Origin: an uncultured Bacteroidales bacterium
Lineage (GTDB): Bacteria > Bacteroidota > Bacteroidia > Bacteroidales > Paludibacteraceae
DNA length: 64,000 nt
Direction: 5' to 3'
NCBI GenBank assembly: GCA_900316125.1
Contig: ONBO01000004.1
Coordinates: forward strand, 1 to 64,000
Shown here: positions 1 through 64,000 of the stretch, piece by piece
Layout of the letters: every line of letters begins with the position of its first letter
Numbering within the stretch: the first letter of the stretch is position 1
Notes under the pieces: model-generated
Databases searched by the model: none
Seen by the model: the letters and a program-made list of their open reading frames with translations, nothing else
What the model was told of the DNA's origin: nothing
Translations under genes and position numbers: made by a program

Positions 1-621
1 GATGAACTGTTGGCCCGCATCCGTGACATCCGATCATCCGAGAAAGTTTTCTATCGCAAGGTACTGGAAATATATGCGCTTAGCATCGACTACGACCCAA
101 GAGTTGAGATGACACAGGAGTTCTTCAAGACGGTGCAGAACAAGATGCACTTTGCTGTACATGGACATACAGCGGCTGAAATCATCTTTGACCGTGCTGA
201 TGCTCAGAAAGATTTCATGGGCCTGACTACTTGGACTGGTGCATTACCCAAGAAGGCAGACGCAGAGATTGCCAAAAACTATCTCTCTCAAGAGGAAATA
301 TCGACACTTAACCGTATTGTCAGCCTCTATCTCGACTTTGCAGAACTTCAGGCAGAGGAGCACCGACCTATGTATATGAAAGACTGGATTGCGATTCTTG
401 ATGATTTTCTGCGTATATCTCGCAAGGACATCCTGACACATGCCGGACGAATTTCCGCACAGCTCGCCAAGGCAAAGGCTGATTCTGAATATGACAAGTT
501 CAAAGAGCGGACAAAGAACGAGCTGACACCTGTTGAGATACATTTCATAGAACAATTTGAACGGGAACAGAAGAAACTGAGTGACAAGCGTAATCAATGT
601 CAGAACAGAAGTCCGAAATAA
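1..621 (+). CDS. RhuM-family protein, 3' part (runs off left edge)
   Basis: The reading frame is open from the first base and encodes 206 residues ending at TAA 619-621, so the start lies outside the window. The opening segment (LLARIRDIRSSEKVFYRKVL) matches the C-terminal half of virulence-protein RhuM-family (COG3943) members. Helical, charged sequence follows. RhuM-like proteins are often found in or beside type I restriction-modification loci and other defence islands, and their biochemical role is not settled. The YhcG-like gene 23 bp downstream on the same strand fits that setting and could be co-transcribed. Family assignment rests on remembered similarity of this C-terminal region only. 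Confidence 0.72.
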   Translation, partial: DELLARIRDIRSSEKVFYRKVLEIYALSIDYDPRVEMTQEFFKTVQNKMHFAVHGHTAAEIIFDRADAQKDFMGLTTWTGALPKKADAEIAKNYLSQEEISTLNRIVSLYLDFAELQAEEHRPMYMKDWIAILDDFLRISRKDILTHAGRISAQLAKAKADSEYDKFKERTKNELTPVEIHFIEQFEREQKKLSDKRNQCQNRSPK

Positions 622-644
622 TTGATTAACTTTGCAGGCGGAAT

Positions 645-1772
645 ATGAAGAAAGTAGAACAGACAGAAAAGGCAACAAGCCTCATGAAATATAAGGAAGA
701 GTTTGAAACTGTTTGCAGCATCATTGCAACTCATCGGAAGAGGGTTATACGTGTTGTTAACAACGAGTCGTTGTTAATGGTATGGAAAGTTGGAGGATAT
801 ATTTCGAATAAACTGAAGACTTCTGCTTGGGGAGAAGGAACTGTCAGACAACTATCTGATTATATACGAACAATAGATCCTACGGCAAGAGGCTGGAGTT
901 ATCGTACACTATATAAAATGGTGCAATTGTACGATACATATACAACAGTGACATTTTCTGCTTTGATGTCAGAAACTGGCATGACGAAAGGTGGCGATAT
1001 TTTGCCATTTGAAATGGTACAAATTGAAGATCCTGTAATTGTGCCATTCGAAATGGCACAAATTCCAAGTGTGTTATTTGCAACTGGCTGGACAAATCAC
1101 CAGATTATACTAAATAGGTGTAAAACTGATACGGAAAGGCTGTTTTATATGCTTTATGCGGGGCGGGAACGTCTGGAAAACAAAGAACTTATGCGAGCAA
1201 TAAAAACTAATACGATGAGTTCGTTGCTTGGAGGAAAAGAAGTCCAATCAGATGTGATGACAAAAGTATATCCGGCCTCAACGCTTCTTTTTAAGGATAG
1301 AGTGTATCTTGAAATGCTGGGGCTTCCTTTGGAATATAAGGAGTCTAAACTGAGGAAGGGGATAATCTCCCACATGAAAGACTTTATATTGGAAATGGGC
1401 AAGGATTTCTTATTTATTGATGACGAACATCGTGTGACGGTTGGCGGTAAGATATTCAAGGTGGATTTGTTGTTTTATCACAGATTGCTACAATGTATGG
1501 TTGCCATTGAATTGAAGACAACAGAATTTCATCCTAAGGACTTGGGACAATTGGAATTTTATCTGGAAACTCTAGATCAGGAAGAACGACGCTCAAATGA
1601 GAACCCAAGCATCGGTATTCTACTCTGTAAGGATGCTGATATGGAAGTGGTACGCTATGCATTGAACCGTAGCATGTCGCCAACGATGGTGGCTCTCTAT
1701 AAAGAACAACTGCAGGTTGGTAGTGTTATCCAAAGAAGTTTGGTGGAGTTTTGTAAGTTTTTGAGTAAATAA
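645..1772 (+). CDS. YhcG/DUF1016-family PD-(D/E)XK nuclease-domain protein
   Basis: A 375-residue protein starting at ATG 645. The N-terminal ~110 residues resemble the DUF1016 N domain (winged-helix-like; note WGEGTVRQLSDYI). The C-terminal ~180 residues carry the PD-(D/E)XK-like core: D in KVDLLFYHRLLQ, then E and K in VAIELKTTEF, followed by a helix with DLGQLEFYL. YhcG-like proteins are accessory-genome proteins found near restriction systems, and nuclease activity is inferred from the fold. An internal 13-residue repeat (LPFEMVQIEDPVI / VPFEMAQIPSVLF, bases about 1003-1080) sits in the linker between the two domains. Together with the RhuM-like gene upstream it marks the end of an accessory island. 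Confidence 0.85.
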   Translation: MKKVEQTEKATSLMKYKEEFETVCSIIATHRKRVIRVVNNESLLMVWKVGGYISNKLKTSAWGEGTVRQLSDYIRTIDPTARGWSYRTLYKMVQLYDTYTTVTFSALMSETGMTKGGDILPFEMVQIEDPVIVPFEMAQIPSVLFATGWTNHQIILNRCKTDTERLFYMLYAGRERLENKELMRAIKTNTMSSLLGGKEVQSDVMTKVYPASTLLFKDRVYLEMLGLPLEYKESKLRKGIISHMKDFILEMGKDFLFIDDEHRVTVGGKIFKVDLLFYHRLLQCMVAIELKTTEFHPKDLGQLEFYLETLDQEERRSNENPSIGILLCKDADMEVVRYALNRSMSPTMVALYKEQLQVGSVIQRSLVEFCKFLSK

Positions 1773-1873
1773 ATCATTCTTAATTTTGTACATTGTGTAT
1801 GTAACTCACACATTAAAGCCGCACTCCAAATTACAGCTCCGAATAGTTTCAAAACAGAATATGGATGAAAAAA

Positions 1874-1922
1874 GACTAGAAAATGACTAAAAAAGACTAG
1901 AAAAGACTAAAAATGACTAGAA
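1874..1922. repeat. GACTA(G/A)AAAA short tandem repeat, ~10-bp period
   Basis: The pentamer GACTA recurs at 1874, 1885, 1895, 1905 and 1915, separated by A-rich spacers, giving five imperfect copies with 10-11-bp spacing. It lies in the 156-bp gap between the YhcG-like gene and the convergent barrel gene. Apart from this array nothing else is recognisable in the gap. Confidence 0.8.
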
Positions 1923-1928
1923 ACTGTT

Positions 1929-3434
1929 TCAAAATCTAACCCCAAAATACACCGCGGCAGTATGCGTGAGGTTTTGGTGGAGGAAGGCGGCGGTGTAGGC
2001 GGCTTTGAGGGTGAGCGCCCAGTGGGGCTTGGGGGCGTAGGTGAGGCTTAGGGAGAGGCCGGCATCGCCGTGGCTGTGTGAGAGCTGGTTGAAGGTCTGG
2101 CGCACCGGCTGGTTCCAAAGTGTGGGCTCGCCTATGTTCATATAGCTGTGAAGTGCCGCATTGTATGATGCTTGAACGGCGGTCTCAATAATCCACTTTG
2201 GTAGCACCGCCATATATGTGGCTTCTATGTTATTTGTCAGATGGTTTAGCTCCAGAAGGTATGAGGGATGGAAGTATGACTCCGTAAAGAATCTATACCC
2301 AATCTTATATGTTAGCGTAAAGCGGTTTATTCCTATTGCAAAACCGTAGTTTGCCGCCAAGCAGCCATTCGCCTGCTGCATCCTGTACTGGCGGATGGAG
2401 CCTATAATAGGGTAGATATTGTCCGCCGCATCACCAAAAATATTTTCAACTCCGGCTCTGTTTACATATCCGCCTTGCAGCCCCACAGAGCTGAAACGGC
2501 TTCCCATAATAAAGTGATATGAAAGGTCAGCGTAAGCAGCATGTTCACGGCTCTCTGACATGGGCAGGTTATTTAGCGTGGAAATTATATTGGTATAAGA
2601 TGAGTATCTGTAGTTTACGGCGGAGTTCCATCCTGCGCTGAGGCTGAGCAGTGCTGCGCCGGCTTCTGCGCTGTACCCATTATAGACGGTTGAGGTGTTG
2701 CTGCCGTCAAAACGCACATACCTGTTGCCAAGCCCTGTAAGGTGTACCACGTTTGGCGTGCCCTTTTCACTATAGAACTTCAGAATGTTGCTTTGGTTAT
2801 ATATGTCTGCGCCTACATGCACGCCAATGCGCATGGAATCATTTATGCCGTATGATGTAGCCACTTTTACGTTAAGGTCAGAGACTATGTTCTTGGGACG
2901 TGGATCTACACGGCGTGCCTCTATGGTGGCTCTGTAGGCTGCTTCGGCGGCGATGTCAAATTTGTGCGGCAGACGGACGTTAAAGCCTCCGCTTATCTTG
3001 TAACTTTGGGTTGAGAGGTCTCCGCCCACGCTGTCCGCCATGACGTATGGTGCCAGACGCATATAGTCTGAGGTCTCATTGAACTGCATATTGTAAATCT
3101 TGCCTCCGGTGTATGATGCGCCTCCCCATACAGCCCCCTTGTTAAACAGCTGGAAAGAGCTGACCGCCACATCGCCGCCTACATAACCGGAACCCTCCTG
3201 TGGAATCACTGCCACTTTTTGTGTGTTGTATAGAAAATCCATACCTACATTTGTAAGGCTGTGGCTGTAGCGGTAGCCTCTATGGGAGGTGTTATCATAG
3301 ACCGCACAGAACAGACGCTCCCTGTCCGCACACTCATTAGTGGCAATGCGCTGCAGAACCGCCGTGCTGTCTGCGGCATGGCATACGCTCGCCAAGGCTA
3401 CCAAAATGATTAATATGTAAATTTCAACTTTCAA
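1929..3434 (-). CDS. DUF6850-type outer-membrane beta-barrel protein
   Basis: A 501-residue protein with a clear signal peptide (hydrophobic stretch ending ASVCHAA). The rest is alternating aromatic/polar sequence typical of an outer-membrane barrel, ending in a strand with terminal phenylalanine (AAVYFGVRF). It resembles the DUF6850 family of Bacteroidota. The start is TTG at 3434: a stop codon precedes it directly and no ATG gives the full signal peptide. It lies 94 bp downstream of a TonB-dependent receptor on the same strand and is probably co-transcribed with it. In related genomes I recall a DUF4876 lipoprotein accompanying this pair; none is present here. It is likely an accessory barrel of the uptake system, substrate unknown. 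Confidence 0.75.
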   Translation of the reverse strand: MKVEIYILIILVALASVCHAADSTAVLQRIATNECADRERLFCAVYDNTSHRGYRYSHSLTNVGMDFLYNTQKVAVIPQEGSGYVGGDVAVSSFQLFNKGAVWGGASYTGGKIYNMQFNETSDYMRLAPYVMADSVGGDLSTQSYKISGGFNVRLPHKFDIAAEAAYRATIEARRVDPRPKNIVSDLNVKVATSYGINDSMRIGVHVGADIYNQSNILKFYSEKGTPNVVHLTGLGNRYVRFDGSNTSTVYNGYSAEAGAALLSLSAGWNSAVNYRYSSYTNIISTLNNLPMSESREHAAYADLSYHFIMGSRFSSVGLQGGYVNRAGVENIFGDAADNIYPIIGSIRQYRMQQANGCLAANYGFAIGINRFTLTYKIGYRFFTESYFHPSYLLELNHLTNNIEATYMAVLPKWIIETAVQASYNAALHSYMNIGEPTLWNQPVRQTFNQLSHSHGDAGLSLSLTYAPKPHWALTLKAAYTAAFLHQNLTHTAAVYFGVRF

Positions 3435-3478
3435 TTATTCACTAACGTTCATCAATACGTCAATTTTCAATTAAATTT

Positions 3479-3520
3479 CGATTCACCGATTCCACGATTC
3501 ACCGATTCCACGATTCACCG
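3479..3520. repeat. 16-bp tandem repeat (CGATTCACCGATTCCA)
   Basis: Two exact copies at 3479-3494 and 3495-3510, and a partial third at 3511-3520. The array sits between the TonB receptor and the DUF6850 barrel genes, in what would be the intercistronic part of their mRNA. Next to it (3430-3475) is low-complexity AACTTTCAATT sequence that resembles the stretch at 47903-47960. Confidence 0.9.
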
Positions 3521-3528
3521 GTTTTACA

Positions 3529-6117
3529 CTATATTTTCACCGTCATCTCCATCCCAAAATATGGTGATACGCTGCGACGTATCAAAATTCCGTTTCTCTC
3601 AAAATCTGGTGTTATGTTGATAATCTTGTTTACAAACATGGATATAACAAACCACTTGCCTATGTTTTTTGTAACCTTGAAGTTAAAGTACACGGCTGGC
3701 GGCACAGTGTAACGTTCAAATGATGCAGGGTTTATATTGCGTACAAGCTGCTTGAGCACGGGGTTGTCCTCAATGTCCTTGTCAGTGAACTCATGAAGCG
3801 AGCCGTCTTTGTAGCTCAGGTAGTGCGTGGGCCTTCCGTCTTGGAACAGACGCTGGGTTGACACATACCACATAGCCTGCATCGATGTTGTGAAAATTAG
3901 CCCCCATTTTGGTATCTGCGTGTCAAACAGCAGGTTAGTGGATAACTGCTCGTTAATGCGCCCATCGTCCGTTACATAGAGCCCCACATACATATCGCTG
4001 AGCGGAGTGTTGTCAATCACAGCAGAGACAGGGTAGTACATAGGCTGACTATTACGGTATGTGCTTCTGAACCATGCCCCGCTGAACTTTATAGACGTGC
4101 ATAGCGGCTTTATGCGCACTGATGTAAACTCAAACTCCACTCCCATCTTGTCCTGCTCACTTCCGTTTGTCACATAACTGTAGCCGTCAAGTTTCCGCAC
4201 CACGGTATATGGAATCTTTGTAAGGTCTGGCTTGTCCGTCAGCTTGGAGTCCTCAATCACAGATGCGTCATACTTCTTGTACTCATACACGCCATAGTTG
4301 TTTGACTGTCTGAACCCCGATGTCATCTTTTCATTAAAGAAGCTGAGCCACAGGCGGTTGCCCGCAAGTTCAAAGTCTGCTCTCACCTCCCATTTCAGGT
4401 TTCGGGCAGGGGATAGGTTATAGTTAGTAACGTTCTGGCAGTAGCTTATAATGTTATAGCGGCTGTACTCCTCAGGGTGAGACTGGCTGTAATAGCCAAG
4501 CTGAATAATATCAATATAAACAGGGTCAGGGTAGAGCTGGCTCACAGTAGGCATACGGGTGGTGGTGCCTATTCCGGCAGAGAGGGATACGCTGAAATTT
4601 TCTTTTCTACCAAAGTACGGCGATGTCCACTGAGCATTAAGGCGTGGGTCCCAGTATAGCTTTCCAGCCATGGCGTACTCTCTGTCAAGCCCTAACAGCC
4701 CTGTGGCTCTCACTCCGGCCCTCACATCAATAGTGTGGCCGTTCACACGTGCTGTAAACTGGTCCTGCAGGTAGAACGCCAGACTGTTCAGCGCAGGAAT
4801 AGTGTTGTACGCCCTTGGCCTTGCACCCCAGCCTGATGCTGAGAGTGGATGAGACATATCATAGAGCGGTCCCTTGCCAAAGTTCTTTGACATGTCCCAC
4901 TCTAAGCCAGCCTTTACATGGTTACGCACGGCACGTGAGTTAAACTCAAAATCAGCTGAGGCTTTTGCAAAGGCGGTGAAGGGTTTGCCGTCCACAGCGT
5001 AGTTTGCCACATACGGTTTGAACAGCAGGTAGGCGTCATATTCACCAGGCTCAGTGGTGCTTGGCGCTATGCCTGCCCTTGTTGGTGACACTAACAGCTG
5101 ACGCTCTAAATAGTCAAACTCCTGTGTCAGGCCTGCGTTCAAACTTGCCCCCTTAAAGAACTTTATACCGTAACATTGCACTTGCGCTCCCATAGCGGCG
5201 CTTAGCCTGTGGTAGTCTGAACGGAATGTGTTGATACCCCCGTAGCTTAGGTCAGGGTCAACCTTGCTATTGTCAAATGAACCTGTATAGTCAACTGCAG
5301 GGGTGAATGTCCAGTCTGTATGTTCCGTGGATGCTTGGGCGGTAAGGCGTACAGATGCGTTTGCACGCTTGTAGTTGTCGAGCGGATTGGTTATGTCAGA
5401 GTAGGCGTTAAGAAAACCGCCGTCAATGTTCATTACGTAATTTTGGGCGGAGTCAAGCGCAAAACCTTTGCCCAGTGATACGAGCTGGCTTTTGTCATCA
5501 GCTTTGAAACGAGCCTTGAGTCTGGTGGGGCGGCGTATCTTCTTTATGTTCATTACGCCGCTTGTAAGGTTGCCGTACTCTACTGACGGTATTCCTCTTA
5601 TCACCTCCACACTCTCAATGTCGTCAGTGCTTATGGTGCGCATATCCACACCAGAGTTGGCAATTCCTTTCACACCAGTGGATGCTGTGGCTGCCGCTCC
5701 GTTTGTGTACTGCATGTCTGCATCGGTGTTTATGGGTGCGCCATCTACTAAGAAAAGGGTTCCCAAGGCGTTTGTCATGTAGTTTGTGTTTACGGTGGCG
5801 TTGCCTGTGGCTCCTATTGTGCCTGTTTCACGCAGCGATGCGGTGTTTACATCGGTGAGGGCGGGGTCCTTTGCAATACCTCCTGGCAGAAGTTCCATAA
5901 GATCCCCCACATTTGTAGGCTGAAGGTGCTGCATGGCATCCCTGCCAATAACAGAAGTGGAACTGAGGCTCTTTAGCTCTGAGGCTGTAACCACCACCTC
6001 ATTAAGACTCCCTGACATTTCAGCGTAACCTGCAGGTGTGCCCGTATTTTCGCTGTCATCAGCTTGACAGTGGAAAAGGGCGGATATGCAGATTAGAAGA
6101 ATAAAGAGTCGCTTCAT
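3529..6117 (-). CDS. TonB-dependent outer-membrane receptor
   Basis: A ligand-gated outer-membrane transporter of about 862 residues. I place the start at ATG 6117 (MKRLFILLICISALFHCQA), which gives a normal signal peptide; an upstream in-frame ATG at 6138 would add seven unlikely residues. A TonB-box-like segment (LNEVVVTASELKS) is followed by the plug domain (DAMQHLQPTNVGDLMELLPG; later SVEVIRGIPSVEYGNLTSGVMNI) and a long barrel. There is no N-terminal carboxypeptidase-like domain, so it is not a SusC-type glycan receptor and is closer to small-ligand (metal, cofactor) receptors. It is divergent from the hemerythrin-LuxR regulator, with a palindrome overlapping its promoter. Substrate unknown. 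Confidence 0.9.
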   Translation of the reverse strand: MKRLFILLICISALFHCQADDSENTGTPAGYAEMSGSLNEVVVTASELKSLSSTSVIGRDAMQHLQPTNVGDLMELLPGGIAKDPALTDVNTASLRETGTIGATGNATVNTNYMTNALGTLFLVDGAPINTDADMQYTNGAAATASTGVKGIANSGVDMRTISTDDIESVEVIRGIPSVEYGNLTSGVMNIKKIRRPTRLKARFKADDKSQLVSLGKGFALDSAQNYVMNIDGGFLNAYSDITNPLDNYKRANASVRLTAQASTEHTDWTFTPAVDYTGSFDNSKVDPDLSYGGINTFRSDYHRLSAAMGAQVQCYGIKFFKGASLNAGLTQEFDYLERQLLVSPTRAGIAPSTTEPGEYDAYLLFKPYVANYAVDGKPFTAFAKASADFEFNSRAVRNHVKAGLEWDMSKNFGKGPLYDMSHPLSASGWGARPRAYNTIPALNSLAFYLQDQFTARVNGHTIDVRAGVRATGLLGLDREYAMAGKLYWDPRLNAQWTSPYFGRKENFSVSLSAGIGTTTRMPTVSQLYPDPVYIDIIQLGYYSQSHPEEYSRYNIISYCQNVTNYNLSPARNLKWEVRADFELAGNRLWLSFFNEKMTSGFRQSNNYGVYEYKKYDASVIEDSKLTDKPDLTKIPYTVVRKLDGYSYVTNGSEQDKMGVEFEFTSVRIKPLCTSIKFSGAWFRSTYRNSQPMYYPVSAVIDNTPLSDMYVGLYVTDDGRINEQLSTNLLFDTQIPKWGLIFTTSMQAMWYVSTQRLFQDGRPTHYLSYKDGSLHEFTDKDIEDNPVLKQLVRNINPASFERYTVPPAVYFNFKVTKNIGKWFVISMFVNKIINITPDFERNGILIRRSVSPYFGMEMTVKI

Positions 6118-6140
6118 TGGCTGTGCGGGATTTTGCAATG

Positions 6141-6171
6141 CAATATTACTGCAACATCACCACATACCCAA
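6141..6171 (-). promoter_or_regulatory. Predicted promoter of the TonB receptor
   Basis: Reading the minus strand, a -33 TTG (6171-6169), 20 bp, then TAATATTG (6148-6141). This matches the Bacteroidota TAnnTTTG box with one mismatch. The likely transcription start is near 6136, about 20 bp before the chosen ATG. Confidence 0.55.
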
Positions 6172-6189
6172 TCCCAAAATGTTGGGATT
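6170..6189. promoter_or_regulatory. Perfect inverted repeat, candidate operator
   Basis: AATCCCAA (6170-6177), four bases, TTGGGATT (6182-6189): an exact 8-bp dyad. It overlaps the -33 element of the receptor promoter and lies about 15 bp upstream of the -33 of the divergent regulator gene. The position suits a dimeric HTH protein that represses or activates one or both genes. The link to the adjacent LuxR-type protein is inference. Confidence 0.6.
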
Positions 6190-6203
6190 TTACGGGTTAA
6201 CTA

Positions 6204-6234
6204 TTGTTAAAACAAGAGTTTTTTAGCAAATTTG
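6204..6234 (+). promoter_or_regulatory. Predicted promoter of the hemerythrin-LuxR gene
   Basis: TTG at 6204-6206, 20 bp, then CAAATTTG (6227-6234, followed by C). One mismatch to TAnnTTTG. The leader to ATG 6254 would be about 14 bases. Confidence 0.5.
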
Positions 6235-6253
6235 CACCCAATAATTAGTGCCT

Positions 6254-7126
6254 ATGTACAAATTTACTGATAAAATGTGTGACCTGATGTCACATGAAGA
6301 GGATGCTATTCAGATAATAAGCCGTTTTGGTTTGGAGATGGGAGTGGGGGAGCAGACCATCGCTGATGTGTGTGAATCCCACGGAGTTCACACGCCTACG
6401 TTTCTTGCCATTGTTAACTACAAGGTGTTCAAGCAGCGTGCTGTCTCCACCGATATTGATATTCCTACGCTTCAGCGTTACTTGCGTAATGCTCACACCT
6501 ATTTCTTGGACTTCCGTCTGCCGCGTCTGCGCCGCTCGCTCATTGAGGCCATAATACCCGCAGACCCCACCACAAAGATACCTGGGCTTATACTGCGCTG
6601 CTATGATGAGTTTGTGGCAGAGATACGCACCCACATAGAGCATGAGAATGAGGGGTTGTTTGATGAGCATGAACATGATGACCAGCGCATAACAGATAAA
6701 CTCACAGAAATCAAGAACTTGATAATCAAGTATTACCCAACCAAGCCAACATCGGTGGAGGGTACGGTTACATACACCCTTATAAGTGTCATGAGTGATT
6801 TGTGGCACACTGAGCAGGATTTTGCAGACCACTGCGCCATTGAGGATGATATTCTGCGCCCTGCGCTCACCCATATCCGCCCTCACAACAAGCCGCACAA
6901 GGAGGAGCAGGCCATGGAGGAGCTTAGTGAGCGTGAGAAGGACGTGCTTATTCAGGTGGTGCGCGGTCTTAGCAATAAAGAGATTGCAGATGTGCTCTGT
7001 ATATCAATGCACACTGTGATTTCACATCGTAAGCACATAACAAGCAAACTTAACATACATTCCACGGCGGGACTCACTATTTATGCTATTGTCAATAAAC
7101 TGGTTGACATAAATAGCTTGAAATAA
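6254..7126 (+). CDS. Hemerythrin/RIC-like di-iron domain fused to LuxR-type HTH
   Basis: A 290-residue regulator starting at ATG 6254 (a GTG two codons upstream is less likely). Residues ~30-57 resemble the ScdA/RIC N-terminal segment. Residues ~72-210 form a hemerythrin-like helical bundle with H81, an H127-xxx-E131 pair and an H193-xxx-E197 pair. These match the iron-ligand spacing of RIC/YtfE iron-sulphur-repair proteins, although the helix-3 histidine of YtfE is not obvious. Residues 224-280 are a GerE/LuxR helix-turn-helix (LSEREKDVLIQVVRGLSNKE). No receiver domain is present, so the di-iron bundle is presumably the sensor (O2, NO or iron state). It is divergent from the TonB receptor operon, its likely target. 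Confidence 0.82.
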   Translation: MYKFTDKMCDLMSHEEDAIQIISRFGLEMGVGEQTIADVCESHGVHTPTFLAIVNYKVFKQRAVSTDIDIPTLQRYLRNAHTYFLDFRLPRLRRSLIEAIIPADPTTKIPGLILRCYDEFVAEIRTHIEHENEGLFDEHEHDDQRITDKLTEIKNLIIKYYPTKPTSVEGTVTYTLISVMSDLWHTEQDFADHCAIEDDILRPALTHIRPHNKPHKEEQAMEELSEREKDVLIQVVRGLSNKEIADVLCISMHTVISHRKHITSKLNIHSTAGLTIYAIVNKLVDINSLK

Positions 7127-7174
7127 ATCTTTTTTTGTACATTTGCCGCCGATAAAAACTTTGACCTGGATAAA

Positions 7175-7978
7175 ATGAAATTCTGCAGTTTTTCAAGTGG
7201 TAGTGACGGCAACTGTTACCTTATTTCTACAGACACCTGCGGAATTCTTGTTGACGCGGGTATAAGCGTCAAGACCATAAAGAAGGACCTTGAACGCATA
7301 AGCTACCCTCTAAAGAAGATATACGCCATATTTGTGACCCATGACCACTATGACCATATTGCGTCAGTGGGGACGCTTGGAGAGGTTTATCATATACCAG
7401 TCTATTCCACTAAGCAGATACTTGACGGTGTGAACCGCTGCTACAAGGTTACTGAGAAACTCTACGGCAGCCGCCATCATTTTGAAAAGGGCGAGACTGT
7501 GAGCATAGGTGATTTGCGCATAACCTCATTCCAGGTTTACCATGACTCTACAGACTGCGTAGGCTACCACATAGAGCAGGAGGGCGCACCAGAGCACAAT
7601 ATAACCATAGCCACAGACCTTGGCCACATAAATAGTGAAGCCATTCCGTTCCTTATTCAAGCTAATAATCTGGTTATTGAGTCAAACTACGATGAGGAGA
7701 TGCTGCTTCAGGGCCCGTATCCGCTATTTTTGAAACAGCGCATACTCAGCCAGAGCGGCCATCTTGCAAATCATGTAACAGCGCGTTTCCTTGCAGAGAA
7801 TAATCAGAGCCACTGGAAAAACATATTCTTCTGCCATCTGAGCAACAAGAACAACACCCCTGAGAGAGTGGAGTATATGGTTGGCAGAATGTATGATGAG
7901 TGCTGTGTGCCGCAGGAGCAGCGCCCTAATTTCATTATTCTGCCCCGTACCAAACCCATAGATGTGGTGGAATTGTAG
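7175..7978 (+). CDS. MBL-fold metallo-hydrolase, WalJ/YycJ-like
   Basis: A 267-residue cytoplasmic protein with the metallo-beta-lactamase fold. It has an N-terminal strand plus SSGSDGNCYLI, the metal-binding THDHYDH motif at residues ~54-60, and D149 of IATDLGH. Additional histidines follow in SGHLANH and CHLSNKNN. Length and motif order match the YycJ/WalJ group, linked in Firmicutes to DNA/cell-wall housekeeping; its role in Bacteroidota is not established. ATG 7175 lies 48 bp after the regulator gene. A TACATTTGC box at 7138-7146 suggests its own promoter, though the -33 spacing is short. Confidence 0.85.
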   Translation: MKFCSFSSGSDGNCYLISTDTCGILVDAGISVKTIKKDLERISYPLKKIYAIFVTHDHYDHIASVGTLGEVYHIPVYSTKQILDGVNRCYKVTEKLYGSRHHFEKGETVSIGDLRITSFQVYHDSTDCVGYHIEQEGAPEHNITIATDLGHINSEAIPFLIQANNLVIESNYDEEMLLQGPYPLFLKQRILSQSGHLANHVTARFLAENNQSHWKNIFFCHLSNKNNTPERVEYMVGRMYDECCVPQEQRPNFIILPRTKPIDVVEL

Positions 7979-8101
7979 GCTTTGTGTAATAATACTGCAT
8001 AAATATACATAAATCTTACGGTTTATTTAATTTTTATTCAAAAATAATTATTTCGTGCGCATTTTTTTGTTAATTTTGCGCTCGGAAAAAGATATATAGC
8101 T

Positions 8102-9955
8102 ATGAGTGAAAAAGTAAAGACATTAAAACAGGTTGCAGTTCGCTTTTCAGGCGACTCAGGCGATGGAATGCAGCTTGCGGGAAATATTTTTTCCACTATT
8201 TCCGCAACTGTAGGTAATGACATTTGTACGTTCCCTGACTATCCTGCAGACATACGCGCCCCGCAGGGCTCGCTAACAGGTGTGTCTGGTTTTCAGGTGC
8301 ATATAGGAGCAGACAGAGTACTCACCCCAGGTGATAAGTGTGACGTTCTGGTGGCCATGAACCCTGCCGCCCTAAAGACACAGTACAAGTTCTGCACTCC
8401 ACAATCTGTAATTATAGTGGATTCAGACAGTTTTGGCGAGAATGATTTGAAGAAGGCCATGTTTGCCACAGACAATCCTTTCGCTGAACTTAATATAAAT
8501 AATGAGGTTATTTCAGCCCCTATCTCCAGCATGTGCAAGGAGAGCCTGAAAGACTCCGGCCTTGATTTCAAGGCTGCCATGAGGTGCAAGAATATGTTTG
8601 CTCTTGGTCTTGTCTGCTGGCTTTTTGACCGCAAACTGTCACTTGCAGAGGATATGCTCCGTGAGAAGTTTGCCAAGAAGCCTGAGATAGCCGCCGCTAA
8701 CATAAAGGTTCTCAATGACGGTTACAACTACGGACATAACACCCATTCAAGCGTTACCACCACATATCGTGTGGAGAGCGCTGAGGGTAGCAAGGAGAAG
8801 GGTCTGTATATGGATATCAACGGTAACAAGGCTACAGCATACGGCCTTATAGCAGGTGCTGAGAAGGCAGGCTTGAAGCTCTACCTTGGCTCTTATCCTA
8901 TCACCCCAGCCACCGATGTCCTGCATGAGCTGGCCAAGCACAAATCCCTTGGCGTCATCACCGTACAGGCTGAAGATGAGATTGCAGGCTGCGCATCGGC
9001 TGTGGGCGCATCATTTGCCGGCGCTCTTGGTGTTACATCAACATCAGGTCCTGGTATATGCCTTAAGAGTGAGGCTATGAACCTTGCCGTTATTACAGAG
9101 CTTCCGCTTGTGGTTCTTGATGTTCAGCGTGGCGGCCCTTCTACAGGTCTTCCTACCAAGTCTGAGCAGACAGACCTTCTGCAGGCACTCTACGGACGTA
9201 ACGGTGAAAGCCCAATGCCAGTTGTTGCCGCTAAGTCTCCAACTCACTGCTTTGACGCTGCATTTGACGCTTGCAAGATTGCCGTGGAGCACATGACCCC
9301 AGTGGTATTGCTCAGCGATGCGTTTATAGCTAACGGCTCCGCAGCATGGAAACTGCCAGACCTTGACAAATATCCTGCAATAGTTCCACCATACGTAAAA
9401 CCTGAGATGGCTGGTAACTGGACACCGTTCCAGCGTAACCCAGAGACAGGCGTGCGTTACTGGGCTCTGCCTGGTATGGAGGGCTTTATGCACCGTATTG
9501 GCGGTTTGGAGAAAAGCAATGAGACAGGCGCAATCTCAACAGAGCCTGAGAACCATAACCTTATGACAAAGCTCCGTGCTGAGAAGGTTGCCAAGATAGC
9601 AGACTTTATTCCTCTACAGGAGGTTGAGGGCTGCAAGGATGACGCAGACCTGCTTGTTGTAGGCTTTGGCGGTACATACGGTCACCTCAGTGACGCTGTC
9701 AGCCAGATGATTGCAGATGGCAAGAAGGTGGCTCACGCTCACTTTGAGTTTATTAACCCTCTGCCTAAGAACACAGAGGAAATTTTGAAAAAGTATAAGA
9801 AAGTTGTTGTGGCTGAGCAGAATATGGGGCAGTTTGCCGCATACCTGAGAAGCAAGTTTGAGGGCTTGAAACTTTACCAGTTCAATGAGGTTAAGGGTCA
9901 GCCGTTTGTAACAAGCAAACTTGTAGAGGCTTTCACTAAAATTATGGAGGACTAA
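8102..9955 (+). CDS. korA: 2-oxoacid:ferredoxin oxidoreductase, fused gamma-alpha subunit (KorA)
   Basis: A 617-residue subunit catalysing, with KorB, CoA-dependent oxidative decarboxylation of a 2-oxoacid (2-oxoglutarate by homology) with ferredoxin as acceptor, or the reverse carboxylation. Residues ~10-190 are the gamma domain (VRFSGDSGDGMQLAGNI). Residues ~225-600 are the alpha (pyrimidine-binding-type) domain, with LGSYPITPATDVLHELAKH and the TSTSGPG segment. Gamma-alpha fusion is the normal form in Bacteroidales. It is followed after 3 bp by korB. A TAATTTTG box at 8071-8078 lies upstream but its -33 is weak. There is no separate ferredoxin-like delta subunit nearby, as usual for the Kor type. 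Confidence 0.93.
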   Translation: MSEKVKTLKQVAVRFSGDSGDGMQLAGNIFSTISATVGNDICTFPDYPADIRAPQGSLTGVSGFQVHIGADRVLTPGDKCDVLVAMNPAALKTQYKFCTPQSVIIVDSDSFGENDLKKAMFATDNPFAELNINNEVISAPISSMCKESLKDSGLDFKAAMRCKNMFALGLVCWLFDRKLSLAEDMLREKFAKKPEIAAANIKVLNDGYNYGHNTHSSVTTTYRVESAEGSKEKGLYMDINGNKATAYGLIAGAEKAGLKLYLGSYPITPATDVLHELAKHKSLGVITVQAEDEIAGCASAVGASFAGALGVTSTSGPGICLKSEAMNLAVITELPLVVLDVQRGGPSTGLPTKSEQTDLLQALYGRNGESPMPVVAAKSPTHCFDAAFDACKIAVEHMTPVVLLSDAFIANGSAAWKLPDLDKYPAIVPPYVKPEMAGNWTPFQRNPETGVRYWALPGMEGFMHRIGGLEKSNETGAISTEPENHNLMTKLRAEKVAKIADFIPLQEVEGCKDDADLLVVGFGGTYGHLSDAVSQMIADGKKVAHAHFEFINPLPKNTEEILKKYKKVVVAEQNMGQFAAYLRSKFEGLKLYQFNEVKGQPFVTSKLVEAFTKIMED

Positions 9956-9958
9956 GAG

Positions 9959-10969
9959 ATGGCAGATACAGTATATACAGCAAAAGATTACAAGTCGGGG
10001 CAGCCACGTTGGTGCCCGGGTTGCGGTGACCACGCATTTCTTGCATCGCTGCACAAGGCAATGGCAGAGCTAAATGTAGCTCCTCATAATATAGCTGTTA
10101 TTTCAGGTATAGGTTGCTCAAGCCGTCTGCCATACTATATGAACACATACGGTATGCACACTATCCACGGCCGTGCCGCCGCTATAGCAACTGGCGCTAA
10201 GGTTGCCAATCCTGATATCACTATATGGCAAATATCTGGTGACGGTGACGGTCTTGCAATAGGTGGTAACCACTTTATTCATGCAGTACGCCGTAACATA
10301 GACCTTAACATGATTCTGCTTAACAACCGCATATACGGTCTTACAAAGGGTCAGTATTCACCTACAAGCGCCCGTGGTTTTGTGAGCAAGTCATCACCAT
10401 ACGGCACAGTGGAAGATCCGTTCCGCCCTGCAGAGCTCTGCTTTGGCGCAAGAGGCCGTTTCTTTGCTCGTTGTGCAGCTGTTGACGCAGCAGGTACAGT
10501 TCCTGTTCTTGTAGCAGCAGCCAAACATAAAGGCGCAAGTGTGGTTGAGGTTCTGCAGAACTGCGTTATATTCAATAACGGAACACATGACGCCATAGCC
10601 ACAAGTGAGGGTAGGGCAAAGAACGCCATCTATCTGGAGCATGGCAAACCAATGCTCTTTGGCCCTAACAAGGAGTTTGGTCTTATGCAGGAGGGTTTTG
10701 GCCTCAAGGTTGTGAAACTTGGAGAGAACGGCATTACAGAAAAGGATATCCTTGTTCATGACGCTCACTGTCAGGATAACACCCTGCAGCTCAAGCTCGC
10801 CCTTATGGAGGGCCCTGATTTCCCAATCGCACTTGGTGTAATCCGTGATGTTGAGGCTCCAACCTACAACGATGCTGTAAACGAGCAGATTGATGAAATC
10901 TCAGCCAAGAAGCCTTATCATAGTTTGAAGGAGCTTCTTCTGACTAATGATACTTGGGAGGTTAAATAA
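9959..10969 (+). CDS. korB: 2-oxoacid:ferredoxin oxidoreductase beta subunit (KorB)
   Basis: A 336-residue thiamine-diphosphate-binding subunit. The CPGCGDHAF motif near residue 20 supplies cysteines for the proximal 4Fe-4S cluster. The TPP motif begins at GDGDGLAIGGNH and ends at the NNRIYGLTKGQ segment. It is translationally coupled to korA (3-bp gap). In a strict anaerobe the complex supplies reduced ferredoxin and links the branched TCA pathway to 2-oxoglutarate or succinyl-CoA. The stop codon lies inside the left arm of a long inverted repeat. Confidence 0.94.
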   Translation: MADTVYTAKDYKSGQPRWCPGCGDHAFLASLHKAMAELNVAPHNIAVISGIGCSSRLPYYMNTYGMHTIHGRAAAIATGAKVANPDITIWQISGDGDGLAIGGNHFIHAVRRNIDLNMILLNNRIYGLTKGQYSPTSARGFVSKSSPYGTVEDPFRPAELCFGARGRFFARCAAVDAAGTVPVLVAAAKHKGASVVEVLQNCVIFNNGTHDAIATSEGRAKNAIYLEHGKPMLFGPNKEFGLMQEGFGLKVVKLGENGITEKDILVHDAHCQDNTLQLKLALMEGPDFPIALGVIRDVEAPTYNDAVNEQIDEISAKKPYHSLKELLLTNDTWEVK

Positions 10970-11088
10970 ATCCAAATTAAACGGCCCTTACTGCGTTACG
11001 CTCGCTTTGTAAATCCTCACATACGCCAGTATGCTCCGGTTTACAAACCATCGCAAGCCTTGTAATGCCTCGTTTAATTTGAATTTAT
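10966..11088. repeat. Long imperfect palindrome downstream of korB
   Basis: The outer arms ATAAATCCAAATTAAACG (10966-10983) and CGTTTAATTTGAATTTAT (11071-11088) are complementary with one mismatch. Inside, TTTGTAAA and TTTACAAA flank CATAC-GCCA-GTATG, giving a nested stem-loop. The whole 123-bp unit could fold as one hairpin in RNA. It may be a 3'-end-stabilising or terminating structure, or a MITE-like element; no target-site duplication is evident. Confidence 0.8.
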
Positions 11089-11107
11089 GAACTGCAAAAC
11101 GAAATAG

Positions 11108-11142
11108 AAAAAGCGTTAAACCGAAGGGTCTAACGCTTTTTT
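11108..11142. terminator. Bidirectional intrinsic terminator, copy 1 of a repeated hairpin
   Basis: AAAAAGCGTTAAACC, loop GAAG, GGTCTAACGCTTTTTT, with A- and T-runs on both sides. It serves the minus-strand lipoprotein ending at 11163 and can also stop korAB transcription. Near-identical hairpins are at 12815-12851 and 16221-16254. Confidence 0.88.
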
Positions 11143-11162
11143 GTATATTAATGCGGAGTGTA

Positions 11163-12209
11163 TTAGTTCTTCACGCAGCGGACGCTGAAAGCGTAGTACT
11201 TATTTCTTTCGCGAAATTGCAGATAGTTGTGATTGTGACTCAGGTATATGTGGTAAGCTTTTTCACTGCTGTATCGAGTAGCCGTCCAGAAACTAGCGCT
11301 ATAGCCCACATAACACAAATCAATATCATAGTAGCCAGCCGGCAGAGCAGCAAAGGAGTATTCGTCTGTGCCGTTACCCTCTTTATACCAGCCAGATGTG
11401 GTCTTCAGCTTTTTGCCAACTTCAGGGAACTCGCCAATATTATTTTTTGTTCCGCCTATCGCCTCGCAAAGAGTGTCCCACTCATCTGCTGTTGGCACAT
11501 GCCAGCCGTTTGGGCATATACCTTGTCGGTTGCCATCAAAAGGTGCAGTCTGCTCCTTTGCGGCACTTTCATCCTTAAGACCTACGGCCGCAGCCCAGTT
11601 ATAAAAATATCCTAATTTTTCTATCTGCTCTGACGAAAGGGAACCTGCATATTCAGAATCATACCAAAGTTCCTTTTCTGAGGCATCTATGCAATATGGA
11701 TTATATGTTTGAATTTCAGGATTCTCATGCGCATACAATGTTATTTCAGCACCTTTTCTTTCACTGTCAGTATCATATTTATTACAGCGCATATTCTCCG
11801 CCATCCACACTTGCTTGCCTATCTTCACACAATTGTAAGTATTCTTACAAATATCCTTGACACGTATCCCTTCAACTGTAATTTCACATGTGGCAATTTT
11901 ACCATCTGCGGTTGCTATTATTGTTGTTATGCCATACCCAACACTGGTGACAAGACCGTTGTCACTAACAGTTGCAACTGATGATTTAGAAGAATTCCAC
12001 GTAATTTTGGGATTTGTAGCATCCTCAGGAAGCACTGTGGCCTTAAGCTGCAAAGTCTCACCTAAATCGGTAAAAACGTATGATGTTTTTGACAGCGTTA
12101 CAGACTGCACAGGGACCTCTGCTACAGGCTCATTCTTTTTCTCTTTGCACCCTGATAGCATCAGCAGTGCAAATGACATGATAAAAACTAGTGTAATAGA
12201 TTTCTTCAT
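11163..12209 (-). CDS. FISUMP-domain lipoprotein with one Ig-like (BIG2) domain
   Basis: A 348-residue surface-type lipoprotein. The signal peptide ends in lipobox LSGC with Cys21, followed by a K/E-rich linker. One bacterial Ig-like (BIG2) domain spans residues ~35-115 (VQSVTLSKTSYVF ... ATCEITV). The C-terminal ~225 residues are the Fibrobacter-succinogenes-major-paralogous (FISUMP) domain, seen as VKIGKQVWMAENMRC, GICPNGWHVPTADEWDTL and the terminal SVRCVKN. The domain is widespread in Bacteroidota and Fibrobacter surface proteins but has no established activity; adhesion or substrate binding is a guess. Its promoter and signal-peptide region is an inverted near-copy of that of the gene at 13728. 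Confidence 0.9.
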   Translation of the reverse strand: MKKSITLVFIMSFALLMLSGCKEKKNEPVAEVPVQSVTLSKTSYVFTDLGETLQLKATVLPEDATNPKITWNSSKSSVATVSDNGLVTSVGYGITTIIATADGKIATCEITVEGIRVKDICKNTYNCVKIGKQVWMAENMRCNKYDTDSERKGAEITLYAHENPEIQTYNPYCIDASEKELWYDSEYAGSLSSEQIEKLGYFYNWAAAVGLKDESAAKEQTAPFDGNRQGICPNGWHVPTADEWDTLCEAIGGTKNNIGEFPEVGKKLKTTSGWYKEGNGTDEYSFAALPAGYYDIDLCYVGYSASFWTATRYSSEKAYHIYLSHNHNYLQFRERNKYYAFSVRCVKN

Positions 12210-12260
12210 ACCAAAATTTCATATAAAGGTTTATCGATTGCAAATCTACACACAAAATCA
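12126..12260 (-). repeat. Left arm of ~135-bp inverted repeat (promoter plus signal-peptide region)
   Basis: Read on the minus strand this segment is nearly identical to 13678-13812 on the plus strand, with only a handful of differences. It includes the -7 box TAGATTTG (12248-12241), the leader, the ATG and the lipoprotein signal sequence. A -33 TTTG (12272-12269) with 20-bp spacing lies just outside the repeat. Confidence 0.93.
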
Positions 12261-12272
12261 CTGATGTGCAAA
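12241..12272 (-). promoter_or_regulatory. Predicted promoter of the minus-strand FISUMP lipoprotein
   Basis: On the minus strand TTTG (12272-12269), 20 bp, TAGATTTG (12248-12241) followed by C. A full match to the Bacteroidota consensus. The leader to ATG 12209 is about 28 bases. Confidence 0.75.
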
Positions 12273-12321
12273 TTTATTTTGTGGTTATGGCTCAGTATTG
12301 TCTTCAAATACGCTTGTGTTA

Positions 12322-12715
12322 TTATGGTTGAATGTTTGTTGGCTCTTCAGTTGGATATAGGTTTGATATCGCGTATAGCGGTATTATCTGGATTCGGCGT
12401 GTAATTTGTGGTTCCTGACTATCAACAGATTCTATTATTGAGAAGTTTTCAAGTGAGCAGCGTATGGCATCATTTATTTTTTTATTTTTCATAAACAAAT
12501 GCAGACTTTTCATCTTACCGCTTACCCCAGATTTGCACTCTATTGGAAGTATCTTTAGATCCTTAACTGTAATATAATCAACCTCAGAATTTGCTCCGTC
12601 AGCTGTATTTTCCCAATAATACAGATTATGTGTTGAACGTGGATTATTATATTTTACCATTTCCCAGCCAAGAACCATTTCCGCCAAACCACCCTTATTT
12701 ACAAACAATTATAAA
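12322..12715 (-). pseudogene. C-terminal remnant of an AAA/DUF4143 ATPase
   Basis: About 128 codons remain. They begin FVNKGGLAEMVLGWEMV and continue through NSEVDYITVKDLKILPIECKSG, the D...E.K core of the C-terminal PD-(D/E)XK-like domain of DUF4143 ATPases. The whole N-terminal AAA domain, including Walker A and B, is missing, and the frame breaks near 12708-12715, where unrelated repeat sequence begins. It belongs to a different subfamily from the intact ATPases at 14802-16058 and 41191-42384. A decayed gene truncated by recombination is the simplest reading. Confidence 0.8.
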
Positions 12716-12721
12716 AAATAT

Positions 12722-12827
12722 TGATAAAATCGAGAGGAATAACCAAATGATTTGTGATAAAATCGAGAGGAATAATCGGGTGTATCTTGATAAAATCGAG
12801 GGGAAAGGAGAAATAAAAAAGCGTTAA
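12722..12827 (+). pseudogene. 3' remnant of a plus-strand gene with an 11-residue repeat
   Basis: TGATAAAATCGAGAGGAATA occurs at 12722 and 12755, with a diverged copy at 12788: an exact 33-bp period. In the plus frame this reads DKIERNNQMIC / DKIERNNRVYL / DKIEGKGEIKK followed by a stop at 12825-12827, which lies inside the terminator hairpin. A charged in-frame repeat next to a stop and terminator suggests the tail of a lost coding sequence, probably coiled-coil. No start or upstream domain remains, because the sequence abuts the DUF4143 remnant of the opposite strand. Confidence 0.5.
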
Positions 12828-12851
12828 ACCTTACGGTCTAACGCTTTTTTG
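12815..12851. terminator. Bidirectional intrinsic terminator, copy 2 of a repeated hairpin
   Basis: AAAAAAGCGTTAAACC, loop TTAC, GGTCTAACGCTTTTTTG. It lies immediately 3' of the SDR gene (minus strand), and its left side contains the stop codon of the plus-strand remnant. Stem as at 11108-11142, different loop. Confidence 0.88.
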
Positions 12852-12852
12852 T

Positions 12853-13608
12853 TTACTGCCTGAACACCATCTGTGCGGAGGCTTGGTGAGTGGCTAATAT
12901 TTCAATCTCTGTGATTTGAACGTGGGCAGGAGCGGAAGCCACAAAGTATATTGACTCCGCGATGTCAGCACCGGTGAGAGGTTTAAAGCCTGCATAAACC
13001 TGCTTTGCCCTGACTTTGTCCCCACGAAATCGGATGTTTGAGAAGTTAGTCTCAACCAAGCCTGGCTTTACCGTAGTAACACGAATTGGAGTGTTATAAA
13101 GGTCCATTCTAAGTCCGTCTGAAAGTGCTTTTACAGCGGCTTTCGTGGCGCAATATACGCTGCCGCCCGGATATGCCGCATTGCCAGCCACTGAGCCTAT
13201 GTTTATCACATGTCCGTAGCCTTGCTCCACCATAATTGGAACCACAAGCCTAGTGATTGTAAGCAACCCTTTAATGTTTGTATCAAGCATTACGGAGTAC
13301 TCATCAAGAGAGCCCTCATGCTCCTTGTCAACGCCGAGCACCAATCCTGCATTATTAACAAGCACATCAATGTGTTTGAACTCAGAAGGCAGGTTGGATA
13401 TTGCCTCTGTGGCCTTTTCACGGTCTCTCACATCAAACGGCAGCAGCAGGACATCGCTGTTATAATCACGCTTAAAATGCTCTTTGAGAGCAGTAAGTTT
13501 CTCTACATTGCGTGCATTAAGAATAAGGCGGTAGCCGTTCTGTGCAAACTTTTCAGCTGTAGCCTCACCAATCCCTGATGAAGCTCCTGTTATAAATACG
13601 GTTTTCAT
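12853..13608 (-). CDS. Short-chain dehydrogenase/reductase, YdfG-like
   Basis: A 251-residue NAD(P)-dependent oxidoreductase. The Rossmann motif TGASSGIG is at residues 7-14 and NNAG near 88-91. The catalytic Ser of INIGSVAGNAAYPGG is followed by the YCATK Tyr-Lys pair. Length and the final EITEIEILATHQ segment fit the YdfG-like group, which reduces 3-hydroxy acids and malonic semialdehyde; the true substrate is unknown. It is transcribed from its own promoter and is enclosed by the inverted FISUMP lipoprotein pair, so any inversion across those repeats would flip it. Confidence 0.9.
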   Translation of the reverse strand: MKTVFITGASSGIGEATAEKFAQNGYRLILNARNVEKLTALKEHFKRDYNSDVLLLPFDVRDREKATEAISNLPSEFKHIDVLVNNAGLVLGVDKEHEGSLDEYSVMLDTNIKGLLTITRLVVPIMVEQGYGHVINIGSVAGNAAYPGGSVYCATKAAVKALSDGLRMDLYNTPIRVTTVKPGLVETNFSNIRFRGDKVRAKQVYAGFKPLTGADIAESIYFVASAPAHVQITEIEILATHQASAQMVFRQ

Positions 13609-13628
13609 AATATCAATTCACATTTATG

Positions 13629-13659
13629 CAAAAATAGTAATTTGAGCTATAACTGCAAA
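13629..13659 (-). promoter_or_regulatory. Predicted promoter of the SDR gene
   Basis: On the minus strand TTTG (13659-13656), 19 bp, TATTTTTG (13636-13629) followed by C: a full consensus match about 20 bp upstream of ATG 13608. Confidence 0.75.
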
Positions 13660-13664
13660 ATATA

Positions 13665-13696
13665 TTTGCGTTTCCGTGATTTTGTGTGTAGATTTG
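13665..13696 (+). promoter_or_regulatory. Predicted promoter of the plus-strand FISUMP lipoprotein
   Basis: TTTG 13665-13668, 20 bp, TAGATTTG 13689-13696 followed by C. The arrangement is the same as at 12272-12241 on the other strand. Confidence 0.75.
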
Positions 13697-13812
13697 CAAT
13701 CGATAAACCTTTATATGAAATTTTGGTATGAAGAAATCTATTACACTAGTTTTTATTATGTCATTTGCACTGCTGGTTCTATCAGGGTGCAATGAGAAGA
13801 AGAATGAGCCTG
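13678..13812 (+). repeat. Right arm of ~135-bp inverted repeat (promoter plus signal-peptide region)
   Basis: Inverted near-copy of 12126-12260. Differences are single bases within the signal-peptide codons. The arms enclose about 1.4 kb holding two gene remnants and the SDR gene. Confidence 0.93.
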
Positions 13813-14786
13813 CAGCTGTAGTACCTGTGCAGTCTGTAACGCTGTCAGTTTCAGAGTATGCTTTTTATAGTTTAGGCAAGACATTCCAACTCGAGGCTAC
13901 AGTGCTTCCTGCTGACGCCACAAATCCAAAAATTACGTGGAAATCATCTAAGACAGAGGCGGCGACTGTGGATGACAATGGTCTTGTTACCAGTGTTGGG
14001 AAGGGTATAACAACAATAATGGCGATTGTTGGTGATAATGTTGCTACATGTGAGATTACTGTTGAAGTATTATTTGTTAATGATATTTGTGGTAATAGGT
14101 ACAACTATGTTAAGATTGGAAATCAGTATTGGATGTCGGAGAATATGCGCTGTCACAAGTATGACACATCGAGTGGAAAAACTGGTTCCAATATCACTAT
14201 GTACACATCTGAAAATCCAGGAACAGAAACGTACAACCCATATTGCGTTGATGCTTCAGAAAAGGAGCTTTGGGAGGACGATAAATATGCAGGATCCCTT
14301 TCGTCAGAACAGATTGCGAATTTAGGCTACTTATATAATTGGTCTGCTGCCGTAGGTATTACTGCCACTGAAGCTGAGGCTTTGAAGCCCCCTTTTGAGG
14401 GCAGACGCCAGGGTATATGTCCTAACGGTTGGCATGTGCCCACTAATGCGGATTGGGACGCCCTTGCTGAGGCGTTAGGCGGAGTAAAAAACGAGAATGA
14501 AGGTTATCCTAATGTTGGTAAAATACTGAAAACTAAATCTGGCTGGGGGAAAACTGACAGAGGTACTGACTACTACTACTTTTCGGCCCTGCCAGCTGGC
14601 TATGCAAAAGGAAGTGTAGTGTGCTTTCTGGGACTCACCACCTATTTATGGTCGGCTACTCCAAGCGATTACAATTACAAGTCATACTACTGCTCCTTAA
14701 TTAGCGATTCTGACTATCTGTCCTGCTATCACGGTGACAAAGATCTGTTTAAAAGGGCTTACAGCGTTCGTTGTGTGAAGAACTAA
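13728..14786 (+). CDS. FISUMP-domain lipoprotein with one Ig-like (BIG2) domain
   Basis: A 352-residue paralog of the protein at 11163-12209, with the same signal peptide (lipobox LSGC, Cys21), one BIG2 domain (~35-115) and a FISUMP domain (~120-352). The FISUMP motifs are VKIGNQYWMSENMRC, GICPNGWHVPTNADWDAL and a final SVRCVKN. Upstream sequence and the first ~80 coding bases are almost identical between the two genes while the remainder has diverged. This points to inverted duplication with 5'-end conservation or gene conversion. The protein is presumably lipid-anchored and surface-exposed; its ligand is unknown. Confidence 0.9.
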   Translation: MKKSITLVFIMSFALLVLSGCNEKKNEPAAVVPVQSVTLSVSEYAFYSLGKTFQLEATVLPADATNPKITWKSSKTEAATVDDNGLVTSVGKGITTIMAIVGDNVATCEITVEVLFVNDICGNRYNYVKIGNQYWMSENMRCHKYDTSSGKTGSNITMYTSENPGTETYNPYCVDASEKELWEDDKYAGSLSSEQIANLGYLYNWSAAVGITATEAEALKPPFEGRRQGICPNGWHVPTNADWDALAEALGGVKNENEGYPNVGKILKTKSGWGKTDRGTDYYYFSALPAGYAKGSVVCFLGLTTYLWSATPSDYNYKSYYCSLISDSDYLSCYHGDKDLFKRAYSVRCVKN

Positions 14787-14801
14787 TGCGGAGAAGGTGT
14801 A

Positions 14802-16058
14802 TTACTTTAGCCCATGCTTTAAGAAATCAAACAAACCTATAAAGGTGAAGCCGTTGTTGTCAGTGTATTGGGCTATGTCATCACCTTGAACAACTATCTT
14901 GCGGAAACTGTCATCAATATGGCGGAGAGACTGCAGCTCCTGTTCACGCTTGGAGTCATCCGCCAAACTGAAGGCAGACTGGATATAGTACTTCTCCTGA
15001 CCGTTAGTGGCTATAAAGTCAACCTCATACTGACGGCTCTCCTGTTTGCCGGAATTCATCACACGAGCATTAACCACTCCTACATCTACCAGATACCCCC
15101 AAATACGCAGATGGTTGTAAATTATGTTCTCCATAATGTGAGTAATCTCTTGCTGACGGAAGTTCAGGCGGGCGTTACGCAGACCTATGTCTGTAGCGTA
15201 CCATTTCCTAACAGATTCAAAATAGCGTTTGCCCTTAATATCATACCTTGAGGCTTCCTCAAAAAGATAGGCTTCCTTCAAATAACCCATATAGGTTGTA
15301 ACAGTCTCTCGGTCTGTCTTTATGTGCATTACAGACTGTATTGTGTTGCTCAGTTTGCTTGGATTGCTCACGCTACCTACAGAAGAGCACATAGCGTCCG
15401 TCAAGGCATTAAGAGCCTCTGTATTCCTTATTTTGTGACGGTCAATTATATCGCTCAGATAAGTTTTGTTCCACAATCTTTGCAAATAGGCGGTCTTCTG
15501 CTCTGGGGTGCGATGATTCTTGAGTCCAGGCAGTCCGCCGTATGTGTAATACTCCTTCCACAGCTCATTCACAGGCTCTGTCCTGCCGCTGCAAAATTCG
15601 TTAAATGAAAATGGATACACATGAACTTCATCCCCCCTGCCACGGAATATTGTGTTAATGTCACTGCTAAGAAAGTGACTGTTACTGCCAGTAATATAGA
15701 CATCGACGTTTGGCTTGTTGTTAAGACCGTTCACAATACGTTCAAACCCCTCAACATCCTGCACCTCATCAAGCATAACATAATAATGCTCTTCAGTACT
15801 GGTTATGCGACCATACAGATAATCTTTAAGAGCCTTGGCGTTGAGAAGCTCCGTCTGGTTTGTTTCATCATCCATATCGAACGATATGTGGATAATATTC
15901 TGCTCAGGTACGTCCTGCGTCAAAAGGTAGTCATAAAAGATATGGCTAAGTAGCCATGACTTGCCCGACCGTCTTGGACCGGTAATTATCTTAACCTCAT
16001 TATTGTCCATGCGGTCAATCAGCTTTTGCAGATAAGTTTCTCTTTTGACGTACTCCAT
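14802..16058 (-). CDS. AAA ATPase with DUF4143 domain
   Basis: A 418-residue protein; I start it at ATG 16058 (MEYVKRETYLQKL) because upstream codons are low-complexity and unlike the family. Walker A is GPRRSGKS at residues 27-34, Walker B is MLDEVQD near 95-101, and TGSNS follows as sensor I. The C-terminal DUF4143 region has YEVDFIATNGQEKYYIQ, in which the usual E-x-K of the PD-(D/E)XK-like site is replaced (Q), so nuclease chemistry is doubtful. These ATPases are common accessory genes of unknown function in Bacteroidota. Two large hairpins lie directly upstream. Confidence 0.9.
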   Translation of the reverse strand: MEYVKRETYLQKLIDRMDNNEVKIITGPRRSGKSWLLSHIFYDYLLTQDVPEQNIIHISFDMDDETNQTELLNAKALKDYLYGRITSTEEHYYVMLDEVQDVEGFERIVNGLNNKPNVDVYITGSNSHFLSSDINTIFRGRGDEVHVYPFSFNEFCSGRTEPVNELWKEYYTYGGLPGLKNHRTPEQKTAYLQRLWNKTYLSDIIDRHKIRNTEALNALTDAMCSSVGSVSNPSKLSNTIQSVMHIKTDRETVTTYMGYLKEAYLFEEASRYDIKGKRYFESVRKWYATDIGLRNARLNFRQQEITHIMENIIYNHLRIWGYLVDVGVVNARVMNSGKQESRQYEVDFIATNGQEKYYIQSAFSLADDSKREQELQSLRHIDDSFRKIVVQGDDIAQYTDNNGFTFIGLFDFLKHGLK

Positions 16059-16116
16059 AGCAAATATAATTTGTTGCCTGTAAAGGTACGCTATTTTTTT
16101 GACAAAACCGCTAATT

Positions 16117-16209
16117 TTATCCGCAAAAAGGTGCAAACTTGCAGTAAAATGCGGATAACTTATATTTCCACACCGCAACTTAGTGCAAGTTTGCAGTAAA
16201 TTGCGGTGT
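16117..16209. repeat. Two adjacent nested inverted repeats upstream of the DUF4143 ATPase
   Basis: Unit A: TTATCCGCA (16117-16125) ... TGCGGATAA (16150-16158). Unit B: ACACCGCAA (16170-16178) ... TTGCGGTGT (16201-16209). Both arm pairs are exact 9-bp complements, yet the arms differ between units. The enclosed cores are similar (GTGCAAACTTGCAGTAAAA against GTGCAAGTTTGCAGTAAA) and contain a smaller TGCAA-TTGCA dyad. The compensated arms suggest selection for structure: an operator pair or an RNA leader structure for the ATPase. Confidence 0.85.
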
Positions 16210-16220
16210 AATAACAAACA

Positions 16221-16254
16221 AAAAAGCGTTAGACCTTGCGGTTTAACGCTTTTC
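16221..16254. terminator. Intrinsic terminator overlapping the tamB stop, copy 3 of a repeated hairpin
   Basis: AAAAAGCGTTAGACC, loop TTGC, GGTTTAACGCTTTTC. On the minus strand the stop codon of the TamB-like gene (16245-16243) lies inside the stem. The stem differs from the other two copies by a compensating A-to-G / C-to-T pair. Confidence 0.85.
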
Positions 16255-19200
16255 TTTTTCTGCCTCTTTCTGGAGTTTCTGCTCCTCCTTGAGGCGTTGC
16301 TTTTCCTCTTTCTGGCGGGCCTTCTCGGCCTTCTGGTTAGCAACGTACTCTTTGTGACGGCGACGGCGGTCTTCACGCAGAGCCTTTTTGGCGGCTTTGA
16401 TTTTTGCCTTCTGAGCCTTCTCTTTCTCCTTCTTTTCCTTGGCGGCGGCCTTCTCTTCAGGAGTCTTTTTGCGCGTCAGCTCCTTGTAGGTCTTGCTAAG
16501 GTTCTCCCAAGTGTCAAAGGTCTCCTTGTACATCACACCTAGACCTTGAGTGTAGAGGGCGGTGGAGTAGAGCATATCATTGGTCTTGTTGTAGGCTTTA
16601 AGACGGAAACGGCCGGACGGTGTGAGTTTGTACTCCACATCAAAGTCTCCAATAAAGTTCTCCTGACCGTACTGGCGGCGATATCCCACATTACTGTTAA
16701 TGATAAGGCGGTTATTGAATAGGTTTGTGGATACATTCACAGCCACAGAGTAGTTGTTAGTGGCGTCCTTGTTAGCGTCATTATAGTTCACACCAAAGTT
16801 CACATCCTTGCTTATCTGTGACATCCAGTAGTTAAGCTGGCTTGATATGGTGGATGTGGCAAACGATGTGGCAATGGAGCCCGTGTTTGTGGAGGCGAGC
16901 TGCGGGTTGTAGAACTTGCCGAACACAAGCAGGAACACCATCTGCTGAACCATCATGTCATCAGTGTTCACTGTGGCCTTTACACGGCGCACTACCTCAT
17001 CATCGGCGCCTGGCAACTCAATGTCAAACTTAATCTGAGGCTCCTGCAGGTTGCCGGTTATGCGGGCTATGCAGTTCACCTTTACAGAGTTGCTCTTGAT
17101 GTCTTGCAGCATACTCTCCTCCAGCAGGTCAGAGAGTGACGCCGTGGTCTGGTACTTGGCGGTTATGTTAAGGATACCGTTCATAGGGTCACCGTCAAAT
17201 GATATGCTGCTGTTTTCACCCACCTCAAACTTCTTACGTATGGTGCCCTGCAGAGAGAAGTTATACTCTCCCTCTGTAATGTCATACTTGCCATAGAGCT
17301 TGACATCGGCGTTCTGGTCCACAGTCACCTTCACATTACCGCTGCCTCGGGCTCGTATAACGTCACCGCTGTGGCTGTCAAGTATAATCTGTGCCTCCAC
17401 GTTTGGTGTTGCCTCTATGGTGAGGTCTACGTTAAGAATGGAGTTTGGAGCCACTTCCGCAAAACGCTTCCTACGCCTTTCCAGGGCGGTTGGATCACGT
17501 CTGATGGTGTCACGCTTCACAAATGTTATGAACTGGTTGTCAGTGGCGGTGCGGTAACTGTCAAGCGGCACGGCAAAGTAACTGTTAGCCTCAGGCTTTG
17601 CATTTACGTGTATGTCCACTCTGCTTTCATCTCCTTCAATTATAGCTGCACCTGATGCAAACACAGTGCCGTAGAAATCAGGGAAGTCTGCGGCCGTGGT
17701 GTTGAGCACACGGGTGTTGTCAATCTTAAACCCTATCTGGAATTTGAACTTCTGGAACAGGTGGTGAGTTACAAGTCCGTCAATAACACCGTGGTTGCCT
17801 TGGTCATCATATATGTCTATGTTTTTGAATATGAAGCGGTCACGCTTAATGTGTACTGAGTCTGAAAAGTGGAATGTGGAGCCAAGGTAGTCAATTCCTA
17901 ACTTGGCGTCATGCACGTAGGCGTCGCCCCAAATCTCTATGGCGTCAAATCTGCCGCCCACAGAGAGGTTGCCATTTGCTATACCGTCCATCTCATGTGA
18001 GAATGTAACAAGATAGGGCTCTATAAAGCCAAGAGGCAGTTCGTTAATTTTGCAGTCAAGATGCATGCTCTCCTCAAGCGGCGCCACATATCCGGTCACG
18101 TATGATGTGTCTTGCGTGGAGTTCACCACTGTGCCGGCAAGCTCAATTCGCTTGGTCTCTTTGTTAAAGTTGGCCTTGGCCCATACGTCAGCAATAGGGT
18201 GGCGGTTCAGACCAAACTGCTTAACCATCACATCGGCGTTAATAATTGGGTCTTTATTGAGGGCTCCGCCTATTACAACCTTACCTGTTGCAATACCAAG
18301 CAGCTTGATATCAGGCATGTATGCCACCTCACTTATGTATGAAAGGTCCACGCCTTTGAGGTCTACATCTATGAAGCTGCCTTTGATATCGCGGTTCATG
18401 CCGCCCTTAAGCCTCAGATACTGGTCTGTGCTCTCAAACGCAATATCCTTTACAAGCAGTTTGTGCTCATCATAGAATATCGTGCCCTTGTTTATGGTCC
18501 AGAGGGAGTCTCCCATTATAATTTCTGACTCCTGCAGCGTGCAGAGCACCTCCAACATGGCGTCACTGTGCTGGGGCTTGAAGAACTCAGTGGAGAGTTT
18601 TATATTGCCGCTGAAATCCTTCTCCACAGTGTTCATAAAACCAAAGTCCAGGTCTGCCACGTTATTTTCAACGCCCACATTCGCCTTCAGATATGTGGTG
18701 TCAAGGAATGTCTGATAGATGCCGCTCACCTCAGTGCTAAGCCTTCCGCCGTGTGAGTTCACAAAAACTTTCACAGAGTCTATGCTGTTTTTGTCAAGTA
18801 TAATGTCATTTGTGGATAGGTTCAGGTCAAAATAGTCATCATAGTCTGAGAATGAGCCTATTACGTACGTGGTGTCTTCAATGCTGTTCTTGGAGTTGAA
18901 CATGTACGCAATGTCAGAGAGCGGAGCTATCTTCACGTTAAAGTCAAGGCGGTTTGAACTCTCCATCTTCTTGGTTTCAATAGGCTTAAGATTTGTGAGC
19001 TCGCGTGCCACCTGGTATTGCAGGTTGTTGAAGAGTGTGGAGAACTTGTATTCACCATCAATATTCGCCTCCACAAGAGGGGAGCGCACTGTTATGTGCT
19101 GCACGTCATTGTGCTTGAATATGTTTATGTCAAGACTGTCAATCACATAGTTTACGCCCATGTTGCCAATGCCTACTGAGTCAATAAGCACATACCCCGA

Positions 19201-20883
19201 TATGTCATCTATGCTGGTGAACTCGGCACGTGCGTCAATGTCAGCTGATATTGTAAGGTCAGGGTATTCAGGAGTGAGCCCCATGTTACCTAACTTCATG
19301 GTGTCAGAGCGCAGCTTGAGTGTGGCTAGCTTGTCAGTGGTGGTGCCGTCAAAAAAGAAGTCTGCATAGAGGGTTCCGTTGCCGTTCTCATCATTGAATG
19401 AGACATTTGCCACAGCCTTGTCTGAGTTGAAAATACCGTCAATCTGGAAATCCTTGAAAGTGTAGTTGTTATACTCAAAAGATTTGATTCTGCCAGATGC
19501 GTTTGTGGCAAAACGGTTCTTGCCTATGTAGTAGACGCCGTCAGCGTTAAGGTTGAAGGTGAGTTTACCAATCTTCATCTCATCACCAAAAATCTTGGCA
19601 AAGTCAAAATCATCAAGCCCCACGTTACCATTTATGGTTATTGCGTCGATGGCGGAGTTGTAGCCACCCCTGGCGTTGGTCATAATGTTTCCGGCATTGG
19701 TTGTGATAACACCGGCGTATTTAGCGTCAGGCAGCTTGCCTATAATGGAACCCCTGAAGTTTATCTTTGTGAAGCCATCCATCTCCTTTGGCAGCTTGAA
19801 CGGTTTGCCTTGTATGTCTGACACTGTGTTCTCAATATCGGCGCGGTCAGTACCCACATTGTTCACGTAGGCAAATATCGAGATATTCTTATATCCGTCT
19901 TTAATCTTAAGCGCGTCAGCCAGTTTTAGAATCTTGGCGCGCATGTTCAGGTTTGTGTTTGTGCCGTAGCTAAGGTCTATAAGGCGGATGTCAAGGTTTC
20001 CACGGTCATACTCCATGAACGTTCTTATGTCCAGATCATGCCTCAGACGGTTCATCTCAGGGATAAACGCTGCAAAATCCTTTCCGCTGAGGTGAGTGCG
20101 CTGTATGGAGAAGCGCGCCTTTGCGTTAGCGGCCAGCAGTGACGGGCTTGCCAGTTGTGACAGGCTGTCAAGCAGAACCTCCGCCACAGGGATGTTAATC
20201 TCACTCTCAATAAGCCGCAGCTTGAAATCCTCAAGTGCTATGCGGTTGTTGCCCATGATGGTTTTGAACTCCATCTGTGACACTCGCATACCACTCTTCT
20301 CACGGAATGAGAATCTGTCAACCTCCACATTTACAGAGTCCTGGGCTGCATGGTTAAGTGACACAACCATGTTTATGTCACTCAAATCAATGTGCATGGC
20401 GTCAAAAAGGTTGTCTGTGCGTTTAGGCATTGAAATGTTGTCAATGCGCACACGGCTGTTCTTTAGCTTTACGCCAGGAGCGTCAAAAGTAAGCAGCGGG
20501 GCCTCAGTCTGGGTGGTGTCTTGCAGTGCGTCAATAATAAACTGCAGGTTAGTGAGGCCTGTGGTGTCTGTCTTCAGGTAGAACTTGGCCCTGTCAATCT
20601 CCACATTGCGTATTGATATGCGTTTATGTGCAAGGGCTGAGATGCTGAGGCGTGCCGACAGTGAACCTACATACGCCAGTGTGTCAGCCTCAAGGTCTGC
20701 CAGATAGACATCATTAAGTGCTATGGACGCCGGCATCTGGTACTCTATATTCCCTATGGAGACCTCTGTGCCTAAAAAATCACCTGCTGCAGTGGCGGCT
20801 TTGTCAACCACATAATTCTGTATGCTTCTGTTTGAGAGCAGAAGCGTAATTATCAGCGGTATTGAAAGCACAATAAACGCCAA
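16243..20883 (-). CDS. tamB: TamB-like translocation/assembly protein (DUF490)
   Basis: A very large (about 1546 residues) envelope protein with an N-terminal hydrophobic anchor (AFIVLSIPLIITLLL). A long beta-rich body follows, and the C-terminal TamB/DUF490 domain ends with GVMYKETFDTWENL. A 90-residue K/E/R/A-rich tail follows, predicted helical. TamB-type proteins span the periplasm as a hydrophobic groove and act in outer-membrane protein insertion and phospholipid transport. The start is TTG 20883; the frame remains open upstream (V-I-K-K-F-L-T-I-I-T-V-L) without an ATG, so the true N-terminus may be about 12 residues longer from a non-standard codon. It is divergent from tsaD. Confidence 0.85.
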   Translation of the reverse strand: MAFIVLSIPLIITLLLSNRSIQNYVVDKAATAAGDFLGTEVSIGNIEYQMPASIALNDVYLADLEADTLAYVGSLSARLSISALAHKRISIRNVEIDRAKFYLKTDTTGLTNLQFIIDALQDTTQTEAPLLTFDAPGVKLKNSRVRIDNISMPKRTDNLFDAMHIDLSDINMVVSLNHAAQDSVNVEVDRFSFREKSGMRVSQMEFKTIMGNNRIALEDFKLRLIESEINIPVAEVLLDSLSQLASPSLLAANAKARFSIQRTHLSGKDFAAFIPEMNRLRHDLDIRTFMEYDRGNLDIRLIDLSYGTNTNLNMRAKILKLADALKIKDGYKNISIFAYVNNVGTDRADIENTVSDIQGKPFKLPKEMDGFTKINFRGSIIGKLPDAKYAGVITTNAGNIMTNARGGYNSAIDAITINGNVGLDDFDFAKIFGDEMKIGKLTFNLNADGVYYIGKNRFATNASGRIKSFEYNNYTFKDFQIDGIFNSDKAVANVSFNDENGNGTLYADFFFDGTTTDKLATLKLRSDTMKLGNMGLTPEYPDLTISADIDARAEFTSIDDISGYVLIDSVGIGNMGVNYVIDSLDINIFKHNDVQHITVRSPLVEANIDGEYKFSTLFNNLQYQVARELTNLKPIETKKMESSNRLDFNVKIAPLSDIAYMFNSKNSIEDTTYVIGSFSDYDDYFDLNLSTNDIILDKNSIDSVKVFVNSHGGRLSTEVSGIYQTFLDTTYLKANVGVENNVADLDFGFMNTVEKDFSGNIKLSTEFFKPQHSDAMLEVLCTLQESEIIMGDSLWTINKGTIFYDEHKLLVKDIAFESTDQYLRLKGGMNRDIKGSFIDVDLKGVDLSYISEVAYMPDIKLLGIATGKVVIGGALNKDPIINADVMVKQFGLNRHPIADVWAKANFNKETKRIELAGTVVNSTQDTSYVTGYVAPLEESMHLDCKINELPLGFIEPYLVTFSHEMDGIANGNLSVGGRFDAIEIWGDAYVHDAKLGIDYLGSTFHFSDSVHIKRDRFIFKNIDIYDDQGNHGVIDGLVTHHLFQKFKFQIGFKIDNTRVLNTTAADFPDFYGTVFASGAAIIEGDESRVDIHVNAKPEANSYFAVPLDSYRTATDNQFITFVKRDTIRRDPTALERRRKRFAEVAPNSILNVDLTIEATPNVEAQIILDSHSGDVIRARGSGNVKVTVDQNADVKLYGKYDITEGEYNFSLQGTIRKKFEVGENSSISFDGDPMNGILNITAKYQTTASLSDLLEESMLQDIKSNSVKVNCIARITGNLQEPQIKFDIELPGADDEVVRRVKATVNTDDMMVQQMVFLLVFGKFYNPQLASTNTGSIATSFATSTISSQLNYWMSQISKDVNFGVNYNDANKDATNNYSVAVNVSTNLFNNRLIINSNVGYRRQYGQENFIGDFDVEYKLTPSGRFRLKAYNKTNDMLYSTALYTQGLGVMYKETFDTWENLSKTYKELTRKKTPEEKAAAKEKKEKEKAQKAKIKAAKKALREDRRRRHKEYVANQKAEKARQKEEKQRLKEEQKLQKEAEKEKR

Positions 20884-20978
20884 TACTGTTATTATGGTAA
20901 GGAATTTTTTTATAACTTTGCGTCCTATATAAGTAAATATCTTACAAAAGTAATAATAAATACATTATAAGCACCTAT

Positions 20979-22013
20979 ATGGGGCAAAAAAATAATCATA
21001 TTTTAATCTTAGGTATAGAGTCCTCTTGTGATGATACATCAGCCGCCATAATACGTGACGGCTACCTGCTCTCAAATGTGATTTCCTCACAGGCTGTGCA
21101 CAGCGCCTACGGCGGAGTGGTGCCTGAACTGGCGTCAAGAGCGCATGAGCAGAATATAATACCTACAGTGCATCAGGCAATTAAGACCGCCGGCATTGAC
21201 AAAAGTGATATCAGCGCCATAGCCTACACCCGCGGACCTGGACTAATTGGCTCACTGCTTGTGGGCACATCATTTGCCAAGGGCTTGTCTCTGTCACTTG
21301 GCGTGCCTCTTGTGGAGGTGAACCACCTTCAAGGCCATATATTAGCCCATTTCATTAGAGAGGAGGGCGTGGAGCCACACATCCCTGAGTTCCCGTTCCT
21401 CTGCCTGCTTGTTTCAGGCGGTAATTCACAGATAGTTCTTGTAAAGTCACCCTCTGATATGAAGATAATAGGGCAGACCATAGATGATGCGGCAGGTGAG
21501 GCGTTTGACAAGTGCGCCAAGGTTATAGGCGGCCCCTATCCGGGCGGCCCTTACGTGGACAAACTGGCTAAGGAGGGCAATCCTAAGGCGTTTAATTTTG
21601 CCAAGCCCCATATCCCAGGCTATGACTACAGTTTCAGTGGACTAAAAACCTCATTCCTCTATCTGGTAAGGGATTACCTGAAAGAGGATCCTGAATTTAT
21701 AGAGAAGAACCGTGCTGACCTTTGCGCCTCATTCCAGCGTGCTGTGATTGAGACACTTATGGATAAGCTAAAACGTGCGGTCAAGGACACAGGCATTAAG
21801 CGTGTGGCTGTGGCAGGCGGTGTGTCAGCCAATAGCGGGCTGCGCGGCGCATACCAGGATGCGGCACAGCGTTACGGCTGGGATATATACCTGCCTAAGT
21901 TCTCATACACCACAGACAACGCCGCCATGATAGCCGTGGCTGGCATGTTCAAATTCATGGATGGGGAGTTTGATACCATAGATTCAGTTCCGTACTCGAG
22001 AACAATTGTTTAG
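20979..22013 (+). CDS. tsaD: tRNA N6-adenosine threonylcarbamoyltransferase
   Basis: A 344-residue TsaD/Kae1 protein that transfers threonylcarbamoyl from TC-AMP to A37 of ANN-decoding tRNAs. Visible are the ASKHA-fold opening GIESSCDDTSAAI, the iron-binding HLQGHILAH histidines near residues 111-115, the LLVSGGNSQI phosphate loop and the VAGGVSANSGLR segment. ATG 20979. A TAACTTTG box lies at 20913-20920, with no convincing -33. It heads a tight run with the exosortase-like gene (3-bp gap) and coaX. Confidence 0.97.
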   Translation: MGQKNNHILILGIESSCDDTSAAIIRDGYLLSNVISSQAVHSAYGGVVPELASRAHEQNIIPTVHQAIKTAGIDKSDISAIAYTRGPGLIGSLLVGTSFAKGLSLSLGVPLVEVNHLQGHILAHFIREEGVEPHIPEFPFLCLLVSGGNSQIVLVKSPSDMKIIGQTIDDAAGEAFDKCAKVIGGPYPGGPYVDKLAKEGNPKAFNFAKPHIPGYDYSFSGLKTSFLYLVRDYLKEDPEFIEKNRADLCASFQRAVIETLMDKLKRAVKDTGIKRVAVAGGVSANSGLRGAYQDAAQRYGWDIYLPKFSYTTDNAAMIAVAGMFKFMDGEFDTIDSVPYSRTIV

Positions 22014-22016
22014 TTT

Positions 22017-22574
22017 ATGAAAGATATAATCAAATCATTAGCCTCCACAGCCTACTTCATAGCAGTGCTGCTGATAGTGCATTTTGTGTGGCGGGCAGGT
22101 TTCAATGAGGGGCATGACCTCTCAGGTAATGAGCTCGTTACATTCTACGGCAGAGACGTAACGTCATTCTTTGCCGTCATAAGCGGCTGGCTCACGCAGG
22201 CCGTCTACGGAGTGCTTGACACCTGCACATCGGTGGAGGCGGAGCTAAGAAGAAGCGCCGTGTATCTGGTAAGCCAGGATACGCCAATCAAGATAGTCTG
22301 GAACTGCACAGGCGTGAAGCAGATAGGCTTTTTCTGCCTGCTCATACTATGCTATCCGCGCCATACATGGCACAAACTGTGGTTCATACCAGCCGGAATA
22401 GCAGTGCTATTTGCCGTGAACATTCTGAGAATCACGGGTATAATTTACTTCTGCGATGCTGACATCGCACGTTTTGACTCCCTTCATGAGACTTCAAAAT
22501 ATCTCTATTACGGCATAATATTCCTTATCTGGATACTCTGGGACTGGAAGATAGCCGCCCCCGCCAAGAGATGA
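22017..22574 (+). CDS. Exosortase/archaeosortase-family membrane protein
   Basis: A 185-residue multispanning membrane protein. The exosortase catalytic triad is recognisable: Cys97 in WNCTGVKQ, Arg138 in VNILRITG and His157 in SLHETSKY, each at the edge of a hydrophobic segment. Known exosortases are transpeptidase-like enzymes that cut C-terminal sorting signals of surface proteins. The short length, similar to XrtF-type proteins, fits the Bacteroidota forms. It overlaps coaX by 4 bp and follows tsaD by 3 bp, so it is embedded in a housekeeping operon. No protein with a recognisable C-terminal sorting tail is encoded in this window, so the substrate lies elsewhere or is unrecognised. Confidence 0.85.
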   Translation: MKDIIKSLASTAYFIAVLLIVHFVWRAGFNEGHDLSGNELVTFYGRDVTSFFAVISGWLTQAVYGVLDTCTSVEAELRRSAVYLVSQDTPIKIVWNCTGVKQIGFFCLLILCYPRHTWHKLWFIPAGIAVLFAVNILRITGIIYFCDADIARFDSLHETSKYLYYGIIFLIWILWDWKIAAPAKR

Positions 22575-23305
22575 GAAACCTTACTGTAGATATAGGCAAT
22601 AGCAGAGTGAAACTCTCAGTGTTTGAGGGAGATAACGTCATATACTCCGATGTTAAGGATACCGTCACTGATGACTATATGGCGCATATTGTTGAAAAAT
22701 ACAGCGTTACAGCCGCAATAATATGCTCAGTTACAGGTTATGACTATGGTTTTGTAGAGTGGCTCAAGCGTAATGTTAAGCCAACCATTATTTTTGACAG
22801 CACGGTGAAAACCCCTGTCAGAAACGGCTACGGCAGCCCTGAAACATTGGGTATGGACCGTCTGGCGGCAGTGGTTGGGGCAGCCAGCCTCAAACCAGGC
22901 AGGCCTCTGCTTGTGGTAGATGCAGGCACAGCCGTTACTTATGACTTTGTAACCTCTGACGGAGTGTACAAGGGCGGCAACATAGCGCCCGGGGCGTCAC
23001 TGCGCTTCCGCTCCCTCAATGAGCATACAAGCCGTCTGCCTCTCATAGACCTTGGACATGAGCCTTCCGGCGCAGTTTTAGGCAATAATACAGCAGATGC
23101 CATTTGGCATGGTGTAGTGTGCGGAATGGCCTATGAGATAGAAGGTTACATATCATATCTGAAGGAGAGGGAAGAGGGGCTCGAAATATTTTTTACAGGT
23201 GGAGACGCATTTTTCTTTGAAAAATACATAAAAAGTAGCATCTTTGTAGTTTCAAACCTGACAGCTATTGGTTTGAACGCAATTTTAAACTATAATCTGA
23301 ATTGA
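22571..23305 (+). CDS. coaX: Type III pantothenate kinase
   Basis: A 244-residue cytoplasmic kinase for the first step of CoA synthesis. Motifs: N-terminal phosphate loop VDIGNSRVKL, the GMDRLAAVVGA segment, and VVDAGTAVTYDFV. GGNIAPGASLRFRSLNEHTSRLP matches the family's GG-I-PG sequence. It overlaps the preceding gene by 4 bp, and its TGA overlaps the TTG start of the next gene. CoaX enzymes typically require K+ and are insensitive to CoA feedback. Confidence 0.95.
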   Translation: MRNLTVDIGNSRVKLSVFEGDNVIYSDVKDTVTDDYMAHIVEKYSVTAAIICSVTGYDYGFVEWLKRNVKPTIIFDSTVKTPVRNGYGSPETLGMDRLAAVVGAASLKPGRPLLVVDAGTAVTYDFVTSDGVYKGGNIAPGASLRFRSLNEHTSRLPLIDLGHEPSGAVLGNNTADAIWHGVVCGMAYEIEGYISYLKEREEGLEIFFTGGDAFFFEKYIKSSIFVVSNLTAIGLNAILNYNLN

Positions 23306-24549
23306 AAAGGATTTACATATTTCTTCTTTCAGCGCTTCTGCCGCTGGTGCTTATGGCTCAGAATGTGACCACGGCATCACCGTATTCACGTTACGGATAT
23401 GGTGAACTGCAGTCTATGGGCGTGGGCGCTGCACGTGCTATGGGCGGAATAGGGTACGGTATACGTGACCACAGGATTATTAACCCAATGAACCCTGCGT
23501 CATACTCATCAATTGACTCGCTCACCTTTATGCTTAACTTTGCAGGTTCTGGTACTGTTAACGGAGTGAGCAGCGGCAGTGAGATTTACAATCAGTTCCG
23601 TGGCAGGGTTGATTATGTGGCCATTCAGATACCAATCTACAAGTTTATTGCCTTCAGCATAGGTGTGATTCCTTTCTCAAGCGTGGGATATAAATATGCA
23701 TCCACGTATGATTTGAAGGATTACTCTAAATCAGAAGGAACAATAAATGTAAAGCAGACATACGAGGGCACTGGTGGCTTCACACAGGCGTACGCAGGCC
23801 TCTCCTTCAACATACTTGACCGTGTGGCTGTTGGTGCCAACGCACGTTTCATGTTTGGTAAGGTGACACACAGCAGATGGGTGGAGTTCCCTAATGAGTC
23901 ATTCCACGTGGGAACGCTACAAACACACTACATGTACTCCACATCGTGGCTTTGTGATGTGGGTGTTCAGTACACCCAGCCTCTTGGCGGAAAAAACACT
24001 CTTGTGATAGGTGGTGCGTACTCATTTAAACTTCCAATGAACATTAAGAGTCAAATAACCACATACACAAACAAAGAGGATGTTGATAACACCAAGTATG
24101 ATTTTGACTATCCTCAGAGCGTGGGTGTGGGGCTCTCTTACAGAATGGGTGAAACGCTTCTGGCTGGAGTTGATTTTGAGTGGCGTGATTTTTCAAACGC
24201 ACGCTATTACGGAGTCACAGATACGCTGCTGACCACATACAAGATTGCCTTGGGTGCTGAGTATGTTTACAAGCCAGGCTCCAAGAAGTATGCAGATAAC
24301 ATCCGCTACCGCATTGGCGCCAATTTCTCACCGTCATACGTGAAGATAAACGACAACCGCTACATGGAGTTCGCTATCACTGCGGGTGTTGGTCTTCCGC
24401 TCTTTAATAACCTGACCACCATAAACGTATTTGTGGAGTACGGTCACAGAGGCGGTTTGAAAACAGTAGGTCTTGTAGAGGATTATTTCACCTTTGGTCT
24501 TGACATAGCCCTTAACGAGCGTTGGTTTGTGAAGAGAAGATTAAATTAA
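23302..24549 (+). CDS. Outer-membrane beta-barrel protein of the coaX-lptC cluster
   Basis: A 415-residue protein beginning at TTG 23302, inside the coaX stop (4-bp TTGA overlap). The signal peptide is KRIYIFLLSALLPLVLMAQ; the body is rich in aromatic/glycine alternation (SPYSRYGYGELQSMGVGAARAMGG) typical of FadL/PorV-like barrels. It ends LNERWFVKRRLN. The same gene order (coaX, barrel, TPR protein, lptC, CNNM, PpiD-like) recurs in Bacteroidales as I recall it, suggesting a conserved envelope function; no specific function is known to me. Confidence 0.7.
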   Translation: MKRIYIFLLSALLPLVLMAQNVTTASPYSRYGYGELQSMGVGAARAMGGIGYGIRDHRIINPMNPASYSSIDSLTFMLNFAGSGTVNGVSSGSEIYNQFRGRVDYVAIQIPIYKFIAFSIGVIPFSSVGYKYASTYDLKDYSKSEGTINVKQTYEGTGGFTQAYAGLSFNILDRVAVGANARFMFGKVTHSRWVEFPNESFHVGTLQTHYMYSTSWLCDVGVQYTQPLGGKNTLVIGGAYSFKLPMNIKSQITTYTNKEDVDNTKYDFDYPQSVGVGLSYRMGETLLAGVDFEWRDFSNARYYGVTDTLLTTYKIALGAEYVYKPGSKKYADNIRYRIGANFSPSYVKINDNRYMEFAITAGVGLPLFNNLTTINVFVEYGHRGGLKTVGLVEDYFTFGLDIALNERWFVKRRLN

Positions 24550-24572
24550 TATAAACCCTAAATATAAATGTT

Positions 24573-25946
24573 ATGAAGTCATTTAAGTCTCTTATTCTGA
24601 CAGGTTTGCTGCTTGCGGCTGCAACCTCGTCATACGCTGTCAAAGCTATTGACAACGGCACTAAGTTTGGTTCGGGAGAGGATAGCATCCGTTGTATGGA
24701 GAATGTCAGCCTTCTGAATAGTTATTTTAAAATCAAATCATACGAAGAAGCTTACAACAGCTTCAAGATTGTATTTGATGAGTGCCCTCAGGCTGCCGGC
24801 AGAACTTTGTACAATAACGGTGTAACCCTTATCAAGTACAAGCTGAACAATGAGAAGGACGCTGCCAAGAAGAAAGAGTGGTTTGACCTGCTTATGGACT
24901 GCTATGAGAAGCGTATCGTGTACTTTGGGAAAGATCCTAAGTATCCGGAGTCTTACATCCGCGGACGTCAGGCTATTGACTATATAGAGCTTTCCGGCGA
25001 TAAGAACTTTGCAGAAAAGGTTATGCCTTGGCTTGAGAAGTCTGTTGCTGAGCGTGGTTCTGCATCAGAGCCTGGTGTTGTTGACTACTACTTCCGTATC
25101 CTCACATTCCAGTACAAGAATGACCCTGAAAAATACAAAGAGAGCTACATTAACAACTATCTCAAGATGGACAAACTGCTTGCAGGCAGCATTGCCACTA
25201 ATGAGAAGAACCGTGACGCATACAAACAGACCCGTAACAATGTTAACGCTACATTCATAGCTTCAGGTGCAGCAGACTGCAGCACTCTTGACGGTGTGTT
25301 TGCAAAGAAGGTTGATGAGGCAAAGGATAATGTAATTGACCTTACAACTATTATTAAACTCTATCGTAGTGCAAAATGTACTGAGAGTGATGTTTACTTC
25401 GCCGCTTCAGCCGCAGCTCACCAGCTTAACCCAACATCTGAGACTGCTGCAGGTTGTGGTTACCAGGCTATTAAGAAGGAGGACTACAACAAGGCTCTTG
25501 ACTACTTCAATGAGGCTATCGCTCTTGTAGAGCCAGGTGAGAACGCAGACTCTATAAAGTATGAATATCAGTACATTATAACAGGTGTGCTTATGACACA
25601 GCGTAAGTACTCTGAGGCTAAGGCTGCAGCTCTTAAGGCTATACAGTATGATCCTACCCAGGGTGAGCCTTACATGGCGCTTGCACGTATGTACACAGAC
25701 CCAAGTGCTAACCCATACAAGGATGACAAGATTCTTGCCAAGACCGTTTATTGGGCTGCAGTTGATAAACTTGAAAGAGCCAAGGCTATTGATCCTGACC
25801 TGACAGAGATGGCTCAGTCTCTTATTAACCAGTACAGAAAATACTATCCTTCTAAGGAGGATGTGTTCTTCAAGCCAGAGCTTAAGGTGGGTGAGTCATT
25901 CCACATAGGCGGATGGATTAATGAGACAGTTCGCTGCCGCGACTAA
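24573..25946 (+). CDS. Periplasmic tetratricopeptide-repeat protein
   Basis: A 457-residue exported protein (signal peptide LILTGLLLAAATSSYA) that is almost entirely helical repeats. A TPR pair is clearest at residues ~295-375 (AAGCGYQAIKKEDYNKALDYF then YSEAKAAALKAIQYDPTQGE). TPR proteins scaffold complexes. Placement between an outer-membrane barrel and LptC suggests a role in envelope assembly. The start ATG 24573 follows 23 bp after the barrel gene. No enzymatic domain is visible. Confidence 0.85.
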   Translation: MKSFKSLILTGLLLAAATSSYAVKAIDNGTKFGSGEDSIRCMENVSLLNSYFKIKSYEEAYNSFKIVFDECPQAAGRTLYNNGVTLIKYKLNNEKDAAKKKEWFDLLMDCYEKRIVYFGKDPKYPESYIRGRQAIDYIELSGDKNFAEKVMPWLEKSVAERGSASEPGVVDYYFRILTFQYKNDPEKYKESYINNYLKMDKLLAGSIATNEKNRDAYKQTRNNVNATFIASGAADCSTLDGVFAKKVDEAKDNVIDLTTIIKLYRSAKCTESDVYFAASAAAHQLNPTSETAAGCGYQAIKKEDYNKALDYFNEAIALVEPGENADSIKYEYQYIITGVLMTQRKYSEAKAAALKAIQYDPTQGEPYMALARMYTDPSANPYKDDKILAKTVYWAAVDKLERAKAIDPDLTEMAQSLINQYRKYYPSKEDVFFKPELKVGESFHIGGWINETVRCRD

Positions 25947-25952
25947 TAAGAT

Positions 25953-26534
25953 TTGTATAGAATACAGAAATATAACTTTACTTGCATAACAGCCGCTATC
26001 CTTGCGGTTGTTATGCTTTGTTTTGTCTCCTGTAAAGGCAAGGTGGCGTCAAATGAATCACTGGTGCAGTCAAGAGACTCCATCCCTGGTCTTCATGCTT
26101 GGGATGTGTCAACAGTCATCTCAGACTCCGGCATAACCCGTTTCCGCCTCAACACCCCTGAGTGGGTTATCTATGACAAGCCAGCGGACCCATACTGGCA
26201 CTTCCCCAAAGGGCTTCACTTTGACCGTTTTGATGAGAATCTTGATGTCTTTGCAAGTGTTGACGCAGACTCAGCCTTCTACTACAACCAAAAGGAGTTC
26301 TGGGTGCTTATTGGTAATGTAAAGTCCATGAATCTTGACGGGGAGCGTTTTGAAACAGACCTGCTTTATGTGGACCGTAAGGCGGACCGTATATACACTG
26401 ACCACAAGATGAAGATAACCCAGAGTGACAAGATAATAAACGGTGTGGGCTTTGAGTCAAACCAGCGCCTTTCCAAGTACACGATTCTTAACCCTACAGG
26501 TATCATACCTATTGATGAAGAGGAGCAAGAATGA
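25953..26534 (+). CDS. lptC: LPS export periplasmic protein LptC (lipoprotein form)
   Basis: A 193-residue lipoprotein with lipobox FVSC (Cys27) and an OstA/LptC-type beta-jellyroll body. Visible segments include RFRLNTPEWVIYDKPADPYW and FYYNQKEFWVLIGNVKSMN, then LLYVDRKADRIYTDHKMKI and a final KYTILNPTG. LptC links the inner-membrane LptBFG extractor to the periplasmic bridge for LPS. The start is TTG 25953, 6 bp after the TPR gene. It overlaps the CNNM gene by 4 bp. Confidence 0.88.
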   Translation: MYRIQKYNFTCITAAILAVVMLCFVSCKGKVASNESLVQSRDSIPGLHAWDVSTVISDSGITRFRLNTPEWVIYDKPADPYWHFPKGLHFDRFDENLDVFASVDADSAFYYNQKEFWVLIGNVKSMNLDGERFETDLLYVDRKADRIYTDHKMKITQSDKIINGVGFESNQRLSKYTILNPTGIIPIDEEEQE

Positions 26535-27781
26535 CAACGGCCACAGTTTTCATATTAATAGCAATTATCTTCTCCGCCTTCTTTTCAGGCATGGAGATAG
26601 CTTTCCTTTCCGCCAGCAAGCTCCGTCTGGAGATTGACCGTCAGAATCATGAGTTTGTGGCGCCTATTATTGACATATACTATTCCCACCCCGATAGGTA
26701 CATCTCCACCATCCTTGTGGGAAATAACATAGCGCTTGTAGTCTATGGTATTCTCTTTGCAAATCTGCTGGACCCTTACCTGGCTCCGCATTTTAGTGAG
26801 GGAGTTACACTGCTGATTCAGACCCTTATATCCACCCTCATAATATTGGTGGCGGGGGAGTTTGTGCCTAAGATGCTCTTTAAGAGCATGCCAAACTTCT
26901 GGATGAACACCATGTCTGTGCCGCTCTTCTTCTTCTACATACTTCTTTACCCTATATCAATGTTCATGTCGTGGCTCTCTAAATCAATAATGAGGCTTTT
27001 TGGCGTAAAGATAAAGAGTGAAGAGGCCACAATGCTGGGCCGTGTTGACCTTGACTACTTTATTCAGGAGTCATCAGAGGCTGCCGGCGCCGATGAGAAG
27101 GTGGACAAGGAGGTTCAGATATTCCAAAACGCTCTTGACTTCTCAAAGGTTAAGCTGCGTGACTGCATGGTGCCGCGTACAGAGATAGAGGCTGTGGCGT
27201 TTGATGATGACATAGATGAGCTTACCAAGGTTTTCTGTGAGTCAGGCCGTTCCAAGGTGATGGTCTATAAAGAGAGCATTGACAATATAATAGGGTATGT
27301 CCATACCATAGAGATGTTCAAACGCCCGCAGAAGTGGCAGGACCGTATAATCCTTGCCCCTATTGTGCCTGAGACCATGGCTGCCAACCGCCTTATGAAC
27401 CTTATGCTGCTCAAGAAGAAGAGCATGGCTGTGGTGGTTGACGAGTTTGGCGGGACATCGGGTATAGTAACTCTTGAGGATATTGTAGAGGAGATTTTTG
27501 GAGAGATAGAGGATGAGCATGACACACAGGATTACGTGGATAAAAAGCTTTCCGAGCGTGAGTATCTGCTCTCTGGCAGGCTTGAGGTTGATGTCCTCAA
27601 TGAAAAGTATGACTGGAAGCTGCCGCTCAGTGATGAGTATCAGACACTGGCCGGACTTGTGCTCTACACATATCAGGGTATACCTGCGGAAGGGGAGGAG
27701 ATAACCCTGCCTGGGTACATTCTCAAGATAGTTAAGGCCACTCAGAACAAACTTGAGCTTATCAAACTCACTGTGATGTAA
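26531..27781 (+). CDS. CNNM/CorC-family membrane protein with CBS and HlyC/CorC domains
   Basis: A 416-residue inner-membrane protein. Three to four hydrophobic helices form the CNNM domain (~1-190, with IFSAFFSGMEIAFLSASKLR). A CBS pair follows (~205-330; CMVPRTEIEAVAFDD and VVDEFGGTSGIVTLEDI), then a C-terminal CorC_HlyC domain (~340-415). Members transport Mg2+ or Co2+ or sense nucleotides; they are often mislabelled hemolysins, and in Bacteroidota some are GldE-like. It is co-transcribed with lptC (4-bp overlap). Confidence 0.93.
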   Translation: MTTATVFILIAIIFSAFFSGMEIAFLSASKLRLEIDRQNHEFVAPIIDIYYSHPDRYISTILVGNNIALVVYGILFANLLDPYLAPHFSEGVTLLIQTLISTLIILVAGEFVPKMLFKSMPNFWMNTMSVPLFFFYILLYPISMFMSWLSKSIMRLFGVKIKSEEATMLGRVDLDYFIQESSEAAGADEKVDKEVQIFQNALDFSKVKLRDCMVPRTEIEAVAFDDDIDELTKVFCESGRSKVMVYKESIDNIIGYVHTIEMFKRPQKWQDRIILAPIVPETMAANRLMNLMLLKKKSMAVVVDEFGGTSGIVTLEDIVEEIFGEIEDEHDTQDYVDKKLSEREYLLSGRLEVDVLNEKYDWKLPLSDEYQTLAGLVLYTYQGIPAEGEEITLPGYILKIVKATQNKLELIKLTVM

Positions 27782-27866
27782 AAACTTTTAAATTTAAGGA
27801 GATATTATATTGAATTTTTTTGTATCTTCGCACCCTATATTGAAAAACCAAATAAAAAGATAATAT

Positions 27867-29936
27867 ATGGCAACTTTAGAGAGAATCAGACAAAAAGGTT
27901 TGCTGCTGTCAATAGTGATTGGCGTGGCTATGCTTTTGTTTATTGTGGGTATGGTTGATTTCAACTCCATCTTTGGCGCATCACGTCAGAACGTGGCTGA
28001 GGTTGACGGTAAGGAGATCAACATAGCTGAATTTGAAAAACGTATTGATGAGATGACTGCATTCTACAAGTTTGAGATGGGCCAGAACAGCCTGCCAGAC
28101 CAGTATGTAGAGCAGATCAGACAGTCTGTATGGACATCATTCCTTAAGGAGCGCATCCTTGGTGAGCAGTGTGAGAAACTTGGCATCGTGGTAACAGACC
28201 AGGAGGTGGCTGACAACCTTACAGGAAACAACCCTCATCCTATGATGAGCCAGTTGCGTATGTTCTATAACTCTGAGAAGGGTGGTTTTGACAAGGCTGT
28301 CCTCTATCAGATGCTTGACGCAGTAAATGATGACCCTGACAGTGATATTGCCAAGTATTGGTCATTTGTACAGCGTTCAGTGCGTGAGCAGCTTCTTGAG
28401 GAGAAGTACAATGCTCTTATCGGCGCCTCTTTCAATATGAACAACATTGACGCCAAATACTCATTTGACGCTTCAAGAAAGGCTGACATATCTTTCACAA
28501 ACACACCTTTCTCTACAATTGCTGACTCCACTGTCACAGTTTCTACCAAAGACCAGAAGGCATACTATAAGGAGCACAAGAATAGCTACCTTAGAGATAA
28601 GGAGACTCGCACTATTGATTACATTGCATTTAACATAGTACCTTCACAGAATGACTATGATGATGTAAAGGCTTGGATTGAGGACCTCAAGAATGAGTTC
28701 TTCACCAGCAGTGACTTTATTGCTGTATGCAACCAGAATTCAGATGAGTCTTACTCTGACGTTGCTACAAGCAAGGCTGCCACAGATGCTGACCTTGCAG
28801 ACTTTGCATTCAGCGGCAAGAAGGATGACACCTTTGGCCCACAGCTCTTTGGCAATACATACAAGATGGCAAGAATAGTTGAGACTGGCATTATGGCTTC
28901 TGACTCTGCTAAAGTTCGCCACATACTTGTTATGGAGTCTTCTGCTGAGAAGACTGAGCAGGTTGCTGACAGCGTTTTGAAGGTTCTCGCCTCTGGGGCT
29001 GAATTTGATGCTGTTGCCAAGTCTGTTTCTAAGGCCGGTACTGCAGCCGCAGGCGGTGAGCTTGGCTGGCTGAAGGATGGTGACTATGACAAGGAGTTCT
29101 CTTCTGCTTGCATCAACGCTACAGTTGGCAAGCCATTCAAACTCCCTATGGGTAGCGCCATTCAGATTATTGAGGTTACAGAGAAGACAAAGCCAGTGGC
29201 TAAGGTTAAACTCTGCGTGCTGAAGCGTGAGGTTAACGCAAGCTCTCAAACATTCGCAGCAGTATTTAATGAGGCTGGCCAGTATATGGCACAGAATAAT
29301 ACCCTTGACAAGTTTGAGGCAAACGCTGACGCTTCAAAGGGCCAGTTCCTGCGTTCTTACACCGTATCTATTGCAGACAGCAGAATTGCAGACCTTAAGG
29401 ATTCAAGACAGATTGTACGCTGGGCGTTTGATAACAAGAGTGGTGATGTTGCTGACAAGGTGTTTGAGTGTGGTGACAAATTTGTAGTAGCTGCTCTCAA
29501 GAGCGTTGCAGAGGAGGGTTATCCTGAGCTTTCTGAGATTTCAGACCAGATTACTTCAGAGGTGAAGAAAGAGAAGAAGGCTGAGATTATAATGGCTGAC
29601 CTTAATAACAAACTCCAGTCTGGTGACCTGGCCTCTACAGGTACTATTAACGGTGCTGAAGGTGTATCACAGAATTCACAGTATGTAAATGGTATAGGTG
29701 TGGAGCCTGCACTCTTTGCAACTGTTGCCGCCATGACACCAGAGAGCAAGCCTGCAGTGGTTAAGGGCTCTAACAGTGTATATGCAGTTAAGGTTAACTC
29801 AGTTTCTCCAGAGGGAACATTTGACGCTGACTCTGAAATTAAGAATCTTGAGAACCGCCGCCCATACAGATTCATGGTTTACAAGAGCCTTGAAGAGGGT
29901 GCTAATATAAAGGATAACAGAATTACATTCTATTAA
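27867..29936 (+). CDS. PpiD/SurA-like periplasmic peptidyl-prolyl isomerase
   Basis: A 689-residue protein with an N-terminal signal anchor (LLLSIVIGVAMLLFIVGMV) followed by a SurA_N-like chaperone region (~40-200). A parvulin (rotamase) domain near residues 345-445 is shown by SAKVRHILVMESSAEK and GGELGWLKDGDYDKEF. The size and membrane anchor match PpiD-type foldases, which help newly exported outer-membrane proteins fold. It has an 85-bp upstream gap and a strong terminator behind it. Confidence 0.92.
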   Translation: MATLERIRQKGLLLSIVIGVAMLLFIVGMVDFNSIFGASRQNVAEVDGKEINIAEFEKRIDEMTAFYKFEMGQNSLPDQYVEQIRQSVWTSFLKERILGEQCEKLGIVVTDQEVADNLTGNNPHPMMSQLRMFYNSEKGGFDKAVLYQMLDAVNDDPDSDIAKYWSFVQRSVREQLLEEKYNALIGASFNMNNIDAKYSFDASRKADISFTNTPFSTIADSTVTVSTKDQKAYYKEHKNSYLRDKETRTIDYIAFNIVPSQNDYDDVKAWIEDLKNEFFTSSDFIAVCNQNSDESYSDVATSKAATDADLADFAFSGKKDDTFGPQLFGNTYKMARIVETGIMASDSAKVRHILVMESSAEKTEQVADSVLKVLASGAEFDAVAKSVSKAGTAAAGGELGWLKDGDYDKEFSSACINATVGKPFKLPMGSAIQIIEVTEKTKPVAKVKLCVLKREVNASSQTFAAVFNEAGQYMAQNNTLDKFEANADASKGQFLRSYTVSIADSRIADLKDSRQIVRWAFDNKSGDVADKVFECGDKFVVAALKSVAEEGYPELSEISDQITSEVKKEKKAEIIMADLNNKLQSGDLASTGTINGAEGVSQNSQYVNGIGVEPALFATVAAMTPESKPAVVKGSNSVYAVKVNSVSPEGTFDADSEIKNLENRRPYRFMVYKSLEEGANIKDNRITFY

Positions 29937-29956
29937 TAGATAATATTCCCCTTAAT

Positions 29957-30000
29957 AAAAGGGTGATTAAGGAGTCCCTCTCTTTAATCATCCTTTTTTT
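29957..30000 (+). terminator. Intrinsic terminator after the PpiD-like gene
   Basis: AAAAGGGTGATTAAGGAG and CTCTTTAATCATCCTTTTTTT form a long stem with a short loop, followed by a T-run ending at 30000. It closes the tsaD-to-PpiD stretch ahead of pcrA. Confidence 0.88.
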
Positions 30001-30020
30001 ATGAATTATAATATTTACTT

Positions 30021-32336
30021 ATGGAGTCTCTAAATGAAAGTCAGAAGAGTGCGGTGATGTACAATGAAGGGCCGTCACTCGTGGTGGCTGGTGCAGGGTC
30101 TGGCAAGACCCGTGTGCTTACCTACAAGGTGGCGTACCTCATATCGCTCGGCTTGAAACCCTATAACATCCTTGCCATAACCTTTACAAATAAGGCTGCC
30201 AGGGAGATGAAGGAGCGTATTGCCTCAATGATAGATGAGGATACCGCGCGCCGCCTGAGCATGGGAACTTTCCACTCCATATTTATGCGTATACTTAGAA
30301 CAGAGGCTGAGGCTGCTGGTCTTAATAAAGATTTCACCATTGTTGACGCTGATGACTCCAAGAAAATAATAAAGGATATTGTCAAGGAGATGAAACTTGA
30401 TGATAAGACCTACAAGGCAGCCACAGTGGCGGGCCGTATTTCCAAGGCCAAGAACGCTCTTGTAACTGCAGCAGAGTATGCGTCGTCAAAGATGAGGAAC
30501 AATGACGTGGCCTCCCGTATGCCTGAGGTTTACAGAATATACGAGGAGTATACACGCCGCCTCAAATCATCAAACTCCATAGATTTTGATGATATGCTTC
30601 TTAATACCCAGAGGCTCTTTGCTTCCCACCCTGAAGTGCTTGAAAAGTATCAGAACCGCTTTCAGTTTATTTTGGTTGACGAGTATCAGGATACAAACTT
30701 TGCGCAGTATGTAATTATAAAGCAACTGGCGGAGAAACACCACCGAGTTTGCGTGGTGGGTGATGACGCCCAGAGTATCTACGCCTTCCGCGGGGCTAAC
30801 ATTGAAAACATTCTGCAGTTCACCCGTAACTATCCTGAGGCTAAAGTCTTCAAACTGGAGCAGAACTACCGTTCCACACAGAACATAGTATCGGCGGCTA
30901 ACTCTTTGATTGACAAAAACCTGCATCAGATAAAAAAGACCGTGTTCTCAGAGAATGAAGTGGGAGAGAAGGTGGAGGTAGTGGAGACATCCAGTGACCG
31001 TGAGGAGGCGTCAATGGTATGCTCCAAACTCAAGATGCTCAAAAACCGCATAGGTGGTGACTGGAATGACAGTGCGGTGCTTTATCGTGTGAACTCACAG
31101 TCACGTGTTATAGAGGAGGCCATGCTCAAGAGCAACATTCCGTATGTTATTTACGGCGGCCACTCTTTCTACCAGAGGGCTGAGATCAAGGATGTGGTGG
31201 CCTATCTGAAACTTATTGTAAATGAGGCGGATGAGATATCTTTAACCAGAGTGATAAACAAGCCTGCACGTGGCATTGGAGGTACTACCGTAGCCCGTGT
31301 GGCGGAGCGTGCCCATGCGCTTGATGTGCCTATGTTCAGTGTAGTGGAGTCTCCTCTCCAGTATAACCTCGATGTGAACTCCGGCACGGCAAAGAAACTC
31401 ACAGCGTTTGCCCAGATGATACGTGAGTTCCAGGCTGTAAGGCGTGAAAAAGATGCGTATGAGACCGCTGATTATGTGGTTAAGCAGAGCGGCATACTTG
31501 CCGCACTTGACGCAGACAGCAAGGAGGAGTTAGAGAGCAAGAAAGAGAACGTATTTGAGCTCCTAAATGGTGTAAAGCAGTTTGTGGAGGAGGAGCGTGA
31601 AGAGGGCAGGGAGAATGCTGACCTGCTTGACTACCTTAACAATATCGCCCTTCTTACAGACGCTGATGCAGACGGCACTGATGACGCTTCACGCGTGCGC
31701 CTTATGACCATACACGCCGCCAAGGGTCTTGAGTTCAAGAATGTGTTTGTGGTTGGTCTTGAAGAGGGGTTGTTCCCAGGTTCGGCCGCCATGACAGATA
31801 ATACAGAACTGGAGGAGGAGCGCCGCCTGCTCTATGTGGCCATAACCAGAGCCATGCGTTACTGTGTGCTCAGCTATGCCGGCAGTCGTTTCCATAATGG
31901 CAAGATGGAGTATTTCTCCAAGAGCCGCTTCATAAATGATATTGACCATAAGTATCTGAATATTAAATCTTCAGGCTTTGGACGCTCTTTTGATTTCTCA
32001 AAGCAGGATGAATCGTTCTTCTCTCGGTTCCGCCAGCCTTCACAGCAGCAGTCAAGGCCGTTCTCAGCGCCCAGACCTGCGGCAACTTCAACCAGCACTC
32101 CGTTAAGCGGGCTGACCAGGCTAACACATATCGTGGCCAGTAACACGCCGCCGCAGTCAAATGTCTCATCAGGAGCACTCCGTCCAGGCGTTAAGATACA
32201 GCATGAGAAGTTTGGAACGGGCCGTGTGGCGGAGGTGAGCGGCACAGGTACAGACACAAGAGTCACTATAGATTTTGAATATGTGGGGCGCAAGGTTTTA
32301 CTACTTAAATACGCTAAAATCACAATAATAGGCTAA
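30021..32336 (+). CDS. pcrA: ATP-dependent DNA helicase, UvrD/PcrA family
   Basis: A 771-residue SF1A 3'-5' helicase for repair and replication conflict resolution. Motif Q and Walker A are VVAGAGSGKTR near residue 22; motif Ia is ITFTNKAAREMKERI. Motif II is LVDEYQDTNFAQY, motif III GDDAQSIYAFRGA, motif IV EQNYRSTQNI, motif V TIHAAKGLEFKNVFV and motif VI LLYVAITRAM. A Ser/Pro/Gln-rich linker leads to a C-terminal Tudor-like module (HEKFGTGRVAEVSG), which in PcrA binds RNA polymerase. It follows the previous terminator and is probably a separate unit. Confidence 0.95.
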   Translation: MESLNESQKSAVMYNEGPSLVVAGAGSGKTRVLTYKVAYLISLGLKPYNILAITFTNKAAREMKERIASMIDEDTARRLSMGTFHSIFMRILRTEAEAAGLNKDFTIVDADDSKKIIKDIVKEMKLDDKTYKAATVAGRISKAKNALVTAAEYASSKMRNNDVASRMPEVYRIYEEYTRRLKSSNSIDFDDMLLNTQRLFASHPEVLEKYQNRFQFILVDEYQDTNFAQYVIIKQLAEKHHRVCVVGDDAQSIYAFRGANIENILQFTRNYPEAKVFKLEQNYRSTQNIVSAANSLIDKNLHQIKKTVFSENEVGEKVEVVETSSDREEASMVCSKLKMLKNRIGGDWNDSAVLYRVNSQSRVIEEAMLKSNIPYVIYGGHSFYQRAEIKDVVAYLKLIVNEADEISLTRVINKPARGIGGTTVARVAERAHALDVPMFSVVESPLQYNLDVNSGTAKKLTAFAQMIREFQAVRREKDAYETADYVVKQSGILAALDADSKEELESKKENVFELLNGVKQFVEEEREEGRENADLLDYLNNIALLTDADADGTDDASRVRLMTIHAAKGLEFKNVFVVGLEEGLFPGSAAMTDNTELEEERRLLYVAITRAMRYCVLSYAGSRFHNGKMEYFSKSRFINDIDHKYLNIKSSGFGRSFDFSKQDESFFSRFRQPSQQQSRPFSAPRPAATSTSTPLSGLTRLTHIVASNTPPQSNVSSGALRPGVKIQHEKFGTGRVAEVSGTGTDTRVTIDFEYVGRKVLLLKYAKITIIG

Positions 32337-32354
32337 TTTTTCAGTTATAGTTTT

Positions 32355-34793
32355 GTGAAGCTCCGTACTCTTATATTTGCAATGTTAGTGCTCATTCCAT
32401 CCGCCACGCTTATGGCGGCAGGCAATGGCAAGGCAGACTATATCATCTGGGGCTTTGTAAGAGACAATGAGGGCAATCTGCTCCCTCACGCCGATGTCTA
32501 CTCTTCAGACAAACTTTACCAAACCATGTCAGATGAGCAGGGGCGTTACAAACTTATCATCCCCCGTGACTCTGTCACCATAGTCTACTCCTATGTGGGC
32601 TTTCAGACCTACTCAAACCACTTCAGACGTTACGCAAATGTTAAGCTTACAGTCCGCCATGACGTAATGTTTGAACCAGAGATAACAGAGATTGAAGATG
32701 TCACAGTGCTTGGCTCAGTGGTGCAGTACACTACAGCGGAAAGGGTTAATATTAGCACCTTAAACGTTACGCCAAGTGCGGCGGGAGGCGGTATTGAGGG
32801 GCTTGTAAAGACATTCCAGGGTGTAAGTTCCACAAACGAGCTCTCATCACAGTACAGTGTGCGAGGTGGCAGTTATGATGAAAACAGCGTGTACGTGAAC
32901 GGTATAGAGGTGTACCGCCCCTATCTGGTGCGCACAGGCGAGCAGGAAGGTCTTAGTTTTGTGAACCCGGATTTGGTGGGGGAGGTGAACTTCTCAGCCG
33001 GAGGCTTTGACGCCCGCTACGGCGATAAGCTCTCATCAGTGCTTGACATTAAATATCGCAAGCCTAAGAAATTTGAGGCAGGCGTTATGGGAAACCTCTA
33101 CGGAGCCACAGGCTACATAGGCCAGAGCACCAGCAAGTTCAGTCAGCTGCACGGCATACGCTACAAGAATAACGCCCTTATGCTCAAGACCATGCCTACG
33201 CAGGCAGAGTATAACCCAAACTTCATTGACTACCAGACATATATCACATACAGACCCATAGAGCCTGTTGAAATCTCCTTCCTCGGAAACTTCTCACAGA
33301 ACATATACAATTTCAAGCCGCAGACACGTAGCACCACATTCGGCCCTTTAGGCATGATGAAAAACTTCACGGTATACTTCTCAGGGCAGGAGCAGGATTT
33401 GTTCAGGACCATATTTGGTGCCTTCAGTGTAAAATACTCCCCAACCAAGAGAACAGACCTTAACTGGACTGTGTCAGTCTTCAACACAGAGGAGCACGTT
33501 ACATACGATATTGAAGGAGAGTACTGGCTCAGCGATGTGGTAGATAACAGCGGCACCACCGGCGATGTCACCGGCGTAGGAAACTATTATGAGCATGCGC
33601 GTAACCGTATGTCATCGCTAGTAATAAGGGCGCAGCATGACGGAGCCTTCAAAATAACACCAGAGAACACACTTACATGGGGCTTTGGGGCTGCATCGGA
33701 GTTTGTGAATGAAAAAACAAAGGAGTGGGAGATGCGTGACTCCAGCGGCTACTCCATACCATATACGCCCAAGGAGACAAACCTCTACTACAGCCTCACC
33801 TCAAACAATGAACTTAACGCCACAAGAACCTACGCCTACATTCAGGACTCGCACCGCTGGGATTTCCAAAAGGGTGGTGTGCTTGCCCTCACAGCCGGTG
33901 TAAGGGCGAACTACTGGGGCTTTAATAATGAGTTCACGGCAAGCCCGCGCGTAAGCCTCGCATATTTTCCTGATATAAAACCAGATATACGTTTCCGTCT
34001 TGCATCTGGAATGTACTATCAGCAGCCTTCTTACAAGGAGATAAAAGATACTGTTAGTGTTAACGGTAACCTGCAGTACTACCTTAACCATGATATAAGG
34101 TCACAGCGCTCCATTCAGGTGGTGTTTGGTATGGACTACTTCTACCATTTCATGCGCCATCCCTTCAAACTCACGTTTGAGGCGTACTATAAGAACCTGA
34201 CCAATATAATCACCTATAACCTTGATAATGTGAGTGTAAGGTACACTGGTAAGAATAATGCCCACGGCTACGTGGCAGGTTTTGACGTGAAACTGTTTGG
34301 TGAGTTTGTACCTGGTGCGGATTCTTGGATATCATTCTCCATGATGCGTGCCATGGAAGATGTGGATGGTGACGGTCACGGCTACATACCACGCCCCACA
34401 GACCAGCTCTTCAATATCTCCATATTCTTCCAAGATTACATACCACGTCTGCCACAGTACAGAATACACCTGCTTATGAGTTTTGCCCAAGGCTTCCCCA
34501 CAGGACCATCCCGTGGCACCAGATATGAGGCCTCACGCTTCCGTGCTCCTACATACAGGCGTGTGGATTTAGGCTTCTCCCGCGTGTGTGAGAAGGGTAA
34601 GGATGCATGGATGGGCAAGGGCTTCTTCAAACCCTTCCAGAGGATAATAATAACCTTGGAGTGTCTGAACCTTTTCGGCTTCAATAATGTGAACTCTTAC
34701 TATTGGGTGACAGATATCTACAATAACCAATACGGCGTTCCTAACTACCTCACAGGCCGTCAGTTTAACTTTAAATTAAGGATGGATTTCTAA
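32355..34793 (+). CDS. TonB-dependent receptor with N-terminal carboxypeptidase-like domain
   Basis: An 812-residue outer-membrane receptor. GTG 32355 starts a signal peptide (KLRTLIFAMLVLIPSATLMAA). Residues ~28-105 form a CarboxypepD_reg-like Ig domain (IIWGFVRDNEGNLLPHADV). The plug (~130-230) contains LVKTFQGVSSTNELSSQYSV and SVYVNGIEVYRPY; the barrel ends with NFKLRMDF and terminal Phe. There is no adjacent SusD-like lipoprotein, so it is probably not a glycan system. It is 18 bp downstream of pcrA. Substrate unknown. Confidence 0.92.
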   Translation: MKLRTLIFAMLVLIPSATLMAAGNGKADYIIWGFVRDNEGNLLPHADVYSSDKLYQTMSDEQGRYKLIIPRDSVTIVYSYVGFQTYSNHFRRYANVKLTVRHDVMFEPEITEIEDVTVLGSVVQYTTAERVNISTLNVTPSAAGGGIEGLVKTFQGVSSTNELSSQYSVRGGSYDENSVYVNGIEVYRPYLVRTGEQEGLSFVNPDLVGEVNFSAGGFDARYGDKLSSVLDIKYRKPKKFEAGVMGNLYGATGYIGQSTSKFSQLHGIRYKNNALMLKTMPTQAEYNPNFIDYQTYITYRPIEPVEISFLGNFSQNIYNFKPQTRSTTFGPLGMMKNFTVYFSGQEQDLFRTIFGAFSVKYSPTKRTDLNWTVSVFNTEEHVTYDIEGEYWLSDVVDNSGTTGDVTGVGNYYEHARNRMSSLVIRAQHDGAFKITPENTLTWGFGAASEFVNEKTKEWEMRDSSGYSIPYTPKETNLYYSLTSNNELNATRTYAYIQDSHRWDFQKGGVLALTAGVRANYWGFNNEFTASPRVSLAYFPDIKPDIRFRLASGMYYQQPSYKEIKDTVSVNGNLQYYLNHDIRSQRSIQVVFGMDYFYHFMRHPFKLTFEAYYKNLTNIITYNLDNVSVRYTGKNNAHGYVAGFDVKLFGEFVPGADSWISFSMMRAMEDVDGDGHGYIPRPTDQLFNISIFFQDYIPRLPQYRIHLLMSFAQGFPTGPSRGTRYEASRFRAPTYRRVDLGFSRVCEKGKDAWMGKGFFKPFQRIIITLECLNLFGFNNVNSYYWVTDIYNNQYGVPNYLTGRQFNFKLRMDF

Positions 34794-34836
34794 TTGAAAA
34801 TTTTTATTAACTTTGCGCTCATCTTAAAGAATAATC

Positions 34837-36096
34837 ATGTCAACGTCTACTATACTTCTGATTGTAATCATAGCTTTTATCATCTGTGATTTTGTGCTTG
34901 AACGTGTGCTCTATGGTCTTAACGCCCGTAATTTTGGCAAGCCTATACCAGCTGAACTTGAGGGTATTTATGATGAACAGAAATATCAGAAGCAGCAGGC
35001 GTACTCCATGTCTAAGTACAAGGTTGGTATCGTGACATCAGTGGTGTCACTTGTTATAGAGCTTGTGGCGTTTGGTTTCGGGCTTTTCGGGTGGCTTGAC
35101 GGAGTGCTGCGAGAGCCTGTTATGTCATGGACAGACAATCCAGTCCTGCAAATAATATTACTCAGCGTTCTGTTCTTCTTGGTGGTGATGGTTGTGAACC
35201 ATGTTATAGACATCCCCCTATCATACTACAGCCGGTTTGGCATAGAGGAGCGTTTTGGTTTTAATAAGAGCACAAAAAAACTATTCTGGATAGATCAGCT
35301 TAAAAGCCTGCTTCTATCTGCAATTATTTTGATTCTGATACTATCCATTGTTTCATGGATATATGCAGTCATGCCGGATTGGTTCTGGATAATGGCTTGG
35401 GGCGTGCTCACAATATTCCAGGTTTTCATTATGACATTCTACAGCAATATCATAGTTCCGCTCTTCAATAAACAGACCCCGCTTGAGGAGGGTGAGCTCA
35501 GAAGCAAGATAGAGGCGTTTGCCACCAAGGTGGATTTCAAACTTGACAATATCTACGTAATGGACTCATCTAAACGCTCAACCCACGCTAACGCCTACTT
35601 CACAGGCTTAGGCAGCCATAAGCGTATAGTCCTTTATGATACACTAATAAGCCAGCTCACACCAGATGAGATAGTGGCTGTGCTTGCACATGAAATAGGC
35701 CACTATAAAAGGAAACACACTCTGCGTCAGCTCTTTATGTCAATGGCGTCAAATCTGCTGATGTTCTACATCCTGGGCTTGGCCATATCATCGCCGGAGC
35801 TATCAGAGGCTATGGGCGGCACAGTGCCGGCATTCCACCTCGGACTTATGGCTATAGGTATCCTCTACACACCTATATCCACAGCCATAGGCATATTCTC
35901 AAATGTACTCTCACGCAAGTATGAGTATCAGGCGGATGATTTTGCCAAGTGCAACGGCATGGCTCCTCAGCTCATATCAGCGCTTAAGAAGCTCTCATCA
36001 GAGTCCCTCAGCAACCTGCAGCCGCACCCAGCGCTTGTGTTTGTACACTTCTCCCACCCAACACTCCTGCAAAGGATTATCAAGCTAAAGGCTTAA
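34837..36096 (+). CDS. M48-family zinc metalloprotease, Ste24/CAAX-protease-like
   Basis: A 419-residue polytopic membrane protease. Hydrophobic helices surround the zinc site HEIGH (VLAHEIGHYKRKH, residues ~285-297). The third ligand Glu is in the SRKYEYQADDFA segment about 70 residues later. The layout matches Ste24/HtpX-type M48 proteases, which act in membrane protein quality control in bacteria. A TAACTTTG box at 34808-34815 precedes ATG 34837; its -33 is weak. Confidence 0.93.
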   Translation: MSTSTILLIVIIAFIICDFVLERVLYGLNARNFGKPIPAELEGIYDEQKYQKQQAYSMSKYKVGIVTSVVSLVIELVAFGFGLFGWLDGVLREPVMSWTDNPVLQIILLSVLFFLVVMVVNHVIDIPLSYYSRFGIEERFGFNKSTKKLFWIDQLKSLLLSAIILILILSIVSWIYAVMPDWFWIMAWGVLTIFQVFIMTFYSNIIVPLFNKQTPLEEGELRSKIEAFATKVDFKLDNIYVMDSSKRSTHANAYFTGLGSHKRIVLYDTLISQLTPDEIVAVLAHEIGHYKRKHTLRQLFMSMASNLLMFYILGLAISSPELSEAMGGTVPAFHLGLMAIGILYTPISTAIGIFSNVLSRKYEYQADDFAKCNGMAPQLISALKKLSSESLSNLQPHPALVFVHFSHPTLLQRIIKLKA

Positions 36097-36141
36097 AATT
36101 TATTACTAACGCAAGGTAATTATTAAATAAAGTTAAATTAT

Positions 36142-36172
36142 TTTGCTGGTATTATTATTTTTATTACGTTTG
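36142..36172 (+). promoter_or_regulatory. Predicted promoter of the tandem FISUMP lipoprotein operon
   Basis: TTTG 36142-36145, exactly 19 bp, TACGTTTG 36165-36172 followed by C: a full consensus match. The transcript would carry an unusually long leader of about 155 bases before ATG 36336. Confidence 0.78.
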
Positions 36173-36198
36173 CATAATGAACTGTATCATTATGCACA

Positions 36199-36306
36199 CA
36201 TACCGTCATTTTGAGCATTCTCATACCGTCATGCTGAGCGAAGTGACGAGTTGATGAGGGCTTGTCCCGACGAATTGATGACAGTCAGGGAATAATAAGC
36301 ATCTCG
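36199..36306. repeat. Leader-region repeat (CATACCGTCAT / GCTGAGCGAAGTG type)
   Basis: CATACCGTCAT occurs at 36199-36209 and again at 36222-36232, the second continuing GCTGAGCGAAGTG. GACGA(G/A)TTGATGA occurs twice a little further on, and the element ends with AGCATCTCG. GTCATGCTGAGCGAAGT...AGCATCTC resembles a dispersed hairpin repeat I know from Bacteroidota intergenic regions. It lies in the 5' untranslated leader of the lipoprotein operon. Confidence 0.6.
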
Positions 36307-36335
36307 TAATGATTATAATTAACCATATTAATATT

Positions 36336-38925
36336 ATGAAAATCAATTCTTTACAAATTTTAATGGGGGGGGGTAGCACTTCTATTGCTCGCCTCATTGT
36401 TCGCTTGTAACAAAGACAAGAAGGACGAACCTCAAGGTGCAAAAATTGAAAGCATCAGTTTCAAACAAGAAAACTACTCTGTATTTGAATATCAGGCGGA
36501 GGGTATAAACCTCAGAGAAGAGCTGACAATAGCTCCAGCTGCCATGGCGGACACCTGCAAGGTGACATGGGCGCTCACAAATACAGATGTCGCCTCCATC
36601 AGCAAAGACGGTGTTATTACACCTAATAAAGTAGGTGAGACCTTGGTAACTGCCACCGTTCAAAACAAATCAGCTCAGTGCAAATTCACAGTTAAAGAGG
36701 TAGTGGTAACAAAAATTATATTAGAGGACTTGGAAGTTGCAGTAGGTGCAGAAACTGCCCTGGTATACACTACAGAGCCTGCTATGGTGCCGGTTGATCG
36801 CCTTACACTTACAAGCGCCGATGTTAATGTTGCCAAAATAAGTGAAAGCAATGCCGTTATTGGTGTAAAAGATGGTGAGACCACAATTACCGCCAAATGC
36901 GGTACCGTTCAGGCTACATGCAATGTGAAGGTGGGCAAGGGTGTGATACCTGTTAAAAGTGTAAAGGTTTTACCTGCAAGTTTTGCAGACGATGTTATAG
37001 TAGGAGCCACTAAGAAACTTGAAATTGAGGTGGATCCTGTAGACGCTCAATATGATAAAGTTATCTGGAGAACTTCAAACAGTTCAGTAGCCACGGTAAG
37101 TGAAGATGGAACCGTTACCTGCAAGGGAAAGGGTAGCTGTACCATCACCGCCACTGTAGACGGTAAGGAGGGAACTTGTCAGGTTACTTATACCGAGTCT
37201 ATTGTGCATGTAACATCAGTGACAGTAACCCCATCCACATGGACAACCAATGTAACTATAGGGCTTACTAAGAAACTTACTGCTACAGTGCTGCCTGATA
37301 ATGCTACAGAAAAGACTGTGACTTGGACATCATCTAATAATAGTATTGCCTCAGTAGCTTCTGACGGAACCGTTACTTGTAAGGGAGTTGGTGAGGCTAC
37401 CATCACAGCTTCATGTGATGGTAAGAGTGGAACTTGCAAGGTTACTTTCAAAAAAGTTCCAGTAACCTCAGTTAGCGTTGATCCAGCATCATTTACTGGC
37501 GATGCAATTGTGGGCTCAACTAAGAAACTCAAGGCTAATATTTTCCCAACTAATGCAACAGAACAGACTGTTGTTTGGGCATCATCTAATAATAGCGTGG
37601 CTGAAGTAAGCCATGACGGAACCGTAACCTGCAAGGGCGTGGGAACGGCTACCATTTCTGCTACATGTGACGGCAAGAGCGGCACATGCAAGGTAACTTA
37701 CAATAAGATCAAGGTGACCTCTGTAATAGTAAATCCATCTGTTTTCACTATGGAAGGCAATGTTGGTTCCACCAAGCAGCTTACTGTTATAATTCAGCCG
37801 TCAAATGCTTCAGAAAAGACAATTTCATTGAAATCTTCTAACACATCTGTTGCCACTGTAAGTAGTACAGGCCTTGTTACTTGCAAGGGCGTGGGAGATG
37901 CTACCATTACAGCTACATGTGACGGCGTGAGTGGTACATGTACTGCTCACTTTACACAACCTGTTATAAAAGTACAATCAGTAACTATGTCACAAACCAG
38001 TGCCAATCTTCTTTCTGTGGCAACGGCAGGTGGAGAAGGTATAGGCATACTATCTCTTGATGCAACGGTAAAACCATCTAATGCAACATATCCTACATTA
38101 ACATGGAAATCTTCAAATACATCAGTTGCCTCAGTAGATGGATATGGCGTAGTGATTGCATACGGGGCTGGTACAACAACCATTACAGCCACTGCTGATG
38201 GAAAGTCTGCCACATGTGAAATCACAGTCAGACCAGGTGCTTATATATTAGACCGTGAAAATAACTCATATCTTACTGTAAAAATAGGTAATCAGTGGTG
38301 GTTTGCTGAGAATCTTAGATGTGGAAGATATGACACTAATAGCGAGCGACCCAATGCAGGTATAAGTAGTTCGCCTACTGCAGATGGTGATGATCCATTC
38401 TATTTGGATACACGTATAACATCTAATTGGGAAGATGCAACTCATGCAGGTTACTTAAGTGCCGCTCAGAAAAAGAAACTGGGATACATGTATAACTGGG
38501 CAGCAGCTGTAGGTTTTAGAACTGGCTCAGAAGCCAGAGAAAGTACAAGCCTTACAGGTCGCCAGGGTATCTGTCCTAATGGTTGGCATATACCTACCCT
38601 TGCCGAATGGAATACCCTTATCTCAAACGTGGGTGGAGAGGAGGTTGCTGGTACAAAATTGAAGACAACATCCGGGTGGTACACCACAAGTAGTTCATTT
38701 AACAGCAATGGTACTGATGAGTTCTTCTTTAGTATACTACCTTCCGGAGGTGGATCTAGTGGTAAAATACATGATATTGGTGAATATGCTAGATTTTGGA
38801 CTTCTTCCGTTAATGTTTATAATACTCAATATGCAACCTATGAAGAGTTCTGTTGGGGTTATGGCTATTCTGTTGACAGAGATAGTGGTAAACACAGTCT
38901 GCTTGCAGTTCGTTGCGTAAAGTGA
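36336..38925 (+). CDS. Large FISUMP lipoprotein with seven Ig-like domains, out of frame at a poly-G tract
   Basis: Translation from ATG 36336 (MKINSLQILMGGG...) meets a stop after 22 residues, because nine G at 36365-36373 shift the frame. With eight G the frame joins VALLLLASLFAC, a perfect lipoprotein signal with lipobox ASLFAC, and continues for ~860 residues. The body has seven BIG2 Ig-like domains of about 84 residues, then a FISUMP domain (~38275-38922; VKIGNQWWFAENLRC, GICPNGWHIPTLAEW, final VRCVK). The sister gene at 38947 has the same MKxxSL start. I read it as a phase-variable gene captured OFF, or a homopolymer sequencing error. The mature-protein frame is 36373-38925. Confidence 0.85.
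36365..36373 (+). repeat. Homopolymer of nine G within the signal-peptide codons
   Basis: A (G)9 run in an otherwise AT-rich region, ten codons into the lipoprotein gene. Eight (or eleven) G would give an intact lipoprotein precursor; nine gives premature termination. Such tracts mutate by slipped-strand mispairing. Confidence 0.9.
36952..37971 (+). repeat. Tandem ~255-bp Ig-domain repeats within the FISUMP lipoprotein
   Basis: Four successive units start at 36952, 37210, 37462 and 37714 (258, 252, 252 and 258 bp). They share strongly conserved DNA such as GGAACCGTTACCTGCAAGGG near 37110, with close copies near 37365 and 37617. Unequal recombination among these units could change domain number. 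Confidence 0.85.
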
Positions 38926-38946
38926 TAATTTTAATAACGTAATACT

Positions 38947-40998
38947 ATGAAAGTTAAATCTTTAATTATGATTATTGCATCCCTTGCACTAATTATGGCA
39001 TCGGGGTGCAAGAAAGAGGCTAAGCCAGGTCAGCTTGAAAGCATTAAATTTAAGCAGGCAAGTTACACCATAGCGGAAAACTATCTTGATTTTAATCTGA
39101 GAAAAGAGCTTGAAACAGTACCTGCAGGCGTAAAAGACACTGCTAAAATCAAATATGTTATCAGCGATGAAAGTGTGGCTACAATGAACAGCAGTTACCT
39201 TGAACCAAAGCGTGACGGTGATATCACCGTTACAGCAACTATTCAAGGTAAAAGCGCAACTTGCGATGTTAAGATTACAGCTGTGCCTATTGAGGATTTC
39301 TCTTTGGAGGATTTCTCTGTACAATTATATGGCACTGCAAAAGTTCTCCTCACCACTGAGCCAAATGGTATAAGCCATGAACGTTTTACATGGAAGGTGA
39401 GTGACGAATCTTATGCCACTATAGACCAAAGCGGTGTTGTTACAGGACTCAAAGAGGGGACCGTCACTGTTACCGCCACTGCTGACGGCAAGAGTAGAAT
39501 ATGTGATCTTACAGTTAAAAAGAAAGTTGTAACTGATGTAAAACTTTCACAAACAGAAGCACGATTCTACAAAATTGGAGAGACACTTCAGCTTACTGCC
39601 ATAGTGGAGCCTGACGACGCATCATTCCCGGAGGTAACATGGACAAGCAGCAACCCTGATATAGTAAGTGTTGACGATAAAGGTTTACTTACTGCAAAGA
39701 AATATCCTAAAGATGATAATCCACCTATAGTCATCATTGCTAAAGCTGACAATGTAAAGGCTTATTGTTATGTTACGCTTTGGCCACAGCAAGCCACTAA
39801 AATACTTCTAAACGCAGTAAACTATACATTCACGGAAGTAGGTGAATCATTTGATCTCTATATTTGGAGAGTGGAGCCAGCCGAGCGAACTCTTGAAGAT
39901 GTGTACCAGTGGTATACAATGAGAGGAGATACAAAGGTATGTTCAATAAACGGTCAGGCGCAAATATTATCTACTAAACTAACTAGGGTCTCTATAACAT
40001 GCAACTCACCTGGCAAAGAGACAATACGCTGTATGGATGATTGGTCTGGAGTATACGCAGACTGTGAGGTTGAACTGCCATTAATTCCTATAACTGGAAT
40101 AAGTTTATCGAGTACTTCAACTGTAAGGTCACTATCCGATGGAAAGTTCACAGTTTCTGCCACGGTCACACCTTCTAACGCAAATGAGGATATTAAATGG
40201 GAGGTGAACTCCAAATTCTCAGGCGTTGGTGCTGCGACCATAACCCCATCAAAAGACGGTCGTTCTGCATCTGTTAATCCTACGCAAGTTGGACATATAA
40301 TTGTAACAGCCTCTTCTTCAAATGCTTCAGGCCAGATTGACATTAGTATAGTGGAGAATAATGGTACAGTAACTGACTGTCAAAATAATACTTATCAAAC
40401 TGTAAAGATTGGCAATCAATGGTGGATGGCGGAGAATTTGAAATGCACAATGTATTCCACCAATAGCGAGGCCTCCGGAAGTATAAAAAACTTTATATCA
40501 TCACATAGCACTAACAGTTATCCTCCGTATTACTACTTATATTCTTCGTCTTCTTTTTGGAATAGCTGGTCAAGTAAAGACAAAGAAAAAGCAGGTTTAC
40601 TTTACAACTGGGCCGCAGCAGTTGGTTTTGACTCTGAGAGTGATGCCAAAGCACAGACAACAGACTTTAGTAAAAGACGTCAAGGTATCTGCCCTGATGG
40701 TTGGCACTTGCCTACAGTAGCAGAGCTGACAACACTTAAAAATTATGTGACGTCATATGATGATCTGGCAGCCGACAGCTGGTATGGAAATGATAAATAT
40801 GGATTCTATGCTCTGCCTACCTGTACTTACAGTCCTGATAAACGAGATTATTCTTCCAATACAAAATATTGTTACTTCTGGTCTGCGTCTGCTGGCAGTG
40901 CAAATAGTGCTAAGGCATTATATATAAAATCTGCACTTTATGATATATATTCACAAGGTAAAGACGGATTTTACAGCGTCCGCTGTGTTAAGAACTAA
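38947..40998 (+). CDS. FISUMP lipoprotein with several Ig-like domains
   Basis: A 683-residue lipoprotein with lipobox MASGC (Cys21). About five BIG2-like domains follow, with clear cores such as FTWKVSDESYATIDQSG and VTWTSSNPDIVSVDDKG and more diverged ones toward the C-terminal side. The FISUMP domain starts near residue 475 (TVKIGNQWWMAENLKC) and includes GICPDGWHLPTVAEL and a final SVRCVKN. It is 21 bp downstream of the poly-G gene, and its first domain aligns with that gene's first domain, so the pair arose by duplication. If translation of the first gene is aborted, polarity could also affect this one. Confidence 0.9.
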   Translation: MKVKSLIMIIASLALIMASGCKKEAKPGQLESIKFKQASYTIAENYLDFNLRKELETVPAGVKDTAKIKYVISDESVATMNSSYLEPKRDGDITVTATIQGKSATCDVKITAVPIEDFSLEDFSVQLYGTAKVLLTTEPNGISHERFTWKVSDESYATIDQSGVVTGLKEGTVTVTATADGKSRICDLTVKKKVVTDVKLSQTEARFYKIGETLQLTAIVEPDDASFPEVTWTSSNPDIVSVDDKGLLTAKKYPKDDNPPIVIIAKADNVKAYCYVTLWPQQATKILLNAVNYTFTEVGESFDLYIWRVEPAERTLEDVYQWYTMRGDTKVCSINGQAQILSTKLTRVSITCNSPGKETIRCMDDWSGVYADCEVELPLIPITGISLSSTSTVRSLSDGKFTVSATVTPSNANEDIKWEVNSKFSGVGAATITPSKDGRSASVNPTQVGHIIVTASSSNASGQIDISIVENNGTVTDCQNNTYQTVKIGNQWWMAENLKCTMYSTNSEASGSIKNFISSHSTNSYPPYYYLYSSSSFWNSWSSKDKEKAGLLYNWAAAVGFDSESDAKAQTTDFSKRRQGICPDGWHLPTVAELTTLKNYVTSYDDLAADSWYGNDKYGFYALPTCTYSPDKRDYSSNTKYCYFWSASAGSANSAKALYIKSALYDIYSQGKDGFYSVRCVKN

Positions 40999-41020
40999 TC
41001 GCTCTTAACTAAATAATTCA

Positions 41021-41050
41021 AATCGGGACTCATACGGGTCCCGATTGCTT
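41021..41050 (+). terminator. Intrinsic terminator after the FISUMP pair
   Basis: AATCGGGAC (41022-41030 region) and GTCCCGATT (41038-41046) form a 9-bp stem with an 8-base loop. The T-tract behind it is short (GCTTATTTT), so efficiency may be moderate. Confidence 0.65.
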
Positions 41051-41078
41051 ATTTTAAATCGAAAAATCTGAATTGATA

Positions 41079-41110
41079 TTTGTTTTTTTTATAAAACATT
41101 CCTATTTTTG
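41079..41110 (+). promoter_or_regulatory. Predicted promoter of the second DUF4143 ATPase
   Basis: TTTG 41079-41082, 20 bp, TATTTTTG 41103-41110 followed by C: consensus match. The predicted transcription start (~41116) falls at the edge of the TGAACATTTT repeat array. Confidence 0.75.
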
Positions 41111-41116
41111 CAGTGT

Positions 41117-41172
41117 ATTGAACATTTTTGTTCAATGCGCTGAACATTTTTACTCAATGTACTGAACATTTT
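41117..41172 (+). repeat. 22-bp-period TGAACATTTT array with embedded palindrome
   Basis: TGAACATTTT occurs exactly at 41119, 41141 and 41163, a strict 22-bp period. The first copy sits in the perfect dyad ATTGAACA-TTTT-TGTTCAAT (41117-41136), and TCAATG recurs after the second copy. The array lies just downstream of the promoter and ends about 20 bp before ATG 41191, as expected of an operator or an RNA leader element. Confidence 0.88.
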
Positions 41173-41190
41173 ATTTTAATTGTTATTTCT

Positions 41191-42384
41191 ATGGAATACA
41201 AAAGGGCGCAGTTTTCTGAGATTTTGAGCCGTATAGATGAGCCGAGAGGAAAAATTCAAGTTATAATAGGCCCAAGACAAGTTGGAAAGTCAACGCTTAT
41301 AGGGCAGGTGCTTGAAGAGTGTCGTATCCCGTATGACAGCTATTCGGCGGATGATGATATAAACGCAACATCCCAGTGGATAGTAGAGAAATGGGAGGTG
41401 CAGAGAATGAAGATGGTTTCAAAGAATGAAGCCAAAAGATTACTTGTAATAGATGAGGTGCAGAAAATTAAGCAATGGAGTGAGGTGGTTAAAGCGGAAT
41501 GGGATAAGGATACACGTGAGAAAAGAAATTTGATAGTTGTTCTGCTTGGTTCATCAAGAATGCTCCTTGAAAAAGGGTTAAAGGAGTCTCTTGCTGGCAG
41601 GTTTGAATTAATACGCCTTACTCATTGGACATATCCAGAAATGAGGGATTGTTTTGGGTGGAACGTTCAGCAGTATATTTACTATGGAGGTTACCCAGGG
41701 GCGGCTCAATATATACACAATGAGCATCGATGGAGAAACTATGTAAAGGACTCTCTTATAGAACCGTCCATATCTAAAGATGTTTTGCTTGATACAAAGA
41801 TAACAAAACCTCAATTGCTACGCCAGCTCTTTGAATTGGGATGCAGTTACAGTGGTGAAATAATATCGTTGACCAAGATAGCAGCTCAGTTACAAGATGC
41901 AGGTAATGTGACCACTCTTGCAGGATATTTGCATCTGCTTGATGAATGTGAGTTACTTGGCGGTCTGCAGAAGTATGCAGAAGATGAAGCACGCAAATAT
42001 AACTCAATACCAAAGTTCCAAGTGTATAATAGTGCTCTCAGGAATGTTTATATGTATGACAGTTTTACTGATGTGATAGAGAACCCCAAACTATGGGGTC
42101 GTTACGCTGAATCTGCTGTTGGTGCGTATTTGGCAAGTCAGGCAAAAATATATGACTATAAACTGTTCTATTGGAGAGAAAAAAATGATGAAGTTGATTT
42201 TGTACTGCTTAGAGGCGGCAAGAAGGTTGCTCTGGAGGTTAAAAGCGGTAAAAGAACGTACAATAGTGGTCTTGCCACTTTTGCAAAGTTATACAATCCC
42301 CATAAATCATTGGTCATTGGCTCGGGTGGCCTATCCTTTGAGGAGTTCTTGTCACTGGATTTGAACTTGTTGTTCTCACATTAA
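41191..42384 (+). CDS. AAA ATPase with DUF4143 domain
   Basis: A 397-residue protein from ATG 41191 (MEYKRAQFSEIL); the in-frame upstream codons are the repeat array and are not coding. Walker A is GPRQVGKS (27-34), Walker B is LLVIDEVQK near 84-92, and LLGSSRMLL is the sensor region. The C-terminal domain keeps a PD-(D/E)XK-like core: D in NDEVDFVLLRGG and E-x-K in VALEVKSGK. It differs from the ATPase at 14802-16058 in sequence and in having this site intact. The MNT/HEPN module follows downstream. Function of the family is unknown. Confidence 0.92.
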   Translation: MEYKRAQFSEILSRIDEPRGKIQVIIGPRQVGKSTLIGQVLEECRIPYDSYSADDDINATSQWIVEKWEVQRMKMVSKNEAKRLLVIDEVQKIKQWSEVVKAEWDKDTREKRNLIVVLLGSSRMLLEKGLKESLAGRFELIRLTHWTYPEMRDCFGWNVQQYIYYGGYPGAAQYIHNEHRWRNYVKDSLIEPSISKDVLLDTKITKPQLLRQLFELGCSYSGEIISLTKIAAQLQDAGNVTTLAGYLHLLDECELLGGLQKYAEDEARKYNSIPKFQVYNSALRNVYMYDSFTDVIENPKLWGRYAESAVGAYLASQAKIYDYKLFYWREKNDEVDFVLLRGGKKVALEVKSGKRTYNSGLATFAKLYNPHKSLVIGSGGLSFEEFLSLDLNLLFSH

Positions 42385-42397
42385 TTTGCTATTATTA

Positions 42398-42428
42398 TTT
42401 GTTTATGTCATCCTTTTTTGTAATTTTG
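42398..42428 (+). promoter_or_regulatory. Predicted promoter of the MNT/HEPN module (near-leaderless)
   Basis: TTTG 42398-42401, exactly 19 bp, TAATTTTG 42421-42428 followed by C. The first coding ATG is at 42435, so the transcript would have almost no 5' leader. Confidence 0.78.
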
Positions 42429-42434
42429 CAATAA

Positions 42435-42752
42435 ATGGAAGATAAACTTAAAATAGAGTATCTTACGGAGTTGGGCAGAAAAATTCTACCCAAGGGTGCA
42501 TCGCTGTGGCTGTATGGCAGTAGGGCGAGGGGCACTGCGCGGAAAGATTCAGACTGGGATTTGCTTGTGCTTATTGATAAAGACAAACGTGAGAACTCAG
42601 ATTTTATGGAATATACAATGCCGTTTATTGATTTGGGGATAATGTACGGAGAAGCCGTTATGCCACACTTGTATACATATAAGCAGTGGAAAGACTACTC
42701 TTTCACCCCATTTGAAAAGAATGTTGAACGAGATAAGATTGTTTTAATATGA
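42435..42752 (+). CDS. MNT-type minimal nucleotidyltransferase (putative antitoxin)
   Basis: A 105-residue protein with the minimal nucleotidyltransferase signature LWLYGSRARGTARKDSDWDL (GS-x9-D-x-D) at residues ~25-44 and a third acidic position later. In MNT/HEPN pairs the MNT partner neutralises the HEPN RNase, in studied cases by adenylylating (AMPylating) it. Its end overlaps the HEPN gene by 4 bp, so they are translationally coupled. Confidence 0.9.
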   Translation: MEDKLKIEYLTELGRKILPKGASLWLYGSRARGTARKDSDWDLLVLIDKDKRENSDFMEYTMPFIDLGIMYGEAVMPHLYTYKQWKDYSFTPFEKNVERDKIVLI

Positions 42753-43147
42753 GTTTAAGTGATGAAGAAAGAGATGTTTTGGTCTCTTTAGAGATTGAAA
42801 AGGCTGAAAAAACCTTTAGTCAGGCGTCAATGTGTGTTGAAAACCAAATGTGGGATATGCTTGCTAACAGGTTGTATTATTCATTGTTTCATGCTGTGTC
42901 TGCTTTGTTTATTAGAAACAAAATACAAGTAGGTACTCATAAAGGCATGGTCGTGATGTTAGGTAAGGAGTTTGTTATAAAGGGTGTGTTGACTGTAGAT
43001 GAGGCTCACACAGTGTCTAGATTGCAGCAGTTGCGTGAGGAGGGAGATTATAATTGTCATATTGAAACCACACAGGCGGAGATTTTGCCATTTGTTGATA
43101 AAACAAAGGCTCTCATTGATAAAATCAAGACTCTCGTCGTTGTGTAG
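42749..43147 (+). CDS. HEPN-domain protein (putative toxin of MNT/HEPN pair)
   Basis: A 132-residue all-helical protein. The segment ANRLYYSLFHAVSALF, then GTHKGM, and LREEGDYNC near the end are typical of COG1895-like HEPN proteins. The canonical R-x4-6-H RNase motif is not clearly present: an R is followed by the conserved DY and a His nine residues on. Catalytic competence is therefore uncertain. It is coupled to the MNT gene and followed after 7 bp by the CinA-like gene. Confidence 0.85.
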   Translation: MSLSDEERDVLVSLEIEKAEKTFSQASMCVENQMWDMLANRLYYSLFHAVSALFIRNKIQVGTHKGMVVMLGKEFVIKGVLTVDEAHTVSRLQQLREEGDYNCHIETTQAEILPFVDKTKALIDKIKTLVVV

Positions 43148-43154
43148 TCATTCT

Positions 43155-43601
43155 ATGTTTACAGTATCTACAGCAGAAAGTTGCACGGGAGGTAATATAG
43201 CCCACCTGATAACAGAGGTGCCTGGCAGTTCAAACTACTTTAAGGGCTCAGTGGTGAGTTATGCCACTGAGGTTAAGGTAAAGGTGCTTGGAGTGCCGGC
43301 GGAACTTGTGAAAAAGTACGGAGTGGTAAGTTCACAGGTGGCGGAGTCCATGGCTAATGGAGTCCGCTGCCTTATGGATACAGATTACGCCATCTCAACT
43401 ACAGGCGTTGCCGGCCCCGGCGATGCAGACGGCGTCAAGGCTGGCACAGTATGGGTGGCTGTTTGCAGCCGCACAGAAGTCTATTCCACCATGCTTGAAC
43501 TCAGCGGCACACGCACAGAAAACATCCAGGAAGCGTCACGCCTCGCCATTGAGTTTCTTAGCAAATGTTTCCCAGCTGTACTTTTTCTTCTGAGCAAGTA
43601 G
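43155..43601 (+). CDS. CinA C-terminal-domain protein (nicotinamide-nucleotide amidase family), short N-terminus
   Basis: A 148-residue PncC/CinA-C-like protein. Catalytic-type motifs are STAESCTGGNIAHLI, PGSSNYFKGSVVSYA and STTGVAGPGDADG followed by GTVWVAV. Such proteins deamidate NMN to NaMN in pyridine nucleotide recycling. ATG 43155 begins only six residues before the AESCTGG loop; family members usually have a 15-20-residue helix first. The upstream sequence in this frame is the HEPN gene read out of phase, so the N-terminus may have been lost when the TA module inserted. Its last 66 bp overlap the convergent glycosyltransferase gene. Confidence 0.85.
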   Translation: MFTVSTAESCTGGNIAHLITEVPGSSNYFKGSVVSYATEVKVKVLGVPAELVKKYGVVSSQVAESMANGVRCLMDTDYAISTTGVAGPGDADGVKAGTVWVAVCSRTEVYSTMLELSGTRTENIQEASRLAIEFLSKCFPAVLFLLSK

Positions 43602-44654
43602 TCCCAGTAGGAAGTCTTCCGGTTTGTGATTTGTGAAGAAATCATCCATGGCAGACGCTATGGAGGTGGCATCGGGGTTGACAACATATCCAGCCTCACC
43701 GTGCGGCACAATCTCAGGCAGCCCGCCCACATTAGTCACAATCATAGGCTTCTCCATCTGGTAGCAAATCTGCGTAATACCGCTCTGAGTGGCGGTCTTG
43801 TACGGTTGCACCACAATGTCAGCCACAGAGAACCAGTACTTTATGTTGTCATCATCAATGAAGTCATTATGCCAGATAATCTGCTCCTTAATGCCAAGTT
43901 TGGAGGCAAGGCTCATATATTTCTCCTGGTTGCCGTAGAACTCGCCAGCCACAATCAGCCTTATGCCACGCTCTAAGAACTTGCCCTGAGCGTACGCCTC
44001 AAGCAGAAGGTCAAGCCCCTTGTAATCACGTATAAAGCCAAAGAACATGGCGTAGCGGCCGTCAGGGTCAAGGCCGAGCTTTGCAGCCGCCTCCGCTTTG
44101 GTAACCTTGCTGCCGTAGGTGTCATAGAGCGGATGCTGGGTTACAATGCAGGGCTTGTTTGTGAACTGCTTCAGTTCATCACGCACAGAGGCGCTCAATA
44201 CGATAAACTGGTCAATGCCGCCAATAAAGTATTTTGACAGTATGCTGTCATAAAAATGCCTCTCATGCGGAATTATGTTATCCACAAGCGCCACTACACG
44301 AGTCTTGCCATTGCCCCTTACTATGCGAGCAATAGTCCCAAGGCATGGCGCCATAAAGGGCATCCAGTACCTTACCAGTAGCAGGTCTGGCGCCTCTTTT
44401 GCAATCCTGCGCCCAACGCTAATCCAGTTAAAAGGATTCACAGAGTTCACGCTGCGGCGCATGTTTACGTCAGACGGCGCGGATGAGGTGTTATACTGGG
44501 TCTTGCCAGGGAACAGAAACTCAGGGTATTGCAGAGAGAAGTTTTCAATGGTGACAGAGTGCCCCTCATTCATTAGTTCAATTGCAAGGCGGTCATAGAA
44601 AGCCGCGATGCCACCTCTGTAAGGATATGCTGGACCAAGAAGCGTGATTTTCAT
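43536..44654 (-). CDS. Glycosyltransferase family 4-type protein
   Basis: A 372-residue GT-B-fold enzyme. The N-terminal domain opens with LLGPAYPYRGGIAAFYDRLA. The C-terminal nucleotide-sugar domain has FFGFIRDYKGLDLLLEAYA and then the E-x7-E-type region YKTATQSGITQICYQMEKP followed by VTNVGGLPEIV. It probably transfers a sugar in LPS, capsule or glycoprotein assembly; acceptor and donor are unknown. It is a monocistronic-looking gene, divergent from the ABC importer, with a promoter reaching into the importer's first codons. Confidence 0.92.
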   Translation of the reverse strand: MKITLLGPAYPYRGGIAAFYDRLAIELMNEGHSVTIENFSLQYPEFLFPGKTQYNTSSAPSDVNMRRSVNSVNPFNWISVGRRIAKEAPDLLLVRYWMPFMAPCLGTIARIVRGNGKTRVVALVDNIIPHERHFYDSILSKYFIGGIDQFIVLSASVRDELKQFTNKPCIVTQHPLYDTYGSKVTKAEAAAKLGLDPDGRYAMFFGFIRDYKGLDLLLEAYAQGKFLERGIRLIVAGEFYGNQEKYMSLASKLGIKEQIIWHNDFIDDDNIKYWFSVADIVVQPYKTATQSGITQICYQMEKPMIVTNVGGLPEIVPHGEAGYVVNPDATSIASAMDDFFTNHKPEDFLLGLLAQKKKYSWETFAKKLNGEA

Positions 44655-44689
44655 AAAAATTTACTAACTTTGTGAGTTGTTTTATGCTA

Positions 44690-44720
44690 CAAAGATAAAT
44701 GAAATCCGTTTTATTTCAAA
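44690..44720 (-). promoter_or_regulatory. Predicted promoter of the glycosyltransferase gene
   Basis: On the minus strand TTTG (44720-44717), 19 bp, TATCTTTG (44697-44690): a full consensus match. The -33 lies inside the first codons of the divergent binding-protein gene (ATG 44699), so the two transcription units overlap head to head. Confidence 0.72.
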
Positions 44721-45883
44721 AAATCAGCTGGGCTATAGTTGCGCTTACGGCAGTGCTCTGCACATCATGTACGCCAAAGAGCGGAGGCTCTTACACAGAT
44801 ACCGCCGCCGATGCTGACAGCCTTATGGCAACCACCCATGCAGAACTCTTTTCTGTGGAGTATCACAAAGACTACAAAAAGGCGGTGGTTATGAACCCTT
44901 GGCAGAAGGGCGAGGTGCTGAATGTATATTATTTGGTGCGTGATGACAGCGTGAGCACACCTGCTGACGGCGTTAAAGTGCGCATCCCTTTCAAGAAGGT
45001 CGCAGCCGGCAGCTGCTGCCATGTGGCGTTCATTGATAACCTCAATCTTCTGAAAACTGTGGCGGGCGTATGCTCTCCAATGCTCATCTACAACCCTGAA
45101 ATGCGCAGAATGGTGGAGATGGGAGAGTGTACAGACCTTGGTGACAGTTTCTCCATAAACTTTGAGCCTACTCTTATGGTTGCCCCCGATGCCATTTTTG
45201 CCACGTCATTTAACCAGATAGACCCTTACATGAACCGCATACGTGAGGCTGGCATAAAGACGGTTAACACTGTGGAGTGGATGGAGCCTGACATACTGGG
45301 CCGTTCAGAGTGGCTTAAGTTTGTGGCTGCGTTTTATGACAAGGAGAGCATGGCTGACTCCATTTTCAGACGTATATGCACAGATTTTGACAGCCTGCGC
45401 GCCATTACGGCAGGGGTGGAGCATCGCCCCACAGTGCTGCCAGGGCTCACTTTCAAAGGCACATGGTATATGCCGGCAGGCAAGAGTTACATGAACCGCC
45501 TCTTTGACTACGCCGGTGCAGACTACTATTTCAAGAATGACACCACAGAGGGCAGTTTTCCACTCAGTTTTGAGTTTGTGATGAGTAACTTTAAAGACTG
45601 CGATGTGTGGGTTGGGCTTGACCTTGACACCTACGCTGAGCTTGCCGCCGCTGACTCACGCCTCACAGAGTTCAAGGCGTATAAGGACCGTAACGCCTTT
45701 AATAATAACAAGCGCAAGAACGCCACAGGAGGCAATGACTTCTGGGAGAACGGCTTTGTACACCCTGAGTGGATTCTTAAAGACCTTATAATAGCCTTCC
45801 ACCCTGAACTTATGGCGGGGGAGGAGACTTATTTTATAAAGAAGTTATATGAGCAGAAACCTAATCATATCATTGACCCTTAG
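44699..45883 (+). CDS. Metal-chelate/cobalamin-type ABC transporter substrate-binding lipoprotein
   Basis: A 394-residue lipoprotein (lipobox CTSC, Cys24) with the BtuF/FhuD two-lobed fold. Visible are the VAGVCSPMLIYNPEM region, MVAPDAIFATSFNQIDPYM and VNTVEWMEPDILGRSEWLKF, and a late VHPEWILKDLIIAFHPEL segment typical of the family. With the permease and ATPase downstream it forms an importer for a siderophore, heme or B12-like compound; which one cannot be told. Its end overlaps the permease start by 35 bp. A TAACTTTG box at 44665-44672 may be its -7. Confidence 0.9.
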   Translation: MKSVLFQKISWAIVALTAVLCTSCTPKSGGSYTDTAADADSLMATTHAELFSVEYHKDYKKAVVMNPWQKGEVLNVYYLVRDDSVSTPADGVKVRIPFKKVAAGSCCHVAFIDNLNLLKTVAGVCSPMLIYNPEMRRMVEMGECTDLGDSFSINFEPTLMVAPDAIFATSFNQIDPYMNRIREAGIKTVNTVEWMEPDILGRSEWLKFVAAFYDKESMADSIFRRICTDFDSLRAITAGVEHRPTVLPGLTFKGTWYMPAGKSYMNRLFDYAGADYYFKNDTTEGSFPLSFEFVMSNFKDCDVWVGLDLDTYAELAAADSRLTEFKAYKDRNAFNNNKRKNATGGNDFWENGFVHPEWILKDLIIAFHPELMAGEETYFIKKLYEQKPNHIIDP

Positions 45884-46868
45884 CATTGTGCTGATTCTGG
45901 CATTTGCCGCTGACATTATGTTTGGCAATGTGGATATCAGCCCTGAGCAGATTTGGGCGCTCATTACTGGCAAGGGAGAGGTGGGCTCTGCCGTTGGAAA
46001 CATTGTGTGGCAGTACCGCCTGCCTAAGGCTCTCACAGCCTTGCTCTGCGGAGCCGCGCTATCAGTGTCTGGCTTGTTGATGCAAACACTCTTCCGTAAT
46101 CCGCTGGCTGGTCCGTATGTGCTTGGTATAAGCTCAGGCGCAGGGCTTGGTGTGGCGGTGATAGTGCTTGCCACACAGTTTGTGGCTCTGCCTGCAGTAT
46201 TCACCACAGGCGGCTGGGGACAGACTCTGGCGGCTATCATAGGCGCAGCGTTTGTTATGATGCTCGTGCTGCTAACCTCCACTAAAATAAATGATACGGT
46301 GAGTCTGCTCATCGTGGGTATGATGTTTGGCAGTATTGCCGGAGCAGCTGTTAATGTGCTTCAGAGCATTAGTAATCCAGATTCACTAAAGATATATGTG
46401 GTCTGGACCATGGGCAGCCTTAGCTCAGTAACTTGGGAGTATATGACTGTAATGGCTCCGCTTATTATAGCCGCTATTGTGGTTACGCTCTTTATGCCCA
46501 AGAAACTTAACGCTCTGCTGCTTGGTGAGAACTATGCTAAAGGTTTGGGCGTGAGCGTATTTGCCACAAGGTTTGCCATAATAGTGATAACATGTCTGCT
46601 TGCAGGCGCAAGCACGGCGTTCACCGGCCCTATAGCCTTTATAGGTGTGGCGGTGCCTCATATAGTAAGAGGATTGTACAAGACATCTGACCACAAGGTG
46701 GTAATTCCCGCATCGGTGCTTGCAGGCTCAGCCCTGCTAATAGTGTGCGACATAATCTCACAGCTGCCTGGCACCATATATACACTGCCTATAAACTCTG
46801 TCTGCGCCTTGATAGGTGCGCCTATAATTCTCTGGGTTATAATTAAAAACAAACATCTGCAGTACTGA
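45849..46868 (+). CDS. FecCD/BtuC-family ABC transporter permease
   Basis: A 339-residue inner-membrane permease with about ten hydrophobic helices. Family motifs include WQYRLPKALTALLCGAALSV, GLLMQTLFRNPLAGPYVLGI and the later FTGPIAFIGVAVPHIVRGL. ATG 45849 overlaps the binding-protein gene by 35 bp and the stop overlaps the ATPase start by one base. It is the membrane channel of the importer. Confidence 0.95.
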   Translation: MSRNLIISLTLSIVLILAFAADIMFGNVDISPEQIWALITGKGEVGSAVGNIVWQYRLPKALTALLCGAALSVSGLLMQTLFRNPLAGPYVLGISSGAGLGVAVIVLATQFVALPAVFTTGGWGQTLAAIIGAAFVMMLVLLTSTKINDTVSLLIVGMMFGSIAGAAVNVLQSISNPDSLKIYVVWTMGSLSSVTWEYMTVMAPLIIAAIVVTLFMPKKLNALLLGENYAKGLGVSVFATRFAIIVITCLLAGASTAFTGPIAFIGVAVPHIVRGLYKTSDHKVVIPASVLAGSALLIVCDIISQLPGTIYTLPINSVCALIGAPIILWVIIKNKHLQY

Positions 46869-47902
46869 TGAAAAACGACAAATACAACATACTTACTACC
46901 AAAAAGCTTGAGGCCGGCTACAAGTCTGTGGCGCTCACATCAAAGCTCAACCTTGGGCTTGAGAGGGGTACGCTTACGTCGCTCATCGGCACAAACGGAT
47001 GCGGAAAATCCACCCTGATACGTACTCTGAGCGGCTTGCAGTCTCCAGTGAGTGGTGACATCAGCGTGCTTGGCCAGAAACTTGACTCTCTTACAGCATA
47101 CAAAAAGGCGAGGCTTATAAGCCATGTGCTCACAGACAGTGACTACCTGCGCTCCATAACTGTGCGTAACATGGTGGCAATGGGGCGTTTCCCGCACACA
47201 AACTTCTTAGGGCACCTGAGCAGTAAGGACTGGGAGGTGGTGGAGCAGTCTATGATGAAGGTGAAGATAGAACATAAACGTGACAGCCTGCTCTTTGAGC
47301 TCTCAGACGGCGAGCGTCAGCGCACCCTCATAGCCAAGGCTCTTGCTCAGGACACGCCTATTATCTTCCTTGACGAGCCTACCTCATTCCTTGATATGCG
47401 TAACAAGATAGAGATAATGGAGCTGCTGCGCACTTTGGCGCACACATCAGAGAAGGCAATCCTCCTCTCCACCCACGATATTGACATTGCGCTCCAGACC
47501 TCTGACCGTATATGGCTAATGAACTCAGGCAGTATAATCTCCGGTATTCCGGAAGATCTAATAATAAGTGGCAAGATAGCCTCCACATTCCGCTCAGACG
47601 CCTTCACTTTCAGCCTTGAGACTGGTAGCTTTAAGGTGGGTCACCGCGGTGCCAAAGGCATAAATGTGACCGGCGATGATGGCATGGCAAAAAAATACAC
47701 CATCCAGGCGCTCCAGCGTGTAGGCTACGTGCTTGACACAGCATCGCCCGTAACAGTACAAGTAAAGCCGGTGGAGCAGGACGGCCTCACCCCAGACCGC
47801 CATATAGCAGAGTGGCGTGTAATCCATGAACGTAAAAATGACCTCTGCCACAGCATAGAGGACGTGCTTTACGCCGTGAGGGAGATAGCAGTAAAGTCAT
47901 AA
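46868..47902 (+). CDS. Iron-chelate/cobalamin ABC transporter ATP-binding protein
   Basis: A 344-residue ATPase of the FepC/BtuD type: Walker A GTNGCGKST near residues 43-51, signature LSDGERQRTLIAKALA, Walker B IIFLDEPTSFLD, and the H-loop in LLSTHDIDIAL. About 85 extra C-terminal residues beyond the usual ~255 form a small domain of unknown role (IQALQRVGYVLDTAS). Third gene of the importer operon. Confidence 0.95.
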   Translation: MKNDKYNILTTKKLEAGYKSVALTSKLNLGLERGTLTSLIGTNGCGKSTLIRTLSGLQSPVSGDISVLGQKLDSLTAYKKARLISHVLTDSDYLRSITVRNMVAMGRFPHTNFLGHLSSKDWEVVEQSMMKVKIEHKRDSLLFELSDGERQRTLIAKALAQDTPIIFLDEPTSFLDMRNKIEIMELLRTLAHTSEKAILLSTHDIDIALQTSDRIWLMNSGSIISGIPEDLIISGKIASTFRSDAFTFSLETGSFKVGHRGAKGINVTGDDGMAKKYTIQALQRVGYVLDTASPVTVQVKPVEQDGLTPDRHIAEWRVIHERKNDLCHSIEDVLYAVREIAVKS

Positions 47903-48070
47903 CTTTCAACTTTATTCACTTCGTTCATCAACACGTCAATTTTTAATTTTCAATTTTTAATAAAAAATGTTTGTGGGTTTACAAAATATGTATTACCTTT
48001 GCACTCGCTTTTAAGGTGTGGATTGTACCCTTAAGGCATAAAGGTCAATAAAACAAAAACAGATACAGCG
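47903..48070. other. Intergenic region with low-complexity repeat and rpmB promoter
   Basis: 47903-47960 holds AT-rich sequence with CAATTTTTAATTTTCAATTTTT and TTCATCAA(C/T)ACGTCAATTTT. The same motif is seen at 3440-3475 next to the DUF6850 gene, so it is a dispersed low-complexity repeat. The remainder is the rpmB promoter and leader. Confidence 0.65.
47970..48001 (+). promoter_or_regulatory. Predicted promoter of the rpmB-rpmG-DUF4295 operon
   Basis: TTTG 47970-47973, 20 bp, TACCTTTG 47994-48001 followed by C: a full consensus match, with a leader of about 65 bases to ATG 48071. Confidence 0.82.
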
Positions 48071-48304
48071 ATGTCAAAAATTTGTCAAATCACAGGGAAA
48101 AAGGCCGTTATAGGCAATAATGTTTCTCACTCAAAGCGCAGAACAAAGCGTAAATTTGATGTGAACCTGTTCACAAAGAAGTTCTACTGGGTAGAGCAGG
48201 ATCAGTGGATTAGCTTGAATGTTTCAGCTAACGGACTACGTATAATAAACAAAATGGGTCTTGATGCAGCCATTAAGCGTGCTGCTGAGAAAGGTTACCT
48301 ATAA
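48071..48304 (+). CDS. rpmB: 50S ribosomal protein L28
   Basis: A 77-residue L28: [20 protein letters not shown], then [13 protein letters not shown] and a C-terminal ALINKMG-like [17 protein letters not shown]. Two zinc-type cysteines are absent, as in many Bacteroidota L28 proteins. First gene of the conserved rpmB-rpmG-DUF4295 trio; 19 bp separate it from rpmG. Confidence 0.97.
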
Positions 48305-48323
48305 TAAATAGGAGGTTAAAACT

Positions 48324-48512
48324 ATGGCAAAGAAAGCAAAAGGCAACAGAGTACAGGTTATCCTTGAGTGCACAGAGCATAAGGATAGTGGTATGCCAGG
48401 TACATCAAGATACATTACCACAAAGAACCGTAAGAACACAACAGAGCGTTTGGAACTTATGAAGTATAACCCAATCCTCAAGAAGATGACACTTCACAAG
48501 GAGATTAAATAA
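48324..48512 (+). CDS. rpmG: 50S ribosomal protein L33
   Basis: A 62-residue L33 ([18 protein letters not shown] ... [19 protein letters not shown]). Only one Cys is present, so it is the zinc-free form. GGAGG at 48311-48315 is one of the few Shine-Dalgarno-like sequences in the window. Confidence 0.97.
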
Positions 48513-48520
48513 TTTAAGAC

Positions 48521-48673
48521 ATGGCAAAGAAAACAGTCGCAACATTGCAAAAGGGTGAAGGCCGTGCCTTCGCTAAGGTCATTAAGATGGTAAAATCACC
48601 AAAGACCGGTGCATATATTTTTGAGGAAGAGATGGTTCAGAATGAGAAGGTAAAAGACTACCTTGCTAAGTAA
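48521..48673 (+). CDS. DUF4295 small protein
   Basis: A 50-residue basic protein (AKKTVATLQKGEGRAFAKVI ... VKDYLAK), ATG 48521 to TAA 48671-48673. DUF4295 proteins are restricted to Bacteroidota and follow rpmG almost invariably, suggesting a ribosome-associated role. 8 bp after rpmG. Confidence 0.93.
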   Translation: MAKKTVATLQKGEGRAFAKVIKMVKSPKTGAYIFEEEMVQNEKVKDYLAK

Positions 48674-48697
48674 GTAACCGTTCCACAATAAGATATT

Positions 48698-48727
48698 AAA
48701 GCCTCTCAATTTTTGGGAGGCTTTTTT
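48698..48727 (+). terminator. Intrinsic terminator after the ribosomal-protein trio
   Basis: AAAGCCTCTC, loop AATTTTT, GGGAGGCTTTTTT: 8-10-bp GC-rich stem with a T-run. Confidence 0.92.
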
Positions 48728-48740
48728 ATTGCATCTGCAA

Positions 48741-48770
48741 TTGTATATTGCAATTAAATTGTTAATTTTG
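48741..48770 (+). promoter_or_regulatory. Predicted promoter of ftsY-rimO
   Basis: TTG 48741-48743, 19 bp, TAATTTTG 48763-48770 followed by C. Confidence 0.68.
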
Positions 48771-48812
48771 CAGTTTTGATACATATTGTTTCTAATTATA
48801 CAGGTAAGGCTT

Positions 48813-49787
48813 ATGGGATTTTTTAGCTTCTTTAAGAAAGATAAAGATGTACAGCAACAGCAGCAGGAGCAGCAGACTTTAGAGTCTGGCATGGCCAAGA
48901 CTAAAGAGAGCGTGTTCTCTAAAATATCAAGAGCTGTGATGGGTAAGAGCAAGGTGGATGATGAGGTTCTTGACAACTTGGAGGAGGCTCTGGTGACATC
49001 TGACGTAGGCGTGGAGACCACCCTCAGAATCATAGAGAGGATAGAGCAGCGTGTGGCTCGTGACAAATATTTGAACACATCTGAGCTCAATAAGATTCTT
49101 AAGGAGGAGATTGTGGCTCTGCTCAAGGAGAATGACACTCCTGACTTCTCCGATGTTGAAATTGACACATCAGAGAACCCATACGTGATAATGGTTGTGG
49201 GTGTGAACGGTGTGGGTAAGACCACCACCATTGGTAAATTAGCCTATCAGTTCAAGAAGAGCGGCAAGAAGGTGGTGCTCGGCGCCGCTGACACATTCCG
49301 TGCCGCCGCAGTGGAGCAGATAGACGAGTGGGGAAGGCGTGTAGGTTGCCCTGTGATAAAGCAGAAGATGGGTGCAGACCCAGCATCGGTGGCCTTTGAC
49401 ACACTCCAGAGCGCCAAGGCACAGAAGGCTGACGTGGTTATCATTGACACTGCAGGCCGTCTGCATAACAAGATAGGGCTCATGAACGAGCTTACCAAAA
49501 TTAAGAATGTGATGAAGAAGATTTGCCCTGATGCGCCAAACGAGGTTCTTCTTGTGCTTGACGGCTCCACAGGTCAGAACGCTTACGAGCAGGCACGTCA
49601 GTTCCAGGCTGCCACTCAGATAAACGCACTCGCCATCACCAAACTTGACGGCACAGCCAAGGGAGGCGTGGTTATAGGCATATCAGACCAGTTCCAAATC
49701 CCCGTCAAGTACATCGGGCTTGGAGAAGGCATCAATGATTTGCAGCTATTTGACAAAGTCGCTTTTGTAGAAACTTTGCTTAAATGA
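48813..49787 (+). CDS. ftsY: Signal recognition particle receptor FtsY
   Basis: A 324-residue SRP GTPase. ATG 48813 (MGFFSFFKKDKDVQ) gives the usual start; a TTG at 48786 would add nine unlikely residues. A short acidic/Gln-rich A domain is followed by the N domain and the G domain, with G1 GVNGVGKTT, the insertion-box DTFRAAAVEQI, DTAGRLHNK and TKLDGTAKGG. It docks ribosome-SRP complexes at the membrane. The stop overlaps rimO by 4 bp. Confidence 0.97.
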   Translation: MGFFSFFKKDKDVQQQQQEQQTLESGMAKTKESVFSKISRAVMGKSKVDDEVLDNLEEALVTSDVGVETTLRIIERIEQRVARDKYLNTSELNKILKEEIVALLKENDTPDFSDVEIDTSENPYVIMVVGVNGVGKTTTIGKLAYQFKKSGKKVVLGAADTFRAAAVEQIDEWGRRVGCPVIKQKMGADPASVAFDTLQSAKAQKADVVIIDTAGRLHNKIGLMNELTKIKNVMKKICPDAPNEVLLVLDGSTGQNAYEQARQFQAATQINALAITKLDGTAKGGVVIGISDQFQIPVKYIGLGEGINDLQLFDKVAFVETLLK

Positions 49788-51073
49788 TAATAGACCTCAT
49801 AACACTTGGATGCTCCAAGAACCTGGTGGACAGCGAGCTACTCATCCGCCAGCTTGTGGAGGCAGGCTACACGGTGTACCATGACCGTGAGAAGCCCACG
49901 GGCGATATTGCCATTATCAACACCTGCGGCTTCATAGGCGACGCCAAGGAGCAGAGCATCAACACCATACTGGAGGCGGTGGAGCGCAAGAAGAAGGGCA
50001 AACTGAAACAGCTGTATGTTATGGGCTGCCTTTCAGAGCGTTACAAAAAGGAGCTTAGAAAGGAGATTCCAGAGGTTGACCGCTTCTATGGCAAATTTGA
50101 CATAAAGAGCATAGTGAAAGACCTTGGCTCAAGGTTCCTGAGTGACATACGCCTGGAGCGCTGTCTGACCACGCCTAAGCACTACGCCTATCTGAAGATA
50201 GCCGAGGGTTGCAACCGCACATGCTCCTATTGCGCCATACCTATCATCACCGGAAAGTACAAGAGCCGCCCAATAGAGGATATTGAGGCAGAGGTTAAGT
50301 ACTTGGTTTCCATAGGGGTGAAAGAGTTTCAGGTTTTGGCACAAGATTTGACATACTATGGAAGAGACCTCTACGGCAAGCCGGAGATAGCATCGCTGGT
50401 GAACCGCTTGGCCAAGATTGACGGAGTAAAGTGGCTGAGGCTGCACTACGCATATCCCACACAGTTCCCGTATGATATGCTTGACGCTATACGTGAGAAC
50501 AGCAATGTGTGCAAATATCTGGATCTGGCGTTCCAGCACATCTCAGACCCTATGCTGAAAAAGATGCGCCGTGGCATAACCAAGGATGAAACCTACCGTC
50601 TAATAGAGGAGATAAGGAGCCGTGTGCCGGGTATATGCCTGCGTACAACGCTTATGGTAGGGCACCCGGGTGAGACCGATGAGGATTTTGAGGAGCTGTG
50701 TGAGTTTGTACGTAAGGTTAGGTTTGAGCGCATGGGCGCATTCAAATATAGTGAGGAGGAGGGTACATATTCAGCTCTTAATTACACGGATGACATCCCT
50801 GATGAGGTGAAACAGAGCAGGCTTGACCGCCTTATGGCCATTCAGCAGGAGATTCAGAGTGAGATTAACGCCGGCATGATAGGACGCAGGCTAAGAGTGA
50901 TTGTTGACCGTGAGGAGGGTGAATACTATGTGGCGCGCAGTGAGTATGACTCACCAGAGGTGGATTTGGAGATACTTATACCAGCCGCTGAGCGTAAGCT
51001 GAGAAGAGGCTGTTTCTATAATGTTGAGATAACGGGAGCGGAGGAGTTTGACCTCTATGCAAAATTAGTTTAG
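49784..51073 (+). CDS. rimO: Ribosomal protein S12 methylthiotransferase RimO
   Basis: A 429-residue radical-SAM methylthiotransferase. The N-terminal MTTase domain has cluster cysteines (LGCSKNLVDS, NTCGFI, MGCLSERY). The radical-SAM CxxxCxxC is CNRTCSYC near residues 143-150. A C-terminal TRAM-type segment (RLRVIVDREEGEYYVARSEYDS) binds S12. It modifies Asp89 (E. coli numbering) of S12. It overlaps ftsY by 4 bp. Confidence 0.97.
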   Translation: MIIDLITLGCSKNLVDSELLIRQLVEAGYTVYHDREKPTGDIAIINTCGFIGDAKEQSINTILEAVERKKKGKLKQLYVMGCLSERYKKELRKEIPEVDRFYGKFDIKSIVKDLGSRFLSDIRLERCLTTPKHYAYLKIAEGCNRTCSYCAIPIITGKYKSRPIEDIEAEVKYLVSIGVKEFQVLAQDLTYYGRDLYGKPEIASLVNRLAKIDGVKWLRLHYAYPTQFPYDMLDAIRENSNVCKYLDLAFQHISDPMLKKMRRGITKDETYRLIEEIRSRVPGICLRTTLMVGHPGETDEDFEELCEFVRKVRFERMGAFKYSEEEGTYSALNYTDDIPDEVKQSRLDRLMAIQQEIQSEINAGMIGRRLRVIVDREEGEYYVARSEYDSPEVDLEILIPAAERKLRRGCFYNVEITGAEEFDLYAKLV

Positions 51074-51077
51074 GCCA

Positions 51078-51350
51078 ATGAATAATAAGGAACTGATAGA
51101 AAAACTGTCTGAAAGACTTGGTGTTAGCAAGAATGAGATTTCCAAGATGCTGGCTGCCACCACTCAGTCCATTGTGCAGACTGTGGATGAGGATAGGAGT
51201 ATAACACTTCAAGGTTTCGGACTTTTTGAAGTCAGACGCAAGCAGGACCGCATACTGTTCAACCCCGCATCGGGGCGTCAAATGATAGTTCCGCCAAAAC
51301 TTACTCTCGTTTTCAAACCAAGTGACACTTACAAGGAGAAATTAAAATAA
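51078..51350 (+). CDS. HU-family DNA-binding protein
   Basis: A 90-residue HU/IHF-fold protein: helical body NKKELIEKLSERLGVSKNEI-like start, ITLQGFGLFEVRRKQDR, then the arm NPASGRQMIVPPKLTLVFKP. It bends and compacts DNA. It lies 4 bp after rimO and 3 bp before a second, fused HU-domain gene, so the two HU-type genes are probably co-expressed. Confidence 0.94.
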   Translation: MNNKELIEKLSERLGVSKNEISKMLAATTQSIVQTVDEDRSITLQGFGLFEVRRKQDRILFNPASGRQMIVPPKLTLVFKPSDTYKEKLK

Positions 51351-51353
51351 AAT

Positions 51354-52559
51354 ATGGATAAGATTTCAATTCAAGAACTTACTGACATAATTGCCCAGCA
51401 GACAGGTCAGACCAAAAAGTTTTCAGAGCAGTTCCTGCGTGAGCTTGTCTCCGTGATATCGGAGTATTTGGTTAATGACGGAATTGTTAAGGTAAAGGGG
51501 CTTGGAACCTTCAAGGTTATCACCGTGGAGGAGCGCAAGAGCGTTGATGTCACAACTGGAAGAGAGATTGTGCTTCCAGCTCACAGTAAGGTGCAGTTCA
51601 TTCCTGAGGAGTCCGTGAAACAGACTATCAATGAACCGTATTCACATCTTGAGACCACAGTTCTGGATAATCCTGTTTCAGAAAGGTACGCCGATGCAAA
51701 ACCAGCAGAACCTGAGAAGCCAAAGGAGCAGGAGAAACCTAAAACGGAAAAACCAGAACCTGTAAAACCAAAAACTGAGGAGCCTGTAGAGCCAGCCCCA
51801 GTAGAGCCGGAGCAGCCTGAAACAGTTGAGCCGGAACCTGAGAAGCCAAAGGCTGAGAAACCTGCAAAACAGAAACCAGAGCCAGAGAAGAAGCCGGAAT
51901 ATAAGTCTGATAATGAGGAAGATGAAAACAAAGGTTCAAACTCAATATGGTGGTGGTTAGGCTCATTTGTGCTATTGGATTTGCTCTTGATACTATACTT
52001 CACAATGCCAAACTGGAAGCCTGCCATAATGGGTGCGTTTGGCTCAGATGACACAGATCCTGTGATTGTTGACACACTTTCAGAAGAGGAGGAGCTTGCC
52101 AAGGAGCAGGCCTACGCAGATTCACTGCTTGCCATTGCAGACAGTATGCTCTTCTCATATCAGGACTCAATAAGCAACGCTATTGCTGATGAGTACACAT
52201 CAGAGCCCGTTAAAGAGGCTGTAAAAGAGACTGAACCTGCGAAAGAGCCAGAGAAAGCAAAGGAGCCTGCAATAACATTTGATAATTATGATTACAAAAT
52301 GGCAATGAACGCCCCTGTGCGTGAGGTGGTTACAGTTATTGATGGCAGCCGTCTGACCATGGTGGCTTACCGTGCATACGGCCATAAGGATTTCTGGGTG
52401 TACGTTTATGACGCTAACCGCGATGTCCTGCGCCGTCCGTCAGGCATAGCCAAGGGCATGAGTCTCAAGATTGCAGACCTGCCGGCAGAACTTGTTGACC
52501 CAAAAAGTGAGGAGGCGCTTGCAAAAGCACATGAACTGGCTAAAAAATATTCAAACTAG
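51354..52559 (+). CDS. HU domain fused to a transmembrane helix and LysM-like domain
   Basis: A 401-residue protein in four parts. Residues 1-95 are an HU-type domain (VKVKGLGTFKVITVEERKSV). Residues ~100-185 are a Pro/Glu/Lys-rich spacer (repeated EPEKPK). Residues ~197-221 are one hydrophobic helix (WWWLGSFVLLDLLLILYF). The C-terminal part holds a LysM-like segment near 325-380 (VVTVIDGSRLTMVAYRAYG then VYVYDANRDVLRRP). With the HU part in the cytoplasm, the tail would be periplasmic and could touch peptidoglycan. Related proteins exist in Bacteroidota; nucleoid-envelope tethering is inference. It precedes the moxR/bat cluster. Confidence 0.82.
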   Translation: MDKISIQELTDIIAQQTGQTKKFSEQFLRELVSVISEYLVNDGIVKVKGLGTFKVITVEERKSVDVTTGREIVLPAHSKVQFIPEESVKQTINEPYSHLETTVLDNPVSERYADAKPAEPEKPKEQEKPKTEKPEPVKPKTEEPVEPAPVEPEQPETVEPEPEKPKAEKPAKQKPEPEKKPEYKSDNEEDENKGSNSIWWWLGSFVLLDLLLILYFTMPNWKPAIMGAFGSDDTDPVIVDTLSEEEELAKEQAYADSLLAIADSMLFSYQDSISNAIADEYTSEPVKEAVKETEPAKEPEKAKEPAITFDNYDYKMAMNAPVREVVTVIDGSRLTMVAYRAYGHKDFWVYVYDANRDVLRRPSGIAKGMSLKIADLPAELVDPKSEEALAKAHELAKKYSN

Positions 52560-52618
52560 TTACAATAAAATCAAGTGAGTTAAGTTATTAAGGAAATTAA
52601 AGTTTATATTTTAACAAT

Positions 52619-53611
52619 ATGGAACCTGTTGATATCAGAGAACTGAACGCCCTCATTGAGAAGAAGAGCGCGTTCATTGATGTCCTGACCCTTGGAATGG
52701 ACAAAGTTATTGTAGGACAGAAACATTTGGTTGAGTCATTGCTCATAGGTCTGCTTTCAGACGGACACATTCTGCTTGAAGGTGTTCCTGGTTTGGCTAA
52801 GACCCTTGCCATCAAGACACTGGCTCAGCTTATTGACAGCAAGTACAGCCGTATTCAGTTTACTCCTGACCTTCTGCCAGCTGACGTATTAGGTACTCTT
52901 ATCTACAGCCAGAAGACTGAGGAGTTTGTAGTGAAGAAAGGCCCTATTTTTGCCAACTTCATCCTCGCCGATGAGATAAACCGTGCCCCTGCCAAGGTGC
53001 AGAGTGCGCTGCTTGAGGCAATGCAGGAGCGTCAGGTCACACTGGCTGACACCACATACAAACTGGATGACCCGTTCCTTGTGCTTGCAACCCAGAACCC
53101 TATAGAGCAGGAGGGTACATATCCTCTGCCAGAGGCGCAGGTTGACCGTTTCATGCTTAAGGTTATAGTAAGCTATCCTAAGCAGGAGGAAGAGCGTCTG
53201 ATTATCCGCCAGAACATTGGCAAGAAGCCAGCTCCTGTAGTTCCAGTGCTCAAACCAAGCGAGATTCTTGACGCCCGTGAGGTGGTTCGCATGATCTACC
53301 TCGATGAGAAGATAGAGAAGTACATACTTGACATAGTGTTTGCAACCCGTGAGCCTAAGAACTTCGGTCTTGAGAACCTTGAGGGTATGATTTCATTCGG
53401 AGCTTCACCACGTGCTTCTATTTCACTGGCTCTTGCAGCCCGCGCATACGCATTCATCAAGCATAGAGGCTATGTAATTCCAGAAGATGTGCGTGCCGTA
53501 TGTCATGACGTTCTGCGTCACCGTATCGGTATCAGCTATGAGGCTGAGGCTAACAACCTCACATCAGAGGAGATTATTTCAGAGATACTAAACAAGGTTG
53601 AAGTTCCATAA
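52619..53611 (+). CDS. MoxR-family AAA ATPase
   Basis: A 330-residue chaperone-like ATPase: Walker A GVPGLAKT (55-62), Walker B ILADEINRAPAK, sensor TQNPIEQEGTYPLPEAQVDR. MoxR ATPases act with von Willebrand-A (VWA) proteins as metal-insertion or maturation chaperones. First gene of the bat cluster, 3 bp before the DUF58 gene. Confidence 0.95.
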   Translation: MEPVDIRELNALIEKKSAFIDVLTLGMDKVIVGQKHLVESLLIGLLSDGHILLEGVPGLAKTLAIKTLAQLIDSKYSRIQFTPDLLPADVLGTLIYSQKTEEFVVKKGPIFANFILADEINRAPAKVQSALLEAMQERQVTLADTTYKLDDPFLVLATQNPIEQEGTYPLPEAQVDRFMLKVIVSYPKQEEERLIIRQNIGKKPAPVVPVLKPSEILDAREVVRMIYLDEKIEKYILDIVFATREPKNFGLENLEGMISFGASPRASISLALAARAYAFIKHRGYVIPEDVRAVCHDVLRHRIGISYEAEANNLTSEEIISEILNKVEVP

Positions 53612-53613
53612 TA

Positions 53614-54480
53614 ATGGAAACAAGTGAAATTCTAAAGAAAGTTCGTCAGGTTGAGATTAAGACCAGAGGCCTGTCACAGAATATCTTTGCAGGGCAGTAC
53701 CACACTGCCTTCAAAGGGCGTGGTATGGCGTTCTCAGAGGTCCGTGAGTATCAGCCGGGCGATGATGTCAGAAGCATTGACTGGAACGTCACCGCACGTT
53801 TCAACCGCCCCTATATCAAGATATTTGAGGAGGAGCGTGAACTTACGGTGATGCTCTTGATTGATGTTTCAGGCAGTGGCGTCTTTGGTACTGAAGGCAA
53901 TACCAAACGTCAGGTTATCACTGAGATAGCCGCTACACTTGCATTTTCCGCCATACAGAACAATGATAAGATAGGTGTTATATTCTTCTCAGACAAGATA
54001 GAGAAGTTCATAGCACCGCAGAAGGGTAAGAAGCATATCCTGTACATAATACGTGAGCTGCTTGAGTTCAAGCCAGAGAGCAGCAAGACTGACGTAGGCT
54101 GCGTGCTGCAGTATTTTACAAATGTTATTAAGAAACGTTGCACCGCATTCCTCATATCAGACTTTATAGCTCCTGAGTTTGAAAAAGCGCTTATGATAGC
54201 CTCCAAGAAGCATGATTTGGTGGCGCTTCAGGTTTATGACGCCAAGGATACCTTCCTTCCTGATGTAGGTCTGCTCAAGGTACAGGATTCTGAGAGCGGC
54301 CGTGTGATGTATGTGGACACATCAAATGACAGTGTGCGCAAACTCTACAGTGACAAGTGGCAACAGAGGCAGAGCACCATTAAGAGAAGCTTCTCAAAAA
54401 CGGGTGTGGATATGGTAAGCGTCTCCACATCAGAGGATTATGTGAAGGCTCTCATTGCTCTGTTCAGAATGAGAGGATAG
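53614..54480 (+). CDS. DUF58 domain protein of the bat cluster
   Basis: A 288-residue protein. The DUF58 signature GRGMAFSEVREYQPGDDVRS followed by IDWNVTARFNRPYIK is near residues 36-68. A VWA-like fold follows (LLIDVSGSGVFG carries a partial MIDAS DxSxS). Such proteins always accompany MoxR and are assumed to be its partners. No signal peptide; cytoplasmic. Confidence 0.94.
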   Translation: METSEILKKVRQVEIKTRGLSQNIFAGQYHTAFKGRGMAFSEVREYQPGDDVRSIDWNVTARFNRPYIKIFEEERELTVMLLIDVSGSGVFGTEGNTKRQVITEIAATLAFSAIQNNDKIGVIFFSDKIEKFIAPQKGKKHILYIIRELLEFKPESSKTDVGCVLQYFTNVIKKRCTAFLISDFIAPEFEKALMIASKKHDLVALQVYDAKDTFLPDVGLLKVQDSESGRVMYVDTSNDSVRKLYSDKWQQRQSTIKRSFSKTGVDMVSVSTSEDYVKALIALFRMRG

Positions 54481-54499
54481 TAAAAATCTGTAAACGTAA

Positions 54500-55471
54500 A
54501 TGAAAAAGTTAGAAACATTGTTTTGTCTGCTGGCGGTTACAGTGGCGACAGTGGCGCAGAGCTTTTCTGTATACGGCAAGCTGGATCCGTCAAAGATTGT
54601 GATTGGTGACCAGACCAAGCTCTCATACGAGCTTACACAAGACAAATCAGAGAGGGTTAGCTGCCCTGTGTTTTCTGATACCATAACCAAAGGCGTGGAG
54701 CTTGTAGAGACGCTGAAGCCGGACACCATTGATCTTGGCGGCGGCAGAATACAGGTGAACCTTAATTACATGGTCACCGCCTTTGACAGCGGCTTCTACT
54801 TCATACCTGCGCAGAAGTTTGTCTCTATAAATGACAGCGTGCAGTCAAAGCCGCTCGGGCTTCTGGTTGACACAGTGGAGACAGGCGAGCAGGCTGAGAT
54901 AAATCCTGTGAAGGATATTATGGACCCGCCGTTCCTTTGGAGTGAGTTCTTCTACTGGGCCGGCATAGTGGTGCTGGTGCTTCTTATCGTGGCTCTTATT
55001 ATTTACATGATAATGAGAGAGAGACTCAATAAGAAACTGGATTTTGTATTCCACAGAGAGGAGCCTGCAATTCCGCCATATCAGATTGCGCTGCAGCAGC
55101 TTGAGGAGATTAAGAGTGAGAAGGCATGGCAGGGCGGCGATATCAAGGCGTTCTACACCCGTGTCACCGATATTATGCGTGAGTACATGATGGGGCAGTT
55201 CTCCATTAACGCTATGGAGCTCACCACTGATGAAATCCTGACTCTAACCAAGAAGAATCCTGAGTTTGAGCAGGTTCGTCAGATACTAAAAGAGGTGCTT
55301 GAACTTTCAGACCTTGTGAAGTTTGCCAAGTTTGTGCCTCTTGAGGATGAGAATAACCGCTCAATGCTCAATGCGTTCGCCTTTGTGGAAAAGACAATGC
55401 CACAGCCTGAGCCAGAGGCCGATAAAGCTGGTGCTGAGGCTGGAACAGACGGAAAGGAGGGTGAAAAATGA
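54500..55471 (+). CDS. Bat-cluster membrane protein (DUF4381-like position)
   Basis: A 323-residue protein with a signal peptide (LFCLLAVTVATVAQS), a periplasmic domain and one strong transmembrane helix (FYWAGIVVLVLLIVALIIYMI, cut here to its core) near residues 150-172. A cytoplasmic helical part (AWQGGDIKAFYTRVTDIMRE) and an acidic tail follow. The gene position between DUF58 and batA matches the conserved cluster. It overlaps batA by 4 bp. Exact role unknown; it is assumed to be a structural partner of the VWA proteins. Confidence 0.75.
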   Translation: MKKLETLFCLLAVTVATVAQSFSVYGKLDPSKIVIGDQTKLSYELTQDKSERVSCPVFSDTITKGVELVETLKPDTIDLGGGRIQVNLNYMVTAFDSGFYFIPAQKFVSINDSVQSKPLGLLVDTVETGEQAEINPVKDIMDPPFLWSEFFYWAGIVVLVLLIVALIIYMIMRERLNKKLDFVFHREEPAIPPYQIALQQLEEIKSEKAWQGGDIKAFYTRVTDIMREYMMGQFSINAMELTTDEILTLTKKNPEFEQVRQILKEVLELSDLVKFAKFVPLEDENNRSMLNAFAFVEKTMPQPEPEADKAGAEAGTDGKEGEK

Positions 55472-56452
55472 CATTCGCAAGTCCGCTATGGTTCCTTATG
55501 CTGATTCTCCTTATACCGCTTATTGTGTGGTATGTGCTAAAGGAGAACACATTTAAGGCAAACATAATAATATCATCAACAGAGGCCTTTGAAAAGGCTC
55601 CTAAGCAGGCCGTGGTCTATCTACGTCACCTGCCGTTCATACTGTCAGTGCTGGCCTACACAGCCATGACGTTCGCTCTTGCGCGTCCGCAGATGAGTGA
55701 CAGCTGGAAGAACCAGACCACTGAGGGTATTGACATAATAATGTCACTTGACATATCATCAAGTATGCTTGCTGAGGACTTGAAACCTAACCGTCTTGAG
55801 GCGGCCAAAAAGGTTGCAACCCACTTTATTAACGGCAGACCTAATGACAACATAGGCGTAGTGCTTTTCTCAGGAGAGAGCTTCACACAGTGCCCGCTCA
55901 CCATTAACCATGCCCAACTCATAAATCTGCTCAGCGGTGCTAAGAGCGGCATGATAGAGGACGGTACTGCCATAGGTTCTGGTATTGCCACAGCGGTTAA
56001 CCGCCTGAAAGACAGCCAGGCTAAGTCAAAGGTTATTATTCTGCTTACTGACGGTTCAAACAACCGTGGAGAGATTTCCCCTATCACAGCAGGTGAGAAT
56101 TGCTGCTCGCGACTCAATACGCATCTACACCATAGGTGTGGGCAAGCAAGGCATGGCCCCTTATCCAGTACGCACACCGTACGGAATTCAGTATCAGGAT
56201 ATTGAGGTTGATATTGACGAGCCAACCTTGCAGCAGATTGCCAATGTTACAGGCGGCAAGTATTTCCGCGCCACAGACAATAAGTCACTGGAGCAGATAT
56301 ATGATGATATTGACACTCTTGAAAAGAGTATAATTAATGTAAAGGAGTTTAGCCAGAAAGAGGAGTTGTTCCACTGGTTCGCCCTCGCGGCCATACTGTT
56401 TATGGCGTGCAGCGTAGTGCTTAAAAACACAGTGCTGAGGTCAATCCCATAA
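55468..56452 (+). pseudogene. batA: batA (VWA-domain membrane protein), frameshifted
   Basis: The N-terminal frame (55468 on) encodes two membrane helices and a VWA domain with the MIDAS motif SLDISSSM and LLTDGSNNRGEIS, then runs out of phase to a stop at 56205. The remaining VWA part and final membrane helix are in the next frame (IAARDSIRIYTIGVGKQGM to the stop at 56452). The phase change is at GAGAATTGCT (56095-56104): one A fewer at 56098-56099 would restore A-G-E-I-A-A-R-D-S. It is either a real single-base insertion or an assembly error. batB downstream is intact and has the same fold. Confidence 0.85.
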
Positions 56453-56468
56453 GAATTCACCAGATATT

Positions 56469-57485
56469 ATGTTTAAGTTCGCTCATCCAGAAATATTATA
56501 TGCCCTGCTGCTTATACCAGTGCTAATTGCACTCTTCTATTACGGAGTGGTGGTTAAGGGCAGAAGACTCAAGAAGTTAGGTGAGAAGCGCCTGCTTACA
56601 GGGCTTATGCCGGAGGTTTCACATTGGCGCCCCAGAGTCAAGTTCTATATTTCAATTGCCGCCATGGCCTTAGCCATATTTGTGGCTGCAGGTCCTCAGT
56701 ACGGCACCAAGAAGGAGAAAATAAAGAAGAAGGGAGTGGAGATGATGGTCTGCATAGACGTGTCAAACTCCATGCTCGCGGACGATGTCAAGCCTGACCG
56801 TATGTCAAGAGCCAAACAGGTGCTTGGCCGTCTTATAGACAAACTTGAGAATGACAAGGTGGGGCTCATAGTCTTTGCCGGCGACAGTTACGTGCAGATG
56901 CCTATGACCACAGATGTGGGCAGCGCCAAGATGTTCCTTAACTCAATTAACCCAGGCATGGTTTCACTGCAGGGTACTGACATTGCGTCAGCCATAAGGA
57001 TGAGTCTTGGAATGTTCTCTGAAAAAGAGGGCGTGAGCCGCTCCATAATAATTATAACTGACGGTGAAGACCATGAGGCTGCGGCTGTTGACGCTGCAAA
57101 TTACGCTAAGCAGAATAATGTGACTGTTAATGTAATGGGTCTTGGAACACCTCAGGGCGGACCGATACCTATCAAAGGCACAAACAGCTTTAGAAAAGAC
57201 CGTCAGGGCAATGTTATTATAACAAAACTTAATGAGCAGATGTGCGCTGACATAGCGTCAGCAGGCGGTGGCGTGTATGTAAGAGCTGATAACGCCAATA
57301 ATGCCGTGCGTGCTCTCTCAAAGGAGCTTGACAAAATGTCAAAGAGTGACATGGAGACAGAGGTATTCTCAAACTTCCGCCAGCAGTACGCTCCGTTTGC
57401 TTTCATAGCTCTGATGCTTATCCTGCTTGAGCTTTGCATTATGGACAAGCAGAATCCGTTGTTAAAAAATGTAAAACTATTCTGA
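56469..57485 (+). CDS. batB: BatB, VWA-domain membrane protein
   Basis: A 338-residue protein with helices near the N-terminus (ILYALLLIPVLIALFYYG; VKFYISIAAMALAIFVAAG), a VWA domain with complete MIDAS (CIDVSNSM, the GTD loop and IIITDGEDHEA) and a C-terminal anchor helix (APFAFIALMLILLELCIM). The bat genes were named for aerotolerance in Bacteroides fragilis; deletion studies in other species give mixed support for that role. Confidence 0.94.
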   Translation: MFKFAHPEILYALLLIPVLIALFYYGVVVKGRRLKKLGEKRLLTGLMPEVSHWRPRVKFYISIAAMALAIFVAAGPQYGTKKEKIKKKGVEMMVCIDVSNSMLADDVKPDRMSRAKQVLGRLIDKLENDKVGLIVFAGDSYVQMPMTTDVGSAKMFLNSINPGMVSLQGTDIASAIRMSLGMFSEKEGVSRSIIIITDGEDHEAAAVDAANYAKQNNVTVNVMGLGTPQGGPIPIKGTNSFRKDRQGNVIITKLNEQMCADIASAGGGVYVRADNANNAVRALSKELDKMSKSDMETEVFSNFRQQYAPFAFIALMLILLELCIMDKQNPLLKNVKLF

Positions 57486-57486
57486 C

Positions 57487-58176
57487 ATGAAAAAAATATT
57501 GGGCTTTATAATTGCTGTGGCACTAATTTTGCCTGCAATATCCATGGCAGAAAACGCCAATCCTGACATCCGTAGCGGAAACCGTCTGTACCGTGACGGT
57601 AAGTTTGTGGAGAGTGAGACCGAGTACCGTAAGGGTTTGCAGAAGGATAACAAGAGCGTGGAGAGCTCCTATAACTTAGGTAACGCCCTCTACGGTCAAG
57701 GCAAGTACAAGGAGGCGGCTGACGCATTTAAGAACGCATCGGTGCTTACCAAGGATAAGGAGAAACTTGCTTCAATATACCATAACATGGGTAACTCCTA
57801 CTATAAGGCGGAGGATTACGGACAGAGTATTGAGGCGTATAAGAACTCTCTGAAGAATAATCCTAAGGATGAGGAGACAAGGTTCAATCTGGCCTTAGCG
57901 CAGCAGAAACTGCAACAGCAGCAGCAACAACAGCAGAATCAGGACCAGAACCAGGATCAGAACCAAGACCAGCAACAGCAGCAGCAAGAGCAGCAGCAGG
58001 AGCAGAAGGAAGACCAGCAGCAGCAACAACAGCAGCAACAGCAGGAGCAGAACCAAGACCAGATGGACAAGGAGACTGCCGAGCAGATACTGAACGCTTT
58101 TGCTGAGCAAGAGGAAGACACACAGGAAAAATTACAACAGAAACCTTCTCAGCGCAGTTTGGAGAAAGATTGGTGA
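57487..58176 (+). CDS. batC: BatC, TPR protein with a glutamine-rich tract
   Basis: A 229-residue exported protein (signal peptide FIIAVALILPAISMA). Three TPR units at residues ~25-130 (NPDIRSGNRLYRDGKFVESE; SSYNLGNALYGQGKYKEAAD) are followed by a ~55-residue tract of Gln with Asn/Asp/Glu (bases ~57900-58060), and a conserved tail (TAEQILNAFAEQEEDTQEK). It ends with an aromatic/charged tip (SLEKDW). The CAG/CAA repeat is prone to length change. Confidence 0.92.
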   Translation: MKKILGFIIAVALILPAISMAENANPDIRSGNRLYRDGKFVESETEYRKGLQKDNKSVESSYNLGNALYGQGKYKEAADAFKNASVLTKDKEKLASIYHNMGNSYYKAEDYGQSIEAYKNSLKNNPKDEETRFNLALAQQKLQQQQQQQQNQDQNQDQNQDQQQQQQEQQQEQKEDQQQQQQQQQQEQNQDQMDKETAEQILNAFAEQEEDTQEKLQQKPSQRSLEKDW

Positions 58177-58177
58177 T

Positions 58178-60022
58178 ATGAAAAGGATATTTATGGCAAT
58201 ATTGTGGCTCACGGCAGCCACACTCACTTGGGCGGCTGATGTTGAGTTCAGCGCCCAGGCCCCTTCATCAGTGGTGGTTGGAAACCGCTTTAGCGTTTCT
58301 TATACGGTCAATCAGGAATGTAAGGACTTTAGAGCTCCTGAAATGCCTGATTTTGAAATTCTTATGGGACCGTCAACATCGCGTAGCTCTAGTGTGAGCA
58401 TCATAAACGGCAGCGTGAACAAGTCAATGACAGTTACATTCACGTTTGTGCTTATGGCAAACACACCTGGTAAATATACAATACCAGGTGCCACCGTATA
58501 TGTAAAGAATGACAGATACACATCCAACGCCCTGTCTATAAACGTATTGCCAGCTGATGACGCCTCAAAACTCCAGCAGAGCCAGGGCGGCAGCTCATCA
58601 CAGCAGGGTGGTGGCGGCTCGCTTAACAATAAGGATTCACAGTCATCACTAAGCGGTACAAACCAGATGTTTGTGCGCCAGATTGTGTCCAAGACCAAGG
58701 TGTATGAGCAGGAGGCCTTCCTTATAACATACAAGCTCTACACCAGATACAATGTACGTGACATTGCCAACGTTAAGTTCCCTGAGTACAAAGGCTTCTA
58801 CGTTCAGGATATTGACCTGGATGTGAACCGCCAGTTTGTAACTGAGCACTATAACGGCCTCAATTATAACACTATAGTTCTTAAGCAGGCGCTTCTCTAT
58901 CCGCAGCATTCAGGTAAGATAGAGATAGAGAGCGGACAGCTTGACGCTGTGATAGTGGAGCGTGTCTCTAACCACTCTCAGGGTATTTTTGACGGCTTCT
59001 TTGATTCCTACAGAGATGTAAAGAAGAGCCTCAAAATACCGTCTGCCACCATCGATGTCAAGCCTCTGCCAGCTGGTGCGCCTAAGAGCTTTAACGGAGC
59101 TGTAGGTAAGTTTGATATTAAGAGCAACATCAGCACTCAGGAACTTAAAGCTAATGACGCTGTGACACTTACACTTGACATTAGCGGTACAGGTAACCTG
59201 AAACTGCTCAAGAATCCAAAGATTACCTTCCCTGCAGACTTTGACGTATATGACCCTAAGGTGGACAACAACGTGAAAATCACACCTGCAGGTGCTTCTG
59301 GTACAAGACATATAGAGTATCTTGCCATTCCACGTTTTGGCGGTGATTTTGTAATTGAGAGCACAGAGTTCTCATGGTTTGACCCTGCCGCAGAGCAGTA
59401 CAAGACCCTTAAGACTCCGTTCTATAATATAAAGGTTGACGGCAGTGCTGACCAGACTCAGGTTATCACCACTGGCACAGCGTCACAGAAGGAGAGTGTG
59501 CGTAACTTAGGCAGTGACATCCGCCATATACACTCCGATTCTGAGCTGAAACCTGCCGGTGACGGTTTCTTCGGCACACTTGGATTTGTGGCCGGATACC
59601 TGATTCCTATCGTGGTGTTTGTGCTTCTGCTCATTATTCTGCGTAAGCAGGCACGTGAGAATGCAAACATAGCTCTCAAGCGCACCAAGCGTGCAAGCAA
59701 GGTGGCCACAAAGCGCCTCAAGAGTGCCGCCAAGTTTATGAAGGCTGATGACAAGCCTCACTTCTATGAGGAGACAATGAAGGCCCTGTGGGGTTACCTG
59801 GGAGATAAGCTCTCAATAGCCCAGTCAGAGCTTACTAAGGATAATGTGAGTGAGAAACTCGCAGCCAAGGGCGTGGATGAGGAGACTGTCAAGGAGTTCC
59901 TTGGCACTCTTCAGGATTGTGAGTTCGCCCGCTTCTCATCTGTGGCTGATGAGAGCCTCTCTATGAAGAGCATCTATAACAGAGCCTCAGATCTTATTGG
60001 AAAATTGGAGGATAAGCTATGA
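58178..60022 (+). CDS. batD: BatD, oxygen-tolerance family membrane protein
   Basis: A 614-residue protein; ATG 58178 gives the signal peptide KRIFMAILWLTAATLTWAA, whereas an upstream frame extension overlaps batC and has no signal. The long periplasmic region consists of Ig-like beta domains (VSYTVNQECKDFRAPEMPDF; VGNRFS). A transmembrane helix lies near residues 475-500 (VAGYLIPIVVFVLLLIIL), then a cytoplasmic helical domain. Its end overlaps batE by 4 bp. It presumably assembles BatA/BatB/BatC in the membrane. Confidence 0.93.
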   Translation: MKRIFMAILWLTAATLTWAADVEFSAQAPSSVVVGNRFSVSYTVNQECKDFRAPEMPDFEILMGPSTSRSSSVSIINGSVNKSMTVTFTFVLMANTPGKYTIPGATVYVKNDRYTSNALSINVLPADDASKLQQSQGGSSSQQGGGGSLNNKDSQSSLSGTNQMFVRQIVSKTKVYEQEAFLITYKLYTRYNVRDIANVKFPEYKGFYVQDIDLDVNRQFVTEHYNGLNYNTIVLKQALLYPQHSGKIEIESGQLDAVIVERVSNHSQGIFDGFFDSYRDVKKSLKIPSATIDVKPLPAGAPKSFNGAVGKFDIKSNISTQELKANDAVTLTLDISGTGNLKLLKNPKITFPADFDVYDPKVDNNVKITPAGASGTRHIEYLAIPRFGGDFVIESTEFSWFDPAAEQYKTLKTPFYNIKVDGSADQTQVITTGTASQKESVRNLGSDIRHIHSDSELKPAGDGFFGTLGFVAGYLIPIVVFVLLLIILRKQARENANIALKRTKRASKVATKRLKSAAKFMKADDKPHFYEETMKALWGYLGDKLSIAQSELTKDNVSEKLAAKGVDEETVKEFLGTLQDCEFARFSSVADESLSMKSIYNRASDLIGKLEDKL

Positions 60023-60765
60023 AACTAAAGAGTATATTTTCACTTGCTTTGGCTGTGGTGGCGTTGAGCTGCCACGCCGGTGATATGCAGAAGGCCGCCG
60101 AGTACTACAGCCAGGGTGACTATGAGCAGAGTGTGGAGGAGTACGAGTCTATTTTGGCATCGGGGTTGGAGAGCTCTACACTATATTATAACCTTGGTAA
60201 TTCATATTTCAGACTTGGCAAAGTATCAAAGGCCATAATTAACTATGAGCGTGCGCTAAAGGTTGACCCTACAAATGAGGACGCCCGCCATAACCTTGAG
60301 TTTGCCAAGGAGCGTACCGTGGATAAGATAGACGAGCCTGAGCAGATGTTTATCTCTCGCTGGTGGGGTAATGTCAGGAATCTGGCCTCCGCCGATGTCT
60401 GGTCTTTCTCATCCATTGCCCTTTTCTCTCTGTTTGTGATTGGTCTGCTGTGCTACATATTTGCCAGAAGACTCTCTCTGAGGAAGTGTGGATTTGCCGT
60501 GTCAGTGGTGGCGCTGTTTTTCTCTGCTGTCACACTGGTGCTGGCCTATCAGCAGAACGCCATTCAGGCAGACAACACCCATGCCATTATATTTGCTCCT
60601 ACCGTAACCATTAAGAGCACACCAGATGTCAGCGGTACAGACCTCTTCATATTGCATGAGGGTACTAAGGTTGAGATTCTTGAGTATGTGGGCTCTTGGG
60701 CAGAGATAATGACCGAGGATGGTAGCAAGGGTTGGATAGATGTTAACGCAATAGAGATTATCTGA
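60019..60765 (+). CDS. batE: BatE, TPR plus SH3-like domain protein
   Basis: A 248-residue protein with a signal peptide, two to three TPRs (STLYYNLGNSYFRLGKVSKA; INYERALKVDPTNEDAR) and two hydrophobic helices (~132-180). The C-terminal bacterial-SH3 module (APTVTIKSTPDVSGTDLFIL; VEILEYVGSWAEIM) probably binds peptidoglycan peptides. Last bat gene, one base before the PAP2 gene. Confidence 0.92.
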   Translation: MKLKSIFSLALAVVALSCHAGDMQKAAEYYSQGDYEQSVEEYESILASGLESSTLYYNLGNSYFRLGKVSKAIINYERALKVDPTNEDARHNLEFAKERTVDKIDEPEQMFISRWWGNVRNLASADVWSFSSIALFSLFVIGLLCYIFARRLSLRKCGFAVSVVALFFSAVTLVLAYQQNAIQADNTHAIIFAPTVTIKSTPDVSGTDLFILHEGTKVEILEYVGSWAEIMTEDGSKGWIDVNAIEII

Positions 60766-60766
60766 T

Positions 60767-61498
60767 ATGGAGCAGTTTCTACAGATTTGGTGCTCAATAC
60801 TTGATACGCTTGATCAGTTTGACAAATCAATACTTTTAAGTATAAACGGCGCTCATAATGGTTTTTTTGACGCCTTTATGTTTTGGATTTCAGACAAGTG
60901 GATTTGGGTGCCTCTGTATGTCTCCATTCTCTACATTATAATAAAGAACAAAAGGACTGAGACCATTTTCATTGTATTAGGTGTTGTGCTCACGGTGCTG
61001 TTCTGTGATCAGTTCTCATCATCGCTGTGCAAGCCGCTGTTTCACCGTTTCCGTCCGGCACAAGACCCTCAGATAGGTGCTCTTGTTCACACCGTATGCG
61101 GGTTTAAGTGTGACTTGTACGGCTTTATTTCATCACATGCCGCTAATACAGTAGGCGTTGCTTTGTTCTTCACGCTACTCTTCAGAAACAAGGTGTTCGG
61201 CTTCACAATATTCACGTGGGCTTTTCTTAACTGCTACTCCAGAATCTACTTGGGTGTTCACTATATGGGAGACATTCTCTGCGGAGCTATCGTAGGCGCA
61301 CTGTTTGGCTGGTTGTGCTACTGGCTCCACGGCTTGATGCTTTCATGGATGCCTCAGTTCCGCTATACGCAGCACCGTACAAACAGCCGCTCAAATGTTG
61401 ATTTCCCTGATGAAGCAATGCTGCCGTTCTATTGGACATACGCAGTATCACTTTTCATTATTGCTGTTTTTGCGGGGCAAAACATCTTTTTCTGTTAA
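60767..61498 (+). CDS. PAP2-family membrane phosphatase
   Basis: A 243-residue polytopic protein with the three phosphatase motifs K-x6-RP (CKPLFHRFRP), SSHA (FISSHAANTVG) and SRx5Hx3D (YSRIYLGVHYMGD). It probably dephosphorylates undecaprenyl-pyrophosphate or a lipid phosphate such as lipid A. One base separates it from batE, so it shares the transcript. Confidence 0.94.
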   Translation: MEQFLQIWCSILDTLDQFDKSILLSINGAHNGFFDAFMFWISDKWIWVPLYVSILYIIIKNKRTETIFIVLGVVLTVLFCDQFSSSLCKPLFHRFRPAQDPQIGALVHTVCGFKCDLYGFISSHAANTVGVALFFTLLFRNKVFGFTIFTWAFLNCYSRIYLGVHYMGDILCGAIVGALFGWLCYWLHGLMLSWMPQFRYTQHRTNSRSNVDFPDEAMLPFYWTYAVSLFIIAVFAGQNIFFC

Positions 61499-61500
61499 AA

Positions 61501-61549
61501 TTACCACTTTTGGGCGCTTTTATTTGCACACCTCAAAAAAAAGTGGTAA
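61501..61549. promoter_or_regulatory. Inverted repeat flanking the promoter region of the small HTH gene
   Basis: TTACCACTTTT (61501-61511) and AAAAGTGGTAA (61539-61549): exact 11-bp complement with a 27-bp interval that contains a TTTATTTGC -7-like box (61519-61527). It may be an operator pair for autoregulation of the downstream DNA-binding protein, or a terminator for the bat/PAP2 operon; no long T-run follows. Confidence 0.6.
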
Positions 61550-61597
61550 ATTAGATGCACGAAACATTACAATTTAACCACTAAATCAGATAAAGTT

Positions 61598-61861
61598 ATG
61601 GTAAAGCAATTAACATTTAATCAGTTACGTAGAATTAAGGACTATTTGCCTGATGGTAGTATGAAAGTTATTGCAGAGGAGCTTGGCATAGCTCCTGACA
61701 CAGTGAGAAACTACTTTGGCGGGCAGAACTTTGATGAGGGTAAATCATGCGGTTTTCATATAGAGCAGGGGCCTGACGGCGGTATTGTTACTCTTGATGA
61801 CACAAGAATACTTGATCTGGCGCTTGAAATCCTCTATTTTGACGGAACGCTGAAGTTTTAA
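61598..61861 (+). CDS. Small HTH-like putative DNA-binding protein
   Basis: An 87-residue protein. Residues 5-40 look like a helix-turn-helix (FNQLRRIKDYLPDGSMKVIA followed by EELGIAPDTVRNYFGG). The remainder is acidic with a beta hairpin (GGIVTLDDTRILDLALEIL). I have seen similar small proteins in Bacteroidales without a named function. Promoter region carries the 11-bp inverted repeat. Confidence 0.7.
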   Translation: MVKQLTFNQLRRIKDYLPDGSMKVIAEELGIAPDTVRNYFGGQNFDEGKSCGFHIEQGPDGGIVTLDDTRILDLALEILYFDGTLKF

Positions 61862-61871
61862 TTCTAAATCC

Positions 61872-61938
61872 AATTGAGAGTTGAGAGTTGAGAATTGAGA
61901 GTTTTAATTTTCAACTTTCAACTCTCAATTTTTTTTGT
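61872..61938. terminator. Bidirectional terminator between the HTH gene and dapL
   Basis: AATTGAGAGTTGA (61872-61884) and TCAACTCTCAATT (61918-61930) form a perfect 13-bp stem, with further imperfect TTGAGAG repeats in the loop. T-run at 61929-61937 in the plus direction. It serves the convergent genes on both sides. Confidence 0.82.
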
Positions 61939-61940
61939 TT

Positions 61941-63173
61941 TTACCCCATCCACTTCTTGAATCTCTTCATCGCTTCTTCCGTGTTCTCACGGCTGTTGAA
62001 GCCTGTAAAACGGAAGTATCCGGCTCCAAGTTTTCCAAATCCGTCACCAGGGATGCAAACCACCTCAGCATCATAGAGCAGTTCCTGGAAGAAACGCCAT
62101 GAATCCTTTTTATACGGGGTCTTGACCCAGATGTTTGGTGAGTTTATGCCACCGTACACGTCAAGTCCAAGTGAAGTTAGCTCCTCACGTATTATGGCGG
62201 CGTTAGTCATGTAGTAGTCAATAATCTCTTTGTACTGCTTTTGCCCCTCCTTGGTGTACATGGCCTCGGCACCTCTCTGCACCACGTATGATGTGCCGTT
62301 GTAGTATGTGGTCATACGCCTGTTCCACAGTCCGTTAACACGTAGCACCTCTCCATTCATTGTGTAGCCTATGATATCTTTAGGCACCACAGTGTAGGAG
62401 CATCTCAGCCCTGTGAAACCTGCAGTCTTGGAGTAGCTGCGTATCTCTATGGCGCACTTTTTGGCGCCCTTTATTTCATAAATGGAGTGGGGGATGTTAT
62501 CCTCACGTATATAGGCTGAGTATGCGCCGTCATAAATTATAATAGCCTTGTTTTCAAGCGCATAGTCAACCCACACCTTCAGCTGGTCCTTGGTCAGGGC
62601 AATGCCTGTAGGGTTGTTAGGGTAGCAGAGGTATATAATGTCAACCTTCTCAGCCGGCAGCTGCGGCACAAATCCGTTCTCCTCAGTGCATGGAATGTAG
62701 ACAATGTTGCTCCAGATGTCATCATCGGTGAGATAGCCGGAGCGTCCGCCCATGATGGCGGCGTTCTCATACACAGGGTATACAGGGTCAGTGATGGCAA
62801 TGATATTGTCACGTCCGAATATGTGGCCTATGTTACCCACGTCACTCTTGGATCCGTCACTAATGAAAATCTCATCAGCAGAGAGATTTACGCCGCGAGT
62901 CTGGTACTCATATTTCAAAATCTTTTCAATTAGGAAACGGTAGCCGCACTCAGGGCCGTATCCGCGGAAAGTCTTAACGTCCGCCAGCTCAGCCACAGCG
63001 TTCTGCATGGCACGGATGACAGCATCGGGGAGGGGGCGTGAAACATCACCCTGCCCCAGGCGGATGACATCAGCCTCAGGATGTATCACCTTGTGAGCGT
63101 TAATCTTCTGCTCAATCTCATTAAAGACGTAATACTCTGGAAGTTTAAGATAGTTCTCGTTTACTAGTGCCAT
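61941..63173 (-). CDS. dapL: LL-diaminopimelate aminotransferase
   Basis: A 410-residue PLP enzyme that converts tetrahydrodipicolinate directly to LL-diaminopimelate for lysine and peptidoglycan. ATG 63173 (MALVNENYLKLPEYYVF) matches the family start; an upstream TAC-rich extension overlaps the promoter. Seen: IRLGQGDVSRPLPDAVI, the PLP region SDGSKSDVGNI, LCYPNNPTGIA, and Schiff-base Lys in EIRSYSKTAGFTGLR. Length and motifs match DapL. Confidence 0.96.
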   Translation of the reverse strand: MALVNENYLKLPEYYVFNEIEQKINAHKVIHPEADVIRLGQGDVSRPLPDAVIRAMQNAVAELADVKTFRGYGPECGYRFLIEKILKYEYQTRGVNLSADEIFISDGSKSDVGNIGHIFGRDNIIAITDPVYPVYENAAIMGGRSGYLTDDDIWSNIVYIPCTEENGFVPQLPAEKVDIIYLCYPNNPTGIALTKDQLKVWVDYALENKAIIIYDGAYSAYIREDNIPHSIYEIKGAKKCAIEIRSYSKTAGFTGLRCSYTVVPKDIIGYTMNGEVLRVNGLWNRRMTTYYNGTSYVVQRGAEAMYTKEGQKQYKEIIDYYMTNAAIIREELTSLGLDVYGGINSPNIWVKTPYKKDSWRFFQELLYDAEVVCIPGDGFGKLGAGYFRFTGFNSRENTEEAMKRFKKWMG

Positions 63174-63176
63174 AAC

Positions 63177-63207
63177 TTTGTGCAAAGGTAAAAAATTCGT
63201 AACTTTG
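63177..63207 (+). promoter_or_regulatory. Predicted fabD promoter, overlapping the divergent dapL promoter
   Basis: TTTG 63177-63180, 19 bp, TAACTTTG 63200-63207: consensus match. Shares its DNA with the oppositely oriented dapL promoter. Confidence 0.78.
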
Positions 63208-63213
63208 TACAAA
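63183..63213 (-). promoter_or_regulatory. Predicted dapL promoter
   Basis: On the minus strand TTTG (63213-63210), 19 bp, TACCTTTG (63190-63183) followed by C. ATG 63173 lies about ten bases further, so the leader is very short. Confidence 0.8.
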
Positions 63214-63230
63214 ATTTAAATTTTAACAAT

Positions 63231-64000
63231 ATGAATGCGTACGTATTTCCAGGACAAGGCGCCCAGTTTGTGGGCATGGGTAAGGACCTTTATGATTCTT
63301 CCGCTGTAGCAAAAGAGATGTTTGAAAAGGCTAATGACATCCTCGGTTTCCGCATCACAGACCTTATGTTTGCAGGAACAGATGAGGATTTGCGTCAGAC
63401 AAAGGTAACTCAGCCTGCCGTGTTCCTTCATTCAGTAATTCTTGCCAAGGTTCTTGGTGTAAACCCCGATATGACCGCCGGCCACTCTCTTGGTGAGTTC
63501 TCTGCACTTGTGGCAGCCGGAGCCCTCAGCTTTGAGGATGGTTTGAGACTTGTGAGCAAGCGTGCCATGGCAATGCAGAAGGCCTGTGAGCTTCAGCCAT
63601 CAACAATGGCAGCCGTACTTGGTCTTGCAGATGATGTAGTAGAGGATATATGTTCAACAATAGAGGGTGTTGTGGTTCCAGCTAACTACAACTGCCCAGG
63701 TCAGCTTGTAATTTCAGGTAGCATAGAGGCTATAGATGAGGCTGTTGCCAAGATGGAGGAGGCTGGTGCAAAACGTGCCATTAAGCTTGCCGTTGGCGGT
63801 GCTTTCCACTCTCCGCTCATGGAGCCTGCACGTCAGGAGCTTGCCGCAGCAATAGAGGCTGCTCCATTCTCTAAGCCAGTATGCCCTATATATCAGAATG
63901 TTAGCACTATAGCAGAAACAAATCCTGACACTATAAAGGCAAATCTGGTTAAGCAGCTCACATCGCCGGTTAAATGGACACAGTGTGTACGCTCAATGAT
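63231..64000 (+). CDS. fabD: Malonyl-CoA:ACP transacylase (runs off right edge)
   Basis: The first 256 residues of FabD, which loads malonyl groups on acyl carrier protein for fatty-acid synthesis. ATG 63231 begins NAYVFPGQGAQFVGMGKDL. The nucleophile Ser86 is in AGHSLGEFSAL, the catalytic His193 in GGAFHSPLMEPA, and YNCPGQLVISG is the substrate-loop region. The gene continues beyond the window, so about 40 residues are missing. Confidence 0.96.
   Translation, partial: MNAYVFPGQGAQFVGMGKDLYDSSAVAKEMFEKANDILGFRITDLMFAGTDEDLRQTKVTQPAVFLHSVILAKVLGVNPDMTAGHSLGEFSALVAAGALSFEDGLRLVSKRAMAMQKACELQPSTMAAVLGLADDVVEDICSTIEGVVVPANYNCPGQLVISGSIEAIDEAVAKMEEAGAKRAIKLAVGGAFHSPLMEPARQELAAAIEAAPFSKPVCPIYQNVSTIAETNPDTIKANLVKQLTSPVKWTQCVRSM

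Follow-up and report, generated by a model that had tools for sequence, protein, structure and literature searches.

A poly-G tract in the signal peptide of a FISUMP lipoprotein gene from Bacteroidales: a probable phase-variable switch assembled in the OFF state

Poly-G contingency genes are found in Campylobacter, Helicobacter and Neisseria, where the gain or loss of a G in the 5' codons of genes for surface structures turns these genes ON or OFF. In Bacteroides, invertible promoters and shufflons, with the Mpi and Tsr recombinases, rely on the inversion of DNA between inverted repeats. Most discussion of phase variation in Bacteroidales concerns DNA inversion, and the corresponding screens seek inverted repeats. 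An example of a poly-G gene is pldA (PMC2831843). For the sortase-dependent pilus genes bbr_0113 and bbr_1889 of Bifidobacterium breve UCC2003, replication slippage at a G tract was proven, and in B. breve the tract lengths of the ON state were enriched in the mouse gut (PMC9187656).

The locus described here lies in a 64 kb window, which is the whole stretch of DNA that was analysed. A tract of nine Gs was found at positions 36365-36373 of the + strand, within the signal peptide of a lipoprotein gene (codons 10-13), and is proposed as a slippage switch. As assembled, the gene is one letter out of frame. The arrangement resembles that of B. breve in that a G tract lies between an ORF for a secretion signal and the remainder of a predicted surface protein, the reference genome is in the OFF state and a change in the number of Gs restores the protein; like B. 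breve UCC2003, the organism is a gut commensal (PMC9187656). It differs in that the phylum is another one and the product is a lipoprotein instead of a pilin; moreover, the B. breve study measured length variation as well as selection in vivo, whereas here the tract is known from assembled sequence. Unlike the genomes of Campylobacter, Helicobacter and Neisseria, where such tracts are numerous, the present genome has just one in coding sequence. With the inversion systems of Bacteroides the locus would share the phase variation of surface components, within the same order, but the proposed switch is located in the coding sequence and no pair of inverted repeats flanking the promoter was detected within 36090-36460, a region that holds just a short hairpin.

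Translation of the assembled sequence from the ATG at 36336 gave a frame of 24 codons (MKINSLQILMGGGSTSIARLIVRL; 36336-36410, + strand), which ends at a TAA stop at 36408-36410. In the ON frame, the rest of the signal peptide reads VALLLLASLFAC (36373-36408, + strand) and leads to the lipobox LFAC, with the putative lipidated cysteine at codon 36406-36408, as judged from the sequence motif alone. Tract lengths from G6 to G13 were then translated in silico. The G8 product comprised 862 residues, beginning with MKINSLQILMGGVALLLLASLFAC (a longer stretch of its start being MKINSLQILMGGVALLLLASLFACNKDKKDEPQG), and the G11 product 863 residues. At G6, G7, G9, G10, G12 and G13 a stop was reached within 25 codons, namely after 24 codons at G9 and after 13 codons at G10. 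The locus has a homopolymer of the class of about eight or more letters in the 5' end of a coding sequence, and a length change of one unit toggles between the full protein and an early stop.

The frame of the mature lipoprotein (36406-38925, + strand) encodes six Big_2 Ig-like domains followed by a C-terminal FISUMP domain, as supported by Pfam, TIGR02145 and dN/dS. Six stretches matched PF02368 (Big_2, E 1.5e-72), and PF09603 (Fib_succ_major) was detected with an E value of 7.1e-29. The C-terminal FISUMP domain scored above the curated cut-offs of both TIGR02145 (112.9 bits vs 41.65) and PF09603 (101.8 bits vs 33.9). The product is predicted to be exported on the basis of its lipobox, and it is presumably expressed and exposed on the cell surface.

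A promoter was recognised by pattern match 163 nt upstream of the ATG at 36336 (36142-36172, + strand). It consists of TTTG at 36142, a spacer of 19 nt and TACGTTTG at 36165-36172, and fits the established Bacteroidota consensus. The short hairpin mentioned above is an imperfect inverted repeat of 16 nt with a 6-nt loop (36165-36202), which overlaps the -7 promoter box. A sister FISUMP lipoprotein gene with an intact signal peptide (38947-40998, + strand) starts 21 nt downstream of the first gene; it is possibly co-transcribed with it and may suffer polarity in the OFF state of the first gene. Most of what the first-pass annotation had described is in agreement with these data: the tract occupies exactly the positions given there, one G fewer yields the intact FISUMP/Ig-like protein of about 860 residues, the open frame contains seven domains, the promoter, called perfect there, fits the consensus and the MKxxSL start is common to the sister gene, which begins MKVKSL. 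Its count of 22 codons for the assembled frame was corrected to 24 residues followed by the TAA.

The tract was compared in related genomes, a check named in that annotation, with one genome per species. A full-length ortholog was found in one of the 16 genomes of the genus, that of another species (G015), with an amino-acid identity of 57-58% over 833 aligned codons. The plasmid collection gave no match, and the named genome collection gave remote matches only (27-33% identity) and no ortholog. The ortholog in G015 starts with ATGAAAATCAAAGGTTTACACATTTTATTAGT-GGGGGGGGG-TAGTCCTACTC and has kept G9 at the same place (L016:1484-1492), where it likewise exceeds by one base the length that fits the lipoprotein frame. 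Comparison of the ORF with that of the genome under study (G000) gave a dN of 0.39, a saturated dS of 2.27 and a dN/dS of about 0.17, which shows purifying selection on the protein of the ON frame, so that the downstream protein is kept. Substitutions and in-frame indels occur on either side of the tract, and the two reading frames are therefore both maintained. Since synonymous sites are saturated, a GGG GGG stretch free of selection would no longer be intact; nevertheless, the two GGG codons and the tract are retained in this single full-length ortholog. According to a simple density estimate, the probability that a tract falls by chance no more than 5 bp away from the orthologous position is about 5e-6. 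The decisive point against chance is that the ortholog has kept the tract.

Two other explanations for the assembled state can be judged from the same comparison. A pseudogene, fixed in the wrong frame after a random frameshift, would be in keeping with the assembled frame and its certain early stop. However, apart from the tract no further lesion was found across 846 codons of the lipoprotein gene, and at the observed dN/dS, with the same tract and register in the ortholog, an identical decay would be needed in two lineages while the remainder stayed intact. Decay is thus very improbable, and the earlier view of a functional gene that is not decayed holds for what is, to all appearances, a functional-looking one. 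A sequencing or assembly error is the other explanation, the true length being G8 and the gene always ON. Errors of this kind are common in homopolymers, and the assembly is a 75-contig draft; on the other hand, G9 was assembled independently in G015, and tract lengths from 8 to 14 are all present in these assemblies, so they do not collapse to one value. Furthermore, even with G8 as the true length, the start of a coding sequence would carry eight consecutive Gs, although the genome otherwise avoids such runs. An error is therefore very improbable. In both cases it is the conservation of tract and register in G015 that makes assembly error and one-off decay unlikely.

The rarity of G runs was also evaluated. 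Tract length alone is weak evidence, because at least two G8 matches were present in 24 of 100 dinucleotide shuffles of the window. The G000 genome is depleted of long G runs: its 2.07 Mb contain five runs of at least eight Gs and two runs of seven. The window otherwise has no G6-G8 and a single C6. GGG represents 9% of the Gly codons in the window and 8-9% in both genomes (G000 and G015), and the only in-frame GGG-GGG pair among the long ORFs of the window is the one in this tract. The other four tracts of at least eight Gs in the genome were rejected as coding switches, as none is in coding sequence; one is located in a leader, two in G-rich hairpin repeats and one between convergent genes. 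The two hairpin repeats (L013 4866-4873 and 5597-5606, G000:C28) have a CTCCGCAGAG core with G8 and G10, respectively, and point in opposite directions at a distance of about 730 bp; G015 contains a comparable copy with G7 (L151). A search of Rfam at the tracts gave no matches.

Regarding the FISUMP family, it had been proposed that its lipoproteins are phase-variable through simple repeats. For coding tracts this was not borne out: none of the 16 other FISUMP ORFs in the same genome has a G tract at its start, including the signal peptide, and nearly all have ordinary signal peptides. A wider role is partly supported by a leader tract of another FISUMP lipoprotein gene and by unrelated lipoproteins of the order with an equivalent layout. 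G015 has only two tracts of at least eight Gs, each corresponding to a tract of G000. The second shared tract is situated in the presumed transcribed leader of an operon for a small peptide and a FISUMP lipoprotein, 62-63 nt after a TAnnTTTG box (L012 5642-5721, G000:C19; ortholog L095, G015:C37, tract 3179-3187). Its length differs, being C10 in G000 and C9 in G015. With a conserved position and a different length, this C tract is a candidate for a leader-located switch.

A hairpin element, AAATTACCCTCCCCG(N7)CGGGGGGGGTAATTTGCTTATTATCANNNAGTTA, was observed repeatedly in genomes G011-G014, at distances of about 45-500 bp upstream of lipoprotein genes, FISUMP ones among them (L084 2865-2872, L085 3028-3035, L087 3002-3009, L088 3060-3067, L110 3152-3160 and others); at the gathering score, Rfam gave no match for it. 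A similar GGGGGGGGTAA..TTGATTATCAAT motif is present at L101 3172-3179 and L108 2941-2948, inside genes that by eye resemble those of type I restriction specificity subunits, and may be a recombination or insertion site.

Signal peptides of Bacteroidales were surveyed with the pattern ATG, at least eight Gs and then TGYAA (the lipobox cysteine codon plus AA) in genomes of the family (358), the order (393) and the class (395). Matches at the family and order levels were read, while class-level matches outside the order were judged by eye from the matched strings. Six further convincing cases were found among unrelated surface proteins of Bacteroidales, with G9 or G11 in the signal peptide and all OFF as assembled. 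These were a lipoprotein with G11 (G053), a lipoprotein with G9 (G704), three BACON-type lipoproteins of a single genome, all with G9, of which two were found by the pattern and the third paralog by protein search (G469), and a DUF285 secreted protein with G11 (G411). In each of them the tract begins at a distance of 27-37 nt from the ATG, and altering it by one or two Gs connects the signal peptide with an intact exported protein (282 to 523 residues). In G469 (L208, L209, L221) the BACON-type lipoproteins form a family of about 28 paralogs, and the three with the signal-peptide tract are all out of frame as assembled. No orthologs of the G053 lipoprotein were found in 178 genomes of its genus. 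At the class level outside Bacteroidales, the strings inspected by eye revealed no recognisable out-of-frame lipoprotein signal peptide and two apparently in-frame G8 cases (L254, L273). Singletons prove little, since one chance tract in a signal peptide among several hundred genomes is unsurprising; the weight of the survey is carried by the conserved G000/G015 pair and the three paralogs of G469.

When G000 and G015 are included, six of the eight cases need one G fewer and two need one more or two fewer. These mixed offsets are better explained by random slippage than by one programmed frameshift. The ON state was found in none of the eight, where one third would be expected under random lengths; the probability of finding all eight OFF is about 0.04 if all are independent, and about 0.1 with paralogs and orthologs merged. 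Such a result fits a default-OFF switch but is compatible with RNA-level recoding as well. In the latter case, the full lipoprotein would be made by programmed recoding at the G tract, through slippage of the RNA polymerase or frameshifting of the ribosome, the genome being fixed at G9 and the gene never truly OFF. Both orthologs do have G9 with an identical offset of one base, and six of the eight cases are G9 tracts with ON at G8, but the two G11 cases require the other offset. No stable RNA structure was found downstream (z -0.81 and +0.69, no better than shuffles), and transcriptional slippage in bacteria usually takes place at runs of A or T (PMC3711429). Programmed recoding is therefore considered unlikely.

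The best explanation for the locus, and a probable one, is a poly-G slipped-strand phase-variable surface lipoprotein gene, assembled OFF, because the frame is set by the G tract in a functional-looking gene and a second species has kept this tract. According to this mechanism, the signal-peptide tract would gain or lose a G at a high rate during replication. At G8 (or G11) the start codon would be in frame with the lipobox and the surface lipoprotein of about 862 residues, with its six Ig-like domains and the FISUMP domain, would be made. At G9 or G10, translation would end at 24 or 13 codons, respectively, and the lipoprotein would not be formed, with a possible decrease of the downstream sister gene by polarity. 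The assembled sequence would correspond to the OFF state, which would be dominant in the assembled populations; the tract length presumably varies within populations and the OFF state should be reversible. A wider proposal is put forward tentatively, as a real possibility that falls somewhat short of probable: besides DNA inversion, Bacteroidales may use a default-OFF poly-G switch at one fixed site of the signal peptide (codons ~10-13, before the hydrophobic core), which would have arisen repeatedly in unrelated families (FISUMP/Ig-like, BACON and others) and been kept across species.

The mechanism itself is already known. Literature searches for FISUMP together with phase variation, and for homopolymer switching of surface lipoproteins in Bacteroidota, found no reports; as most subscription journals and preprints are outside their coverage, the latter is a weak negative. 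What makes the locus noteworthy is the conservation of the tract, its recurrence at one signal-peptide position and the fact that screens based on inversion do not see it. If true, such screens would overlook a conserved G-tract switch, and the genes concerned would be given a wrong start or annotated as pseudogenes. Among the surface proteins of Bacteroidales, lipoproteins are major ones and plausible interfaces with phages, antibodies and nutrients. A second switching mechanism acting on them would therefore change the counts of surface variation in gut communities.
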